Origin: Ascidia mentula
Taxonomy: Eukaryota; Chordata; Ascidiacea; Phlebobranchia; Ascidiidae
Direction: 5' to 3'
DNA: 64,000 bases
Assembly (NCBI GenBank): GCA_947561715.1
Contig: OX387205.1
Location: forward strand, 11,723,001-11,787,000
Shown: positions 1 to 64,000 of the stretch, in pieces
Layout: each line of letters starts with the position of its first letter
Numbering within the stretch: the stretch's first letter is position 1
Notes under the pieces: generated by a model
The model's database searches: none
What the model was told of the DNA's origin: nothing
What the model saw: only the letters and a program-made list of their open reading frames with translations
Translations under genes and position numbers: made by a program

Positions 1-134
1 CCCCATGTTAAAACTACCTGTAACAAAACCTGTTCTGGATATTTCATAAATTCCTCGGGGTTCACGAACCTGGGAACCACTTTCATAGACGATTCGAATA
101 CAATTGTCATGTGTTTCAAAAAAAGTTTGTTTAG

Positions 135-1558
135 ATCGCACGAGAACACGATTTGTTGATAATAGAAGACGATCCATATTATTATCTGCAATACACCGAG
201 GTTGGTATTTCCGTTATCACATATAAGTTACATGTATAAGTGTATGTAAGCTGTAAAGTATTTGAAATAAATTGCCTGCTCAAAATATCGTGAGTTTTCG
301 GTTAATCATTTAATACGACCCCGAAACCATTTTTTTGTAAAAATTCATTTTTTTTAGGAATTGGAGAGAAGCTACCAGTCCATTGATACTGATGGTAGAG
401 TGATCCGTTTAGATTCCGCGTCAAAGGTAAAGTTTGCCTATACTCTAGCTGGGAATACAAAAACATTTTCAAAATGTGTCTCTTTCCAGATTTATGATTT
501 GCTACGTTTACACAAAAAAATAATTTACTCAAAATTCACGTCAGAAATAAATAAAACGTGTTACTGTTTTCTAAAATATGGGCCAGTATCTTGGTCCTCA
601 GAATCAAAAATAATCCGTTGTTAGTGTTTTAAAATTCATTTAGGTGCAATAGTTTCGCTGATCGCTGCCTTTAATTAGGTGTTACGGTCATGTATATAAA
701 TTTAGCTTATTGCTCCCGGATATCGGTTTGGGTGGGTGACTGGACCGGATGCTGTCATACGAGAAATAGTGGAGGCTCAACAAACCAACAGCATGTCGAT
801 ATCGAGCTTATCCGAAGTAAGTTTGCGAAAATTTGGATTCATATAATGATTACCTATATTTTAAATGAGCAGAACCCATTTGAGTTTCTGACTCACATGA
901 ACTCGTAGTGACTGTGATCATGGTACGTATATTTATAAATTTTCTAGGTGCTTATGATCAAGCTGTTCAACCTTTGGGGAATGGAAGGATTTCACCAACA
1001 TATTACTCATCTCCGAGAGCATTACAAGGCCAGCAAAGACAAGACAATCGATCTAATACAAAAATATCTATCCGGTAACAAAACATCCTAGCCATTGTAA
1101 TATACGTAATCTATGGAATTTTTTGTTTGGTTTGCAGACTTGGTGGAGTGTAATTCGCCAAAGGGGGGAATTTTTATTTGGCTGAAGCTAAAAGGCGACA
1201 AGAACTCCATATTCTTATCCGACATGGAGTTTTGCGAGAAGCACGGGATTTTCGCAGTGCCTGGCATTGATTTCGCATGCGACAGAAAAAAAACCTACTC
1301 AAATTTTCGTATCTGTTTCACAGCAACGGATAAACACGAAGAGGTAAAAGAAAACAATTTTTTTAACATTGGTTGTTTTACAGCCCTTGTTGTAGATAAG
1401 CAAGGTTAAAATTTCAGCGTACGTCGCGCAAAGCCATCATTGGTTCACATAAGAGAGCCTATATTTGTGTGGCGTATTTTTTCCCGTTTAAATGTGGTTG
1501 TTTATTTCAGGCAATCAAGCGCTTGAAATCATTGCTGGGAGAGGGGATTGGACGATGA
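135..1558 (+). CDS. PLP-dependent class I/II aminotransferase, 3' part of gene (aminoadipate/kynurenine aminotransferase-like)
   Basis: Six exons splice in frame: 135-200, 358-426, 706-816, 948-1074, 1138-1343 and 1511-1558, giving about 208 C-terminal residues up to a TGA. The first visible exon has the cofactor-site motif IIEDDPYYYLQY. Exon 2 ends in RVIRLDSASK, whose Lys is the expected Schiff-base lysine, and exon 3 opens with APGYRFGWVTGP. PKGGIFIWLKL and the substrate-carboxylate arginine in NFRICFTA follow. These match the fold type I aminotransferases around AADAT and its fungal relatives, which move amino groups from aromatic or aminoadipate-type substrates to 2-oxoglutarate. Substrate and mitochondrial versus cytosolic location cannot be judged because the N-terminal part lies outside the window. 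It is unrelated to the transporter cluster that follows. No break is seen. Intron donors and acceptors are GT..AG throughout. Confidence 0.88.
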
Positions 1559-1625
1559 TTATCTGTGAGAAAAGTGCGACCTAAAACTACAACATTTATG
1601 TGTAAAAACTGCTCTCCCTAAGAAA

Positions 1626-1631
1626 ATTAAA
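1626..1631 (+). promoter_or_regulatory. Likely polyadenylation signal (ATTAAA) of the aminotransferase gene
   Basis: An ATTAAA hexamer lies 68 bases after the stop codon. It is a common variant signal, but the cleavage site itself cannot be seen. Confidence 0.4.
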
Positions 1632-3283
1632 CATGTTTGTAATTGTATACTTTCTATAAAAACTTACAGTGTAGCTGCAAGGTATAATATATAATGTAAT
1701 AGATGTTTTGGTGTTGTGATTAGTTGCGGTTATGTGTCTTCTAAAACTGTCTTCAGATACAATTGTTAATATCGAGAGTAATCAACTATTAAATGCAAAT
1801 GAACATGGAGTTCTGGTTTGATGATGCTGTTTGAAACAAGAATGTATCAGTAAATGTGCTAACTGAAATGTGACGTAAACATTCATACGATTGCACTTAA
1901 CAGTACTGTGGCTACACCAGTGGGAGCTGCTACAACCAACAGGGATTTTTTAAGATGAAGATAAAAAAAAGGATTTCATCGTTTAAACACGCTTTTATGA
2001 AATGATTTATTTGCGTCGTTTTTTGACCAAAGACTCTTGGTGATTACGCATATCCCTTGCATTTAAAGTTTAGAGGAGAAAGTCATGCTGCGTTATTACT
2101 GACGTAAGCGTGGTGATAGCTTTGTCCCCAGCCCGTAAAGTTTGTTTGGTGCATGTTTTGATTGATTGCTTGTCTCATATGCACTTTCAGCATAGATGTA
2201 ATACAGTCCTCTAGCCATGCCACGCGGTTGTTATTTAAAATAGTCCTCTAGTTCCATCTCGCGGTTGTTATTCAAAAGATTCCTCTGGCTCCACCACATG
2301 GATGTTATTTAAAATAGTCCTCTAGATCTTCCACATTGATGTCATTTAAAATAGTCCTTTGGCTATTCCACACTGATGTCATTCAAAATATGAGTATAAT
2401 TTTATAATATATAATATCTAGCTCAAAACACTCTTAATTACGCACTAACAATTGCAAATGCATCTGTGCTCAATAGTAAAATCGAAGTTGATGCATTACT
2501 GATGGCTTGCCTTATGACGTAACTTAAAATACATTATGACAGAGAAATACAAGGTGGGCATTTCCCATCGTCAATACTTACTTCATTAGAAACATTGATA
2601 TGCACTAAACATTTATTTAGTAATTTATCTTGTCATCAGCCTTCGAATTTTTACCGTAAATATCCTAAGCAAACATATATGCCTTATATAGCAACACGGA
2701 AAGCACGTAGCTAACAGTAGTGCACATAACACGTTGATATGTTGTTATCAAAATTTGCAACACGTTTTCCCAAAACTGCCGTGTTGTTTCCGAGGAACAC
2801 ACGTGTTGTGCGCAGATTTTCGCGCAAAAACACACACTGCCGTGTTAGAAATAGAAATCAAGCGTATTGTTTTCACTCAGTGCTTATAAACCAAGTGTGT
2901 GATTTAAACACGTTGCAATGCCAAAACAACAAGTAGAATTTTTACGCAAAATTTTGCAATATTAGGTGTATCTCCTATAAAATAATTAAGATTCAGCCAA
3001 CCGCGTTACATAGGGTTCTCCATCATTATTCTTGACGAACGAAACTCGTACATGTTACACGTATCAAAATGTTGATCGCCTTGACACAGCAGCGTGAACT
3101 TTTTCTAAGACACCAGAATCAGAAAAGGGGTAGAAAATACAGACTATTAAAAACATTGGGTTTTGGCTGTTGTCATCCGGTTACCAAGAAATTCTCAGTC
3201 AGACATTTCAACAAAGTTCTCACGTGAATTACAAGTTCGAGGAATGGTATAGGCCCATGTAAATCGAGACCCGATGCAACCAC
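1632..3283. other. Intergenic stretch between the aminotransferase gene and transporter gene A
   Basis: This AT-rich stretch shows no supportable gene. It contains a short minisatellite (listed separately) preceded by a block with 'gattgcttgtctcatatgca' that recurs near other transporter copies (for example around 19290, 21030, 27730, 36970, 44630 and 53580). The 65-codon open frame near 2739-2936 resembles no known protein and has no conserved counterpart. Confidence 0.6.
2204..2390 (+). repeat. Short degenerate minisatellite, about five units of 37 bp
   Basis: About five units begin AGTCCTCTAG and end TTATTTAAAAT, with variable centres. They are the same family as the large arrays at 8710-10517 and 19361-20898. 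The first unit carries the CACGCGGTTG variant that is typical of the reverse-oriented arms of those arrays. Confidence 0.8.
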
Positions 3284-3303
3284 GTTATGGTCTGTCAGTT
3301 CTT
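3284..3303 (+). promoter_or_regulatory. Conserved upstream block of gene A
   Basis: The block GTTATGGTCTGTCAGTTCTT lies about 230 bases before the ATG. Near-identical blocks occur upstream of B, C, D and the truncated copy, and are not seen upstream of E, F or G. Its conservation amid diverged sequence suggests a promoter-proximal element, but no transcription start is visible. Confidence 0.4.
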
Positions 3304-3529
3304 TACAGTTTTAACGACTGAAGCTTGCACGTACTGTCAGTTCATTACAGTTCAACGGTAGAAGCTAGCACGCAAACCTATTCATGTGAACATAGCTGCT
3401 GTTAATAGCAATGAATGCCAGTCGTAGTTATTAATTGCAGCAAAGCCCAGTATATTACATCAACTTTTGCCTTATGTTTAGTAACTTTAGAAATTAGTTG
3501 CCGTTCAAAGTTGGAACAAATTTAGAATC

Positions 3530-6500
3530 ATGATTGATTTTGATGTGATTTTATCCAAACTTGGTGGAATGGGAAGATACCAAATATTATTAATAATATT
3601 GGTGTCTTATAGCAGTCTTCCGGTTGGCTACAACACTACTGCGCCTGTGTTTCTAAATTACACCCCAGATTATAGGTAATTATTATAGATTATAGGTAAG
3701 AACCAGAAAAATTATGGCACGGAGTTATAAAATACCATCAAGTTTGTTTTGGTCGCATTTTTGTGTACCAGGCCATATATACAGGGTATGATTTCAAATC
3801 ATATTCGACTTTGTTATTTTTAGGTAAACTTACCCACCTGAAAGTTATTATGCTAATTATTACGAGCAAACGTTGCGAACAATGCTGTGCCCATAATCAA
3901 TACTGTGAACTACATAACAGTTCCGACTCAGCGCCTAGAAAAACCGACAAGTAAATGCAGACACACGAAAAACAAGGACTGAACTGTCACGTGATAACAG
4001 CCATCTATAAAGGTCCACTGCAGAGACGTCATAATGTTAGATGAGTCGATCTGCAGTGCGGGCCTAGGTGTTAAACCTTGTCTGTTGCAATTTACATTTA
4101 TATTCTGTGCTCTTCAGAAGTACAATACTACAGTACAAAAAGTTTGGCCCCAAAAGTTTTTTAGCGTCAGTGGATTTGAAGCATATTGTTGAAAACACCC
4201 ACTCACTTTCTCAACCAATTATTACGCCAGATATGCCAGACGAAAAGAACAAATATTAATTATTTTGTCATAAGCATATTACCGTACAGATTTTTTGAAA
4301 ATAATGTAGGCTAAATATGGAGTCTTCAAAGTACCTAAGAAATTTAAATGAAGTACTTCACAGAACGCGGACAAATGTTTGCGCCAAAAAATCTGTTTCT
4401 TCACTAATGTATATTTTTGTTAATGTTTACGTTTCGAACAATTTTTTAAGACATTTAAATAGTGGTTGCGTACACCTGTTCACGGTGTGTTAGCTGTATG
4501 TGCAACTTTGGTGAACTTACCGAGTCTTTTGTCTTATTCTGTGCTCGTAGCCTTCTAAACCTTGGTTTTATCGGTGCCCATGCCATTTTATTTCTTTGCA
4601 TATTGTTCTTACGCGTAGTTGCTTTTCTTCGCAAAAATAAATATGATTTGATTCTTCTTGTAGCCCAACTCTTGGAACTATTTTTGCGAAGCGGACCCCT
4701 GACAGAATTTTATCATATTTGCGTTTTTTGGTAGATGCAAGATCGGCAACACAAATTGCACCAATACATTAGGTGAAGAGGATATACTCAACACAACAAC
4801 TCCACAAAAGGATGATGGTACCTACAACTATTGCTTCAGGTATAGTGGTAGCATGTCGGAAAGGTGATCAATAAAAGCCTACAAAAAACAACTAAATTGT
4901 GACATTTAGAATAAGACAAATATGACTAAATTAATTTTTTTTGTGTTTATAATTACCAACATATGATTCTGTCTGTCATGCAATTGCATGAAACACCTCT
5001 ACACTGCCTGATTACTGTTAGAGATACCCCATGTATATATGTAAAGGTTGCCCAGTAAGTTGTGTACCAGTATTCTGACCACAATATAACCCATTCATCT
5101 GTTCAGCTTGTGTAGCTCAATTGGTAGAATGTTGGGCTTGGTTATCTCCAGATTGTGTGTTCTAACCTTACCTGGTGCTTGATTTTTCAGAAAAAAAGGA
5201 GCCAGAGACATGGTCATTTATTTGTATTATTGTTTTTGCAGATATCAATACAAAAATGCAAGCACCACTTTAAATGAATGCTTCAATTACTCTACACCTG
5301 TGATAAAATGCGACGAAGGATATGAATATGATCGAAGTACCTTCAGTGAGACTGTTATCACTGAGGTTGTCATGTCGGATTATATACAAATAACGTTACA
5401 CTTTGAGCTTTTGTAATTTAAACACTTTGTTCTGACCATCTTTGATCTCAGCAAGTTTTACATTAAACGAATGCCTATATACATGTGTAGCCAATAACCA
5501 CTCCAATCAGTCACTTACCAAAACACGTCCATCCGCTCACTAATTTATGGACTGCTCATACATCATTCTCAATGGGCCAGTCAAAACACACTCGCACACA
5601 ACATGCCTGAATAAATAAATGCAAAAACGATATGCAAAGTTGCTACACATGTAACATGTATCTAAATAGTGGTTTGTATCTAAATATTTGTTTTGCTTTC
5701 ATTATGGCATATCATATTAGTTTTTCTCCTTTAGTTTGACCTTGTTTGTGATGATGCTTGGCTCGACTTTTTGGCAACATCAATCTTTTTGATTGGAGAT
5801 TTGTTTGGTGCAATTGTATTTGGATATATTTCAGACAGGTATGTACATTTATTTTTCAAAATGAAATTTTCTAGAATAATATTCTTTGTGTTGGTAATAT
5901 GTAAAAAGTGCATTTTCTGTTTAATGATTATTGTACTAATATTGTGATTAGATTTGGCAGAAAATTTACCATGATTATAACAGCTGCTTTCTGGTTTATG
6001 GCTTTGCTTGGGTGCTATTTTGTTCATAACTTTTGGCTCTTTGTCTTGTGCCGATTATTTGCTGCTATCTTTGGATCTGGTATCTTCTTGTCCAGCTTTG
6101 TGTACTGTAAGTTTTCTTGGATGTTTCCTAATTAATTTATTTTGTTTACAGTAACTTATTACAAATTATATATTTTTAAAAAATTGTAAACACAAAAGCT
6201 GCAAACAAAGTGCATGTATATTTTAAAAGTTCTAGTTTATTTTTTGGCTATTTTCGCTTAGTATTAGAAATTACTTCCACTCAATGGAGAACACTGGTTG
6301 GAATCAGTTTTCAACTTGGCTATGCAATTGGGTACATGATTTTGTCTGGGATTGCTTACCATTGGAGCAACTGGCATGACATGCAGGTGGGACACACGAA
6401 AATGATTCAACTTGGTTCAAGTCTTAATAATGTCTGGAAGGAAAGTTAACAAATTTGTTTTTAGCTTGTAATGACATTGTTTACCCTTCCGTTTGCACTT

Positions 6501-8537
6501 TTTCTATTTGTTATACCCGAATCACCACGATGGCTTTTCTCTATTGGAAGAAATGAACAAGCTAAAGAGGTTGTGTATTGTTTTTTTGTTCTATTGTTGC
6601 AATGAAATATGTAAAAAAGTGACTTAATAATGTGTATTATTTGTTTGTTTTAAGATGATAAGGCAAGTATTTTATGTTTATCATTTAAACTAGATAACAA
6701 GAAAAATTGCAAAGTACAATAAAGTAGAATTAGATGAAAGTACATTATGGGCAGAGGCGGAACAATCTGGTAATGTTTACGAGGTAAATTTTTGAGTCAA
6801 CCATGCATATACAGATTTTGGTAGAACTGTTGTTATTTTCAGGAAAGTGAAGAAAACAAAACCTATTCGTCAATTGATTTGTTCCGTACTCCGAAAATGA
6901 GAATAATCACCATTTTGGTTATACTTAACTGGTACGTGAATTGACACGAGTAACTTGGTCTTGCTTGATTCCAGGTCGTACTTGGTTCCAGGTGAACAAG
7001 GTTTCATGCCAGGTATATTGCATTCATTACATTCTTGTTTCAAACAGGTTTGTGAATGGATTAATATATTATGGAATTTCACTTAACGTTGGCTCTCTAC
7101 ATGGAAACATATTTATGAACAACACTTTAAGTGAGTATATCATTTGGTAGTTTATACAACATTGTAGTTAATTCTACATTTATTGTTTCACATTTCATTT
7201 AACACATTTACTGATTACACAAAATATAAAAGCGATTTTCTACTCAAGAAATTTCATACTTGACGTTTTGTGATGTTTTTGCATCCTGATCTATACACTA
7301 TTGTTGATAAATTCATAGCACTTTATTTTCAGATGGAGTTATGGAAATTGGTTCATACATATTTATAATTGCCTTAATGGACTGGACTGGTCGTCGCATA
7401 ATGCTTGCATTTATGCTTGTGTTTGGTGGAGTGACTGTTTTGTGTGCAACCATAGTTGATCATTATGCTGGAAACAACCAAGGTGTTCATTTGAAAACTG
7501 CTATGGCCTGATTTACATGTTTTTCCTTTTTATATACTGCTCTTCCGCACTTTCTATGGCACGAGAAAATAACAGTGCTTCCATTCAGGCCTTCAGACCT
7601 TGAGTGTGGCATTTGCCATGGCGGCAAAGATAGGAACTTCTGGTTCATATGCAGTTATCCACAATTTTGCCACTGAACTCTACCCGACAGTGGTCAGGTA
7701 CTCTTCACTGTTAACTTCTGATTTTTAACCTTGTTCTTGTCATTGCCCCTTTGAAATTACCAACCAGTTATTGCACATTTTTCTGATACTTGTATGTAAC
7801 GAAGTATTTGTATGCTGTGACTGCCAACGAGATATCTCAGTATACAGGACATGAGCACAGAAGTTTAAATACGTTCTTCCCACTGATCACTCTTTGTTAG
7901 TAATAGAATCTTTCCGATTTTGCAGATCAAACTCTGTTGCTGTGGGATCAGTCGGTGCTGGATTAGGAAGCATTATTTCGCCCTTTGTGATAAGCCTACA
8001 ATCACACTTACCTTGGTTACCGAATGTGATATTCGGTGTATTGGCGCTCCTCGCCGCCGGTACGGTGACATTATTACCTGAAACCAAAAACATCGATATG
8101 TTTGAGACTCTTGAAGACGCGGAGTTATTTTACGCGTCCAGAAATGTGGGAAGCCTAGATGCCATCCGAGCGACCATTAACCGAAAGTAAGTATTCTGTG
8201 CAACAAGAAGGAGGCATCTGTCATTGCACTGATGTCAATGGTATTTCTAAACATATCTTTAGTTTTGTTTGATTAAATCTCTGCCATGTCATTGCACGAT
8301 TTTATTTAAGTTGTAACGGTTGTCTAACTAGTTCAAGGTAAACTAAACCACAGTCTTACGTTCTACCAATAAAAGGATTGTTTAACGATTTGTATTCAGT
8401 TTAACTAACTGTCTTACGTTGTACAAAATCTTCACTTAAATAGGGACAGAACGACGCCACAAGAAAATGAAAGCACGACGAGGCATCCCCAGAGCGGGGA
8501 ATATGACAACCCGGCACTCGATGGAACCGAACTATGA
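3530..8537 (+). CDS. Gene A: SLC22-type (organic ion transporter) MFS protein, intact, 579 aa
   Basis: Fourteen exons splice in frame: 3530-3675, 4735-4839, 5242-5365, 5735-5838, 5952-6106, 6262-6386, 6465-6569, 6694-6783, 6843-6931, 7048-7130, 7333-7482, 7589-7697, 7926-8186 and 8444-8537. The protein starts MIDFDVILSKLGGMGRYQ and TM1 follows. A Cys-rich extracellular loop (about 35-125) carries sequons at N35, N43, N56, N68, N89 and N99. The MFS loop 2-3 motif is SDRFGRK (158-164). PESPRWL (271-277) and the repeat motif DWTGRR (392-397) follow, then ELYPTVVR (455-462). All are SLC22 hallmarks of 12-TM plasma-membrane uniporters or exchangers for organic ions. The cytoplasmic tail ends GTEL, a type I PDZ ligand. 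The exon 1 donor is duplicated (GTAATT at 3676 and GTAAGA some 18 bases on). Substrate is unknown. This is the only intact copy on the + strand. Confidence 0.93.
3760..4734. other. Intron 1 of gene A
   Basis: This stretch holds non-coding sequence shared, in corresponding orientation, with intron 1 of B (about 16780-17000) and the truncated copy (about 29750-30000). It therefore predates the duplications. No separate gene is seen. Confidence 0.55.
5106..5208 (+). repeat. tRNA-derived SINE in intron 2 of gene A
   Basis: A box A-like stretch (TGTAGCTCAATTGGTAGA) is followed about 35 bases later by a box B-like GTGTTCTAACC, and then by a short tail with AAAAAAAGGAGCCAG. Both Pol III boxes are degenerate and no clover-leaf with a proper acceptor stem forms, so it is a tRNA-derived repeat, not a working tRNA gene. 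A related copy lies in intron 2 of gene C in the same orientation relative to the gene. Confidence 0.6.
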
Positions 8538-8591
8538 AAAACGTCCATTGTTCGAGATATTAAATTGAAACTACAAACTAACCCCGCATAA

Positions 8592-8597
8592 AATAAA
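8592..8597 (+). promoter_or_regulatory. Polyadenylation signal AATAAA of gene A
   Basis: AATAAA lies 55 bases after the stop, inside a 3' UTR block (ACTACAAACTAACCCCGCAT) that is recognisable downstream of several copies. Confidence 0.6.
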
Positions 8598-8709
8598 AAG
8601 TGTTTCCGAACGCGACACGGCAAGTTTGATCATAGACGCCGACCGATTGATTGTTTAGCAAGCACACATTTACTGCGTCAATCAAGTTTGATAGCACAGC
8701 TAGTGCACA

Positions 8710-9998
8710 TCCTCTAGGTCCACCACACGGATGTTATTTAAAATAGTCCTCTATCTCCATCATGTGGATGTTATTTAAAATAGTCCTCTATCTCCATCAT
8801 GTGGATGTTATTTAAAATAGTCCTCTAGCTCCACCACACGGATGTTATTTAAAATATTCCTCTTTCTCCACCACACAGATGTTATTTAAAATAAACCTCT
8901 ATCTCAACCACACGGATGTCATTTAATATAGTCCTCTATCTCCACCACAGGGATGTTATTTAAAATAGTCCTCCATCTCCCCACAGGGATGTTATTTAAA
9001 ATAGTCCTCCATCTCCCCACAGGGATGTCATTTAAAATAGTCCTCTATCTCAACCACACGGATGTGATTAAAAATAGTCCTCTATCTCCACCACACGGAT
9101 GTTATTTAAAATAAACCTCTATCTCAACCACACGGATGTCATTTAAAATAGTCCTCCATCTCCCCACAGGGATGTTATTTAAAATAGTCCTCCATCTCCC
9201 CACACGGATGTTATTTAAAATAGTCCTCTATCTCCACCACAGGGATGTTATTTAAAATAGTCCTCTATCTCCATCATGTGGATGTTATTTAAAATAGTCC
9301 TCCATCTCCCCACAGGGATGTTATTTAAAATAGTCCTCCATCTCCCCACAGGGATGTTATTTAAAATAGTCCTCTATCTCCACCAAACGGATGTTATTAA
9401 AAATAGTCCTCTATCTCCACCACACGGATGTTATTTAAAATAGTCCTCCATCTCCCCACAGGGATGTTATTTAAAATAGTCCTCTATCTCCACCACACGG
9501 ATGTCATTTAAAATAGTCCTCTATCTCCCCACAGGGATGTTATTTAAAATAGTCCTCCATCTCCCCACAGGGATGTTATTTAAAATAGTCCTCTATCTCC
9601 CCACAGGGATGTTATTTAAAATAGTCCTCCATCTCCCCACAGGGATGTTATTTAAAATAGTCCTCTATCTCCACCACACGGATGTTATTTAAAATAGTCC
9701 TTCATCTCCCCACAGGGATGTTATTTAAAATAGTCCTCTATCTCCCCACAGGGATGTTATTTAAAATAGTCCTCTATCTCCACCACACGGATGTTATTTA
9801 AAATAGTCCTCTATCTCCACCACAGGGATGTTATTTAAAATAGTCCTCTATCTCCATCATGTGGATGTTATTTAAAATAGTCCTCTATCTCCACCAAACG
9901 GATGTGATTAAAAATAGTCCTCTATCTCCACCACAGGGATGTTATTTAAAATAGTCCTCTATCTCCACCACACGGATGTTATTTAAAACAGTCCTTTA
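8710..9998 (+). repeat. Minisatellite, forward arm of palindromic array 1
   Basis: About 35 tandem units alternate between a 37-bp form (AGTCCTCTATCTCCACCACA then CGGATGTTATTTAAAAT) and a shorter form with TCCCCACAGGG in the centre. They run forward and stop near 9998. An open frame read through the units is a by-product of the repeat and is not a gene. Confidence 0.95.
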
Positions 9999-10517
9999 TT
10001 TTGAATAACAACCGCGTGGTGGAGCTAAAGGACTGTTTTTAATGACAACTGCATGATTGAGCTAAAGGACTATTTTAAATAACAACCGCATGGTAGGGCT
10101 AGAGGACTATTTTAAATAACTACCGCATAATGGAGCTAGAGGACTATTTAAATAACAACCGTGTGGTGGAGCTTGAGGAATATTTTAAATAACAACCGCA
10201 TAATGGAGCTAGAGGACTATTTAAATAACAACCGTGTGGTGGAGCTTGAGGAATATTTTAAATAACAACCGTGTGGTGGAGATAGAGGACTATTTTAAAT
10301 AACAACCGTGTGGTGGAGATAGAGGACTATTTTAAATAACAACCGTGTGGTGGAGATAGAGGACTATTTTAAATAACAACCGTGTGGTGGAGATAGAGGA
10401 ATATTTTAAATAACAACCGTGTGGTGGAGATAGAGGACTATTTTAAATAACAACCGTGTGGTGGAGATAGAGGACTATTTTAAATAACAACCGTGTGGTG
10501 GAGATAGGGGACTATTT
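9999..10517 (-). repeat. Minisatellite, inverted arm of palindromic array 1
   Basis: About 14 units of the same family run in the opposite direction (TTTTAAATAACAACCG then TGTGGTGGAG). At the turning point AACAGTCCTTTA faces TAAAGGACTGTT around a spacer of about 27 bases, so the array can fold back on itself. The half nearest the centre carries older variants (GCATGGTAGAG). The half nearest gene B is nearly uniform. Confidence 0.93.
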
Positions 10518-10811
10518 GTTATTATTCTCCGTTTGTTTTTTTCGATCCCTTGCAGTAGTTCTGTGAAACCAATTTTTGTCACACTGGTTCCATCAAATTT
10601 AAAAGTTCCATGCAGGTCAATAGAACCATAGAATATTAAAACATGGAATGGAAACTCTTGTTTTAGTATTCTATGATGTTACATAATATTAACAACATTA
10701 AATACTGTGTTGCACTGAAATATCCCGCTGATCTAGCCTATAGGCTACATTTATGTATAGAGAGCGTGTTTTGGAAAGTGTATGTTTTTCTTTCTGTGTG
10801 ACAAAAAACTG

Positions 10812-10896
10812 ACAAGACTGTTCTACACCAATAATATTAGGAATATTTGGTATCTTTTTCCACCAAGTTTGCATGAAACCATATCAAATTTAATCT
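10812..10896 (-). pseudogene. Relic of SLC22 exon 1
   Basis: Read on the minus strand, this stretch still resembles exon 1 of the transporters ([14 protein letters not shown]). It has lost the initiator ATG and has an in-frame stop. Sequence on its upstream side (to about 11000) also matches the 5' flank of other copies (GCTGCAATTAATTGC). It lies between array 1 and the 3' end of gene B, so it is the stub of another copy. Confidence 0.7.
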
Positions 10897-11350
10897 TTGT
10901 TTTGTTTTAACTATTTTTCGCGACAATTTCCACAGCTCTTAATTTTAAGGCAAAAAGTTGCTGCATTATTTTAGGCTTAGCTGCAATTAATTGCTACGAC
11001 AAGAATTTTTACCTGACTTAAGAATTGCAAGGATAACAACAACCAGAACGCATAATTTAAAAACTAATAAAAATTGTTTGTTTCATGCGCACTACTGTGG
11101 TTTCAGCCTACTACTGGAGGTTCAATGTAGATTGTTGTTTACGCAGTTACACCAGGGTTGCAGTTTATTTCCGCTACAAAAACATTTTATGTCTTTAAGG
11201 ATGTATGATAAACATATTTTTGTCGTCAAACGTCAAAATATCAGGTATGTTGCTTGCAATTAGTTGGGCTGTATATATAACAACTTTTTAATATCAACTG
11301 GGGTTAGTTTGTAGTTTTATGTTAATATTTCCAACACGATTTACGTTTTT

Positions 11351-14300
11351 TCACATTTCTGTTCCATTGAGTGCGGAAACGTCATATTCCAGGCTCTGGT
11401 GATGCCTCATGTTTTCATTTGCTTGTGGCCTCGCCCTGGCCCTATTTAAGGAAAGATTTTCAAAAAACCACAAAGCAGTTAGTTTACTTTAAGACGAAAA
11501 ACAAGTCACAATCTTTCATGCCTCCTGCATGTTGGCCAGAATACTTACACCTGATCAATGGTTGCTCGGTAGGCATTTAGATTTTCCACATATCCAGATG
11601 AGTAAAATAACTCTGCGTCTTCAAGAGTTTCAAGCATATCCATATTTTTGGTTTCAGGTAATAATGTCACCGTACCGGCAGCGAGCAGCGCCAACACACC
11701 AAATATCGCATTCGGTAACCAAGGTATGTATGATTTTAGGCTTATCACAAAGGGCGAAATAATGCTTCCTAATCCAGCACCGGTTGATCCCATAGCAACA
11801 GCGTTTGATCTGCACAATTGGGATGAATTTAATACGATAGTGATTGATGGGAGGGGGTATTTATATGTTTGTATGTGTGCTTACATTCTGCATGTTTGCA
11901 AGAAAAATGTTCAGAATTAGATTATATTGAGTAGTACCTGACCACTGTGGGGTAGAGTTCAGTGGCAAAATTGTAGCTGACTGCAAACGAACCAGAAGTT
12001 CCTATCTTTGCCGCCATGGCAAATGCCACACTCAAGGTCTGAAGGCCTAAACAAAAACATTGTTATGTTCTCATGCCAAAACAAGAATGTGGGCTAGTAG
12101 TAGTAGTATATGGAATGTAAAAAAACACATCTGGTAAATTGCAACTGGGGACATTTATGCTTAGAAATTTAATTTCACCAAAATGCTCTACCAACTAAAA
12201 AAGTGTTAACAGCATGGTGATTAAATATGATCACATCTATATGTATGACCAACTCTGCCGTAAAACACATTTTCACGAAATAAAACAAACTAGTCTGTCA
12301 CCTTGATTGTTTTCAGCATATTGATCAACTATGGTTGAACACAAAACAGTCACTCCACCAAGGACAAGCATAAATGCAAGCATTATGCGTCGACCAGTCC
12401 AGTCCATGAAAGCAATCACAAATAAGTATGAACCTATTTCCATAACTCCATCTGAAAATAAAGAGCTGTGATTTTATCAACAATAGTATGTAAAACACAT
12501 TAATCAAACTTTAAATAAGTAATTTTTGTTGAAAAAACGTTTGTGTTATACATTGCATAATCAGTAAATGTGCTACCTAAAGAATGTGACACATTGATAT
12601 TATAATTAAACACAGTATATGTATAAACTACCAATTGTTATACTCACTTAAAGTGTTATTTATAAATATGTTTCCATGCAGAGAGCCAACGTTCAGTGAA
12701 AGTCCATAATATATTAATCCATTTACAAACCTGTTTAAAACAAGTAGGTAACATATCTTTCTTGAACACTATCCCAAACAGTTTTTATATATGACTCAGA
12801 ACTATATAGTAGCAGGTTAGTTGCACATGCCAATTCACATACCAGATAAGTACAACTAAAATGGTGATTTTTCTCATTGTGGGAGTACGGAACAAATCAA
12901 TTGACGAATACGTTTTATCTCCTTCCCCCTAAAACGAACATACATCTACCGAAAGCCTGTACACAGTTAAATGTAAGTTGAAATTTACCTCGCTAACAGT
13001 ACCAGATTGCTCCGCCTCTGTCCATAATGTACTTTCATCTAATTCCATCTTATTGTACTTTGCAATTTTTCTGGTAATCTAGTTCAAACGAAAAACATAA
13101 AATACATGCTTTAAAATTTTAAAGCAAACAAATAATGCATGTTATCAAGACATTTAATTATATGTTTAGGCTCCAACAATACAACTGGCAAAGACAAAAT
13201 GTACAATACATGACCTCTTTAGCTTGTGCATTTCTTCCACTGGAGAAAAGCCATCGTGGTGATTCGGGTGTAACAAATAGAAAAAGTGCAAACAGAAGTG
13301 TCATCATTGCCATTACAAACTAAAAACAAACTTATCAATTTCCCTTCCAGACATTATTAAGACTTGAACCACGTTGACTGATTTTTGTGTGTCCCACCTG
13401 CATGCCGTGCCAGTTGTTCCAAGAGTAAGCAATCCCAGACAAAATCATGTACCCAGTTGCAAATCCAACTTGAAAACTGACTCCAACCAGTGTTCTCCAT
13501 TGACTGGAAGTAATCTCTAATACTAAACAAAATAGTCCCAAAATAAAACTGAAACATATGACTTTGATGAGTATGTATATATTTAGTTTTTTATCATAGT
13601 ATATATATGTTTAAAAATATATATATGTATTGTAGTAAGTTACAGAAAACAAAATTGATTCAGAGATTTACAGTAAACAAAGCTGGTTAAGTAGATGCCA
13701 GATCCACACATAGCGGCAAATAGTCGAAACACAACGAAGAGCCAATAGTTATGAACAAAAGTGCACCCAAGCAAATCCACAAACCAGATAGCAGCTGTTA
13801 CAATCATGGTAAATTTTCTGCCAAATCTAAAAAAATTTGTACGTTGATCTTTCACAGAAAATAACTTTATACATATTACCAACACAAAGAATAATTTGTA
13901 AAGTAATTGTACGTACCTGTCTGATATATATCCAAATATAATTGCAGCAAACAAATCTCCAATCAAATAGATTGATGTTGCCAAGTAGTCAAGCCAAGCA
14001 TCATCACAAACAAGGTTAAACTAAAAGACAAAATCTGAATATGATATGCTACAATGTAAAGCAACAAATTTTTAGATACAAACCACTACATGTTACATGT
14101 GTAGGCCGCATCTCACAATTAAATCCTAAAAATTGAGTTTTAGAAGTCATTTGTCATTTTGCACCTGGTTACAGTTTCTCTTGTTTGCCAAAAACAATTG
14201 CCGGGTCTGATGACTCATGAAGGGGGACTACTATTGCTGAAGGCCGCATCTCACAATTAAATCCTAAAAATTGAGTTTTAGAAGTCATTTGTCATTGTGC

Positions 14301-17300
14301 ACCTGGTTACAGTTTCTCTTGTTTGCCAAAAACAATTGCCGGGTCTGATGACTCATGAAGGGGGACTACTATTGCTGAACAGAAAAAAAATTGATTGCAG
14401 CTGCATTAAGACAGCACATTGGGGGATTTTGCAAAGGCTAACTGCTAAATTGTCAGTCCTAGGGGGTGTACAAACAGGGGGGGGGCCCCAAGACATCTAA
14501 TTCTTCATGAATTGTGTAGAGGAGGGTTGGTGGCTTCACTTAATCGCAAATGGAGGTAACTTTCTGTGATTCATTTTTTCACAAAACAAACCTACACTTT
14601 TTTCTGCTTTTTCGCCAAAATAATGGCCAACAGAGGGTCAAAATGCCCCCGGGGGAGCAGTTTAAGTAGTTATTTCCATTATAAATTTGGCCACAATTCC
14701 TTGCCAAGGGTCGGCACTAACAGAAAATCACAAATTGAACATACTTTCTGTGATTCATTTTTTCACAAAATCAACCTCAATATTTGGGTAGTTTTTCAGC
14801 TACATGTACAACAGCACCCTCTACCAATTTACTGCCTGACTAATAACCCTGAAAACCATAGTAAAACTGCCCCAAACACGCTGAAAATCGCCCTGGCAAC
14901 AGCCTGTTCATCTGCGCTCATTCAACCAAAACACTGGCGCCCATGCATGACCCATTGCATTGTTACACACAATTTTACTCCTCTGTTACGCAGGACATAG
15001 TTCGAGAAGGGCATTTCCCAACCGGGAAAGTCTTTTCCATAGAAATACAGAGATGCGGCCTGTAGCAATTTTGTACGCCATTCTTGTATTCACGCATGTT
15101 TTGTGCGTTTGACTGGCCCATTGAGAATGATGTGTGGGCAGTCAATAAATTGGTGAGCAGAAGGAAGTGTTTTAAACAGTGACTGATTTGAGTGGTTATT
15201 GGCTACACATTTCTAGGGAGTTAGTTTGTGTAAAACTTGCAGAGATCATGGATGGTCAAAACAGAGTGTTTAAATTGCCTGAATAGAAAAAGGCCAAAGT
15301 GTAATATTATTTGTACATAATCAAACATGGCAACCTCAGTAATAACAGTCTCACTGAAGGTACTTCGATCATATTCATATCCTTGGTCACATTTTATCTT
15401 AGAGTAATTGAAGCAGTCGTTTAAAGTGGTGCTTGCATTTTTGTATTGATATCTGCAAAAACAAGATTGCAAGGTATAGTATTGACTATGCCAAATAATT
15501 TCATAGCTGAGCTGGCCCCTTTTTCCTGACAAGTCAGAGCGAGATCTGAAAATAAAACTTTTTTCATTACCATGCCGACACGCTAGCACTATACCTGAAG
15601 CAATAGTCATAGGTACCATCTTCCTTTCGTGGAACTGTTATGTTGAGTATACCCTCTTCACCTAATGCATTGGTGCAGTTTGTGTTGCTTATTTTGCATC
15701 TGATAAAAAACGCAAATAATTAAAAATTCGGTAAAAGGTCGGGTTCGCAAAATCGGTTCCAAGAGTTGGGTTAGAAGGCTAAAGGCACAGAACAGCACGA
15801 AATTCTCGCAAAATTTACCAATGTTACATATTTAACCAACACACTATAAACGGATATTTTGGCGCAAAAGTTTTCCCGCGTTACTTTATTTAAATTTCGT
15901 TGGTACTTTGAAAACTCCAAAATATAAGTGGGTTAGCTCCAAAATATAAGTGGGTTTAGCATTTTTACTAATAACTAATACGCTTATATGACTTCATAAT
16001 TCATCATTTTTCCCCTCATCATATTGACAAGTACAAATTTGCATCATTAGTTATGAAAACGCTAATCGGAGATATTTGAGGAATTAAATTTAAAGGGACA
16101 CACGTTGAGAAAAAATAAGTTCTATTTGCAGTAGTGGAAGGCAACAAAAATATTAAAAACACTAATGCAGATATGACCTGCAACGTGTGCCGTAATAGGC
16201 AACGCTTTAAGTTAGGCGCAGATTTGCTTAGTTAACCATAGTGAAAAAGTTTAGTGAAAACTTTAGAGTTTATGATCCTTGACCCAGGCCTGAGCCTTGG
16301 GCGGAATCTTGGCAATATCCTTCCTTCTGGTTTTGGATAGATTCAATCTTCTAATTAATAAGTACAATTTGACGCAAGGCAGGCAACGTTAACCTCAACC
16401 CTTTTCACACAAGCAGTTTACGTGGCAACTAATAGAAATAGAATGCCAGGCACATCACTTGCAAAAGCGAACGATGGTCGGAGAGGAAATGGCCGCGCCA
16501 GTCAGGCTTATGAAAAACAACGTTGTGCAACATACATCGAAAGCAAAACAAACTTGCGTTGACATAGTCAGACTTGGGCAAACGCCAGCGGAGACGATAT
16601 ACTGGAAATTACACACAACCCAACGACCAATTTGGCGTCATTGACATAACAATATGACCTTTATGCGTTGCAAATCCAATGGTTGGAAAAACAATAATAG
16701 CATAATATTCAAAAACACATGTCGCTGGCTGCAGTCTGGTGTAATAATTGGTTAAGGAAGTCGAGTTTCCTAAAGCATATACAGACCTGATGAATGTATG
16801 CAAAATAGAACGTCAAGTTAATTAGAGAGTGGGTGTTTTTACACAGCATGCTTAACCCACCGACACTAAAAAACTGCATGAGGTTAAACTTTTTGTACTG
16901 TGGTATTGTACTTCTGAAGCGCACAGAAAATAATTGTGAATTGTAGCAGGTAAGGTTGAACACCTAGGTCCGCACTGCAGATCGACTCATCTCATTATGA
17001 TGTCACTGCAGTGGACATTTTAGGATAGCTGTTATTACGTTATAGTTGTTTTTGCTCTGTCACTGCATTCGCTTGCCGGTTCTTGTTGGCGCCAAGTCGA
17101 ATCTTGGTCAGCCTTGATTTTGAGCACGGAAATGTTCGCAAAGATAGTATTTCTTAACTCCGTGCTATAATTTTTTTGGTTTCGCATCTTTTTGGGCAAG
17201 ACTTGTTGTTTTTCATTTCCTTTAGGTTGGGAACCACTATCCTAAATAAACGTTACGTAATTACCTGTAATCTGGGGTGTAATTTAGAAACACAGCAGCA

Positions 17301-17410
17301 GTACTGTTGTAGCCAACCGGAAGACTGCTGTACGACACCATCAATATTAACAATATTTGGTATCTTCCCATTCCACCAAGTTTGGATAAAACCACGTCAA
17401 AATCAATCAT
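11351..17410 (-). CDS. Gene B: SLC22-type transporter, intact, 575 aa
   Basis: The exons from the ATG are 17265-17410, 15595-15699, 15335-15452, 13917-14020, 13672-13826, 13398-13522, 13215-13319, 12989-13078, 12843-12928, 12648-12730, 12302-12451, 11938-12046, 11549-11809 and 11351-11441. All phases match gene A. Three changes are in frame: two codons lost in exon 3 (NYSKIKCDQG), one in exon 9 (GEGDKTY) and one in exon 14. [21 protein letters not shown] and ELYPTVVR are all present. Exon 11 reads DQYAENNQ. The tail ends GTEM, still fitting the type I PDZ pattern (T-x-hydrophobic). Intron 3 carries a family 1 TIR element (14104-15060). B and C are closest relatives: both have VENxNAYR near the end of exon 13 and a GTG codon across the exon 13/14 join. 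Confidence 0.92.
14104..15060. mobile_element. Non-autonomous TIR element, family 1, copy 1
   Basis: The ends are GGCCGCATCTC and its reverse complement GAGATGCGGCC, flanked on both sides by TGTA. The homologous site in gene C (TGTAGAAATTTT) is empty, so TGTA is the target duplication. The first 138 bp are tandemly duplicated (14104-14241 and 14242-14379), which doubles the left terminus. The interior matches copies at 26128-26957 and about 28088-28650 and has no transposase. The long open frames in it carry no known protein. Confidence 0.85.
15061..15334. other. Rest of intron 3 of gene B
   Basis: This is non-coding sequence homologous to intron 3 of A and C, with no extra feature seen. Confidence 0.5.
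15700..17264. other. Intron 1 of gene B
   Basis: This long intron is largely shared with the truncated copy (about 29050-30290). A block at 16431-16700 matches 29449-29721, where it is an open frame of 90 codons on +. In B that frame is broken. No recognised product. Confidence 0.5.
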
Positions 17411-17647
17411 GGTTTTGTTTTTTCTCTTTTATTCGAGACAAAAAACTCTTCTACGTGACTAATATCTACAAATCCTAATTATGACGCAAAAGTTGCGGTA
17501 TGAAACTTAACCAGACCGCAATTTTGCAAAGCTTCATAGCTACGACTGATACTTTTTCTATGCTAATCGCAACAGCCATGTTCACGTGAATTAGTTCGCG
17601 TGCGAGTTTCCGACGTTGAATGGTGTATAACTGACATGTTAACTGGG

Positions 17648-17667
17648 AAAAACTGATAGACCATAAC
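17648..17667 (-). promoter_or_regulatory. Conserved upstream block of gene B
   Basis: Read on the minus strand it is GTTATGGTCTATCAGTTTTT, the counterpart of 3284-3303. It lies about 240-260 bases before the ATG. Confidence 0.4.
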
Positions 17668-18531
17668 GAGGTAACTGAGGGCCTCAAGTTACATAAGCGG
17701 ATACCATTACCGATGATGCCTAAAAGTTGGAGAATACAACAAACGAATTAGGATTTTATACAAAAGTTGTTGCAAAATTATGGATAAAAGATTGGTTGAC
17801 TAGCTTCATTTTTAACACCTTGCTAAATCCTAGATCGACTCATCTTCGACCCCTTATTTCAAAACAAAACCGCTTAGGTACCAGTGAACCTTGGCAACAA
17901 TATATTCCGTGAAACCGCTGAACTCCTGTAGCTCAGTTGTTAGAGCGTTGTGTCTGGTTAGTGTGAGTTCAAATCTTGCTCCGACTTGTCAGGAAATAGT
18001 GGCAGCTGGCCTACAGCCACAGTAAGTTAATATAAAGTACCGGAAAGTAAACGCACTGTTCCCTATGATTGACACAGCGATTGTTCTTATGGGTGTGGAG
18101 CGCTTCTAGGAAGAGGTAGTTTCCCGCCCATTTTTATACATCACGTGATTTCACAAGCGGTGTTAGCGTTATCCCCTTTTTCGTGTTGGCACGTTTTTTG
18201 GCGTTAGTTGTGTGCTCTACCTGTCTCATTACCCTTGTTGAATAACAGGCGGAACGTCGGAATATAGTTACGTTTTTTATATGTGCCAGAAGAACAGATT
18301 ATTAAGTTGTAATAAGCAAATGGTTAAACAATCAGGCTCTTTGAGCTGTATGGGGAATTACCACCGTAATGTAGAGGAATGTTCGTTTATGTACATGTTC
18401 ATTATTCGTGAAACATAAAGGCGATTTATTTCAACTATTAGGGTATATTGAAGATTTGTTTAAAAAAAACATCGACGCAAATGCAGTAACAGAATCCCCA
18501 TCCGCGTTTGCTGGTAGGACAGAATACTTAC
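17668..18531. other. Intergenic stretch upstream of gene B
   Basis: The first 200 bases match the stretch at about 30680-30870 upstream of the truncated copy. A tRNA-derived SINE follows (17922-18013). The rest, to the exon 13 fragment, shows no supportable feature. Confidence 0.5.
17922..18013 (+). repeat. tRNA-derived SINE, intergenic
   Basis: Box A-like TGTAGCTCAGTTGTTAGAG is followed by box B-like GTGAGTTCAAATC and then CTCCGACTTGTCAGGAAA. The same tail sequence follows the tRNA head in intron 2 of gene C and survives alone in intron 2 of gene B (about 15500-15545). Confidence 0.6.
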
Positions 18532-18760
18532 TTTCGATCAATGATCGCTTGGTTCGCATTTAAACTTCCCACGTTTCCAGACGCGTGAAATATTTCTGCG
18601 TCTTCAATAGTCTCAAGCATATCCATGTTTTTGGTTTCAGGTAATAATACCACCATAGCGGCGGCGAGGAGCGCCAACACACCAAATATCTTATTCGATT
18701 ACCAAGGTATGTATGCAGCTATGCAAGGTATGTATGATTGTAGGCTTATCACAAAGGGCG
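18532..18760 (-). pseudogene. SLC22 exon 13 fragment
   Basis: This is the 3' part of exon 13 with its donor side intact (antisense of ..[15 protein letters not shown]). It has an internal duplication around 18710-18740 and stops abruptly after the codons for ITKGE read on +. It is joined at 18760/18761 to sequence that begins just after the exon 13 donor of an A-type gene on the other strand. Confidence 0.85.
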
Positions 18761-19023
18761 AGTATTCTGTGCAACACGAAGGAGCCATCTGTCATTGCAT
18801 TGATGTCAATGATTTCTAAACAGATCTTCACTTGAAAAGTTTTGTTTGATTAAATCTCTGCCATGTCGTTGCACGATTTTTTTTTTGAAAGTTGTAACGG
18901 TTGTTTAACTAGTTTAAAGTAAACTAAACCACAGTCTTGCGTTCTACCAAAAAAGGATTGTTTAACGATTTGTTTTCAGTTTAACTAACCGCCTTACGTT
19001 GTACAAAATCTTCACTTAAATAG
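18761..19023 (+). other. Copy of A-type intron 13
   Basis: This stretch is collinear with 8190-8443 of gene A, starting four bases into the donor. It links the junction at 18760 to the lone exon 14. Confidence 0.8.
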
Positions 19024-19114
19024 GGACAGAACGACTCCACAGGAAAATGAAGGCACGAGGCATCCCCAAAGCGGGGAATATGACAACCCGGCACTCGATG
19101 GAACCGAACTATGA
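19024..19114 (+). pseudogene. Lone SLC22 exon 14
   Basis: The acceptor, the open frame and the stop are all preserved. It encodes DRTTPQENEGTRHPQSGEYD and onward to GTEL, one codon shorter than exon 14 of gene A. The 3' UTR and an AATAAA at 19169-19174 follow. No + strand exons 1-13 precede it, so it is a remnant, although it could still serve as a terminal exon if transcribed. Confidence 0.85.
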
Positions 19115-19360
19115 AAAACGTCCATTGTTCGAGATATTTATTTGAAACTACAAACCAACCCCGCATAAAATAAAAAGTGTTTCTGAACGCGACACGGCAA
19201 TTTTGATCATAGACGCCGACCGATTAATTGTTTAGCAAGCACACATTTACTGCGTCAATCAAGTTTGATAGCACAGCTATTGTACAGTGCACATGAGACA
19301 AGCAAGCAATGAAGGGAGGGACCGAACGAGATTTTTGCGCTGGGGTCAAAAGCACAATAA

Positions 19361-20342
19361 TCCTCTAGGTCCACCACACTAATGTCATTTAAAATAGTCC
19401 TCTATCTCCCCACACGGATGTCATTTAAAATAGTCCTCTATCTCCACCACACGGATGTTATTTAAAATAGTCCTCTATCTCCACCACACGGATGATATTT
19501 AAAGTAGTCCTTTAGCTCCACCACACGGATGTTATTTAAAATAGTCCTGTATCTCCACCACACGGATGTCATTTAAAATAGTCCTCTATCTCCACCACAC
19601 GGATGTCATTTAAAATAGTCCTCTATCTCCACCACACGGATGTTATTTAAAATAGTCCTCTATCTCCACCACACGGATGTCATTTAAAATAGTCCTCTAT
19701 CTCCACCACACGGATGTTATTTAAAATAGTCCTTTATCTCCACCAAACGGATGTGATTAAAAATAGTCCTCTATCTCCACCACACGGATGTCATTTAAAA
19801 TAGTCCTTTATCTCCACCAAACGGATGTGATTAAAAATAGTCCTCTATCTCCATCACACGAATGTTATTTAAAATAGTCCTCTATCGCCACCATACGGAT
19901 GTCATTTAAAATAGTCCTCTATCTCCACCAAACGGATGTCATTTAAAATAGTCCTCTATCTCCACCACACGGATGTCATTTAAAATAGTCCTCTATCTCC
20001 ACCACACGGATGTTATTTAAAATAGTCCTCTATCTCCACCACACAGATGTCATTTAAAATAGTCCTCTATCTCCACCACACGGATGATATTTAAAGTAGT
20101 CCTTTAGCTCCACCACACGGATGTTATTTAAAATAGTCCTTTATCTCCACCAAACGGATGTGATTAAAAATAGTCCTCTATCTCCACCACACGGATGTCA
20201 TTTAAAATAGTCCTTTATCTCCACCAAACGGATGTGATTAAAAATAGTCCTCTATCTCCACCACACGGATGTCATTTAAAATAGTCCTCTATCGCCACCA
20301 TACGGATGTCATTTAAAATAGTCCTCTATCTCCACCACACGG
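19361..20342 (+). repeat. Minisatellite, forward arm of palindromic array 2
   Basis: About 26 units of the 37-bp family run forward. The short TCCCCACAGGG form is essentially missing, unlike array 1. A multi-unit higher-order period is visible because the same runs with AAACGGATGTGATTAAAAAT and GATGATATTTAAAGTAG recur. Confidence 0.94.
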
Positions 20343-20356
20343 AACAAATCACGTTT

Positions 20357-20898
20357 TAAGACTATTTTTAATAATATGTGCGTGTTGGAGCTAGAGGACC
20401 ATTTTAAATGACAACCGCATGGTAGAGCTAGAGGACTATTTTAAATGACTACCGTATGATAGAGCAACAGGACTATTTTTAATAACAACCGCATGTTAGA
20501 GCTAGAGGTCTACTTTAAATAACAACCACATGATGGAGCTAGAGGACTATTTTAAATAACAACCGCATGATAGAGCAACAGGACTATTTTTAATAACAAC
20601 CGCATGTTAGAGCTAGAGGTCTACTTTAAATAACAACCACATGATGGAGCTAGAGGACTATTTTAAATAACAACCGCATGGTAGAGCAAGAGGACTTTTT
20701 TAAATAACAACCGCATGGTAAAGCATGAGGACTATTTTGAATAAAAACCGCATGGTAAAGCTAGAGGACTATTTTGAATAACAACCGCATGGTAGAGCTA
20801 GAGGACTATTTTGAATTACAACCGCATGGTAGAGCTAGAGGACTATTTTGAATAACAACCGCATGGTAGAGCTAGAGGTCTGTTTTAAATAACAACCG
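20357..20898 (-). repeat. Minisatellite, inverted arm of palindromic array 2
   Basis: About 15 reverse-oriented units (TTTAAATAACAACCGCATG then GTAGAGCTAGAGGAC) follow a 14-bp transition at 20343-20356. They are close to the older variants in the inverted arm of array 1. Confidence 0.92.
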
Positions 20899-21264
20899 AT
20901 AAAAACAACCAGAACGCATAAATTAAAAATTATTATTCAACCATTGCATTCAAAATCAGAAAACCGGCGGCAACACCAGTCGTTGTAAGTGCTTTGCCTC
21001 CAGCCAAAATGTTCGTATCCTGTCTGCCTTGATTGCTTGTTTGTTTCATGCGCACTGCTGTGGTTTCAGCCTACTACTGGAGGTTCCATGTAGATTGTAG
21101 TTTACGCAGTTACACTTGCAGTTTATTTACGCTACAAAAACATTTGATCTGATACCTCAAGGATGTACGAAATATATGATAAACATATTTTAGTCATCAA
21201 ACGTCAAAATATCAGGTATGTTGCTTGCAATTAGTTGGGCTGTATATATGACAACTTTTTAATA
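20899..21264. other. Spacer between array 2 and gene C
   Basis: The spacer is homologous to about 11030-11350 next to gene B, but without the exon 1 relic that array 1 has at 10812-10896. It contains the recurring block ending TTTCATGCGCACTGCTGTGG. Confidence 0.6.
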
Positions 21265-24200
21265 TCAACTGGGGTTAGTTTGTAGTTTTATGATAATATT
21301 TCCAACACGATTGACGTTTTTTTCACATTTCCGTTCCATTGAGTGTGGAAAGGTCATATTCCGGCTCTGGTGATGCCTCCTGTTTTCATTTGCTTGTGGG
21401 CTCAGCCTCGCCCTGGCCCTATTTAAGAAAAGAATTTCAAAAAAGCATAAAGCAGTTAGTTTACTTTAAGACAAAAAACAAGTCACAATCCTTTATGCCT
21501 CCAGCATGTTGGACAAAATACTTACACCTGATCAATGGTCGTTCGGTAGGCATTTGAATTTTCCACATATCCAGATGCGTAAAATAACTCTGCGTCTTCA
21601 AGAGTTTCAAACATATCCATATTTTTGGTTTCAGGTAATAATGTCACCGTCCCGGCGGCAAGGAGCGCCACCACACCGAATATCACATTCGGTAACCAAG
21701 GTATGTATGATTTTAGGCTTATCACAAAGGGCGAAATAATGCTTCCTAATCCAGCACCGGTTGATCCCATAGCAACAGCGTTTGATCTGCACAATTGGGA
21801 TGAATTTAATACCATAATGATTGACGGGAGGGGGTATTTATATGTTTGTATGTGTGCTTACATTCTGCATGTTTGCAAGAAAAATGTTCAGAATTAGATT
21901 ATATTGAGTAGTACCTGACCACTGTGGGGTAGAGTTCAGTGGCAAAATTGTAGATGACTGCAAATGAACCAGAAGTTCCTATCTTTGCCGCCATGGCAAA
22001 TACCACACTCAAGCTCTGAAGGCCTTAGCAAAGACATTGTTATGTTCTCATGCCAAAACAAGAATGTGGGCTAGTAGTAGTAGTATATGGAATGTAAAAC
22101 AAACACATCTGGTAAATTGCGACTGGCGACATTTATGCTTAGAAATTTAATTTCACCAAAATGCTCTTCCAACTCCAAAAAGTGTTAACATCATGGTGAT
22201 TAAATATGATCACATCTATATGTATGACCAACTCTACCCTAATATACATTTTCACACAAAATGAAACAAAGTAGTCGGTCACCTTGGTTGTTTCCAGCAT
22301 ATTGATCAACTATAGTTGCACACAAAACAGTCACTCCACCAAGGACAAGCATAAATGCAAGCATTATGCGTCGACCAGTCCAGTCCATGAAAGCAATCAC
22401 AAATAAGTATGAACCTATTTCCATAACTCCATCTGAAAATAAAGTACTGTGATTTGATCAACAATAGTATATGAAACACATTAATCAAGCTTTAAATGTG
22501 TGATTTTGGTAAACGTTTGTGGTATATGTTGCATAATTAGTAAATATGCTATCCATATAATGTGACACATTGAAGTTATAATAAAACACAGTATATGTAT
22601 AAACTACCGAATGAAATACTCACTTAAAGTGTTATTTATAAATATGTTTCCATGCAGAGATCCAACGTTGAGTGAAAGTCCATAATATATTAATCCATTC
22701 ACAAACCTGTTTAAAACAAGTAGGTAACATATATTTCTTAAACACTATCCCAAACAGTTTTTATATATGATCTAGAACTATATAATAGCAGGTAAGTTGC
22801 ACATGCCAATTTACATACCAGATAAGTACAACTAAAATGGTGATTTTTCTCATTGTGGGAGTACGGAACAAATCAATTGACGAATAGTTTTTATTTCCTT
22901 CCTTTTCCTAAAACGAAAATCACATCTACCAAAAGCCAATGTGATTAGTAAATAAAAACTGGATCAAAAAACCAAAGGCCCCTGGCAGGCTGTCGATCGC
23001 ACACCGTATCAATAATAATGTATTAAAATCCCAACACAGTGATCTTTAGACAGCTCAGATGGATTTATTAAGAGAAAAATATATTTCGCCTAAAACGGCA
23101 ACATCAGTTTCTCCATTAACCAAAACTGCCAAAAAGGAAAAACAGAAAGGAAAGAGTCAAGAATCTAACGCAAAAAGGTTACGAAAGCTAAAAATAAATA
23201 AAAATTTAATAAAAACTATAAAAATATTCGAGTTGCTATTTTTTGCTACCAAAAGCCTGTACACAATTAAATGTTAGTTGAAATTTACCTCGCTAACATT
23301 ACCAGAATGCTCCGCCTCTGCCCATAATCTACTTTCATCTAATTCAACCTTATTGTACTTGGCAATTTTTCTTGTTATCTAGTTCAAACGAAAAACATAA
23401 AATACATGCTTTAAAATTTAAAGCAAACAAATAATGCATGTTATAATGACATTTCATTATATGTTTAGGCTCTAACAATACAACTGGCAAAGACAAAATG
23501 TACAATACATGACCTCTTTAGCTTGTTCATTTCTTCCACTGGAGAAAAGCCACCGTGGTGATTCGGGTATAACAAATATAAAAAGTGCAAACGGAAGTGT
23601 CATCATTGCAACCACAAACTAAAAACAGATTTATCAATTTCCCTTCCAGACATTATTGAGACTTAACCCACGTTGACTGATTTTTGTGTGTTTTACCTGC
23701 ATGTCATGCCAGTTGTTCCAATAGTAAGCAATCCCAGACAAACCCATATATCCAATTGCAAATCCAACTTGAAAACTGACTCCAACCAGTGTTCTCCATT
23801 GACTGGAAGTAATCTCTAATACTAAACAAAATAGCCACAAAATAAAACTAAACAATATGAATTTTATGAAGTATGTATATATTTAGTTTGTTTTCATAGT
23901 ATATGTTATAAAAAAGTATATGGATTGTAAGTTACAGAAAACAAAATTGACATGAAGACTTACAGTAAACAAAGTTGGTTATGTAGATACCAGATCCACA
24001 CACAGCGGCAAATAGTCGAAACACGACAAAGAGCCAAAAGTTATGAACAAAAGTGCACCCAAGCAAATCCACAAACCAGATAGCAGCTGTTGCAATCATG
24101 GTGAATTTTCTGCCAAATCTAAAATGTTTTGTACAATGATCATTTAACATAAAATGAACTTTATGCATATTACCAACACAAAGAATAATTAAAAAGTAAT

Positions 24201-27200
24201 TGTACATACCTGTCTGATATATATCCAAATACAATTGCACCAAACAAATCTCCAATCAAATAGATTGATGTTGCCAAGTAGTCAAGCCAAGCATCATCAC
24301 AAACAAGGTTAAACTAAACGACAAAAACTGAATATAATATGCTACAATGTAAAGCAACAAAATTATTTACAAACAAATCACTACATATTACATGTGTAGA
24401 AATTTTATAGATAAATAAATTGGTGAGCAGATAGAAGTGTTTTGAACAGTGACTAGTTTGAGTGGTTATTGGCTCATAGATGGCCAATACAAAGTGTTTA
24501 AATTGCCTGAATAGTAAAAGGCCAAAGTGTAATATTACTTGTACACAATCAAACATGGCAACCTCAGTAATAACAGTCTCAGTGAAGGTGCTTCGATCAT
24601 ATTCATATCCTTTGTCGCATTTGATCTTAGGTGTCGAGTAATTGAAGCAGTCATTTAAAGTGGTGCTTGCATTTTTGTATCGATATCTGCAAAAACAAGA
24701 TAACATAGTATAGTAATGACCATGCCATATAATTTCATAGCGGAACTGGCCCCTTTTTCTTGACGAGTCAGAGCGAAATCAGAAAAATCAAGCTCCCGGT
24801 GAGCTTTGAACACACAACCCTGGGATAACCATGGACTACCACTCTACCAATAGAGCTACAGGAGCTGAGAAGTTGAACAGGATATATTGTGGTCAGTACA
24901 TTTACACAACTTACTGGACAGTAGACAACCTTCACATGTATATATAGTAATTAAATAGTATGCCTGGCAGCGTTAGCAACAAACTTCACATGTATACATA
25001 GGGTATCTCTAACAGTAATCAGGCAACGTAGAGGTGTTTCATGCAATTGCATGACAGAAAGAATCATATGTTGGCAATTATAAACACAAAACTTCAAACA
25101 CAAAAAAATTTAATTTTGTCATAATTGTCTTAGTCCATATGTCACATATTAGTTTCTGAATGTTTATGGAGGCTTTTATTGATTACCTTTCCGACATGCT
25201 AGCACTATACCTGAAGCAATAGTCATAAGTACCATCTTCATCCTTTTGTGGAGTTGTTATGTTGAGTATATCCTCTTCACCTAATGCATTTATGCAACTT
25301 GTGTTGCTGATCTTGCATCTGTTACAAAATGCAAATAATTTAAAAATTCTGTCAAAGGTCGCGCCAAATACTTTCGTCGATAAATGTTCGACAACAGAGT
25401 CGCAACCTCTTCTTTTGCATAAACAATCTTATACCATTCTACTATTGAGTGAAATCAAACTTGCGACTCTGTTTGTACGAACAATTATCGACGAAAGTAT
25501 GTGGTGCCTATGTACATGACTTGACAGCTAAAAAGAGCGGCGGGCGACGGTCGGGTTGGAGTAAGGTATCGTTCGAAGAGCGTATAACGCTGTTTTTAGG
25601 CAAGCTTTGTTGGACTGGTATTGGGAAAAATAACTTTGATAGTTGAAAAAGACGTAAATATGTAAAGAAAGCACAACAATAATTAAAATCCTTTTTTTTT
25701 TATTAAAGGCAGAAGTTATCCAAGATTTTTTTAAGGGGGGGGGGGTCAAAAATTTTTTTTGGGGGAAAACTAAGGTTAATTGTGGTCGAGAACTGCAAAA
25801 TACGCACGCCAGTGTTGGCGCCAATCGTTACATAAACGGTAGCTTCCTGGCTTGCGTAATTTGTAACGTTATGGTACAATGGAGGCGAGTTTTTGCGGTG
25901 GTGCTTGCGCCGTATAGTTTTATTAATATTACTTTCGAAGAAAGGCTTGTATATATTTGTTTCCAAAAGAGATCAAACGTGGGCTTACTATGCGAGCGCT
26001 AACAGTTGCTTATCAACATGCGTAATATTTGCAACGTTTTTGACAACTAAACTAATTGTCTTTACACACAAGTAAACCGCTTGGCATTACAACAACGTGG
26101 CCACTAAAAACGAGGTTTCGTCCTGAAGGCCGCATCTCTGTATTTCTATGGAAAAGACTTTCCCGGTTGGGAATTGCCCTTCTCGAACTATGTCCTGCGT
26201 AACAGAGTAAAATTGTGTGTAACAATGCAATGGGTCATGCATGGGCGCCAGTGTTTTGGTTGAATGAGCGCAGATGAACAGGCTGTTGCCAGGGCGATTT
26301 TCAGCGTGTTTGGGGCAGTTTTAGTTTGTTTTTCAGGGCTATTAGTCAGGCAGTAAATTGGTAGAGGGTGCTGTTGTACATGTAGCTGAAAAACTACCCA
26401 AATATTGAGGTTGATTTTGTGAAAAAATGAATCACAGAAAGTATGTTCAATTTGTGATTTTCTGTTAGTGCGGACCCTTGGCAAGGAATTGTGGCCAAAT
26501 TTATAATCAAAATAACTACTTAAACTGCTCCCCCGGGGGCATTTTGACCCTCTGTTGGCCATTATTTTGGTCAAAAAAGCAGAAAAAAGTGTAGGTTTGT
26601 TTTGTGAAAAAATGAATCAGAGAAAGTTACCTCCATTTGCGATTAAGTGAAGCCACCAACCCTCCTCTACACAATTCATGAAGAATTAGATGTCTTGTAA
26701 TTGTCTTGGGGCCCCACCGGGGCTGTTTGTACACCCCCTAGGACTGACAATTTAGCAGTTAGCCTTTGCAAAACCCCCCAATGTGCTGTCTTAATGCAGC
26801 TGCAATCAATTTTTTTCTGTTCAGCAATAGAAGTCCCCCTTCATGAGTCATCAGACCCGGCAATTGTTTTTGGCAAACAAGAGAAACTGTAACCAGGTGC
26901 ACAATAACAAATGACTTCTAAAACTCAATTTTTGGGATTTAATTGAGAGATGCGGCCTTAAGACTGACGAAAAATAAAACTTGTTTCGTAACAATGCAAC
27001 ATGTTTGGTAAAAATCATACACTGTGTATTCGGCTCCGTTCCTAAATAATTCAAGCAAAACATGATCTAAAGATGGCAGTTCATAACTCCGTGCCATAGT
27101 TTTTTTGCGATTTAGGTTGGAAACCACTATTTAAAAAAAACTTTACATAATTACCTGTAATCCGGGGTATAATTCATAAACACAGGAGCGGTAATGTTGT

Positions 27201-27300
27201 AGCCAACCGGAAGACTGCTGTACGACACCAATATTATTAAGAATATTTGGTATCTTCCCATTCCACCAAGTTTGGATAAAACCACGTCAAAATCAATCAT
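21265..27300 (-). CDS. Gene C: SLC22-type transporter with altered C-terminal tail, about 600 aa
   Basis: The exons from the ATG are 27155-27300, 25211-25318, 24563-24686, 24210-24313, 23964-24118, 23697-23821, 23514-23618, 23289-23378, 22819-22907, 22624-22706, 22283-22432, 21915-22023, 21526-21786 and 21265-21418. Exon 2 has one extra codon (PQKDEDGT). Exons 1-13 are intact with [21 protein letters not shown] and ELYPTVVR. Compared with B, exon 14 carries a two-codon insertion and then a one-base loss, so the frame shifts after HHQSR. It runs on to a later TGA and replaces the PDZ-type end with a basic, unrelated tail. The transport core should be unaffected. Intron 1 holds a fold-back MITE and a family 1 element, intron 2 a SINE, and intron 8 a 308-bp insertion. 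Confidence 0.85.
22938..23245. mobile_element. 308-bp insertion in intron 8 of gene C with 12-bp target duplication
   Basis: Gene B has an uninterrupted site here. In C the 12 bases CTACCAAAAGCC occur on both sides (22926-22937 and 23246-23257). The insert has no clear inverted ends. It carries a + strand reading frame from 23059 with a Lys-rich start (MDLLREKYISPKTATSVSPL) that runs past the right edge. A 12-bp duplication suits insertion by target-primed reverse transcription. The source of the sequence is not recognised. Confidence 0.6.
24746..24868 (-). repeat. tRNA-derived SINE in intron 2 of gene C
   Basis: On the minus strand, TGTAGCTCTATTGGTAGAG is followed by TTGTGTGTTCAAAGC and a tail ending AAGAAAAAGGGGCCAG. 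Orientation and intron position match the copy at 5106 in gene A, so it was present before the two genes separated. Confidence 0.6.
25361..25508. mobile_element. Small fold-back MITE in intron 1 of gene C
   Basis: Arms of about 45 bp (from ATACTTTCGTCGATAA on the left through CAGAGTCGCAA) are repeated in inverse on the right (TTGCGACTCTG through TTATCGACGAAAGTAT) around a 55-bp centre. Internal arm differences are few. No coding capacity. Confidence 0.8.
25509..26127. other. Middle of intron 1 of gene C
   Basis: About 25590-25710 is homologous to 35555-35690 in intron 1 of gene D. The rest shows short G runs and A-rich stretches, and no supportable gene. Confidence 0.5.
26128..26957. mobile_element. 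Non-autonomous TIR element, family 1, copy 2 (reverse)
   Basis: GGCCGCATCTC and GAGATGCGGCC bound 830 bp that are the reverse complement of copy 1, without its duplicated left end. Flanks are TGAA and TTAA, which is an imperfect 4-bp target duplication. Confidence 0.82.
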
Positions 27301-27488
27301 GGTTCACACTCTTTCACACAACTAATTTAAATATAGTTTCTCACCACAAGGCAAAAGTTGCTGTAAAATACTAAATTTAGCTGAATTTTGCAAAGTTGCA
27401 TTTCTACGACTTGCACCTTTTCAATGCCATGACAGCAGCCATGTGCAAATGAATTAGTTCGCGTGCGAGCTTCGGCCGTTTAACTGCG

Positions 27489-27508
27489 AAGAACTGACAG
27501 ACCATAAC
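27489..27508 (-). promoter_or_regulatory. Conserved upstream block of gene C
   Basis: On the minus strand it reads GTTATGGTCTGTCAGTTCTT, identical to the block of gene A and lying about 190-210 bases before the ATG. Confidence 0.42.
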
Positions 27509-28087
27509 GCGCGAGCGTCCGGCCTCAATTTAGTGAGCTTTGTAATCTATGTGACGGATTTGTGGGAACTGAGAATTCATATCCTCACCGGATAACAGCA
27601 TGCAGAACAATTTAGTTGTCTGTATTTTTTTCCTCTTCCATTTACACGCGGAAAACATTGTAAGACAAACGAATTGGGATTTTCGTGTGATGAATGTTTT
27701 GCCTTCAGCCTTTGGCGCCTGCCTCGATTGCTCGCTTGTCTCATGTGCCCTGTGCAGTAGCAGCGGTTTTAGTTGTTGGTTGTATCACTGAGGGAGACTT
27801 CATACCATCGGGGGAGACTACATGAATTGTATGTTTGCTAAACTTGTCTTAGTCGTTAACCATCACAATATCAGATAAGTTATTCTCAATATAAGTAGTC
27901 GGTGCCAAAACATCATTTAAAAATTAATCTGTGTCTTTTTTGGCGTCGTTCTTGACTCGTGTTGAATCGAGTGACGTGGCATGATTTGTGATGAGAGAGT
28001 CGCAAGAAAACGGCAGCACGCGCATAAAGTAACACAGCCCGCGACAGTACATCGTTTTAACATAATGTGTTATCACAAACAGCTCTG
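27509..28087. other. Intergenic stretch upstream of gene C
   Basis: The stretch contains a copy of a recurring intergenic block (GCCTTCAGCC, then TCGATTGCTCGCTTGTCTCA) also seen at about 36940, 44610 and 53560. No gene is seen. Confidence 0.55.
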
Positions 28088-28650
28088 AGGGGGCCCCCAT
28101 AAACAGTTTTGAGACATCTAATTCTGAATGCATTGTGTTAAGGAGGGTTAGTGACCTTACTTTGTTTCAAATGGAGGGGTACTTTCTGTGATTCCTTTTT
28201 TCACAAAACAAACCTACACCTTTTTTTTGCTTTTTTAGCCAAAATAATGTCCAACAGGGGGCAAAATGCCTCTGGCGGAGCGGTTAAAGTTGTTATCTCC
28301 AATATAATTTTGACCAGAATTCCTAGACAAGGGTCGAGACTAACAGAAAAATCACAAATTGAGCATAATTTCTGTGATTCATTTTTCCACAAAATCCACC
28401 TTAATATGATGGTAGTTTTTCAGCTATATGTTCAACAGCACCCTCTACCAATTTACTGCGTGATAATAACCCTGAAAACCATAGTAAAAACTACCCCAAA
28501 CTCACTGAAAATCGTCCTGGCAACAGCCTGTTCATCTGCGCTCATTCAACCAAAACACTGGCACCCATGCATGACCCATTGCATTGTTACCCACAATTAA
28601 CTCTGTTACGCAGGAGAAACTCTTTTCCATAAAAATACTGAGATACGGCC
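28088..28650. mobile_element. TIR element, family 1, copy 3 (left end missing), inserted in family 2
   Basis: The right half and right terminus (GAGATACGGCC) match copy 1. The left terminus cannot be found. It is followed directly by TGTACAGTCTCATCC, which is an internal sequence of the family 2 element, so this copy entered a family 2 element at TGTA. Confidence 0.7.
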
Positions 28651-28821
28651 TGTACAGTCTCATCCAGGTGCAAATTTTTTTTCAAGTTTGACGAATATTA
28701 GGTCCATATGTAAGTCACAAGACCCACCAACGTTCATTGGGAAACAAGCGGACAGTGGCTAGATGCTTTACAGCAGGGCCTTGAAAACAGGATTTATTCA
28801 ACTTATTACCTATATAGGTCC
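28651..28821. mobile_element. Family 2 TIR element, right end only
   Basis: This matches the last 170 bp of the element at 42177-43003, including the terminus ..CCTATATAGGTCC. The left part was displaced by copy 3 of family 1 or lost. Confidence 0.75.
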
Positions 28822-28950
28822 TAAACACAAAACTTAAAACACAAAAAATGTCAATTTTATCATAATTGTTTTAGTCCATCTGTCAGTTTAGTTTCTAAAC
28901 ATTTTTGGGAGGCTTTTATTGATCACCTTTCCGACATGCTAGCACCATAC

Positions 28951-30437
28951 CTGAAGCAATAGTCATCCTTTTGTGGAGTTGATATGTTGCGTATATTCTG
29001 TTTACCTAATGTATTGGTGCAGTTTGTGCTGCTTATTTTGCATCTGATACAAAACGCAAATAATTTAAAATTCGGGAAAAGGGTCGGGTCCGCAAAATCG
29101 GCTCCAAGCAACTTTTCCCGAATGTTCGGTTTCGGCCAAATTAAAAAAATGCTGTTTCGGGTCTTCACTAGGAATTATATAATAAAGGGACACACGTTGA
29201 GAAAAAATAAGTTCTATTTGCAGTACGGGAAGGCAACAAAAACATAAAAAAACACTAATGTAGATGTATAACTGCAACCTATGCCGTAATATAATAAAGT
29301 TTATGGAAACTTGGCATTGTCCTTCCTTCTGGTTTGAGAATGATTCAATTTTCTAATTAATAAGTACAATTTTATTCTTACCAAGTGCCAATATAAAGAC
29401 ACAAGGCAGACGACGTTAACTTCAACCTTTTTCACACAAGCAGTTTACGTGGCAACTAATAGAAATAGCATGCCAGGCACTGCGCTTGCAAAAGCGAACG
29501 ATGGTCAGAGAGGAAATGGCCGCGCCGGTAAAGCGTGTGAAACAACGTTGTGTAACATACATCGAAAGCAAAACAAAGTTGCGTTGACATGGTCAGACTT
29601 TGGCCAACGCCAGCAGCGACGATATACTGGAAATTACACACAACCCAACGACCAATTTGGCGTCATTGACAAACAATATGACCTTTATGCGTTGCAAATT
29701 CAATGGTTGGAAAAACAATAATAGCATAATATTCAAAAACACATGTCGCTGGCTGCAATCTGGTGTAATAATTGGTTGAGAAAGTCGAGGGCGTCGCATA
29801 GCATATACAGACCTGATGAATGTATGCAAAATAGCACGTCAAGTTAATTAGAGAGTGGGTGTTTTTACACAGCATGCTTAACCCACCGACACTAAAAAAC
29901 TTTTTGGGGCTAAACTTTGTGCACTGTATTCATGTACTTCTGAAGAGTACATAAGATAATTGTGAATTGAGGTTTAACACCTAGGTCCGCACTACAGAGA
30001 GACACATCTCAAATTATGACGTTACTGCAGTGGACATTTTAGGATAGCTGCTATTGCGTTATAGTCCTATTTTTGCTTTGTCCCTGCATTTGGTTTTTGT
30101 AGGCGCCAAGTCGAATCTTGGTCAGTTAATTCACAGCATTAATAATGGACACAGCAATGTTCGCAAAGATGGTATTTCTTAACCTTGTGCCATAATTTAT
30201 TGATTTCGCGTCTTTTTGGCAGGACTTTGTGGTGATACGTCATTTCCTTGAGGTAGGGAAACATTATCCCTAATATACGTTACATAATTACCTATAATCC
30301 GGGGTGTAATTTATAAATACAGGAGCAGTAGCGTTGTAGCCAACCGAAAGACTGCTGTACGATACCATCAATATTAACAATATTTGATATCTTTCCATTC
30401 CACCAAGTTTGGATAAAACCACGTCAAAATCAATCAT
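28951..30437 (-). pseudogene. Truncated SLC22 copy, exons 1 and 2 only
   Basis: Exon 1 (30292-30437) is intact, with [18 protein letters not shown] and a good donor. Exon 2 (28951-29043) is in frame but lacks four codons (PQKDDYCFR). Exons 3-14 are absent. About 130 bases beyond exon 2 the homology stops at the family 2 and family 1 transposon pieces, which probably mark the deletion edge. Intron 1 matches that of gene B. Confidence 0.88.
29449..29721 (+). other. Unrecognised 90-codon open frame within intron 1 of the truncated copy
   Basis: The frame opens MATNRNSMPGTALAKANDG and ends QIQWLEKQ. The matching sequence in gene B (16431-16700) is broken in this frame, which argues against a conserved protein. 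It could be a captured exon or transposon piece. No domain is recognised. Confidence 0.2.
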
Positions 30438-30657
30438 GGTTTTGTTTTTGCTCTTTTTACGTGACCAATACCAACAAATTCCAGCTGTAACGTAAAATTT
30501 GCGGTATGAAACCCAGACCGCAATTTTGCAAAGCTGCAAAGCTGCATTGCTGCGTCTTGCACGTTTTCTATGCTAATCGCAACAGCCATGTTCCCATGAA
30601 TTAGTAGGCGTGCGATCTTCCGACGTTGAATGGTGTATAACTGACATGTTAACTGTG

Positions 30658-30677
30658 AAAAACTGATAGACCATAAC
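30658..30677 (-). promoter_or_regulatory. Conserved upstream block of the truncated copy
   Basis: On the minus strand it reads GTTATGGTCTATCAGTTTTT, as upstream of gene B. Confidence 0.38.
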
Positions 30678-31076
30678 GAGGTAACTGAGGGCCTAAGTTA
30701 GATGGGCGGATACAAATTTTGTGTTGATCTGTATTTTTGCGATTCCGATGATGCCGAAAAGTTGGCGAATACGACAAACGAATTAGGATTTTATACAAAA
30801 ATTGTTGCAAAATTATGGATGATAAAAGATTGGTTGACTAGCTACATTTTTAACACATTGCTAACTCTTAGATTAACTGTTGGACCCTTTTTGTTTGCGT
30901 TTGTCACATATGTACTTCGAAACAGAAACGCTACGGTACAAACCATCGTTGCAAAATTAATCTGCGTATACTATAAAATTGTCGTGGAAAGTCTATCGTG
31001 TTCGGCAACACTTTTTAATATCATATGCGGGGTTAGTTTGTAGTTTTTATGAATATCTCGAACAATGGTCAGTTTG
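30678..31076. other. Intergenic stretch between gene D and the truncated copy
   Basis: The first part is homologous to 17700-17850, and the last part is the 3' flank of gene D. The open frame here resembles no protein. Confidence 0.5.
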
Positions 31077-34000
31077 TCACAGTTCTGTTCCATCGAATGC
31101 CGAATTGTCATATTCCTTTCTCTGGTGATGCCTCGTGTTTTCATTTGCTTGTGACTTCCTCAAATTTCTATTGAAGGAAACATTTCGTGGAACATAGAGA
31201 TGTGTGTTAATTTAACGTAAAATAATAAGTAAATGGTTAAACAATAAGGCTTGTTGAGTTGTATGAGGAAATACCAACGTAATGGTAAGGATGGTCGTGT
31301 ATGTACGTGTTTTTGTTTCTTGAAACAAAAAAGCGATTTGTTTAAAGTATTGGGGTATTGAACATATGTTTAGGAAACAATCGACCTATATACAAAGCCT
31401 CAACCGCGTTTGCTGCTGGGACAGAATACTTACTTTCGACTAATGGTCACTTGATTCGCATTTAAACTTCCCACGTTTCCAGACGCGTAAAATAATTCTG
31501 CGTCTTCAAGAGTCTCAAGCATATCCATATTTTTGGTTTCAGGTAATAATACCACCATAGCGGCGGCGAGGAGCGCCAACACACCGAATATCACATTCGG
31601 TAACCAAGGTATGTATGATTGTAGGCTTATCACAAAGGGCGAAATAATGCTTCCGATTCCCGCACACGTTGACCCCACAGCAACAGCGTTCGATCTACAC
31701 AATCGAAAAGATTGTATTACTTACAAAGGGATCAACGCGTGGGAGTGTACTGCACTAGTTTGCAGTAAAGAATACCTGACCACTGTGGGGTAGAGTTCAG
31801 TGCCGTAAATGAACATGACACCAAGCGAACCAGAAGTCCCTATCTTTGCCGCCATGGCAAATACAACACTCAAGGTCTGAAGGCCTGAGAAAAGATACTG
31901 TGATGTTATAAACCATTTTATTCAGGTGGTTTGCTATTTGATTTAGTAAAACCCTTAGCTTCGACTGGCGACTCGTATATCACACCTATGTGTAGCCACT
32001 GCTCAAACACACATCTTCAAAAATTCTTGTTATTACATATAAAACAGATTAGTTTAACTGAACACCTTGGTCAGCATATTGATCAACTATGGTTGCACAC
32101 AAAACAGTCACTCCACCAAGGACAAGCATAAATGCAAGCATTATGCGCCGACCAGTCCAGTCCATGAAAGCAGTTATAAATATGAATGAACCTATTTCCA
32201 TAACTCCATCTAAAAAAAGTGTTGTGATTTTTCCCACTATAATAGGCGTATGAGGATAATTAGAACATTTGTGTTATGTGTTGTGTAACCAGTAAACGTG
32301 TTACCTATAATGTGTCACATTGAAAATGTGGTTTGAAGTACAGTTTAAACTACAAATAGATATACTCACTCAAAGTGTTATTTACAAATATGTTTCCATG
32401 TAGAGAGCCAACGTTGAGTGAAATTCCATAATATATTAATCCATTCACAAACCTGTTCAAAATAAGAATGTAACATATTCTGCATGAAAACTCTAGTTTA
32501 AAAACAGCATAATTTAAAAAGCAATGAATAATAACTAACAAGATTTGCATTTAAGCATTTGCTCTGACGCTTATTTTTCTGAACATTTAGTTTCTAATTC
32601 AACCTAGGGCCATACAAGAGCAAGAAAGTTAAACTTGTCAATTTACGCACCAGTTAAGAGCAACTACTATGGAGATTATTCTCATTTTCGGAGTACGGAA
32701 CAAATCAATTGATGAATATGTTTTGTTGATTTCTATTTCCTGACACAAACAACTGTTATACCAAAAATCTGTACATGGTTAAATGTTACCTAAAATTTAC
32801 CTCATTAACATTACCAGATTGTTCTGCCTCTGCCCATAATGTACTTTCATCTAATTCTACTTTGTTGTACTTAGCAATTTTTCTTGTAATCTGGTTCAAA
32901 TGATCAAAACACAAAACACATGTTCATAATAAAACAAACAAACAATGCATGGTATTAAATTACATTTTATATGATTAAGTTCCATGAAAAGATCCAGCAA
33001 GGACAAAAACAAATAAAACAAACCTCTTTAGCTTGTTCATTTCTTCCATTGGAGAAAAGCCATCGCGGTGATTCGGGTACAACAAATAGAAAAAATACAA
33101 ATGGAAGGGTAAACACTGCCATCACAAACTAAAAACAAAGTTGTTAACCTTCCTGCCAGAAAGTGACTTGAACCAATAACAATATTATATATGCCCCACC
33201 TGCATGTCATGCCAGTTGTTCCAATAGTAAGCAATACCAGACAAAAGCATGTATCCTATTGCATAGCCTACCTGAAAACTGGCTCCAACTAGTGTTCTCC
33301 ATCGAGTGGAAACAATTTCTAATACTAGAAAAAATGCTACAAAGTAAAACTAAAACATGACTTTAAGAGCTTTGTTTGCAGCTTTTATGTGTACATTTTT
33401 CCAAAAATAATGTAAAGAAACTTCTGAGAAAACTTACAGTAAACAAAGCTGGACAAGAAGATACCATATCCAAACACAGCAGAAAATAGTCGGAAAATGA
33501 CAAAGAGCCAAAATTTATGAACAAAACTGCACCCAAGCAAAATCGCAAACCAGAAAGCAGCTGTTATAATCATGGCAAATTTTCGGCCAAATCTAAACAA
33601 AATATTTTTACTATGATCATTAACAGTAGTGGCATGTTTTTTTGCTACTAACATGAAGAATTTTATTGTAGATTTTAATGCACTGAAAAAATTGATAAAG
33701 CAATTGTACAAACCTGTCTGAAATATATCCAAGCACAATTGCTCCAATTAAATCACCAAACAAAAAGATTGATGTTGCCAAGAAGTCAAGCCAAGCATCT
33801 TCACATACAAGGTTAAACTAAAAGACATTGAACTTTTTTAAAACTAAATGCACTATAATATCAAGTGGAGCAATTCAAATATTCAAATAAAAACCACTAC
33901 ATGTTTATACTGAGTTAGTTTTTGTCAATTGCATATCCAATTTGAAGAAGATTTAGTCCGTGTTGAGATTGCAATGGATTTATCATTAACTAGCCAAAAT

Positions 34001-36152
34001 CATAGATCAAACCAGTGTAAATTGAATGTGTAGTATTTTGTTTATATATTTAAACATGGCAACCTCAGTAATAACAGTCTCACTGAAGGTACTTCGATCA
34101 TATTCATATCCTTCGTCACATTTTATCACAGGTGAAGAGTAATTGAAGCAGTCATTTAAAGTGGTGCTTGCATTTTTGTATTGATATCTGCAAAAACAAT
34201 ATTTTAAGTTGTAGCAAAAGCCAAACCATTAACATCAGATGTTGGTACTTATAATTATAAAATTTCAAAATTTGGTGATCTCATAACATAGTTTTTGAAG
34301 GTTTTTCCCAACATTTCTAACCTATCAGCACTCTACCTTGAGCAATAGTCGTAGGAACCATCTTCCTTTCGTTGGGTTGTTATGTTGAGTATATCGTCTT
34401 CACTTAATCGACTGGTGCAGTTTGTGTTGCTTATTTTGCATCTGACACAAAGACAAATACGATAAAACAGACACAAAATTTTGCTCCGCAAAATCGGTTC
34501 TAAGATAAAACAAAGTTGTCTCGACATAGCAGCGCAACATTGTTATTCTTTTTGAGTTGACTAATGTTGCACATTAAACCTTAAATGTTCACAAAAATTA
34601 AGCAAAACGTAGATATTGTAAAAAACACATTGGTAAGATGACGTAGATTTTTTGGCGCAAAACTTTTCCCGCGTTTTGTAATTTAAGTTTTGCTGGTACT
34701 TTGAAGATTCAAAAATGTAACTAAAAAGTGTACACTATTTTGCAAATAATTATGACGTTTTTTGTTTATTTAACAAATAGCTGAAATCAAACTTGGCGCA
34801 ATATCAGCATTGGGGCATTAGCGCATAAAATATCATTCAAGCTTTCAGGAATCGGGACGTGGCCACTTAACGTTTCGACCCTTCCACACGTTCATGCTTT
34901 GGGTAACTCGTGTACTTTTAACGGCAGCACGGATATCATAGATTTTCGGGTGAACAAACGTTTTTTTTTTGTTTGGGGCTTTTTCTTCCTGCCAAAATTC
35001 GATCATTTCGTCAAGCTTTTGTTTATTCTCTTCTATGACCTGATAATTTTTCATAAAACTCAAAAAGAGTTGTCTTCTCGCGATTTCTTGCCATGATGTC
35101 CGAAGTATCCCCGACCACGTGACGGCATAGAAATTATTAAAATATGGCCGTACTTTTAAAGGTTACACAAAATCATCTTTGGCCTATCCAAGAATACATA
35201 TTTGAATATGCAATCAACCAAAAATTACTGCATTTTGAATAACTGTAACAGATATATAGCCTTACACATACAAATTAAACAACTTGGTTTCACTGATAAA
35301 TTGACTTTTTCGATTATAATTTTTGAAGCGGACATGATTTAACTACAAAGTTCCTGTTAACGTTTGATGGAGACAAAGCTTTTGTAAAAGTGTCTTAAAA
35401 ATACCTAATTCCCAGGTCTCCCCTACATGCGAGAAGCGCCTTATTTCGAGTATACAGAACCGTTGCGTTGTTGTTAGAAAACTCTCACAAAAATAATGTT
35501 GGGAAAATTTACAAAAAGCCTCATACATGCGCTGTTGTTAAAGTGCTATCTGGTTTACAACGCAGTTTTTAGGCAAGCTTTGTAGGACTGTTATTGGGAA
35601 AAATAACTTTGGTAGTTTAATGAGACGTAAATATGTAAAGAATGCACAAAAATAATCAATATTCATCCTTATTTATAAAAAGCAGAAGTCATAAGGCTTA
35701 AAACATCCTCTTTCACAGAAGAAATCACATTGTTTCGGCAAAAGAACTCGCGGTGATTGCAGTGTAAACAGAGCGATTTACACGGCTGAGTTAAGCTTCG
35801 CAAGACAAAGCATTGTGTAAACCTCAACGGGCGGATAATTTTACCTGTGAATATGAGAGTTGAAAATGAATAGAAATCATACACTGTGTATTCGGCCCGT
35901 TCCTAAATAATGCAACCAAAACATGATTGGCAGTTCATAACTCCGTGCCATAGTTCTTTTTGCGATAGGTTGGAAACCACTTTCAAAAGAAACTTTACGT
36001 AAATACCTGTAATCCGGGGTATAATTCATAAACACAGGAGCGGTAATGTTGTAGCCAACCGGAAGACTGCTATAAGACACCAATATAATCAAGAATATTT
36101 GGTATCTTCCGATTCCACCAAGTTTGGATAAAACCACGTCAAAATCAATCAT
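31077..36152 (-). CDS. Gene D: SLC22-type transporter, intact, 576 aa
   Basis: The exons from the ATG are 36007-36152, 34337-34441, 34064-34187, 33714-33817, 33438-33592, 33200-33324, 33024-33128, 32801-32890, 32651-32739, 32370-32452, 32066-32209, 31776-31884, 31434-31694 and 31077-31167. Exon 11 is two codons shorter at its end (DQYADQ in place of DQYAGNNQ). Exon 12 has a distinctive [17 protein letters not shown] where others have SYAVI or [20 protein letters not shown] and DWTGRR are kept. Exon 14 starts at a shifted but in-frame acceptor ([16 protein letters not shown]) and ends DGTEL, a type I PDZ ligand. Exon 1 and its 5' flank are nearly the same as in gene C. Confidence 0.92.
34442..36006. 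other. Intron 1 of gene D
   Basis: The intron contains a block shared with gene C (35555-35690) and an unrecognised minus-strand open frame (34845-35063). The rest is AT-rich with no clear repeat ends. Confidence 0.5.
34845..35063 (-). other. Unrecognised 72-codon open frame in intron 1 of gene D
   Basis: The frame reads [20 protein letters not shown] at its start and has a Lys-rich centre ([20 protein letters not shown]). A second frame just upstream offers [19 protein letters not shown] and overlaps it. The composition looks protein-like rather than random, so it may be a fragment of a transposed or retroposed gene. I do not recognise it. Confidence 0.25.
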
Positions 36153-36340
36153 GGTTCTCACTCTTTCACACAACTAATTTAAATATAGTTTCTCACCACA
36201 AGGCAAAAGTTGCTGTAAAATACTAAATTTAGCTGAATTTTGCAAAGTTGCATTTCTACGACTTGCACCTTTTCAATGCCATGACAGCAGCCATGTGCAA
36301 ATGAATTAGTTCGCGAGCGAGCTTCGGCCGTTCAACTGCG

Positions 36341-36360
36341 AAGAACTGACAGACCATAAC
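36341..36360 (-). promoter_or_regulatory. Conserved upstream block of gene D
   Basis: On the minus strand it reads GTTATGGTCTGTCAGTTCTT, identical to A and C, about 190-210 bases before the ATG. Confidence 0.42.
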
Positions 36361-38110
36361 GCGCGAGCATCGGGTCTCAATTTACGTGAGCTTGTAATCG
36401 ATGTAACGGATTTGTAGCAATGTCTCACTGAGTATTCATATCTTCGCCGGATAAAAGCATGCAGAACAATTTAGTTGTTTATATTTTCTCCCTCTTCTGT
36501 TTTCACGCGGAAAACACTGTAAGACAAACGAATTGGGATTTTAAGCAAAAGTTGTTGCACAATTTGATTGATAATAGGTTGGTCGCTTTTTAATCAGCAG
36601 TATCACCCAAGAGGTCTTTCCTGCTCTATAAGTAATAATGTTAAAGAAATAATAACGATATCCATAAAAACTTGCGGAGTTTTCTTTTGATTCGCGTGAA
36701 TTGTAAATACTAATGTTAGACTTAGTAAAGACGTTGTAGCACACTTTGGGGAATTGGGATAATAAAACTATGCGGTAGATCCACAACAGCTAATCGTATG
36801 GAAACATAGAAATCATATAGTCGATTTTTTGCGAGAAAAATGCATGGAGGTAACAAAACGATGTCAAAATTAATTTACTGCAGTTTTGCAGAAGTACTAC
36901 CGAAGCAGAAGGCCAGGCCATTTTCGTGTGATGAGTGCTTTGCCTTCAGCGTTAGGCGCCTGCTTCGATTGCTCGCTTGTCTCATGTACCCTGTGCAGCA
37001 GCAGCGGTTTTAGTTGTTGGTTGTACCACTGGGGGAGATTTCATGCCATCGGGGGAGACTACATGAGCTGTATGTTTTCTAAACTTGTTTTAGTCGTTAA
37101 CCATCACAATATCAGATAAGTTATTCTCAATATAAGTAGTCGGTGCCAAAACATAATTTAAAATTTTAATCTGTGTCTTTTGGCGTCGTTCTTGACTCGT
37201 GATGAATCGAATGACGAACACATGGCATGAATTGTGATGAGACAGTCGCAAGGAAACAGCAGCACGCGCATAAATTAAACAAACCCGCGACGGTACATCG
37301 TTTCAACATAATGTCGCTACAATACTCCCCCTCACAAACGGAATTTCACTTTTTGTAGATCGACCTCACTTTTTAGCTCTTGGTGCAAGAACTTACGTTG
37401 TATCAATAAAAGCCGGCTTATGGCGATCATTTGACTGTTGGGCGAGATTTGGAAATATTTGAGACAAAAAATTTCACGTTTCGTGTTACAACTGTAAACG
37501 ATTTTGTCACTTTCTGTCTTGGTAATTATTTCTTTTACATGCCGCAATGGGGTTGCACGCGGGGCGGGCGTTGGAGGCGAAAACGATCGGTGTTGAAAAA
37601 CAGGCAGTTATCGGTTGGAGTAGATCGGTGCGTTGGTAACAGCGCAGTCGCATGGCGCTGGGACGAGTTTGTTGTACAAACTGTTAGTATGGGGCGCTGT
37701 AAGATTGGCACAGTTGAAAGGATTGACCACCCTTCGAATTAAACGATCGTTGTTTTAATTGTATATAATCAGATCGGATTAGACATTTTTAAATTTTTGT
37801 ACTTGCCAGCGCCTTCTTTTTAATATGAAGGTAGTCACCTTTGTCGCGTGACTCAAACCACCATGGTTTTAGCGGTGATCCGTCAGTGCAGGGCAACCTA
37901 TAGGCATTTAATTTCGGTTACACAACGTAATCCATCATATGGTGAATTTAAAAGAAGAATTTAAACACGACGGTAGCATTTCTGTACAATCTGTCGCTAC
38001 CGCAGTCTGTCATAAACTTGTCGTGAAAAGTTCATTGGGTGTGATAATATTTTTCAATATAATTGGGGGTTAGTTTGTAGCTTCAATTAAAAATCTCTAG
38101 TAGACGTTTT
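36361..38110. other. Intergenic stretch between genes D and E
   Basis: The stretch contains the recurring block at about 36940-37060 (GCCTTCAGCG, then GATTGCTCGCTTGTCTCATG) and a stretch at 37500-37740 that is shared with 44960-45180. The 103-codon open frame in it is not kept in the second copy and is not called a gene. Confidence 0.55.
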
Positions 38111-41100
38111 TCACAGTTCGGTTCCATCGAGCGCCGAATTGTCGTATTCCCCGCTCTGGTGATCGTTTTCATTTCCTTGTGGCTTCGTCGTGTCCCTATG
38201 AGGGGGGGAAATTGATGAATCACAAGGCAGAGGTTTAGTTTACAGTAAAACTATAAGCAAATGGTTACACAATTCTTGTTATATTTTTAAATAAACCATA
38301 GTCAAATGAAGGAGGGTCGTGTATGCAAGTGGCCACGCTTTACAAAAAAAGAAAGCAATATGTTCAAGGAAACATCGACACAAATGCAATGACAGAAGCC
38401 TCATCCGCGTTTGCTGGTAAGACAGAATACTTACTTTCGGTCAATGATCGCTTGATTCGCATTTAAACTTCCCACGTTTCCAGACGCGTAAAATAACTCT
38501 GCGTCTTCAAGAGTCTCAAGCATATCGATGTTTTTGGTTTCAGGTAAAAATGCCACCATAGCTGCGGCGAGGAGCGCCAACACACCGAACATCACATTCG
38601 GTAACCAAGGTATGTATGATTGTAGGCCTATTATAAAGGGCGCAATAATGCCCCCAATGGAAGAACCGGTTGATGCCACAGCAACAGCGTTTGATCTGCA
38701 CAATTGAAAAGATTCTATTACCATAGTGATTGGTGGGGTGTGTGTATTGTCGTAATCGGTACAAGCGGCAAGAGCGCGCATTAGCATTGCTTGTGACGTT
38801 ATGATTTACTGGGGCGTTACAGCCAGTGAAGCATTACACTACAGGGTTTACTTTTCAATGCGCCGAGAAAAATAAAATATTAAATTACAGAAAAATGTAC
38901 CTGATCACAGTGGGAAAGAGTTCGGTTGTATAGTTGTAGATGACGGCAAACGAACCAGAAATTCCTATCTTTGCCGCCATGGCAAATACCACACTCAAGG
39001 TCTGAAGGCCTGAACAAAGACACTGTTATTTTCTCGTGCCATAACGGGAATATGGGTGTGTAGTAGCCTATATGGAATGTAAAACAAACACATCAGGTAA
39101 ATTGCGACTGGCGACATTTACGCTTCGAAATTTAATTTCACCAAAATGCTCATCCAACTCCAAAAAGTGTCAACAACATGGTAATTAAATATGATCACAT
39201 CTATATATATGACCAACTCTACCCTAAAATAAGTAGTCTGTCACCTTGGTTGTTTCCAGCATATTGATCAACTATGGTTGCACACAAAACAGTCACTCCA
39301 CCAAGGACAAGCATCAATGCAAGCATTATGCGTCGACCAGTCCAGTCCATGAAAGCAATCACAAATATGAATGAACCTATTTCCATAACTCCATCTGAAA
39401 ATAAAGTACTGTGATTTTATCAACAATAGAAGGTAGGTAACCTAAATTCTACGGACAGTTTAACAATATTTGACATTTCTATGTTAACTTGGCCATGTTT
39501 GACTCGACTACCGCAATGTTGACTTGTGATTGTCATTCTGTGTTTCACCAATTCTACCCTGCTGTCATCCCAAATCTGTAAATGGTTTGTCGTACTGATT
39601 CGTCGTTTATTTACAGGAAAGTAAGAGACTTGGCTGCGGCTGTGAATTTCTGATTCATCGTACCTGACGTTGCTGCAAAGTCCCGTTGTGGACAGACCGA
39701 TAGCGTAGGCCTATGCGTGTCACAAAACCAACTAATTTTGACTATCACGTTATTTCTGAGGCTCCAGTTTGAATCCTACAAAAGGATTATGATTTGAACC
39801 GCAAATGTAACTTTTTGGCAAAAAAACGTTTTGTGTTATGCGTTGCATAATCAGTAATAGAGGTGTATAGCCTATATAATATAAAACATTAAAAATGGAA
39901 TTAACTACAGTATATGTATAACCTACAAATTAAATACTCACTCAAAGTGTTATTTACAAATATGTTTCCATTCAGAGAGCCAACGTTAAGTGAAATTCCA
40001 TAATATATTAATCCATTCACAAACCTGTTTAAAAGAAGAATGTAATGAACATATCTTGCATGAGAACGTGTTAAAATATATAACATGAATTTTTGGACTG
40101 TGTTTAAGAAAATCTGAGGTATCAACATTTGACATTTATAGTCGTTAATAAGACCTACAACGATGCAAAAGTAAGTTACACATGTCAATTCACCCACCAG
40201 TTGAGTACAACTATAATGGAGATTATTCTCATTTTAGGAGAACGAAACAAATCAATTAAGGAATAGGTTTTATTTCCTTCCTTTTCCTGAAACAAACAAC
40301 AGTTTCACCAAAAAATTGCACATGATCAAATTTTAATTAAATTTTACCTCGCTCACATCAACAGATTGTTCCGCCTCTGCCCATAAGGTACTTTCATCTA
40401 ATTCTACATTATTGTACTTTGCAATTTTTCTTGTGATCTAGTTGAACAAAAAACATAAAAAAGGCTTTAAAATTTTGAGACAAACATATAATGCATGTTA
40501 TTACGACTTTTATTTATGTTTAGACTTTAATAATAGCAACATAGAAAAAATAAACAATGCAAAACCTCTTTAGCTTGTTCATTTTTTCCATTGGAGAAAA
40601 GCCATCGTGGTGATTCGGGTATAACAAATAGAAAAAGTACAAACGGAAGTGTCATTATTGCCATCACAAACTGAAAACAAAATCGTTAAATTCCCCTGCC
40701 AGAAACAACAAGATTTAAAACAAAGTTGTTAGAGAAATTTATTTTAGCCCCACCTGCATGTCATGCCAGTTGTTCCAATAGTAAGCAATCCCCGACAAAA
40801 TCATGTATCCAATTGCATAGCCTATCTGAAAGCTGACTCCAACTAGTGTTCTCCATTGAGTGGAAGTAATTTCTAATACTAAACAAAAATAACCGGAAAA
40901 CAAACTTTGTATATAAGTTTTTCAAAAAAATACATAAATTGTAGCGAGTTACTAGAACTTCTGATAAAACTTACAGTACACAAAGCTGGACAAGTAGACA
41001 CCAGATTCACAGATGGAGGTAAATAGTCGGAAAACTACAAAGACCCAATAGTTATGAGCAAAACTGCACCCAAGCAAAGCCACGAACCAGATAGCAGCTG

Positions 41101-43527
41101 TTATAATCAATATAAATTTTCGGCCAAATCTGAACAGAATATTTGTACCATGATCAATAACAGAAAATACACTTTTTATAGCTATATTACTAACGTAAAT
41201 ATCAGTTTAGGAAAATAAACCTCACAAATTGTTGAAGTAATAAATTATACGAACCTATCTGTTATATATCCAAACACAAATACTCCGATCAAAGCGCCAC
41301 TTAAATAGATGGATGTTGCCAAGAAGTCAAGCCAGGCATCATCACAAACAAGGTTAAACTAAATGATAATAAACCCAAAAGAATAAAATTGCAGTGGATG
41401 AGGTACTTGCTGAGATCATAGATAGATGGTCAACACAAATTGTTAAAATTGCTTTAATTGAAAAAGAACATCTCTGACCCAATTGTGTAATATTATGAAT
41501 TTTGTGAGGTGCAGACAGATGGCCACAGTTGCGACCCATAAGGTTTCATCAGAGCAGCTTGACTCATTCTAATAATGCCCCATTAATACTGTTGGCACCA
41601 CTTTGATAATATATGCTTAATATTATGTTTACAACCAAACATGGTTACCTCAGTAATAACAGTCTGACTGAAGGTACTTCGATCATATTCATATCCTTCG
41701 TCACATTTTATCACAGGTGTAGAGTAATTGAAGCATTCATTTGAAGTGGTGCTTGCATTTTGATACTGATATCTGCGAAAACAATATTACAAGTTGCAGT
41801 AATGTCAATGTTATAAAACTATATTTGAGAGGAATGAAATAAAGATATTAGTCCAGTCATAGCGCTTATAGTTCAAGTCTCAATTCACGTTGTTTTGGAG
41901 GCTTTGACATAACAATTGAAACCTACTGCGGCTACCTGAAGCAATAGTCATAAGTACCATCTTCATTTTGTGGAGTTGTTATGTTGAAAATATCTTCTTC
42001 ACTCAATCCACTGGTGCAGTTTGTGTTGCTTAGTTTGCATCTGACAAAAGACATGTGATATAATTCATACAAAAGTCGGCTCCGCAAAATCGGTTTCACG
42101 ACAAGAAATTTCAGCAGAAAAGGATATAACAGTGTTGCAAACCTAACGTTGTTGAGTACTAGTTGTCTAGCGTGAAGGACGCATATTGGTATTTCTATGA
42201 AAATTAGTTTTGGTGCTGGGAAATGCCCACCGTGTAGACCTGTGTCACAATGCAAAGTCATGCATCACCAAGCAGAGCAGTGACGCAATTTAGTTAAATT
42301 TACGGTTGAATGAGCGCACTTGTGCGTGCTGTTGTCATGGCGAATTTTAGGGTGTTTGGGGCAGTTTTAGTGGGGTTTTGAGCTATTCCAATTAGGTAGT
42401 AACTTGCTGGTGGGTGCTGCTGAAATTTATGTTGAAAATGGAGCAAAAAAATCAGGCTGTGTTTGTGGCAAAATGAATCGTTTAAGTGTCCAATCATTTG
42501 TGATTTTATGAAAGATCCATTTCATATCTACAAATTTTGATCAAAATTAGTCTCCGAAAAAATGGTTTAGCCACCCCCCTAGGGCCATTTGCCACCCTGG
42601 TTACTCAATATTTTGGTTAAAAGTGCAACCAAAAATGGAACTGGATTTTGCAGAAAAATGAATCGTTCAACTACCCACTCATTTGCATTTTTTTGTAAGT
42701 TCCAACTCTTCTCTATGCGATGGCATCAAATTTAGTTGCTGTAAAAGTGTCAATGCCTTCCCCCAAGGGCTGGGTATACCCCCCTGTTGGTCATATGATC
42801 TTCCAGGAGGCCCAAAAAGTCCTTGCTCTGTACAGTCTCATCCAGGAGCAATTTTTTTTTTCAACTTTGTAGAATTTTAAGTCCCTACGTAAGTCACAAG
42901 ACCCATCAACGGTCATTGGGAAACAAGCGGAACAGTCGCTAGATGCATTGCAGCCGAGGGCCTTGAAAACAGGATTTCTCCAATCTAATACCCATATAGG
43001 TCCTTAAACAGGAGGACACCGCCTCATATATACACAATTTGTACAAAATGTGTATATTGATTGAAATACATCGTGAAATAAAGTCTTTTGGTGCAAAATT
43101 TTCCCGCGTTTTGCCAAAGGTTTAAATTTCTTTGCAATTTTGAAGACACCAAAAGAAGTAACCACATTACCCTACGATTTTTGCAAATAATCAATACACT
43201 TTAATGCCTTCGGTGATAAATATACCACATTCATAAAGTAGTACATAACTTGGATAATTTGTCACGTCAAAAATGACTGACGTTACGAATCACAAAATGT
43301 GCTTGCAAGATGGCTTTACACAGACATCTCTACTAAAAAGCTGGAAATATTTCGCAAACCTAAGAAACGTTACGTAATTACCTGTAATCTGGAACGTAAT
43401 TCAAGAAAATGGGCGACATAGTGTTATAGCCAACCAGAAGACTGCTGTACGATACCATCAATATTAACAATATTTGGTATCTTCCCATTCCACCAAGTTT
43501 GGTTAAAACCACGTCAAAATCAATCAT
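38111..43527 (-). CDS. Gene E: SLC22-type transporter, intact, 576 aa
   Basis: The exons from the ATG are 43382-43527, 41936-42040, 41649-41772, 41255-41358, 40975-41129, 40754-40878, 40566-40670, 40348-40437, 40198-40286, 39942-40024, 39245-39394, 38901-39009, 38435-38695 and 38111-38195. E and G share subgroup residues: TMSPIF in exon 1, YITDR in place of YISDR before the GRK motif, QSVDVSE in exon 8 and ELFPTVIR in exon 12. Exon 5 reads CESGVY where all others have GSG or [11 protein letters not shown] and DWTGRR are intact. Exon 14 is three codons shorter than in A but ends SALDGTEL, a PDZ-type end. Intron 1 holds a full family 2 element. Intron 3 holds a hammerhead-related repeat. E is nearly identical to G over long stretches. 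Confidence 0.92.
41508..41559 (-). ncRNA. Hammerhead ribozyme-related repeat, decayed (intron 3 of E)
   Basis: On the minus strand, CUGAUGA is kept and stem I could form partly (AGCUGCU against UGCACCU). The conserved GAAA reads GCAA and stem II is shortened, so cleavage is not expected. It is nearly identical to the copy in intron 3 of G. Confidence 0.7.
42177..43003. mobile_element. Non-autonomous TIR element, family 2, full copy
   Basis: Ends are imperfect inverted repeats, GGACGCATATTGGTATTTC and (inverted) GGACCTATATGGGTATTAG. Gene G has the empty site (GCGTTAAACAGG). In E the flanks are TGAA and TTAA, so the target duplication is TTAA with one later change. The interior resembles family 1 (AATGAGCGCAC, TTTGGGGCAGTTTTAGT), so the two families are related. 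No transposase. Confidence 0.85.
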
Positions 43528-44118
43528 GGTTCTAATTTTGTTCCAATTACTATAAGCGACTACTTTCTATAACTCCTAACCATCAGGCAAACGTTGCTGT
43601 ATTATACTCAGATTGGCTGAAATTGTACAAAGCTGCGATTAATTGCTGCGACTTCCTTTTCATTGCTTGGTCTTTTGATAAGCAGAAGTGTTGTGCGGGA
43701 CAAAGTCTTCAGAATTGGTTAATAATTACTGGCACTTGATATCATGTTTGATTGTTCCTGGTTAAGTCAGCACACGTTGGCATGGTTGTTTCAAAACAAA
43801 AGGCACAAGCTCTGTCATTGATCGAAATCTTGACCATTTGATATCTCAATACCAAAACTTGGACAAACCAAGTGTGAAAAGCTTGGGTTTATGTTCGAGT
43901 GCATTTCCTTCCACAAAATGCGAGGTTGTCAGCTGGTTGGGGCACAGCAAATGTTGCCTAATCAAACAATCACGTCGTGTGCAAAAGAATCGTCAACCAG
44001 TATTTGTCACACTTCGCAGTCGCACAGTCATGTTAAATCTGCTCATGCTGAATGCGCGGCTTACAAACACTTACTTTTATGATAAGCAATGTGGAGCCAA
44101 TAATATGAATTGTGTATA
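43528..44118. other. 5' flank of gene E
   Basis: The flank is nearly identical to 58395-58988 upstream of G. The 93-codon open frame at 43838-44119 (+) is present in both, but that reflects recent duplication of the whole block. It resembles no protein. The promoter-proximal block of genes A-D is not seen. Confidence 0.5.
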
Positions 44119-44171
44119 AGCTGCAGACAGATGGCCACTGTTTCGACCTAAAAGGTCTCTCCAGTGCAGCT
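44119..44171 (-). ncRNA. Hammerhead ribozyme-related repeat (upstream of E)
   Basis: Stem I (AGCUGCA with UGCAGCU), stem II, CGAAAC, stem III (ACAG with CUGU) and the GUC cleavage triplet are all present. The first core box reads CUGGAGA instead of CUGAUGA, which should abolish cleavage. Confidence 0.8.
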
Positions 44172-45438
44172 GGTGTGACTATAAGACGACTTTGCTGACC
44201 AAACTTACTTTTATGTTTGTTGGCATATGTGGAATGCTCGTAATTTCGTAATTTATGGCTAGATACATCCAACAAACAACTGTTAACACCATTGACCAAA
44301 CTTAAATTGATAAACACAGACCACCCCAAATTAAACGTAAGCACACAACGAGATTACACCATATTATGCCCACTAAATGCCGATGATTTCAGTCACTCGA
44401 CCAACAGACTGACGTAGGGGTATATGGTGATTTTTGTTTGTACCACATGGATTTATCCTATTTGGGGATAAAACAACAATTTTTTTTGCAAGGGAAATGC
44501 ATGTCAGTAACAAAAGACGATGTCATAACTAATTAATTGCAGTTTTGCAGAAGTACTGCCACAGCAGGAAGCCAGGCAATTTTCGTGTGATGAATGTTTT
44601 GTCTTCAGCCTTAGGCGCCTGCCTCGATTGCTCGCTTGTCTCATGTGCCCTGTGCAGTAGCAGCGGTTTTAGTTGGTTGTACCACTGGGAGAGACTTCAT
44701 GCCATTGGGGGAGACTACATGAATTGTATGTTTGCTAAACTTGTTTCAGTCGTTAACCATCACAATATCAGATAAGTTATTTTTATAGTCGGTAACAAAA
44801 CATCATTTAAAATTTAATCTGTGTCTTGATTCGTGATGAATCGAATGACGTGGCATGAATTGTGATGAGAGTGTCGCAAGAAAAAGGCAGCACGCGACGG
44901 TACATTGTTTTAACATAATTTGTGTTTTTCACACAGATGGCGACTGTTCTACGTCTTTTTTTTTGTTTCACCTTCGGTTTTCCACACTTTCCCTCTTAGT
45001 AACTATTCCTTTTACATGCCCCAATGGGGTTGCATGCTTGGCGTACGTTTGCTGCGAAAACGATCTGTGTTGGAAAACAGGTAGTTCTCTGTTGCGTTGA
45101 TAACACGGAGCGCAGTCGCATGGCGCTGAGTTTGTTGTATGTGCTAGTATGGGACGCTGTTTGATTGGCACAGTTTAAAAGGTTGGCATTTTTAATTTTT
45201 GTTTATTTCTAGCGCCTTCTTTTCAATATGAAAGTAGTCACCTTTGTCACGTGACTCGAACAACCTTGGTTTTAGGGTCGAAAGGAGGAATTTAAACACG
45301 ATGGTAGCATTTCATCATAATCTGTCGCTACAGTCAGTCATAAAATTGTCGTGAAAAGTTCATTGGGTGCGATAATATTTTTCAATATCATATGGAGTTA
45401 TTTTGTAGCTTCAATTAAAAATCTCTATTAGACGTTTT
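44172..45438. other. Intergenic stretch between genes E and F
   Basis: The stretch carries the recurring block (about 44600-44730) and a stretch shared with 37500-37740, then the 3' flank of F. No gene is seen. Confidence 0.5.
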
Positions 45439-45598
45439 TCACAGTTCGGTTCCATCGAGTGCCGAATTATCGTATTCCCCGCTCTGGTGATGCCCCGCGT
45501 TTTCATTTCCTTGCGGCTTCGTCATGTCCCTATAAGGGAGGAAAATTGATGAATCACAAGGCAGAGGTTTAGTTTACAGTAAAACTATAAGCAAATGG

Positions 45599-45698
45599 GT
45601 GCAAAATATTTGGAGTTAATAACTTTGAAGATGAAAGCCAAAGCTAAAACGTTTACTATTTCTAATGTATAACAGCATTTTAGCTTTGGCTTTCATCT
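45599..45698. mobile_element. 100-bp hairpin insertion with 13-bp target duplication, 3' flank of F
   Basis: The matching site near gene E is uninterrupted. Here TATAAGCAAATGG flanks both sides (45586-45598 and 45699-45711). The insert contains a perfect 22-bp inverted repeat (45628-45649 with 45678-45699, core AAAGCCAAAGCTAAAA) around a 28-base loop. Confidence 0.85.
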
Positions 45699-46372
45699 TA
45701 TAAGCAAATGGTTACACAATTCTTGTTATATTTTTAAATAAACCATAGTCAAATGAAGGAGGGTCATGTATGCAAGTGGCCACGCTTTACAAAAAAAGAA
45801 AGCAATATGTTCAAGGAAACATCGACATAAATGCAATGACAGAAGCCTCATCCGCGTTTGCTGGTAGGACAGAATACTTACTTTCGGTCAATGGTCACTT
45901 GGTTCGCATTTAAACTTCCCACGTTTCCAGACGCGTAAAATAATTCTGCGTCTTCAAGAGTCTCCAGCATATCCATGTTTTTGGTTTCAGGTAATAATAC
46001 CACCATAGCGGCGGCGAACAGCGCCAACACACCGAATATCACATTCGGTAACCAAGGTATGTATGATTGTAAGCCTATTATAAAGGGCGCAATAATGCCT
46101 CCAATGGCAGCACCGGTGGATCCCACAGCAACAGCGTTTGATCTGTACAATTGAAAAGATTCTATTACCATAGTATGATTGGTGGGGTGTGTGTATTGTC
46201 GTAATCGGTACAAGCGGCAAGAGCGCGCATTGGCATTGGTTGCGCTTATATAGTAGCCTACATATGTCGTCACGATTACATATGACGTCACGACTGGGGC
46301 GTTAAAATTAGTGAAGCATTACGCTACAGGGTGAACGTATTTAAACGTTTGTATGTGTACTCCAGTCCTTTG

Positions 46373-46826
46373 GGACGCATATTGGTATTTCAATGAAAAT
46401 AAATGTCGGTGGTAGGAAATGCCCACTATGTAAACCTCTGTCACAACGAAAAGGGCACGTCACAGAGCAAACCAGTGATGCATAGAGCTCAATTTTTTGG
46501 TTAAATGAGCGCACATGCGTGTGCTGTTGTCATGGCGAATTTTAGTATGTTTGGGGCAGTTTTATTGGGGTTTTGGGCTATTTCAATCAGGTACTTGCTG
46601 GTGACCTCTGTTGGTCATAAGATCTTCCAGGAGGATCAACAAGTCCTTGCTTTGTACAGTCTCATCCATGAGCAAAATTTTTTTTTTACTTTGAAGAATA
46701 TTAGGTCCCTATGTACGTCACAAGACCCATCAACGGTCATTGGGAAACAAGCGGAATAGTCACCAGATGCATTACAGCAGAGGGCATTGAAAACAGGATT
46801 TCTCCAATTTAATACAAATATAGGTC
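46373..46826. mobile_element. Family 2 TIR element, internally deleted copy, intron 12 of F
   Basis: The left end (GGACGCATATTGGTATTTC) and the right end (ATATAGGTCT) match the full copy at 42177-43003. About 370 bp of the middle are missing. It is absent from intron 12 of E and G. Confidence 0.8.
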
Positions 46827-47701
46827 TTTTATATTGTGATTTTTTACTGGCACTCAATTACGAATATGGGGAGCAAGAACTGGCTGGTATTTTTAAAGCA
46901 GCGACGACAAGAAAAGGTTAAGATTTTTCCCACGTTCTTCGATCAGCGTTTTCATAACCGCTTTCGTTTCATAACTGGTCGGTTCTCGTTGCTTTTGTGC
47001 ATAAATTTCGCAAAATTTTAATTTTCAATGCGTCGAGAAAAAAAAAAAAAATTACAGAAAAGTGTACCTGATCACTGTGGGGAAGAGTTCGATTGTATAG
47101 TTGTAGATGATGGCATACGAACCAGAAGCCCCTACCTTTGCCGCCATGGCAAATACCACACTCAAGGTCTGAAGGCCTGAACAAAGGCAGTGTTGTAAAT
47201 ACTATGGAATAGTAGTATATAAAATTTAAAAACATATGTATCAGGCAAATATAAATGTGCTCAATTATATTGTTTGTTCGTTGTTGCCAAAAGCATTTTA
47301 CTCAGGTGGTTTGTTAACATGGTTTAGTTAAGTGCAGTCTTCGGTCCGTATGTGTTCCAAATGTGTAAAGAATTAAGTAGGGAAACATGCGTGTTGCTAC
47401 AAAACCCTGGCGTCTGGGTACGCAGGATAATTATGCTGAGAAATTTTATTTTCCAAAATACACTGTAACAAATTGTGATAACACCCTACATATGACCTCT
47501 GGTCTAACACTCATCTTCATAAAATCTTGTTATTGCACAAAAATATAGCACCTTGGTCGTTTCCAGCATATTGATCAACTATGGTTGCACACAAAACAGT
47601 CACTCCACCAAGGACAAGCATAAATGCAAGCGTTATGCGCCGACCAGCCCAGTCCATAAAAGCAATCACAAAAAAATACGAAACTATTTCCATAACTCCA
47701 T

Positions 47702-48525
47702 CTGAAAATAAAGTACTGTGATTTTATCAACAATAGTAGGTGGGTAACCTAAATTCTACGGACAGTTTAACAATATTTTGACATTTCTATGGTCAACGTG
47801 AACCAACGTGAACCAATGTGTATATTTTATCATACTTGTGTGGAAGTGTTCAAGTTATCGATTTAGTGTGGATTATAGTAATGCTTTGTTGCAACTGTTA
47901 TGTAGACTTGACTGCATTTCTCGTACTTGCTGAAATCATAGATCAGTGTTGCTTATTTCTTATATTTGCTTATCAACGTATTAATTTGCACCAGAGGGGT
48001 CAAAATGAACATAACGCTTATTGAACACTATTGTGCCGTTAAACTTGGTACTGTAAGCTTCAGAAATCTTAACTTGGCCCTGTTTGACTCGACTACCATA
48101 ACACTGACTTGTGACTGTCATGCTGTGCTTCACCAATTCTACACTGCTGTCATCCCAAATCTGTGATTGACTTATCGTACTGATTCGTCTTTCATTCGCT
48201 GAAAAGTAAGAGACTGGGCTGCGGCTGTGAATTCCTGACTCATCGTACCTGATGTTGCTACAAAGACCCGTTGTAAACAGACCGATAACGTAGGCCTATG
48301 CGTGTCACAAAAACAACTAATTTTGACTATTACTTTATTTCTGAGGCTCCAGTTTGAATCCTACAAAAGGATTATGATTTGAACCGCACATGTAACTTTT
48401 TGACAAAAAAAAAACGTTTTGTGTAATGCGTTGCATAATCAGTAAAGTTGCTACCTATATAATGTGAAACATTGAAAGTAGAATTAACTACAGTATACGT
48501 ATAAACTACAAAACTAAATACTCAC
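47702..48525. other. Intron 10 of gene F
   Basis: The intron is long because of a block of about 400 bp (TTGACTCGACTACC through AGGATTATGATTTGAACCGC) shared with intron 10 of E (about 39430-39800) and G (about 55190-55560) but only partly with H. The block ends and origin are not clear. Confidence 0.5.
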
Positions 48526-50137
48526 TTAAAGCGTTATTTACAAATATGTTTCCATTCAGAGAGCCAACGTTGAGTGAAATTCCATAATATATTAATCCAA
48601 TCACAAACCTGTTTAAAACAAGAATGTAAAGTACATATCTTGCATGAGATCTTGTTAGAATATATTTTAGACTGTTGTTTAAGAAAATCTGAGGTATCAA
48701 CATTTTATATTTTAGTTTATATTTCCATTGATTTTTTTTACATTTGGTCTTTGCTTCTGGAAAATGAAAGCAGCATAATGTAGAAAACAGTAATGAACTT
48801 AATTTGCGTTTATGCATTTTCTCTGACATTTATAGTCGCTAATAAGACCTACAACGATGTAAAGGCAAGCAAGTTACACATTTCAATTCACCCACCAGTT
48901 AAATACAACTAAAATGGTGATTATTCTCATTTTATGAGTACGGAACAAATCAATTAAGGAATAGGTTTTATTTCCTTCCTTTTCCTGAAACAAACAACAG
49001 TTTTACCAAAAAATAGAACATGATCAAATTTTAATTAAATTTTACCTCGCTCACATCAACAGATTGTTCCGCCTCTGCCCATAATGTACTTTCATCTAAT
49101 TCTATCTTATTGTACTTGGCAATTTTTCTTGTGATCTAGTTGAACGAAAAACATAAAATACATGCCTTAAAATTTGGAAACAAACATATAATGCATGTTA
49201 TTACGACTTTTATGTATGTTTAGACTTTAATAATAGAACCAACACAAAAAAAATAAACAATGCAAAACCTCTTTAGCTGGTTCATTTTTTCCATTGGAGA
49301 AAAGCCATCGTGGTGATTCGGGTACAACAAATACAAAAAAGAAAAACGGTAGAGTAAACATTGCCATCACAAACTAAAAACAAAATCGTTAAATTTCCCT
49401 GCCAGAAACAACAAAAATTTAAACAAAGTTGATTGACAAATTTATATATGCCCCACCTGCATGTCATGCCAGTTGTTCCAATAGTAAGAAATCCCAGACA
49501 AAATCATGTATCCAATTGCATAGCCTACCTGAAAACTGACTCCAACTAGTGTTCTCCATCGAGTGGAAGTAATTTCTAACACTAAAACACAACCAGAAAA
49601 CAAAACTTTGTTTGCAGGTTTATATACATATGTTTTTCAAAAAATACAGAAATTGTAGCAAGGTACTGAAATTTCTGATAAAACTTACAGTACACAAAGC
49701 TGGACAAGTAGATACCGGATCCACAGAAAGAAGAAAATAGTCGGAAAACTACGAAGAGCCAATAGTTATGAACAAAACTGCACCCAAGTAAAGCCACGAA
49801 CCAGATAGCAGCTGTTATAATCATTATAAATTTTCGGCCAAATCTAAACAAAATATTTGTACCCTGATCGATAACAGAAAATACACTTTTCATAGCTATA
49901 TTACTAACGCAAATATCAGTTTAGGAAAATACACCTAACAAATTGTTAAAGTAATAAATTATACGAACCTATCTGTTATATATCCAAACACATTTACTCC
50001 GATCAAATCGCCACACAGATAGATTGATGTTGCCAAGAAGTCAAGCCAAGCATCATCACAAACAAGGTCAAACTAAATGATTTAAAATACAGCAGAATAA
50101 AATTGAAGTAGAAGAGGTACTTGCTGAAATCATAAAT

Positions 50138-50341
50138 CAGTGTTTCCCAACCGGTGGTACGCGAGCACCTTTCCGTAATTTGCGGATCTAGTTCGAATTT
50201 AAAATCGTAAGTGAACTCAAATTGTTTGTTACTTAATCCCCTAGGTTACGTTGTAACACTCAAACTCAACTATTGGGGGAACGCGTCGAAATTGTTTTAC
50301 CTCCAAGTGGTACGCAACCACAAAAAGGTTGGAAATCACTG
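50138..50341. mobile_element. hAT-type MITE, 204 bp, intron 3 of gene F
   Basis: The ends are CAGTGTTTCCCAACCGGTGG and (inverted) CAGTGATTTCCAACC, the classic hAT terminus. The flanking 8-bp duplications are TCATAAAT and TCATAGAT. The site is empty in E and G. No coding capacity. Confidence 0.9.
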
Positions 50342-50428
50342 TCATAGATGGCCAAAACAAAGTGTTTAAATTGCCTAAAATGAAAAAGAACATCTCTGAA
50401 CCAAATGTGTAATAATATGAATTTTGTG

Positions 50429-50481
50429 AGGTGCAGACAGATGGTCATCATTTCGACCAAAAAGGTTTCATCAGAGCAGCT
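50429..50481 (-). ncRNA. Hammerhead ribozyme-related repeat, decayed (intron 3 of F)
   Basis: CUGAUGA and GAAA are kept, but the closing pair of stem II is lost and stem III is weakened (AUGAUG against AUCUGU). Activity is unlikely. Confidence 0.65.
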
Positions 50482-51592
50482 TGACTCATTCTGATAAAGC
50501 CCCAATAATACTGTTGGCACCACTTTGCTTGTATATGTTTAGTATTATGTTTACGTAATCAAACATGGTTACCTCAGTAATAACAGTCTGACTAAAGGTA
50601 CTTCGATCATATTCATATTCTTCATCGCATTTTATCACAGGTGTAGAGTAATTGAAGCAGTCATTTGAAGTGGTGCTTGCATTTTGATATTGATATCTAC
50701 AAAAATAATATTACAAGTTGTAGTAATGACCATGTTATAAAACCATATATCGGAGGAATGAAATAAAGATATAAGTCCACTCATAGGGGTTATAGTTCAA
50801 GTCTCAATTCACGTTGTATTGGAGGTTTTTACATAAAAATTAATACCTACTGCGGATACCTTGAGCAATAGTCAAGTACCATCTTCATTTTGTGGAGTTG
50901 TTATGTTGAGAATATCTTCTTCACTTAATCCACTGGTGCAGTTTGTGTTGCTTATTTTGCATCTGACAAAAGACATTCATGATAAAATTCATACAAAAGT
51001 CGGCTCCGCAGAATCGGTTTCACGACAAGAAATTTTTAAAAAAGGAGATAACGGTGTTGCAAAGCTAACAGGAGGACACCGCTTCATATGTATACACAAT
51101 TTGTACAAAACGTGGATATTGATTGAAATACATCGTGAGATAAAGTCTTTTGGTGTAAAATTTTTCCGCGTTGAGCCAAATGTTTAAATTTCTTTACAAT
51201 TTTGAAGACTCCAGAAGAAGTAACTACATTACCCTACGATTTTTTGTGCACATAATCAATACGCTTATATGGCTTCGTTAACAAATATACCACATTCCGA
51301 AAGTAGTACATAACTTTGGTAATTTGTCACGTTGAAAATGACTGACGTCACGAATCACAAAATGTGCTTGGAAGAGGGCTTTAGACAGATAACTCCACTA
51401 AAAACCAGGAAATATTTCGCAAACCTAAGAAACGTTACGTAATTACCTGTAATCTGGAGTGTAATTCAAGAAAACGGGCGACATAGTGTTGTAGCCGCAC
51501 GGAAGACTGCAGTACGACACCATCAATATTAGCAATATTTGGTATCTTCCCATTCCACCAAGTTTCGATAAAACCACGTCAAAATCAATCAT

Positions 51593-52456
51593 GATTCTAA
51601 ATTTGTTCCAATTACTATAAGCGACTACTTTCTATATTTCCTAACCATCAGGCAAAAGTTGCTGTATTATACTCAGATTGGCTAAAATCGTGCAAAGCTG
51701 CGATTAATTGCTGCGACTTCCTTTTCATTGCTAGGTCTATTGATAGGCAAAAGTGCCATGTGGATCAAAGTCTGCAGAACGAATAAAACCAATCGCACGT
51801 TTTGTTCATAGCGAAAGTTAAATTAAAACTAGACAATGCCGACTGTGCAAGGCAGAAGCGCTATTCGTGTTACCAGATCAAATGCTGCAAAAATTGGTTA
51901 ATAATTTCCAGAGCTTGATATCATGTTTGATCGTTCCTGGTTTTGTCTGCACACGGTGGTTGAGGCACAGCAAAAGTTGTCTAATCAAGCAATCACATGT
52001 AGCACTTCGCAGACGCACAATCATGTTAAATCTCCTTGTGAACACGCGACTTACATACACTTAGTTTGATGATGGTTAACAGATGTGTAATGTAAGTCAG
52101 TAATTTATAATCAGTTACATCCAACAAACAATTGTTAACATTACTGACCAAACATAAATCGACAAACACAGACCGCTGCAAACTAAACGTCAGCACACAA
52201 CGATTTTAGTCGACTAACAGACTGACCTAGGGCTGTATGGTGATTTTTGTTTGTACCACAGGGATTTATCCTCAACGATAAAGTTGTTACAAAACTGCGA
52301 TAGTAAACAAATGTTTATGACTTCCCCTTTTCCATGACAAACGTTGCGCTACTGCAATTTACGAATGACGATCCACAATTATTAACGCCTGCAGCTCCCG
52401 TGTTCCACCACCAACAATTATAGAGTGAATTTGTTTGCGCAAAAGAGCCATAATAA
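51593..52456. other. 5' flank of gene F
   Basis: The flank is homologous to those of E and G but more diverged. No gene is seen, and the A-D promoter block is absent. Confidence 0.5.
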
Positions 52457-52529
52457 TCAATGAGAGCTGCAGACAGGGTGTATACACGCACTGTTTCGAC
52501 CTGTAAGGTCTCATCAGTGCAGCTGTTGA
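52457..52529 (-). ncRNA. Hammerhead ribozyme, complete core (upstream of F)
   Basis: Read on the minus strand, all parts of a self-cleaving hammerhead are present. Stem I is AGCUGCA (plus 52518-52524) with UGCAGCU (52465-52471). The first core box is CUGAUGA (52511-52517). Stem II is GACCU with AGGUC closed by UAC (52498-52510). GAAA is at 52494-52497. Stem III is ACAG with CUGU around an inner hairpin that can form from GUGUAUACAC. The GUC triplet ends at 52472, so cleavage would fall between 52472 and 52471. UCAA and UUGA could extend stem I by 4 bp across a one-by-four internal loop. Such loops aid folding in natural hammerheads. Short stem III versions are typical of ribozymes carried by animal retroelements and small retrozymes. 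Confidence 0.88.
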
Positions 52530-54182
52530 AGTGGCACTATGCTACCTGGTAGACTAGCAGGCACACAGATTTCCACTTTGTGGTATCTTTCGGTCAATCG
52601 TCGATATGTTGGGTACCAAACAGTGAATTTGATTGTTGAAAAGTAAAATGAAGTCTTTACTATGTGACATCACTGATTTGTGCGTAAAGGAATAAACAAT
52701 TAATTAATACACACTAGCTTATAAAGGATTGCCATCGGTTGTCACTGTGCCTGTTCCTGTGAAATAAGGGACGACTGAGAATATTATATTACTAAAAACG
52801 GTAACAGGAAGCAGAGTCTTTTGACTTAACTATTTGCCCGAAACAGACAAAAATCTCTAAAGTTTCTCTGACGAACTCTCTAAATAACAATTATTACTTA
52901 AATAAAGTAAAGCGCTACCTATACTACGCTAAAGTTGCAGGTACATTTCGGTTCCCTTTTTCTTTTCTTCCCGCTTCCAACTCATCGCTTTTATTGGCTT
53001 TATCTAACTCACAGATTCCCAACCTTTTTTCTTCAATTCAACCCCTGACAACCCTTGAAGAATAACTTTACCCTCCTTTGGTGGATTTCTGTTTGGCAAT
53101 TAATATCCCAACTGTTATCAAGAGAAATAATATTTTGATAATAACCTTAAGGTTTACCATGCACAGGTTTCTTTCGTCAAGCAGGATGATTGAGAAATAT
53201 AACGAGGTTGATTGAACTTTGATTAATTTAAATGCATTACACTTATAAATACTAATTACCATTGTTGGCTTTGAAAAGATTTCCACATTTAGGGAATGTG
53301 GAACCATAAAGCAGTAATAACGACATTGCACTAATTCCATTATTTGTTATTGGTCGGGTAGTATGTATAAATAATCCTATCGATTAAACCAGAACTTAAA
53401 GGGGTTGATGAGGAGTTATTTTTAACCTCTTTAAAGACATTTATGAAGTTACATTTGTTTCACACATTCCTCACATACGCAGTCGAGAGCAGAAAGCCAC
53501 AAGCTTTATTGACGTAAATCGCGGTGAGCACTTTGCCTTCAGCAAGAAAAAGTTCGTTCGGCGCCTGTCTTGATTGCTTGCTTGTCTCACGTGCACTGTA
53601 CAATATGTGGTTTCATTTGGTGCAGCCTACTAGTAGATTGTTGTTTGTGAAGTCACACTTGGTTTGCAGTTTATTTACGCTACAAAAATGTTTGATCTGA
53701 TGTCTTTAAGAATGTAGGAATTATATGCTTGCTATACTTGCTGTTTCAATCGTCCAACATCAAAGTATCAGGTAAATTACATGCAATTAGACGGTCTGTG
53801 TTTGTATTAGAATTGTCATGGGAAGACCGTCGTGTTTGGTAACACTTTAAATGTCATCTGCGGGGTTAGTTTGTTTATTTTTGGAGATAAATCTCGAACA
53901 GTCGACGTTTTGTCAAAGTTCGGTTCCACATATTCAGATTATGCCTCGTGTTTTCATTCACTTTTGGCTTAGTCATGTCCCTATTGAAGGAACAATTCTT
54001 TGTAGAACTTAACGCAGTTGTTTAGCATTGAAATGATAAGCAAAGCCTTAAAAAATCAAGGAACGACATGGAAGACGCAAGAGGTTTATTTAAACGCAGT
54101 TTTTGCAAGTGTTGAAGATATGTTTAAGAAACCATTGACATAAATGCATGACAGATACTTCTTTCGTGCTGGGAAGTACTAA
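52530..54182. other. Intergenic stretch between genes F and G
   Basis: About 52560-53540 matches nothing else in the window and has no supportable gene. The 90-codon minus frame at 53068-53340 is hydrophobic but unrecognised. From 53540 the recurring block appears, and a degraded exon 14 of G (about 53880-53993, antisense) follows with its frame broken. Confidence 0.5.
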
Positions 54183-57100
54183 CTATCGGTAAATGATCGC
54201 TTGGTGAGTATTTCGACTTCCAACATTTCTAGACTCATAAAACAACTCTGCCTCTTCAATGGTGTCAAGCATATCGATGTTTTTGGTTTCAGGTAATAAT
54301 GCCACCGTAGCGGCGACGAGGAGCGCCAACACACCGAATATCACATTCGGTAACCAAGGTATGCATGATTGTAGGCCTATTGTAAAGGGCGCAATAATGC
54401 CTCCAATGGAAGCACCGGTTGATGCCACAGCAACAGCGTTTGATCTGCACGATTGAAAAGATTCTATTACCATAGTGATTGGTGGGGTGTGTGTATTGTC
54501 GTAATCGGTACAAGCGGCAAGAGCGCGCATTAGCATTGCTTGTGACGTTATGATTTACTGGGGCGTTACAGCCAGTGAAGCATTACACTACAGGGTTTAC
54601 TTTTCAATGCGCCGAGAAAAATAAAATATTAAATTACAGAAAAATGTACCTGATCACAGTGGGAAAGAGTTCGGTTGTATAGTTGTAGATGACGGCAAAC
54701 GAACCAGAAATTCCTATCTTTGCCGCCATGGCAAATACCACACTCAAGGTCTGAAGGCCTGAACAAAGACACTGTTATTTTCTCGTGCCATAACGGGAAT
54801 ATGGGTGTGTAGTAGCCTATATGGAATGTAAAACAAACACATCAGGTAAATTGCGACTGGCGACATTTACGCTTCGAAATTTAATTTCACCAAAATGCTC
54901 ATCCAACTCCAAAAAGTGTCAACAACATGGTAATTAAATATGATCACATCTATATGTATGACCAACTCTACCCTAAAATAAGTAGTCTGTCACCTTGGTT
55001 GTTTCCAGCATATTGATCAACTATGGTTGCACACAAAACAGTCACTCCACCAAGGACAAGCATCAATGCAAGCATTATGCGTCGACCAGTCCAGTCCATG
55101 AAAGCAATCACAAATAAGTATGAACCTATTTCCATAACTCCATCTGAAAATAAAGTACTCTGATTTTATCAACAATAGAAGGTAGGTAACCTAAATTCTG
55201 CGGACAGTTTAACAATATTTGACATTTCTATCTTAACTTGGCCCTGTTTGACTCGACTACCGCAATGTTGACTTGTGATTGTCATTCTGTGTTTCACCAA
55301 TTCTACACTGCTGTCATCCCAAATCTGTAAATGATTTGTCGTACTGATTCGTCGTTTATTTAGAGGAAAGTAAGAGACTTGGCTGCGGCTGTGAATTTCT
55401 GATTCATCGTACCTGACGTTGCTGCAAAGTCCCGTTGTGGGCAGACCGATAGCGTAGGCCTATGTGTATCACAAACCAACTAATTTTGACTATCACGTTA
55501 TTTCTGAGGCTCCAGTTTGAATCCTACAAAAGGATTATGATTTGAACCGCACATGTAACTTTTTGACAAAAAAACGTTTTGTGTTATGCGTTGCATAATC
55601 AGTAATAGGGGTTACCTATATAATGTAAAACATTGAAAATGGAATTAACTACAGTATATGTATAACCTACAAAGAAAATACTCACTCAAAGCGTTATTTA
55701 CAAATATGTTTCCATTCAGAGAGCCAACGTTAAGTGAAATTCCATAATATATGAATCCATTCACAAACCTGTTTAAAACAAGAATGTAATAAACATATCT
55801 TGCATGAGAACTTGTTAAAATATATAACATGAATTTTTAGACTGTGTTTAAGAAAATGAGGTATCAACATTTGACATTTATATTCGCTAATAAGACCTAC
55901 AACGATGCAAAAGTAAGTTACACATGTCAATTCACCCACCAGTTAAGTACAACTAAAATGGAAATTATTCTCATTTTAGGAGAACGGAACAAATCAATTA
56001 AGGAATAGGTTTTATTTCCTTCCTTTTCCTGAAACAAACAACAGTTTCACCAAAAAATTGCACATGATCAAATTTTGATTAAATTTTACCTCGCTCACAT
56101 CAACAGATTGTTCTGCCTCTGCCCATACTGTACTTTCATCTAATTCTACATTATTGTACTTTGCAATTTTTCTTGTGATCTAGTTGAACAAAAAACATAA
56201 AAAAGGCTTTAAAATTTTGAGACAAACATATAATGCATGTTATTACGACTTTTATTTATGTTTAGACTTTAATAATAGAACCAACATAGAAAAAATAAAC
56301 AATGCGAAACCTCTTTAGCTTGTTCATTTTTTCCATTGGAGAAAAGCCATCGTGGTGATTCGGGTATAACAAATAGAAAAAGTACAAACGGAATTGTCAT
56401 TATTGCCATCACAAACTGAAAACAAAATCGTTAAATTCCCCTGCCAGAAACAACAAGAAGTAAAACAAAGTTGACGAATAAATATATGCCCCACCTGCAT
56501 GTCATGCCAGTTGTTCCAATAATAAGCAATCCCAGACAAAATCATGTATCCGATTGCATAGCCTACCTGAAAACTGACTCCAACTAGTGTTCTCCATCGA
56601 GTGGAAGTAATTTCTAATACTAAACAAAAATAACCAGAAAACAAACTTTGTATATAAGTTTTTCAAAAAAATACATAAATTGTGGCGAGCTACTAGAACT
56701 TCTGATAAAACTTACAGTACACAAAGCTGGACAAGTAGACACCGGATCCACAGATAGAGGTAAATAGTCGGAAAACTACAAAGAGCCAATAGTTATGAGC
56801 AAAACTGCACCCAAGCAAAGCCACGAACCAGATAGCAGCTGTTATAATCAATATAAATTTTCGGCCAAATCTAAACAAAATATTTGTACCCTGATCAATA
56901 ACAGAAAATACACATTTTATAGCTATATTACTAACGCAAATATCAGTGTAAAAAAATTCACCTAACAAATTGTTAAAGTAATAAATTATACGAACCTATC
57001 TGTTATATATCCAAACACATTTACTCCGATCAAAGCGCCACTTAAATAGATGGATGTTGCCAAGAAGTCAAGCCAAGCATCATCACAAACAAGGTTAAAC

Positions 57101-58394
57101 TAAATGATGATAAATTCAATAAATAAAATTGAAGGAACTTGCTGAGATCATAGATAGATGGTCAACACAAATTGTTAAAATTGCTCTCTGACCCAATTGT
57201 GTAATATTATGAAGTTTGTGAGGTGCAGACAGATGGCCACAGTTGCGACCCATAAGGTTTCATCAGAGCAGCTTCACTCATTCTGATAATGCCCCATTAA
57301 TACTGTTGGCACCACTTTGATTATATATGCTTAATATTATGTTTATATAAACAATCATGGCAACCTCAGTAATAACAGTCTGACTAAAGGTACTTCGATC
57401 ATATTCATATCCTTCGTCACATTTTATCACAGGTGTAGAGTAATTGAAGCAGTCATTCAAAGTGGTGCTTGCATTTTGATACTGATATCTGCGAAAACAA
57501 TATTACAAGTTGTAGTAATGTCCATGTTATAAAACTATATTTTAGAGGAATGAAATAAAGATATTAGTCCAGTCATAGCGCTTATAGTTCAAGTCTCAAT
57601 TCACGTTGTTTTGGAGGCTTTGACATAACAATTAAAACCTACTGCGGCTACCTGAAACAATAGTCATAAGTACCATCTTCATTTTGTGGAGTTGTTATGT
57701 TGAGTATATCTTCTTCACTTAATCCACTGGTGCAGTTTGTGTTGCTTATTTTGCATCTGACAAAAGACATATGCTAAAATTTAGACAAAAGTCGGCTCCG
57801 CAAAATCGGTTTCACGACAAGAAATTTCAACAGAAAAGGATATAACAGTGTTGCAAACCTAACGTTGTTGAGTACTAGTTGTCTAGCGTTAAACAGGAGG
57901 ACACCGCCTCATATATACACAATTTGTACAAAATGTGTATATTGATTGAAATACATCGTGAGATAAATTTTCCCGCGTTTTGCCAAAGGTTTAAATTTCT
58001 TTGCACCTGAAGACTCCAGAAGAAGTAACTACATTACCCTACGATTTTTGCCAATGTTCAAAACACTTTAATGCCTTCGGTGATAAATATACCACATTCA
58101 TAAAGTAGTACATAACTTGGATAATTTGTCACGTCAAAAATGACTGACGTTACGAATCACAAAATGTGCTTGCAAGAGGGCTTTAGACAGACATCTCTAC
58201 TAAAAAGCTGAAAATATTTCGCAAAACAAAGAAACGTTACGTAATTACCTGTAATCTGGAACGCAATTCAAGAAAATGGGCGACATAGTGTTATAGCCAA
58301 CCAGAAGACTGCTGTACGATACCATCAATATTAACAATATTTGGTATCTTCCCATTCCACCAAGTTTGGATAAAATCACGTCAAAATCAATCAT
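54183..58394 (-). CDS. Gene G: SLC22-type transporter, open to an early stop after exon 13, 548 aa
   Basis: The exons from the ATG are 58249-58394, 57652-57756, 57365-57488, 56996-57099, 56716-56870, 56495-56619, 56311-56415, 56090-56179, 55940-56028, 55686-55768, 54994-55143, 54650-54758 and 54183-54444. Exon 13 ends AIIYR followed by TAG, whether or not the GTTAGT donor at that point is used, because a spliced exon 14 beginning with G would also give TAG. The cytoplasmic tail with the PDZ-type end is thus missing. The transport core is complete ([30 protein letters not shown]). Exons 1-12 are nearly E. The last part of exon 13 (DTIEEAELFYESRNVGSRNT) and the 3' flank are nearly H. Confidence 0.9.
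57221..57273 (-). ncRNA. Hammerhead ribozyme-related repeat, decayed (intron 3 of G)
   Basis: It is the same as the copy in intron 3 of E: CUGAUGA is kept, GAAA reads GCAA, and stem II is short. Confidence 0.7.
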
Positions 58395-58988
58395 GGTTCT
58401 AATTTTGTTCCAATTACTATAAGCGACTACTTTCTATATTTCCTAACCATCAGGCAAAAGTTGCTGTATTGTACTCAGATTGGCTGAAATCGTGCAAAGC
58501 TGCAATTAATTGCTGCGACTTCCTTTTCATTGCTTGGTCTTTTGATAAGCAGAAGTGCTGTGCGGGACGAAGTCTTCAGAATTGGTTAATAATTACTGGC
58601 ACTTGATATCATGTTTGATTGTTCCTGATTAAGTCACCACAGGTTGGCATGGTTGTTTCAAAACAAAAGGCACAAGCTCTGTCATTGATTGAAATCTTGA
58701 CCACGTTTTGATATCTCAATGCCAAAACTTGGACAAACCACGTGTGAAAAGCTTGGGTTTATGCTCGAGTGCATTTCCTTCCACAAAATGCGAGGTTGTC
58801 AGCTGGTTGGGGCACAGCAAAAGTTGCCTAATCAAACAATCACGTCGTGTGCAAAAGAATCATCAACCAGTATTTGTCACACTTCGCAGTCGCACAGTCA
58901 TGTTAAATCTGCTCATGCTGAATGCGCGGCTTACAAACACTTACTTTTATGATAAGCAATGTGGAGCCAATATTATGAATTGTGTATA

Positions 58989-59041
58989 AACTGCAGACAG
59001 ATGGCCACTGTTTCGACCTAAAAGGTCTCACCAGTGCAGCT
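58989..59041 (-). ncRNA. Hammerhead ribozyme-related repeat (upstream of G)
   Basis: All helices and the GUC triplet are present. The first core box reads CUGGUGA, one base from CUGAUGA at an essential position, so cleavage should be lost or very slow. Confidence 0.8.
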
Positions 59042-59201
59042 GGTGTGACTATAAGACGACTTTGCTGACCAAACTTACTTTTATGTTTGTTGGCATATGT
59101 GGAATACCCGTAATTTCGTAATTTATGGCTAGTTACATCCAACAAACAACTGTTAACACCATTGACTAAACTTAAACTGATAAACACAGACCACCCCAAA
59201 C

Positions 59202-59428
59202 TAAACGTCAGCACACAACGATTTTAGTTTATATTATGCCCACTAAATGCCGATGATTTAAGTTACTCGATCAACAGGCTGACGTAGGGCTATATGGTGA
59301 TTTTTGTTAGTACCACATGGATTTATCCTATTTGGGGATAAAACAACAATTTTGTTTGCAAGTTCTACGTCTTTTTGTTGCATTTAGTGGGCATAATATA
59401 AACTAAAATCGTTGTTTGCTGACGTTTA
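59202..59428. repeat. Inverted repeat, arms of 49 bp, between genes G and H
   Basis: The left arm (59202-59250) and right arm (59380-59428) are inverse copies with one mismatch (core TTTAGTTTATATTATGCCC). The spacer is 129 bp. The right arm joins the E/G-type 5' flank to the 3' flank of H. It looks like a template-switch scar at a rearrangement junction. Confidence 0.85.
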
Positions 59429-59692
59429 AGTTTGGTTCCACATATTCAGATTATGCTTCGTGTTTGGATTTACTTTTGGCTTAGTCATGTCCCTATTTAA
59501 GGAACGATTCTTTGTAGAACATAACGCAGTTGGTTAGCATTGAAATGATAAGCAAACCCTTAAAAAATCAAGGAACGACATGGAAGACGCAAGAGGTTTA
59601 TTTAAACGCAGTTTTTGCAAGTGTTGAAGATATGTTTAAGAAGCCATTGACATAAATGCATGACAGATACCCCTTGCTGGACGGAGTACTAA

Positions 59693-62600
59693 CTATCGGT
59701 TAATGATCGCTCGGTGAGTATTTCGACTTCCAACATTTCTAGACTCATAAAACAACTCGGCCTCTTCAATAGTGTCAAGCATATCGATGTTTTTGGTTTC
59801 AGGTAATAATGCCACCGTACCGGCGGCGAGGAGCGCCAACACACCGAATATCACATTCGGTAACCAAGGTATGCATGATTGTAGGCTTATCACAAAGGGC
59901 GAAATCATGCCTCCAATTCCAACACCGATTGATCCCATAGCAACAGCGTTGGATCTGCACAATTGGGATGAATTTAATACTTACACAGTGATTGGTGGAT
60001 GGACGGATTTAAATGTTTGTAGGCCTTGTGAGCTCCTATCCTTTATAATGTAATCACTCACTGGCACTCAGGTACGCAAAAGGGGTGCAAGAACTGGCTG
60101 GTATTTTTAAAGCAGCGACGACAAGAAAATGTTAAGATTCTCCACTCTCTCATAACCGCTTTCGTTTCGTAACCGGTCAGTTCTTTTACTTTTGAGCGCA
60201 AATTTTGCAAAATTTTACTTGCCATTGCGTCAAGAGAAACAAAATTATAAATTATAGAAAAGTTTACCTGATCACTGTGGGGAAGAGTTCAATTGTATAA
60301 TTGTGGATGATGGCATACGAACCAGAAGTCCCTATCTTTGCCGCCATGGCAAATACCACACTCAAGGTCTGTAGGCCTGAACAAAGGCACGTTGTAAATA
60401 ATGTGGAATAGCAGTATATAAAAAGAAAAACACATCTTCATAAAATCTTGTTATTGCAAATAAAACAGAGTAGTTTCCAACCTTGGTTGTTTCCAGCATA
60501 TTGATCAACTATGGTTGCAAACAAAACAGTCATTCCACCAAGGACAAGCATAAATGCAAGCATTATGCGTCGACCAGTCCAGTCCATGAAAGCAATCACA
60601 AATAAGTATGAACCTATTTCCATAACTCCATCTGAAAATAAAGTGGCTCTGATTTTATCAACAACAGTAGGTAGATCGTGAAGCAAACACATCATAATAA
60701 AAACTAACTTCTACGGAAACTTTAACAATATTTTAACATTTCTGTGGTAAACATGAATCCGTGTGTATTTTTTTTTATCATACTTGAATGAAAATATCCA
60801 AAGTAATCGATATTGTCAATTTAGTTTGGATCTTCGAAGCTATAACTCCACAGTGCAGTTGGAAACTTGGTGTCGTAAACTTAAGAAATCTTAACTCAGC
60901 CCATAATTTAATACTCACTCAATGCGTTGTTTGTGAATATGTTTCCATTTAGAGTGCCAACATTAAATGAAATTCCGTAATATATTAATCCGTTCACAAA
61001 CCTGTTCGAAACACGAATGTAATAAACATATCTTGTATTTTAGTTTTAATTTCCATTGATTTTTTGTTTCTGGAAAATGAAACCGGCATAATTCAAAGAG
61101 CAATGATGAACTTAATTTGCATTGATGCCTTTTCTCTGACATTTATAGTCGCTCATAAGACCTACAACGATGTAAAAGCAAGCAAGCTACACATGTAAAT
61201 TCACGCACCAGTTAAGAACAACCAAAATGGTGATTATTCTCATTTTCGGAGTACGAAACAAATCAATTAAGGAATAGGTTTTGTTTCCTTCCTTTTCCTG
61301 AAACAAACAGCAGTTTTACCAAAAAATTGCACATGACCAAATTTGGTTAAATGTTACTTAAATTTTACCTCGCTCACATCACCAGATTGCTCTGCCTCTG
61401 CCCATAATCTACTTTCATCTAATTCTATCTTATTGTACTTGGCAATTTTTCTTGTGATCTAGTTGAACGAAAAACATAAAATACATGCTTTAAAATTTTG
61501 AAACAAACAAATAAAGCTTGGTATTATGTTACATTTTAGATGATTTGGTTCTAGTGATACAACAGGCAAAGACAAAACCAAACAATACATGACCTCTTTA
61601 GCTTGTTCATTTCTTCCATTGGAGAAAAGCCATCGTGGTGATTCGGGTACAACAAATAAAAAAAGTACAAAAGGAAGGGTAAACAATGTCATAACAAGCT
61701 AAAAACAAAATCGTTAACCTTCATGCCAGAAAGAACAAGGCCTTAAACCAAGTTGACTGACAAATTTATATATGCCCCACCTGCATGTCATGCCAGTTGT
61801 TCCAATAGTAAGCAATCCCAGAAAAAAGCATGTATCCAATTGCATAGCTTACTTGAAAACTGACTCCAACCAGTGTTCTCCATCGAGTTGAAGTAATTTC
61901 TAATACTAAATATAAAGAGCCGAAAAAGAAAACTTTGTTTGAAGGTTTCATATGAGGACCAGTTCGTAATAAGCCCCTCTAGCGACATTTCTAAATATGC
62001 AGGAAAACTTCAGTTTCTTTTTATCCCGTTACATATATATGTTTACTGTCGTCGGGTCACAAAGTTTGAGTCAGTTTCCTTGTATTAAACTTGTTATAAT
62101 GAAATCGAATAGTAACTGATTATGTGGAGCAATGTTTAAAGTACAAACGAAATTGCTGATAAGATAAGTTAGTAAAACGCCCAACATGTTTCCAACATTT
62201 TCAGCGACTATACTAATTATAACTGGTATGCTCAAAACCCAAATTTTCGAAACAATATTGATTTAGAAACTTCTAAATAAAACTTACAGTACACAAAGCT
62301 GGACAAGTATATACCAGATCCGAAGATAGAATTAAATAGTCGGAAAACAACGAAGAGCCATAAGTTATGAACAAAACAGCACCCAAGTAAAGACACAAAC
62401 CAGATAGCAGCTGTTACAATCATTGTAAGTTTTCGGCCAAATCTAAACGAAACATTTCTAACATGATTAATAACAAAAAATGTTACAAACACAAATATCA
62501 GTGCAGAAATATTCACTTAACAAATTGTTGAAGTAACAAATCGTACAAACCTATCTGTTATATATCCAAAAACGAATACTCCAAACAAATCACCACTCAA

Positions 62601-64000
62601 AAAGATTGATGTTGCAAAGTAGTCAAACCAAGCATCATCACAAACAAGGTTAAACTAGATGATAAAAAAGCCGAATAAAATTGAAGTAAATGAGGTACTT
62701 GCTGAGATCATACATGGTCAAAACAAATTGTTAAAATTGCTTGAATTGAGAAAGAACATCTCTGACCCAAATGTGTAATATTATAAATTTTGTGAGGTGC
62801 AGTTCTATGGTCACTGTTTCGACCAATAAGGTTTCATCAGTGCAGCTTGTTCTATAAATACTATTGACATTCTATTAAGGTCCTATAAATACTATTGACA
62901 CCACTTTGCTTGTATATGTATGGTATTATGTTTACGTAATCAAACATGGCAACCTCTGTAATAACAGTCTGACTGAAGGTACTTCGATCATATTCATATC
63001 CGTCGTCACATTTTATCACAGGTGCAGAGTAATTGAAGCAGTCATCTGAGATGGTGCTTGCATTTTGATATTGATATCTGCAAAAACAATATTGCAAGGT
63101 ATGGCATTGACCATGCCATATAACCATATATCGGAGGAATTATATAAAGATGTTAGTCTACTCAGATATTACTTCAAGTCTCAATTCACGTTGTATTGGA
63201 GGCTTTCACATAACAGTTAAAATCTACTGACGTTACCTTGAGCAATAGTCGAAGGTACCATCTTCCTTTAGTGGAGTCGTTATGTTGAGTATATATTCTT
63301 CACTTAATCCATTGGTGCAGTTTGTGTTGCTTATTTTGCATCTGAAAAAAGACACATGATAAAATTTAAACAAAAGTCGGCTTCGCAAATAGTGTTTCAC
63401 GACAAGAAATTTAAACAGAAAAGGATATAACGGTGTTGCAAACCTAAACATTGTTGCCGACAAGTTGTCTAACGTTAAACAAGGGGACACTGCCTTATAT
63501 GAAAACACAATTTGTACAAATCATGGATATTGATTGAAATACATCGTGAGATAAAGTCTTTTGGTGCAAAATTTTCCCGCGTTTTGCCAAATACTCTATT
63601 TAAATTTTTCTGGTACTTTGAAGACTCAATAAGAGGTAACTAGATTACTCTACGGCGTTTGCAAACAATAAATACGCTTATATGGCTTCGGTAATAAATA
63701 TACTATATCACATCGTGAATAAAAATACATAACTTTGACAATTTGTCACGCCGAAAATGACTGGCGTCACGAATCACGAAAATAAATTACTGAGGCGCGA
63801 AAATGCGCCTTGGCACAGTTTGTCAAGGCGAATTTTTTGCAAGTGCTGGTAAGAGGGCTTTATTAAATCTTCTTCCCTCCTGTAACTGTAAAAATAACTC
63901 TACTAAAAAGCAGGAAATATTTCGAAATCCTAAGAAACGTTACGTAATTACCTGTAATCTGGAGTGTAATTAAAAAAAACGGGCGAAATAGTGTTGTAGC
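59693..64000 (-). CDS. Gene H: SLC22-type transporter, 5' end cut by window
   Basis: The exons are 63952-64000 (partial exon 1), 63237-63341, 62954-63077, 62551-62654, 62288-62442, 61781-61905, 61594-61698, 61369-61458, 61209-61297, 60919-61001, 60482-60631, 60268-60376 and 59693-59954. Everything visible is open. Exon 13 ends AIINR followed by TAG, as in G, so the tail exon is not translated. A decayed exon 14 remains near 59430-59511. Distinct residues include FGRKLTM, CCFVHNLW and GTLNGNIFTNN. The exon 11 donor is GTTGGA, weaker than the others. [14 protein letters not shown] and ELFPTVIR are intact. Intron 5 (61906-62287) is longer than in other copies because of unrelated sequence at about 61945-62270. 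Confidence 0.9.
62795..62847 (-). ncRNA. Hammerhead ribozyme-related repeat, decayed (intron 3 of H)
   Basis: CUGAUGA and CGAAAC are kept. The cleavage side reads AAC in place of GUC, and stem III is lost on that strand, so no cleavage is expected. Confidence 0.7.
63342..63951. other. Intron 1 of gene H
   Basis: The intron is homologous to intron 1 of E, F and G (GACACCGCCT, TTTTCCCGCGTTTTGCC). No transposon insertion or gene is seen. Confidence 0.55.

What the first reader, a model, noticed from the sequence alone, without database searches (positions are those of the whole stretch)
52457..52529. Complete hammerhead ribozyme beside a transporter gene
On the minus strand the sequence has CUGAUGA, a 5-bp stem II (GACCU/AGGUC), GAAA, a 4-bp stem III, a GUC cleavage triplet and a 7-bp stem I. 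An extra UCAA/UUGA helix lies beyond an internal loop. Every invariant position of the hammerhead is met. It is transcribed in the same sense as gene F if read-through or its own transcription occurs. The motif itself is well known, but its presence as a repeated element in this cluster would be worth describing.
Basis: partly seen in the sequence, partly recalled or inferred. Interest (0 to 1): 0.9.

Follow-up and report, generated by a model that had tools for sequence, protein, structure and literature searches.

The report
Hammerhead ribozyme in a jumping repeat
The self-cutting RNA motif is real, and it sits in a small non-coding jumping repeat with many copies in this animal's genome; the copies' ends suggest the repeat is moved by the enzyme of a known larger jumping gene (a Penelope-like element), and the nearby transporter gene is probably coincidental.

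Summary
Minus strand 52529-52457 is a complete type I hammerhead (stems 7, 5 and 4 bp, GUC, cut 52472/52471). My structural scan finds one complete hammerhead in the window, against 0.04 expected. Rfam scores it below threshold.

It is not specific to the transporter. It lies in a 5'-truncated insertion (52434-52621) flanked by 10-bp target duplications, one copy of a ~293-bp non-coding repeat. Its 33-nt core occurs 403 times exactly in the 196-Mb own genome (control 0). Four related families (285-293 bp) form tandem repeats; the ribozyme is better conserved than the rest. Six other window copies are decayed relatives; two show a filled site against an empty paralogue. This matches published animal non-LTR retrozymes.

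New here: the copies carry the insertion signature published for Penelope-like elements (PLEs): head-to-head pairs, ~12-bp duplications, and two alternative 3' ends ("tail"). In 27 of 29 independent resolved pairs one outer end is long and the other short; 7 of 7 PLE insertions read in this genome do the same. This supports PLE enzymes moving retrozymes, which the papers I read infer from co-occurrence. Cleavage and circular RNA were not tested.

The parts
52434..52621 (-). Retrozyme insertion (family A, 293-bp monomer), 5'-truncated, one ribozyme; 3' end of the long (tail-bearing) class, +36 nt after the cut
   Evidence: 97.3% identical over 186 bp (52436-52621) to genome copy L033; ends
52457..52529 (-). 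Type I hammerhead ribozyme including the outer UCAA/UUGA helix
   Evidence: Sequence; structural scan; 403 exact copies of the 33-nt core
52471..52472 (-). Predicted self-cleavage site, between C 52472 and U 52471 (GUC^U)
   Evidence: Hammerhead geometry; not tested experimentally
52424..52433 (.). Target-site duplication, left copy AGTGAATTTG
52622..52631 (.). Target-site duplication, right copy AGTGAATTTG
58952..59072 (-). Family-B retrozyme insertion with a mutated core (CUGGUGA), flanked by a 13-bp duplication ACTTACTTTTATG (58939-58951 and 59073-59085); the 52-kb paralogue has the empty site
44078..44204 (-). The same family-B insertion in the duplicated gene unit, core mutated (CUGGAGA)
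   Evidence: 96.1% to L089 over 128 bp; alignment
50411..50480 (-). Old decayed family-B fragment in a transporter gene unit
   Evidence: 82.2% over 73 bp
41489..41558 (-). Old decayed family-B fragment (GAAA changed to GCAA)
   Evidence: 82.2% over 73 bp; sequence
57203..57272 (-). Old decayed family-B fragment (GAAA changed to GCAA)
   Evidence: 82.4% over 74 bp; sequence
62777..62846 (-). Old decayed family-B fragment; cleavage side lost
   Evidence: 78.1% over 73 bp; sequence

Best explanation
The hammerhead is the ribozyme of a non-autonomous, non-coding retrotransposon of the animal non-LTR retrozyme kind. Tandem 285-293-bp units would be transcribed; the ribozyme would cut the RNA into units, and a host ligase would close them into circles (inferred from published retrozymes, not tested here). 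The RNA is then copied into new sites by the reverse transcriptase and GIY-YIG endonuclease of Penelope-like elements (PLEs) in the same genome. Shown here: family, tandem units, ribozyme conservation, target-site duplications, an empty site, head-to-head pairs and two 3'-end positions. Because the 3' ends lie 10-50 nt downstream of the ribozyme cut, the template was continuous across that cut: a circle or an uncut multimer, not a self-cleaved linear unit. The window copy is one such insertion, 5'-truncated to a single ribozyme, so it cannot make a unit-length circle alone; at most it would cut a read-through transcript at 52472/52471.
For: Copy number: 403 exact cores, control 0; 1174 with up to 3 mismatches, control 0. 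Units of 293, 285, 291 and 287 bp in tandem. Ribozyme versus body identity between single real copies: A-C 59/60 vs 165/242, A-D 58/60 vs 167/236, C-D 59/60 vs 199/233, A-B 46/60 vs 124/242, B-C 46/60 vs 103/251, B-D 45/60 vs 103/245. Of 69 exact cores in 60 sampled loci, 59 lie in a complete hammerhead (sampled by the core). Duplications of 8 bp or more at 42 of 71 insertions (segmental duplicates not removed), against 2.2% when flanks are mismatched; modal length 12. Empty site for the family-B insertion. 3' ends cluster at +10..19 and +36..50 while 5' ends scatter (114 pieces). Opposite-strand neighbours are (-,+) in 10 of 10 pairs among the first 100 listed cores and 17 of 17 pairs among 121 GIY-YIG matches, 3' ends outward. 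Of 29 independent pairs with both ends classed, 27 are one long plus one short (label-shuffling P <= 1e-5). PLEs in the genome: an 886-aa ORF with RVT_1 and GIY-YIG, tandem spacing 2870 bp; they carry a minimal hammerhead-like motif (224 hits, control 0). In 7 of 7 head-to-head PLE insertions read, one end is long and one short. [quoted passage not shown]
Against: No RNA data: cleavage, circles and transcription are not shown. Rfam scores are below gathering. 5' ends are not enriched at the cut: 3 independent events within 2 nt, about 1.6 expected by my own reckoning, so the genome keeps no clear trace of cleaved templates. The published PLE enzyme uses mainly unprocessed RNA and does not need its hammerhead in vitro, and it showed no start-site difference between strands (PMC11167929), so the ribozyme may not be needed for insertion. 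No PLE with a tail like the retrozyme's was found: in 26 GIY-YIG or PLE loci (some overlapping) the best 30 rows are other family-B-like copies and short weak matches, among them 24 bp of tail C in L014 at E 0.041. The long/short limits were set after seeing the histogram; 10 of 39 independent pairs had an end outside both classes and were left out. Two (+,-) adjacencies of pieces of different families also occur (L045, L078). Of 71 insertions, 29 show no duplication of 8 bp or more.
Confidence: 0.82

Rival explanations
1. A regulatory hammerhead of the transporter gene cluster: the ribozyme cuts the transporter's transcripts to control them.
For: Same strand as the neighbouring MFS exons; hammerhead-like copies sit at repeated places in the cluster.
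Against: Same core in 402 other places; insertion bounded by a duplication; the six other window copies have decayed cores or stems, which shows no selection to keep them in these genes.
Confidence: 0.04
2. Retrozymes mobilised by a LINE-type reverse transcriptase rather than by PLEs.
For: Variable 5' truncation, a fixed 3' region and ~12-bp duplications are also LINE-like; LINEs are named as candidates in PMC7229834. I did not survey LINEs in this genome.
Against: Two alternative 3' ends, one of each in 27 of 29 head-to-head pairs, match the PLE tail and inverted-copy structure and the same genome's PLEs (7 of 7 read). In the 23 element ends printed I see no shared poly-A tract.
Confidence: 0.1
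3. A satellite array spread by unequal exchange, with the ribozyme a passenger.
For: Some loci are tandem arrays (L089, L069).
Against: Dispersed copies on several contigs with duplications, an empty site, and ribozyme conservation above the rest of the unit.
Confidence: 0.02
4. Chance resemblance, not a ribozyme.
For: Rfam below gathering; ordinary folding energy.
Against: 0.04 complete motifs expected per 64 kb; 2767 core matches against 5 in the reversed control; ribozyme region preserved between families whose bodies differ.
Confidence: 0.02

Closest known systems
Animal non-LTR retrozymes with type I hammerheads (Cervera and de la Pena 2020, PMC7229834)
   Same: Type I hammerhead in ~170-400-bp tandem units, G+C below 50%, dispersed, duplications longer than 4 bp, co-existing PLEs with minimal hammerheads.
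   Different: I could not compare unit sequences (none printed in the text I read); species unknown; head-to-head pairs with complementary long and short ends are not described in its main text; RNA not examined here.
Penelope-like elements (PMC11167929; Adineta vaga Penelope, PMC3846280)
   Same: Head-to-head inverted copies, 8-10-bp duplications (here modal 12), an optional tail at one of the inverted ends, two RT start sites downstream of a hammerhead. Tail ~28 bp here (medians +13 and +41 after the cut), 27-38 bp in five PLE insertions of this genome, 30-40 bp published.
   Different: The retrozyme codes for no reverse transcriptase or GIY-YIG enzyme; its start sites lie closer to the cut (PLE: about +62..70 and +90..102); its hammerhead has a 4-bp stem III, not the minimal PLE form.
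Plant LTR retrozymes (PMC4918200)
   Same: Non-autonomous, ribozyme-bearing retroelement.
   Different: Plant ones have type III hammerheads, LTRs and 4-bp duplications (as told in PMC7229834; I saw PMC4918200 only in a search listing).

Membership tests
Type I hammerhead ribozyme | Core CUGANGA...GAAA, three stems, NUH before the cut, stem I open | tested here: met
Type I hammerhead ribozyme | Reaches the Rfam gathering score | tested here: not met
   best 31.5 of 56.3 bits (RF03152). A curated threshold of particular families, not a chemical definition
Type I hammerhead ribozyme | Self-cleavage at the predicted site | not testable with these tools
   Needs transcription in vitro or RNA ends
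Type I hammerhead ribozyme | Tertiary contact of loops 1 and 2 | not tested
   Loops present; no three-dimensional test run
Animal non-LTR retrozyme | Hammerhead inside small tandem units of ~150-450 bp | tested here: met
   285, 287, 291, 293 bp; the window copy itself is a truncated single unit
Animal non-LTR retrozyme | G+C below 50% | tested here: met
   47.0-48.1% in four reference units
Animal non-LTR retrozyme | No protein-coding region | tested here: met
   Longest open stretch in four joined units 70-119 codons, wrap-around included; these stretches were not searched against protein families
Animal non-LTR retrozyme | Dispersed insertions with duplications longer than 4 bp | tested here: met
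   42 of 71 with 8 bp or more, control 2.2%; empty site
Animal non-LTR retrozyme | PLEs with minimal hammerheads in the same genome | tested here: met
   the PLE motif is by pattern only, Rfam gave no hammerhead match on L028 and L034 at E up to 1
Animal non-LTR retrozyme | Abundant unit-length circular RNA | not testable with these tools
   No RNA data
Mobilised by a PLE | Two alternative 3' ends (tail), head-to-head pairs, short duplications | tested here: met
   PLEs of this genome the same in 7 of 7 read
Mobilised by a PLE | A PLE in the genome sharing the recognition or tail sequence | tested here: inconclusive
   None convincing in the 26 loci compared; most PLE copies were not read
Penelope-like element | ORF with reverse transcriptase and GIY-YIG | tested here: not met
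   The unit has no ORF of that size; it is non-autonomous

The most novel reading that the evidence does not exclude
Animal retrozymes are parasites of Penelope-like elements, and their insertion scars record the PLE mechanism: both target strands prime reverse transcription, and within one insertion the two strands use different start sites on the template, one giving the tail-bearing end (about +41 after the ribozyme cut) and the other the tail-less end (about +13). The template is continuous across the cut, consistent with a circle.
Probability: 0.7. Interest if true: 0.68.

Novelty: new member of a known kind. Interest (0 to 1): 0.5.

Why it matters
Which enzyme moves animal retrozymes is left open in the papers I read; the support for PLEs given there is co-occurrence, shared hammerheads and tandem layout (PMC7229834; repeated in PMC11722881, 2024). 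Here the scars of the retrozymes carry the signature that PMC11167929 reports as unique to PLEs, in a genome whose own PLEs show the same rule. This makes the question testable with a purified PLE protein and a retrozyme RNA.

Tried and rejected
Regulation of the transporter: rejected, see rivals. Empty site for the 52.4-kb insertion: none in the window. In the genome only the right flank (52640-52900) was searched: besides itself 22 partial matches, none reaching the first 124 bases next to the insertion; the left flank was not searched. 5' ends as a fossil of ribozyme cutting: L038 and L039 (duplicates of one event), L042 and L074 lie within 2 nt of the cut, 3 independent events against about 1.6 expected (expectation reckoned by hand). 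Not significant; two further rows at that position (L089) are an artefact of the five-unit query. Rfam on L028, L033, L034 and L047: sub-threshold hammerhead matches on the retrozyme loci L033 and L047, none on the PLE loci L028 and L034 at E up to 1, so the PLE motif rests on its pattern count, stem II pairing (4 or more pairs in 34 of 36 distinct sequences, 3 being forced by the pattern) and the base before the cut (not G in 35 of 36, 36 sequences typed from the 100 listed). Similarity of PLE and retrozyme tails: none convincing. Species: mitochondrial COX1 on contig C79 reads with the invertebrate mitochondrial code, but I could not name the animal. Covariation in the family-A ribozyme: not attempted, the copies are too alike. 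Published minimal PLE hammerheads (PMC5785218, PMC4209133) are not held, so no comparison of letters. Structure prediction and scans of viral, metagenome or genome collections: not used.

Full report
WHAT IS THERE. The window lies at G000:C73:11723001-11787000 of a 195.8-Mb genome in 79 contigs. Its COX1 reads with the invertebrate mitochondrial code, so it is an animal; I could not name it. It is the only structurally complete hammerhead my scan finds in the window; a random-sequence control gives 0.04 per 64 kb. Rfam does not reach gathering; the best hammerhead match is RF03152 at 31.5 of 56.3 bits.

IT IS A MOBILE REPEAT. Searching the own genome with 52440-52545 (-) gave 46 matches from 40 scored candidates of 1902, the best other copies at 98%. 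The 33-nt core occurs 403 times exactly (217 + 186) and 1174 times with up to 3 mismatches, reversed control 0 in both. A looser hammerhead pattern gives 2767 against 5 in the control. Pairs 293 bp apart show tandem units. Using single real copies as references, I distinguish A (293 bp, L033; the window copy), B (285 bp, tandem array L089; window copies at 44.1 and 59.0 kb and four older ones), C (291 bp, L065) and D (287 bp, L069). The ribozyme is better kept than the rest: A-C 59 of 60 columns against 165 of 242, A-D 58 of 60 against 167 of 236, C-D 59 of 60 against 199 of 233, A-B 46 of 60 against 124 of 242. Of 69 exact cores in 60 sampled loci, 59 lie in a complete hammerhead. Predicted circular folds are more stable than shuffles (z -2.1 to -3.4, 100 shuffles each).

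INSERTION STRUCTURE. The window copy spans 52434-52621 and is flanked by AGTGAATTTG on both sides. In the same gene cluster, the 44- and 59-kb paralogues carry a family-B insertion flanked by ACTTACTTTTATG (13 bp), where the 52-kb paralogue has the empty site. For 71 sampled insertions (identity at least 91%, not at a locus edge; segmental duplicates not removed), 42 have a direct repeat of 8 bp or more at their ends, against 2.2% when left and right flanks of different insertions are combined; the commonest length is 12. Among 114 pieces of at least 45 bp and 91.5% identity, 5' ends are scattered over the unit but 3' ends fall mainly into two groups, +10 to +19 and +36 to +50 nt after the ribozyme cut.

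PENELOPE SIGNATURE. In the first 100 listed cores, opposite-strand neighbours within 1 kb are (-,+) in 10 of 10 cases; of the 121 GIY-YIG matches, opposite-strand neighbours within 6 kb are (-,+) in 17 of 17 (duplicated loci not removed). Both kinds of element thus form head-to-head pairs with their 3' ends outward. In the sampled loci there are 44 such retrozyme pairs, and two (+,-) adjacencies between pieces of different families (L045, L078). Of the 44, 32 have both outer ends in the two groups, and 30 of these are one long and one short; of 51 unpaired pieces, 33 end long, 11 short and 7 elsewhere. After grouping pairs with shared flanks, 39 independent pairs remain, 29 with both ends classed, 27 of them one long and one short; none of 100,000 label shuffles reaches that (P <= 1e-5). 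The limits of the groups (3-21 and 32-60) were set after seeing the histogram; the other 10 independent pairs have at least one end outside. Seven head-to-head PLE insertions of this genome (L019/L020, L028, L034+L035, L118, L119, L120, L121) were read: in 7 of 7 one outer end is longer than the other. In the five with an internal reference the short ends lie at about +62 to +70 and the long ones at +90 to +102, 27 to 38 bp apart (ungapped comparison); in L120 and L121 only the short ends were placed (+69, +70). The flanks share 12 bp in 5 of 7 and 7 and 8 bp in the other two (L118, L120). The minimal hammerhead-like motif of the PLEs (224 hits, control 0) lies about 175 bp beyond the GIY-YIG match where I compared the two lists by eye; the base before the cut is not G in 35 of 36 distinct sequences, and stem II has 4 or more pairs in 34 of 36, 3 being forced by the pattern.

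COMPARISON WITH PRINT. PMC7229834 (read: parts 1 to 4 of 6, which hold the main text) defines animal non-LTR retrozymes: type I hammerheads in ~150-450-bp tandem repeats, low G+C, expressed as circles, with PLEs a strong candidate for mobilisation because of shared hammerheads, tandem copies and co-existence. PMC11722881 (passages) repeats this in 2024. [quoted passage not shown] its hammerhead is not needed in vitro. It saw no start-site difference between strands; the complementary ends found here would be a refinement. [quoted passage not shown] PMC7761336 (passages) agrees on PLEs as candidates. I found no paper describing the tail or the complementary ends in retrozymes; searches made: read as listings except for the papers named here. 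Papers outside that open library, including the two on PLE hammerheads, were not seen.

MECHANISM, SHOWN AND INFERRED. Shown: repeat family, ribozyme conservation, duplications, empty site, end positions, pair architecture. Inferred from the sequence: the template ran across the ribozyme cut, because inserts with 3' ends at +13 or +41 extend upstream through it; it was therefore a circle or an uncut multimer. Loci were sampled by the ribozyme core, so inserts that stop before it are missed. Inferred from print: transcription, self-cutting, ligation to circles. Inferred from matching architecture: the PLE enzyme. Not shown: any RNA.

VERDICT. A real hammerhead, ordinary in kind, in a retrozyme insertion with no sign of a tie to the transporter gene. 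The added value is the end signature, which supports PLE mobilisation of animal retrozymes directly from genome sequence.

Noticed in passing
window 8710-10517 and 19356-20898: Two places where arrays of a 37-bp minisatellite meet in opposite orientation; a mir-67-like hairpin (30.9 bits, E 0.0064, below the cut-off of 53) lies at the junction 9952-10035 and is probably the inverted repeat itself.
   Followed up: no
L090 1473, L091 1078, L092 925 (G000 contig C1): Another repeated core, CTGATGAAGGCTG followed by ACC or AGCC and GAAACG, with stem II (weaker in L090) but no clear stem I; in L091 and L092 it is followed by TC, giving a palindromic ACGU where stem III should be: perhaps a minimal PLE-type hammerhead that works as a dimer.
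   Followed up: partly
L034 3933-6593, L035 (C67:6130000-6149800): Tandem Penelope-like elements, unit 2870 bp, with an 886-aa reverse transcriptase plus GIY-YIG frame, in a head-to-head arrangement.
   Followed up: partly
window, whole: Cluster of MFS-type (SLC22-like by eye, recalled) transporter gene units, with long stretches of roughly 70-90% identity between units.
   Followed up: partly
retrozyme pairs: The long end lies on the left (minus-strand copy) in 20 and on the right in 7 of the 27 one-long-one-short pairs; no reason known, as left and right depend only on the assembly.
   Followed up: no
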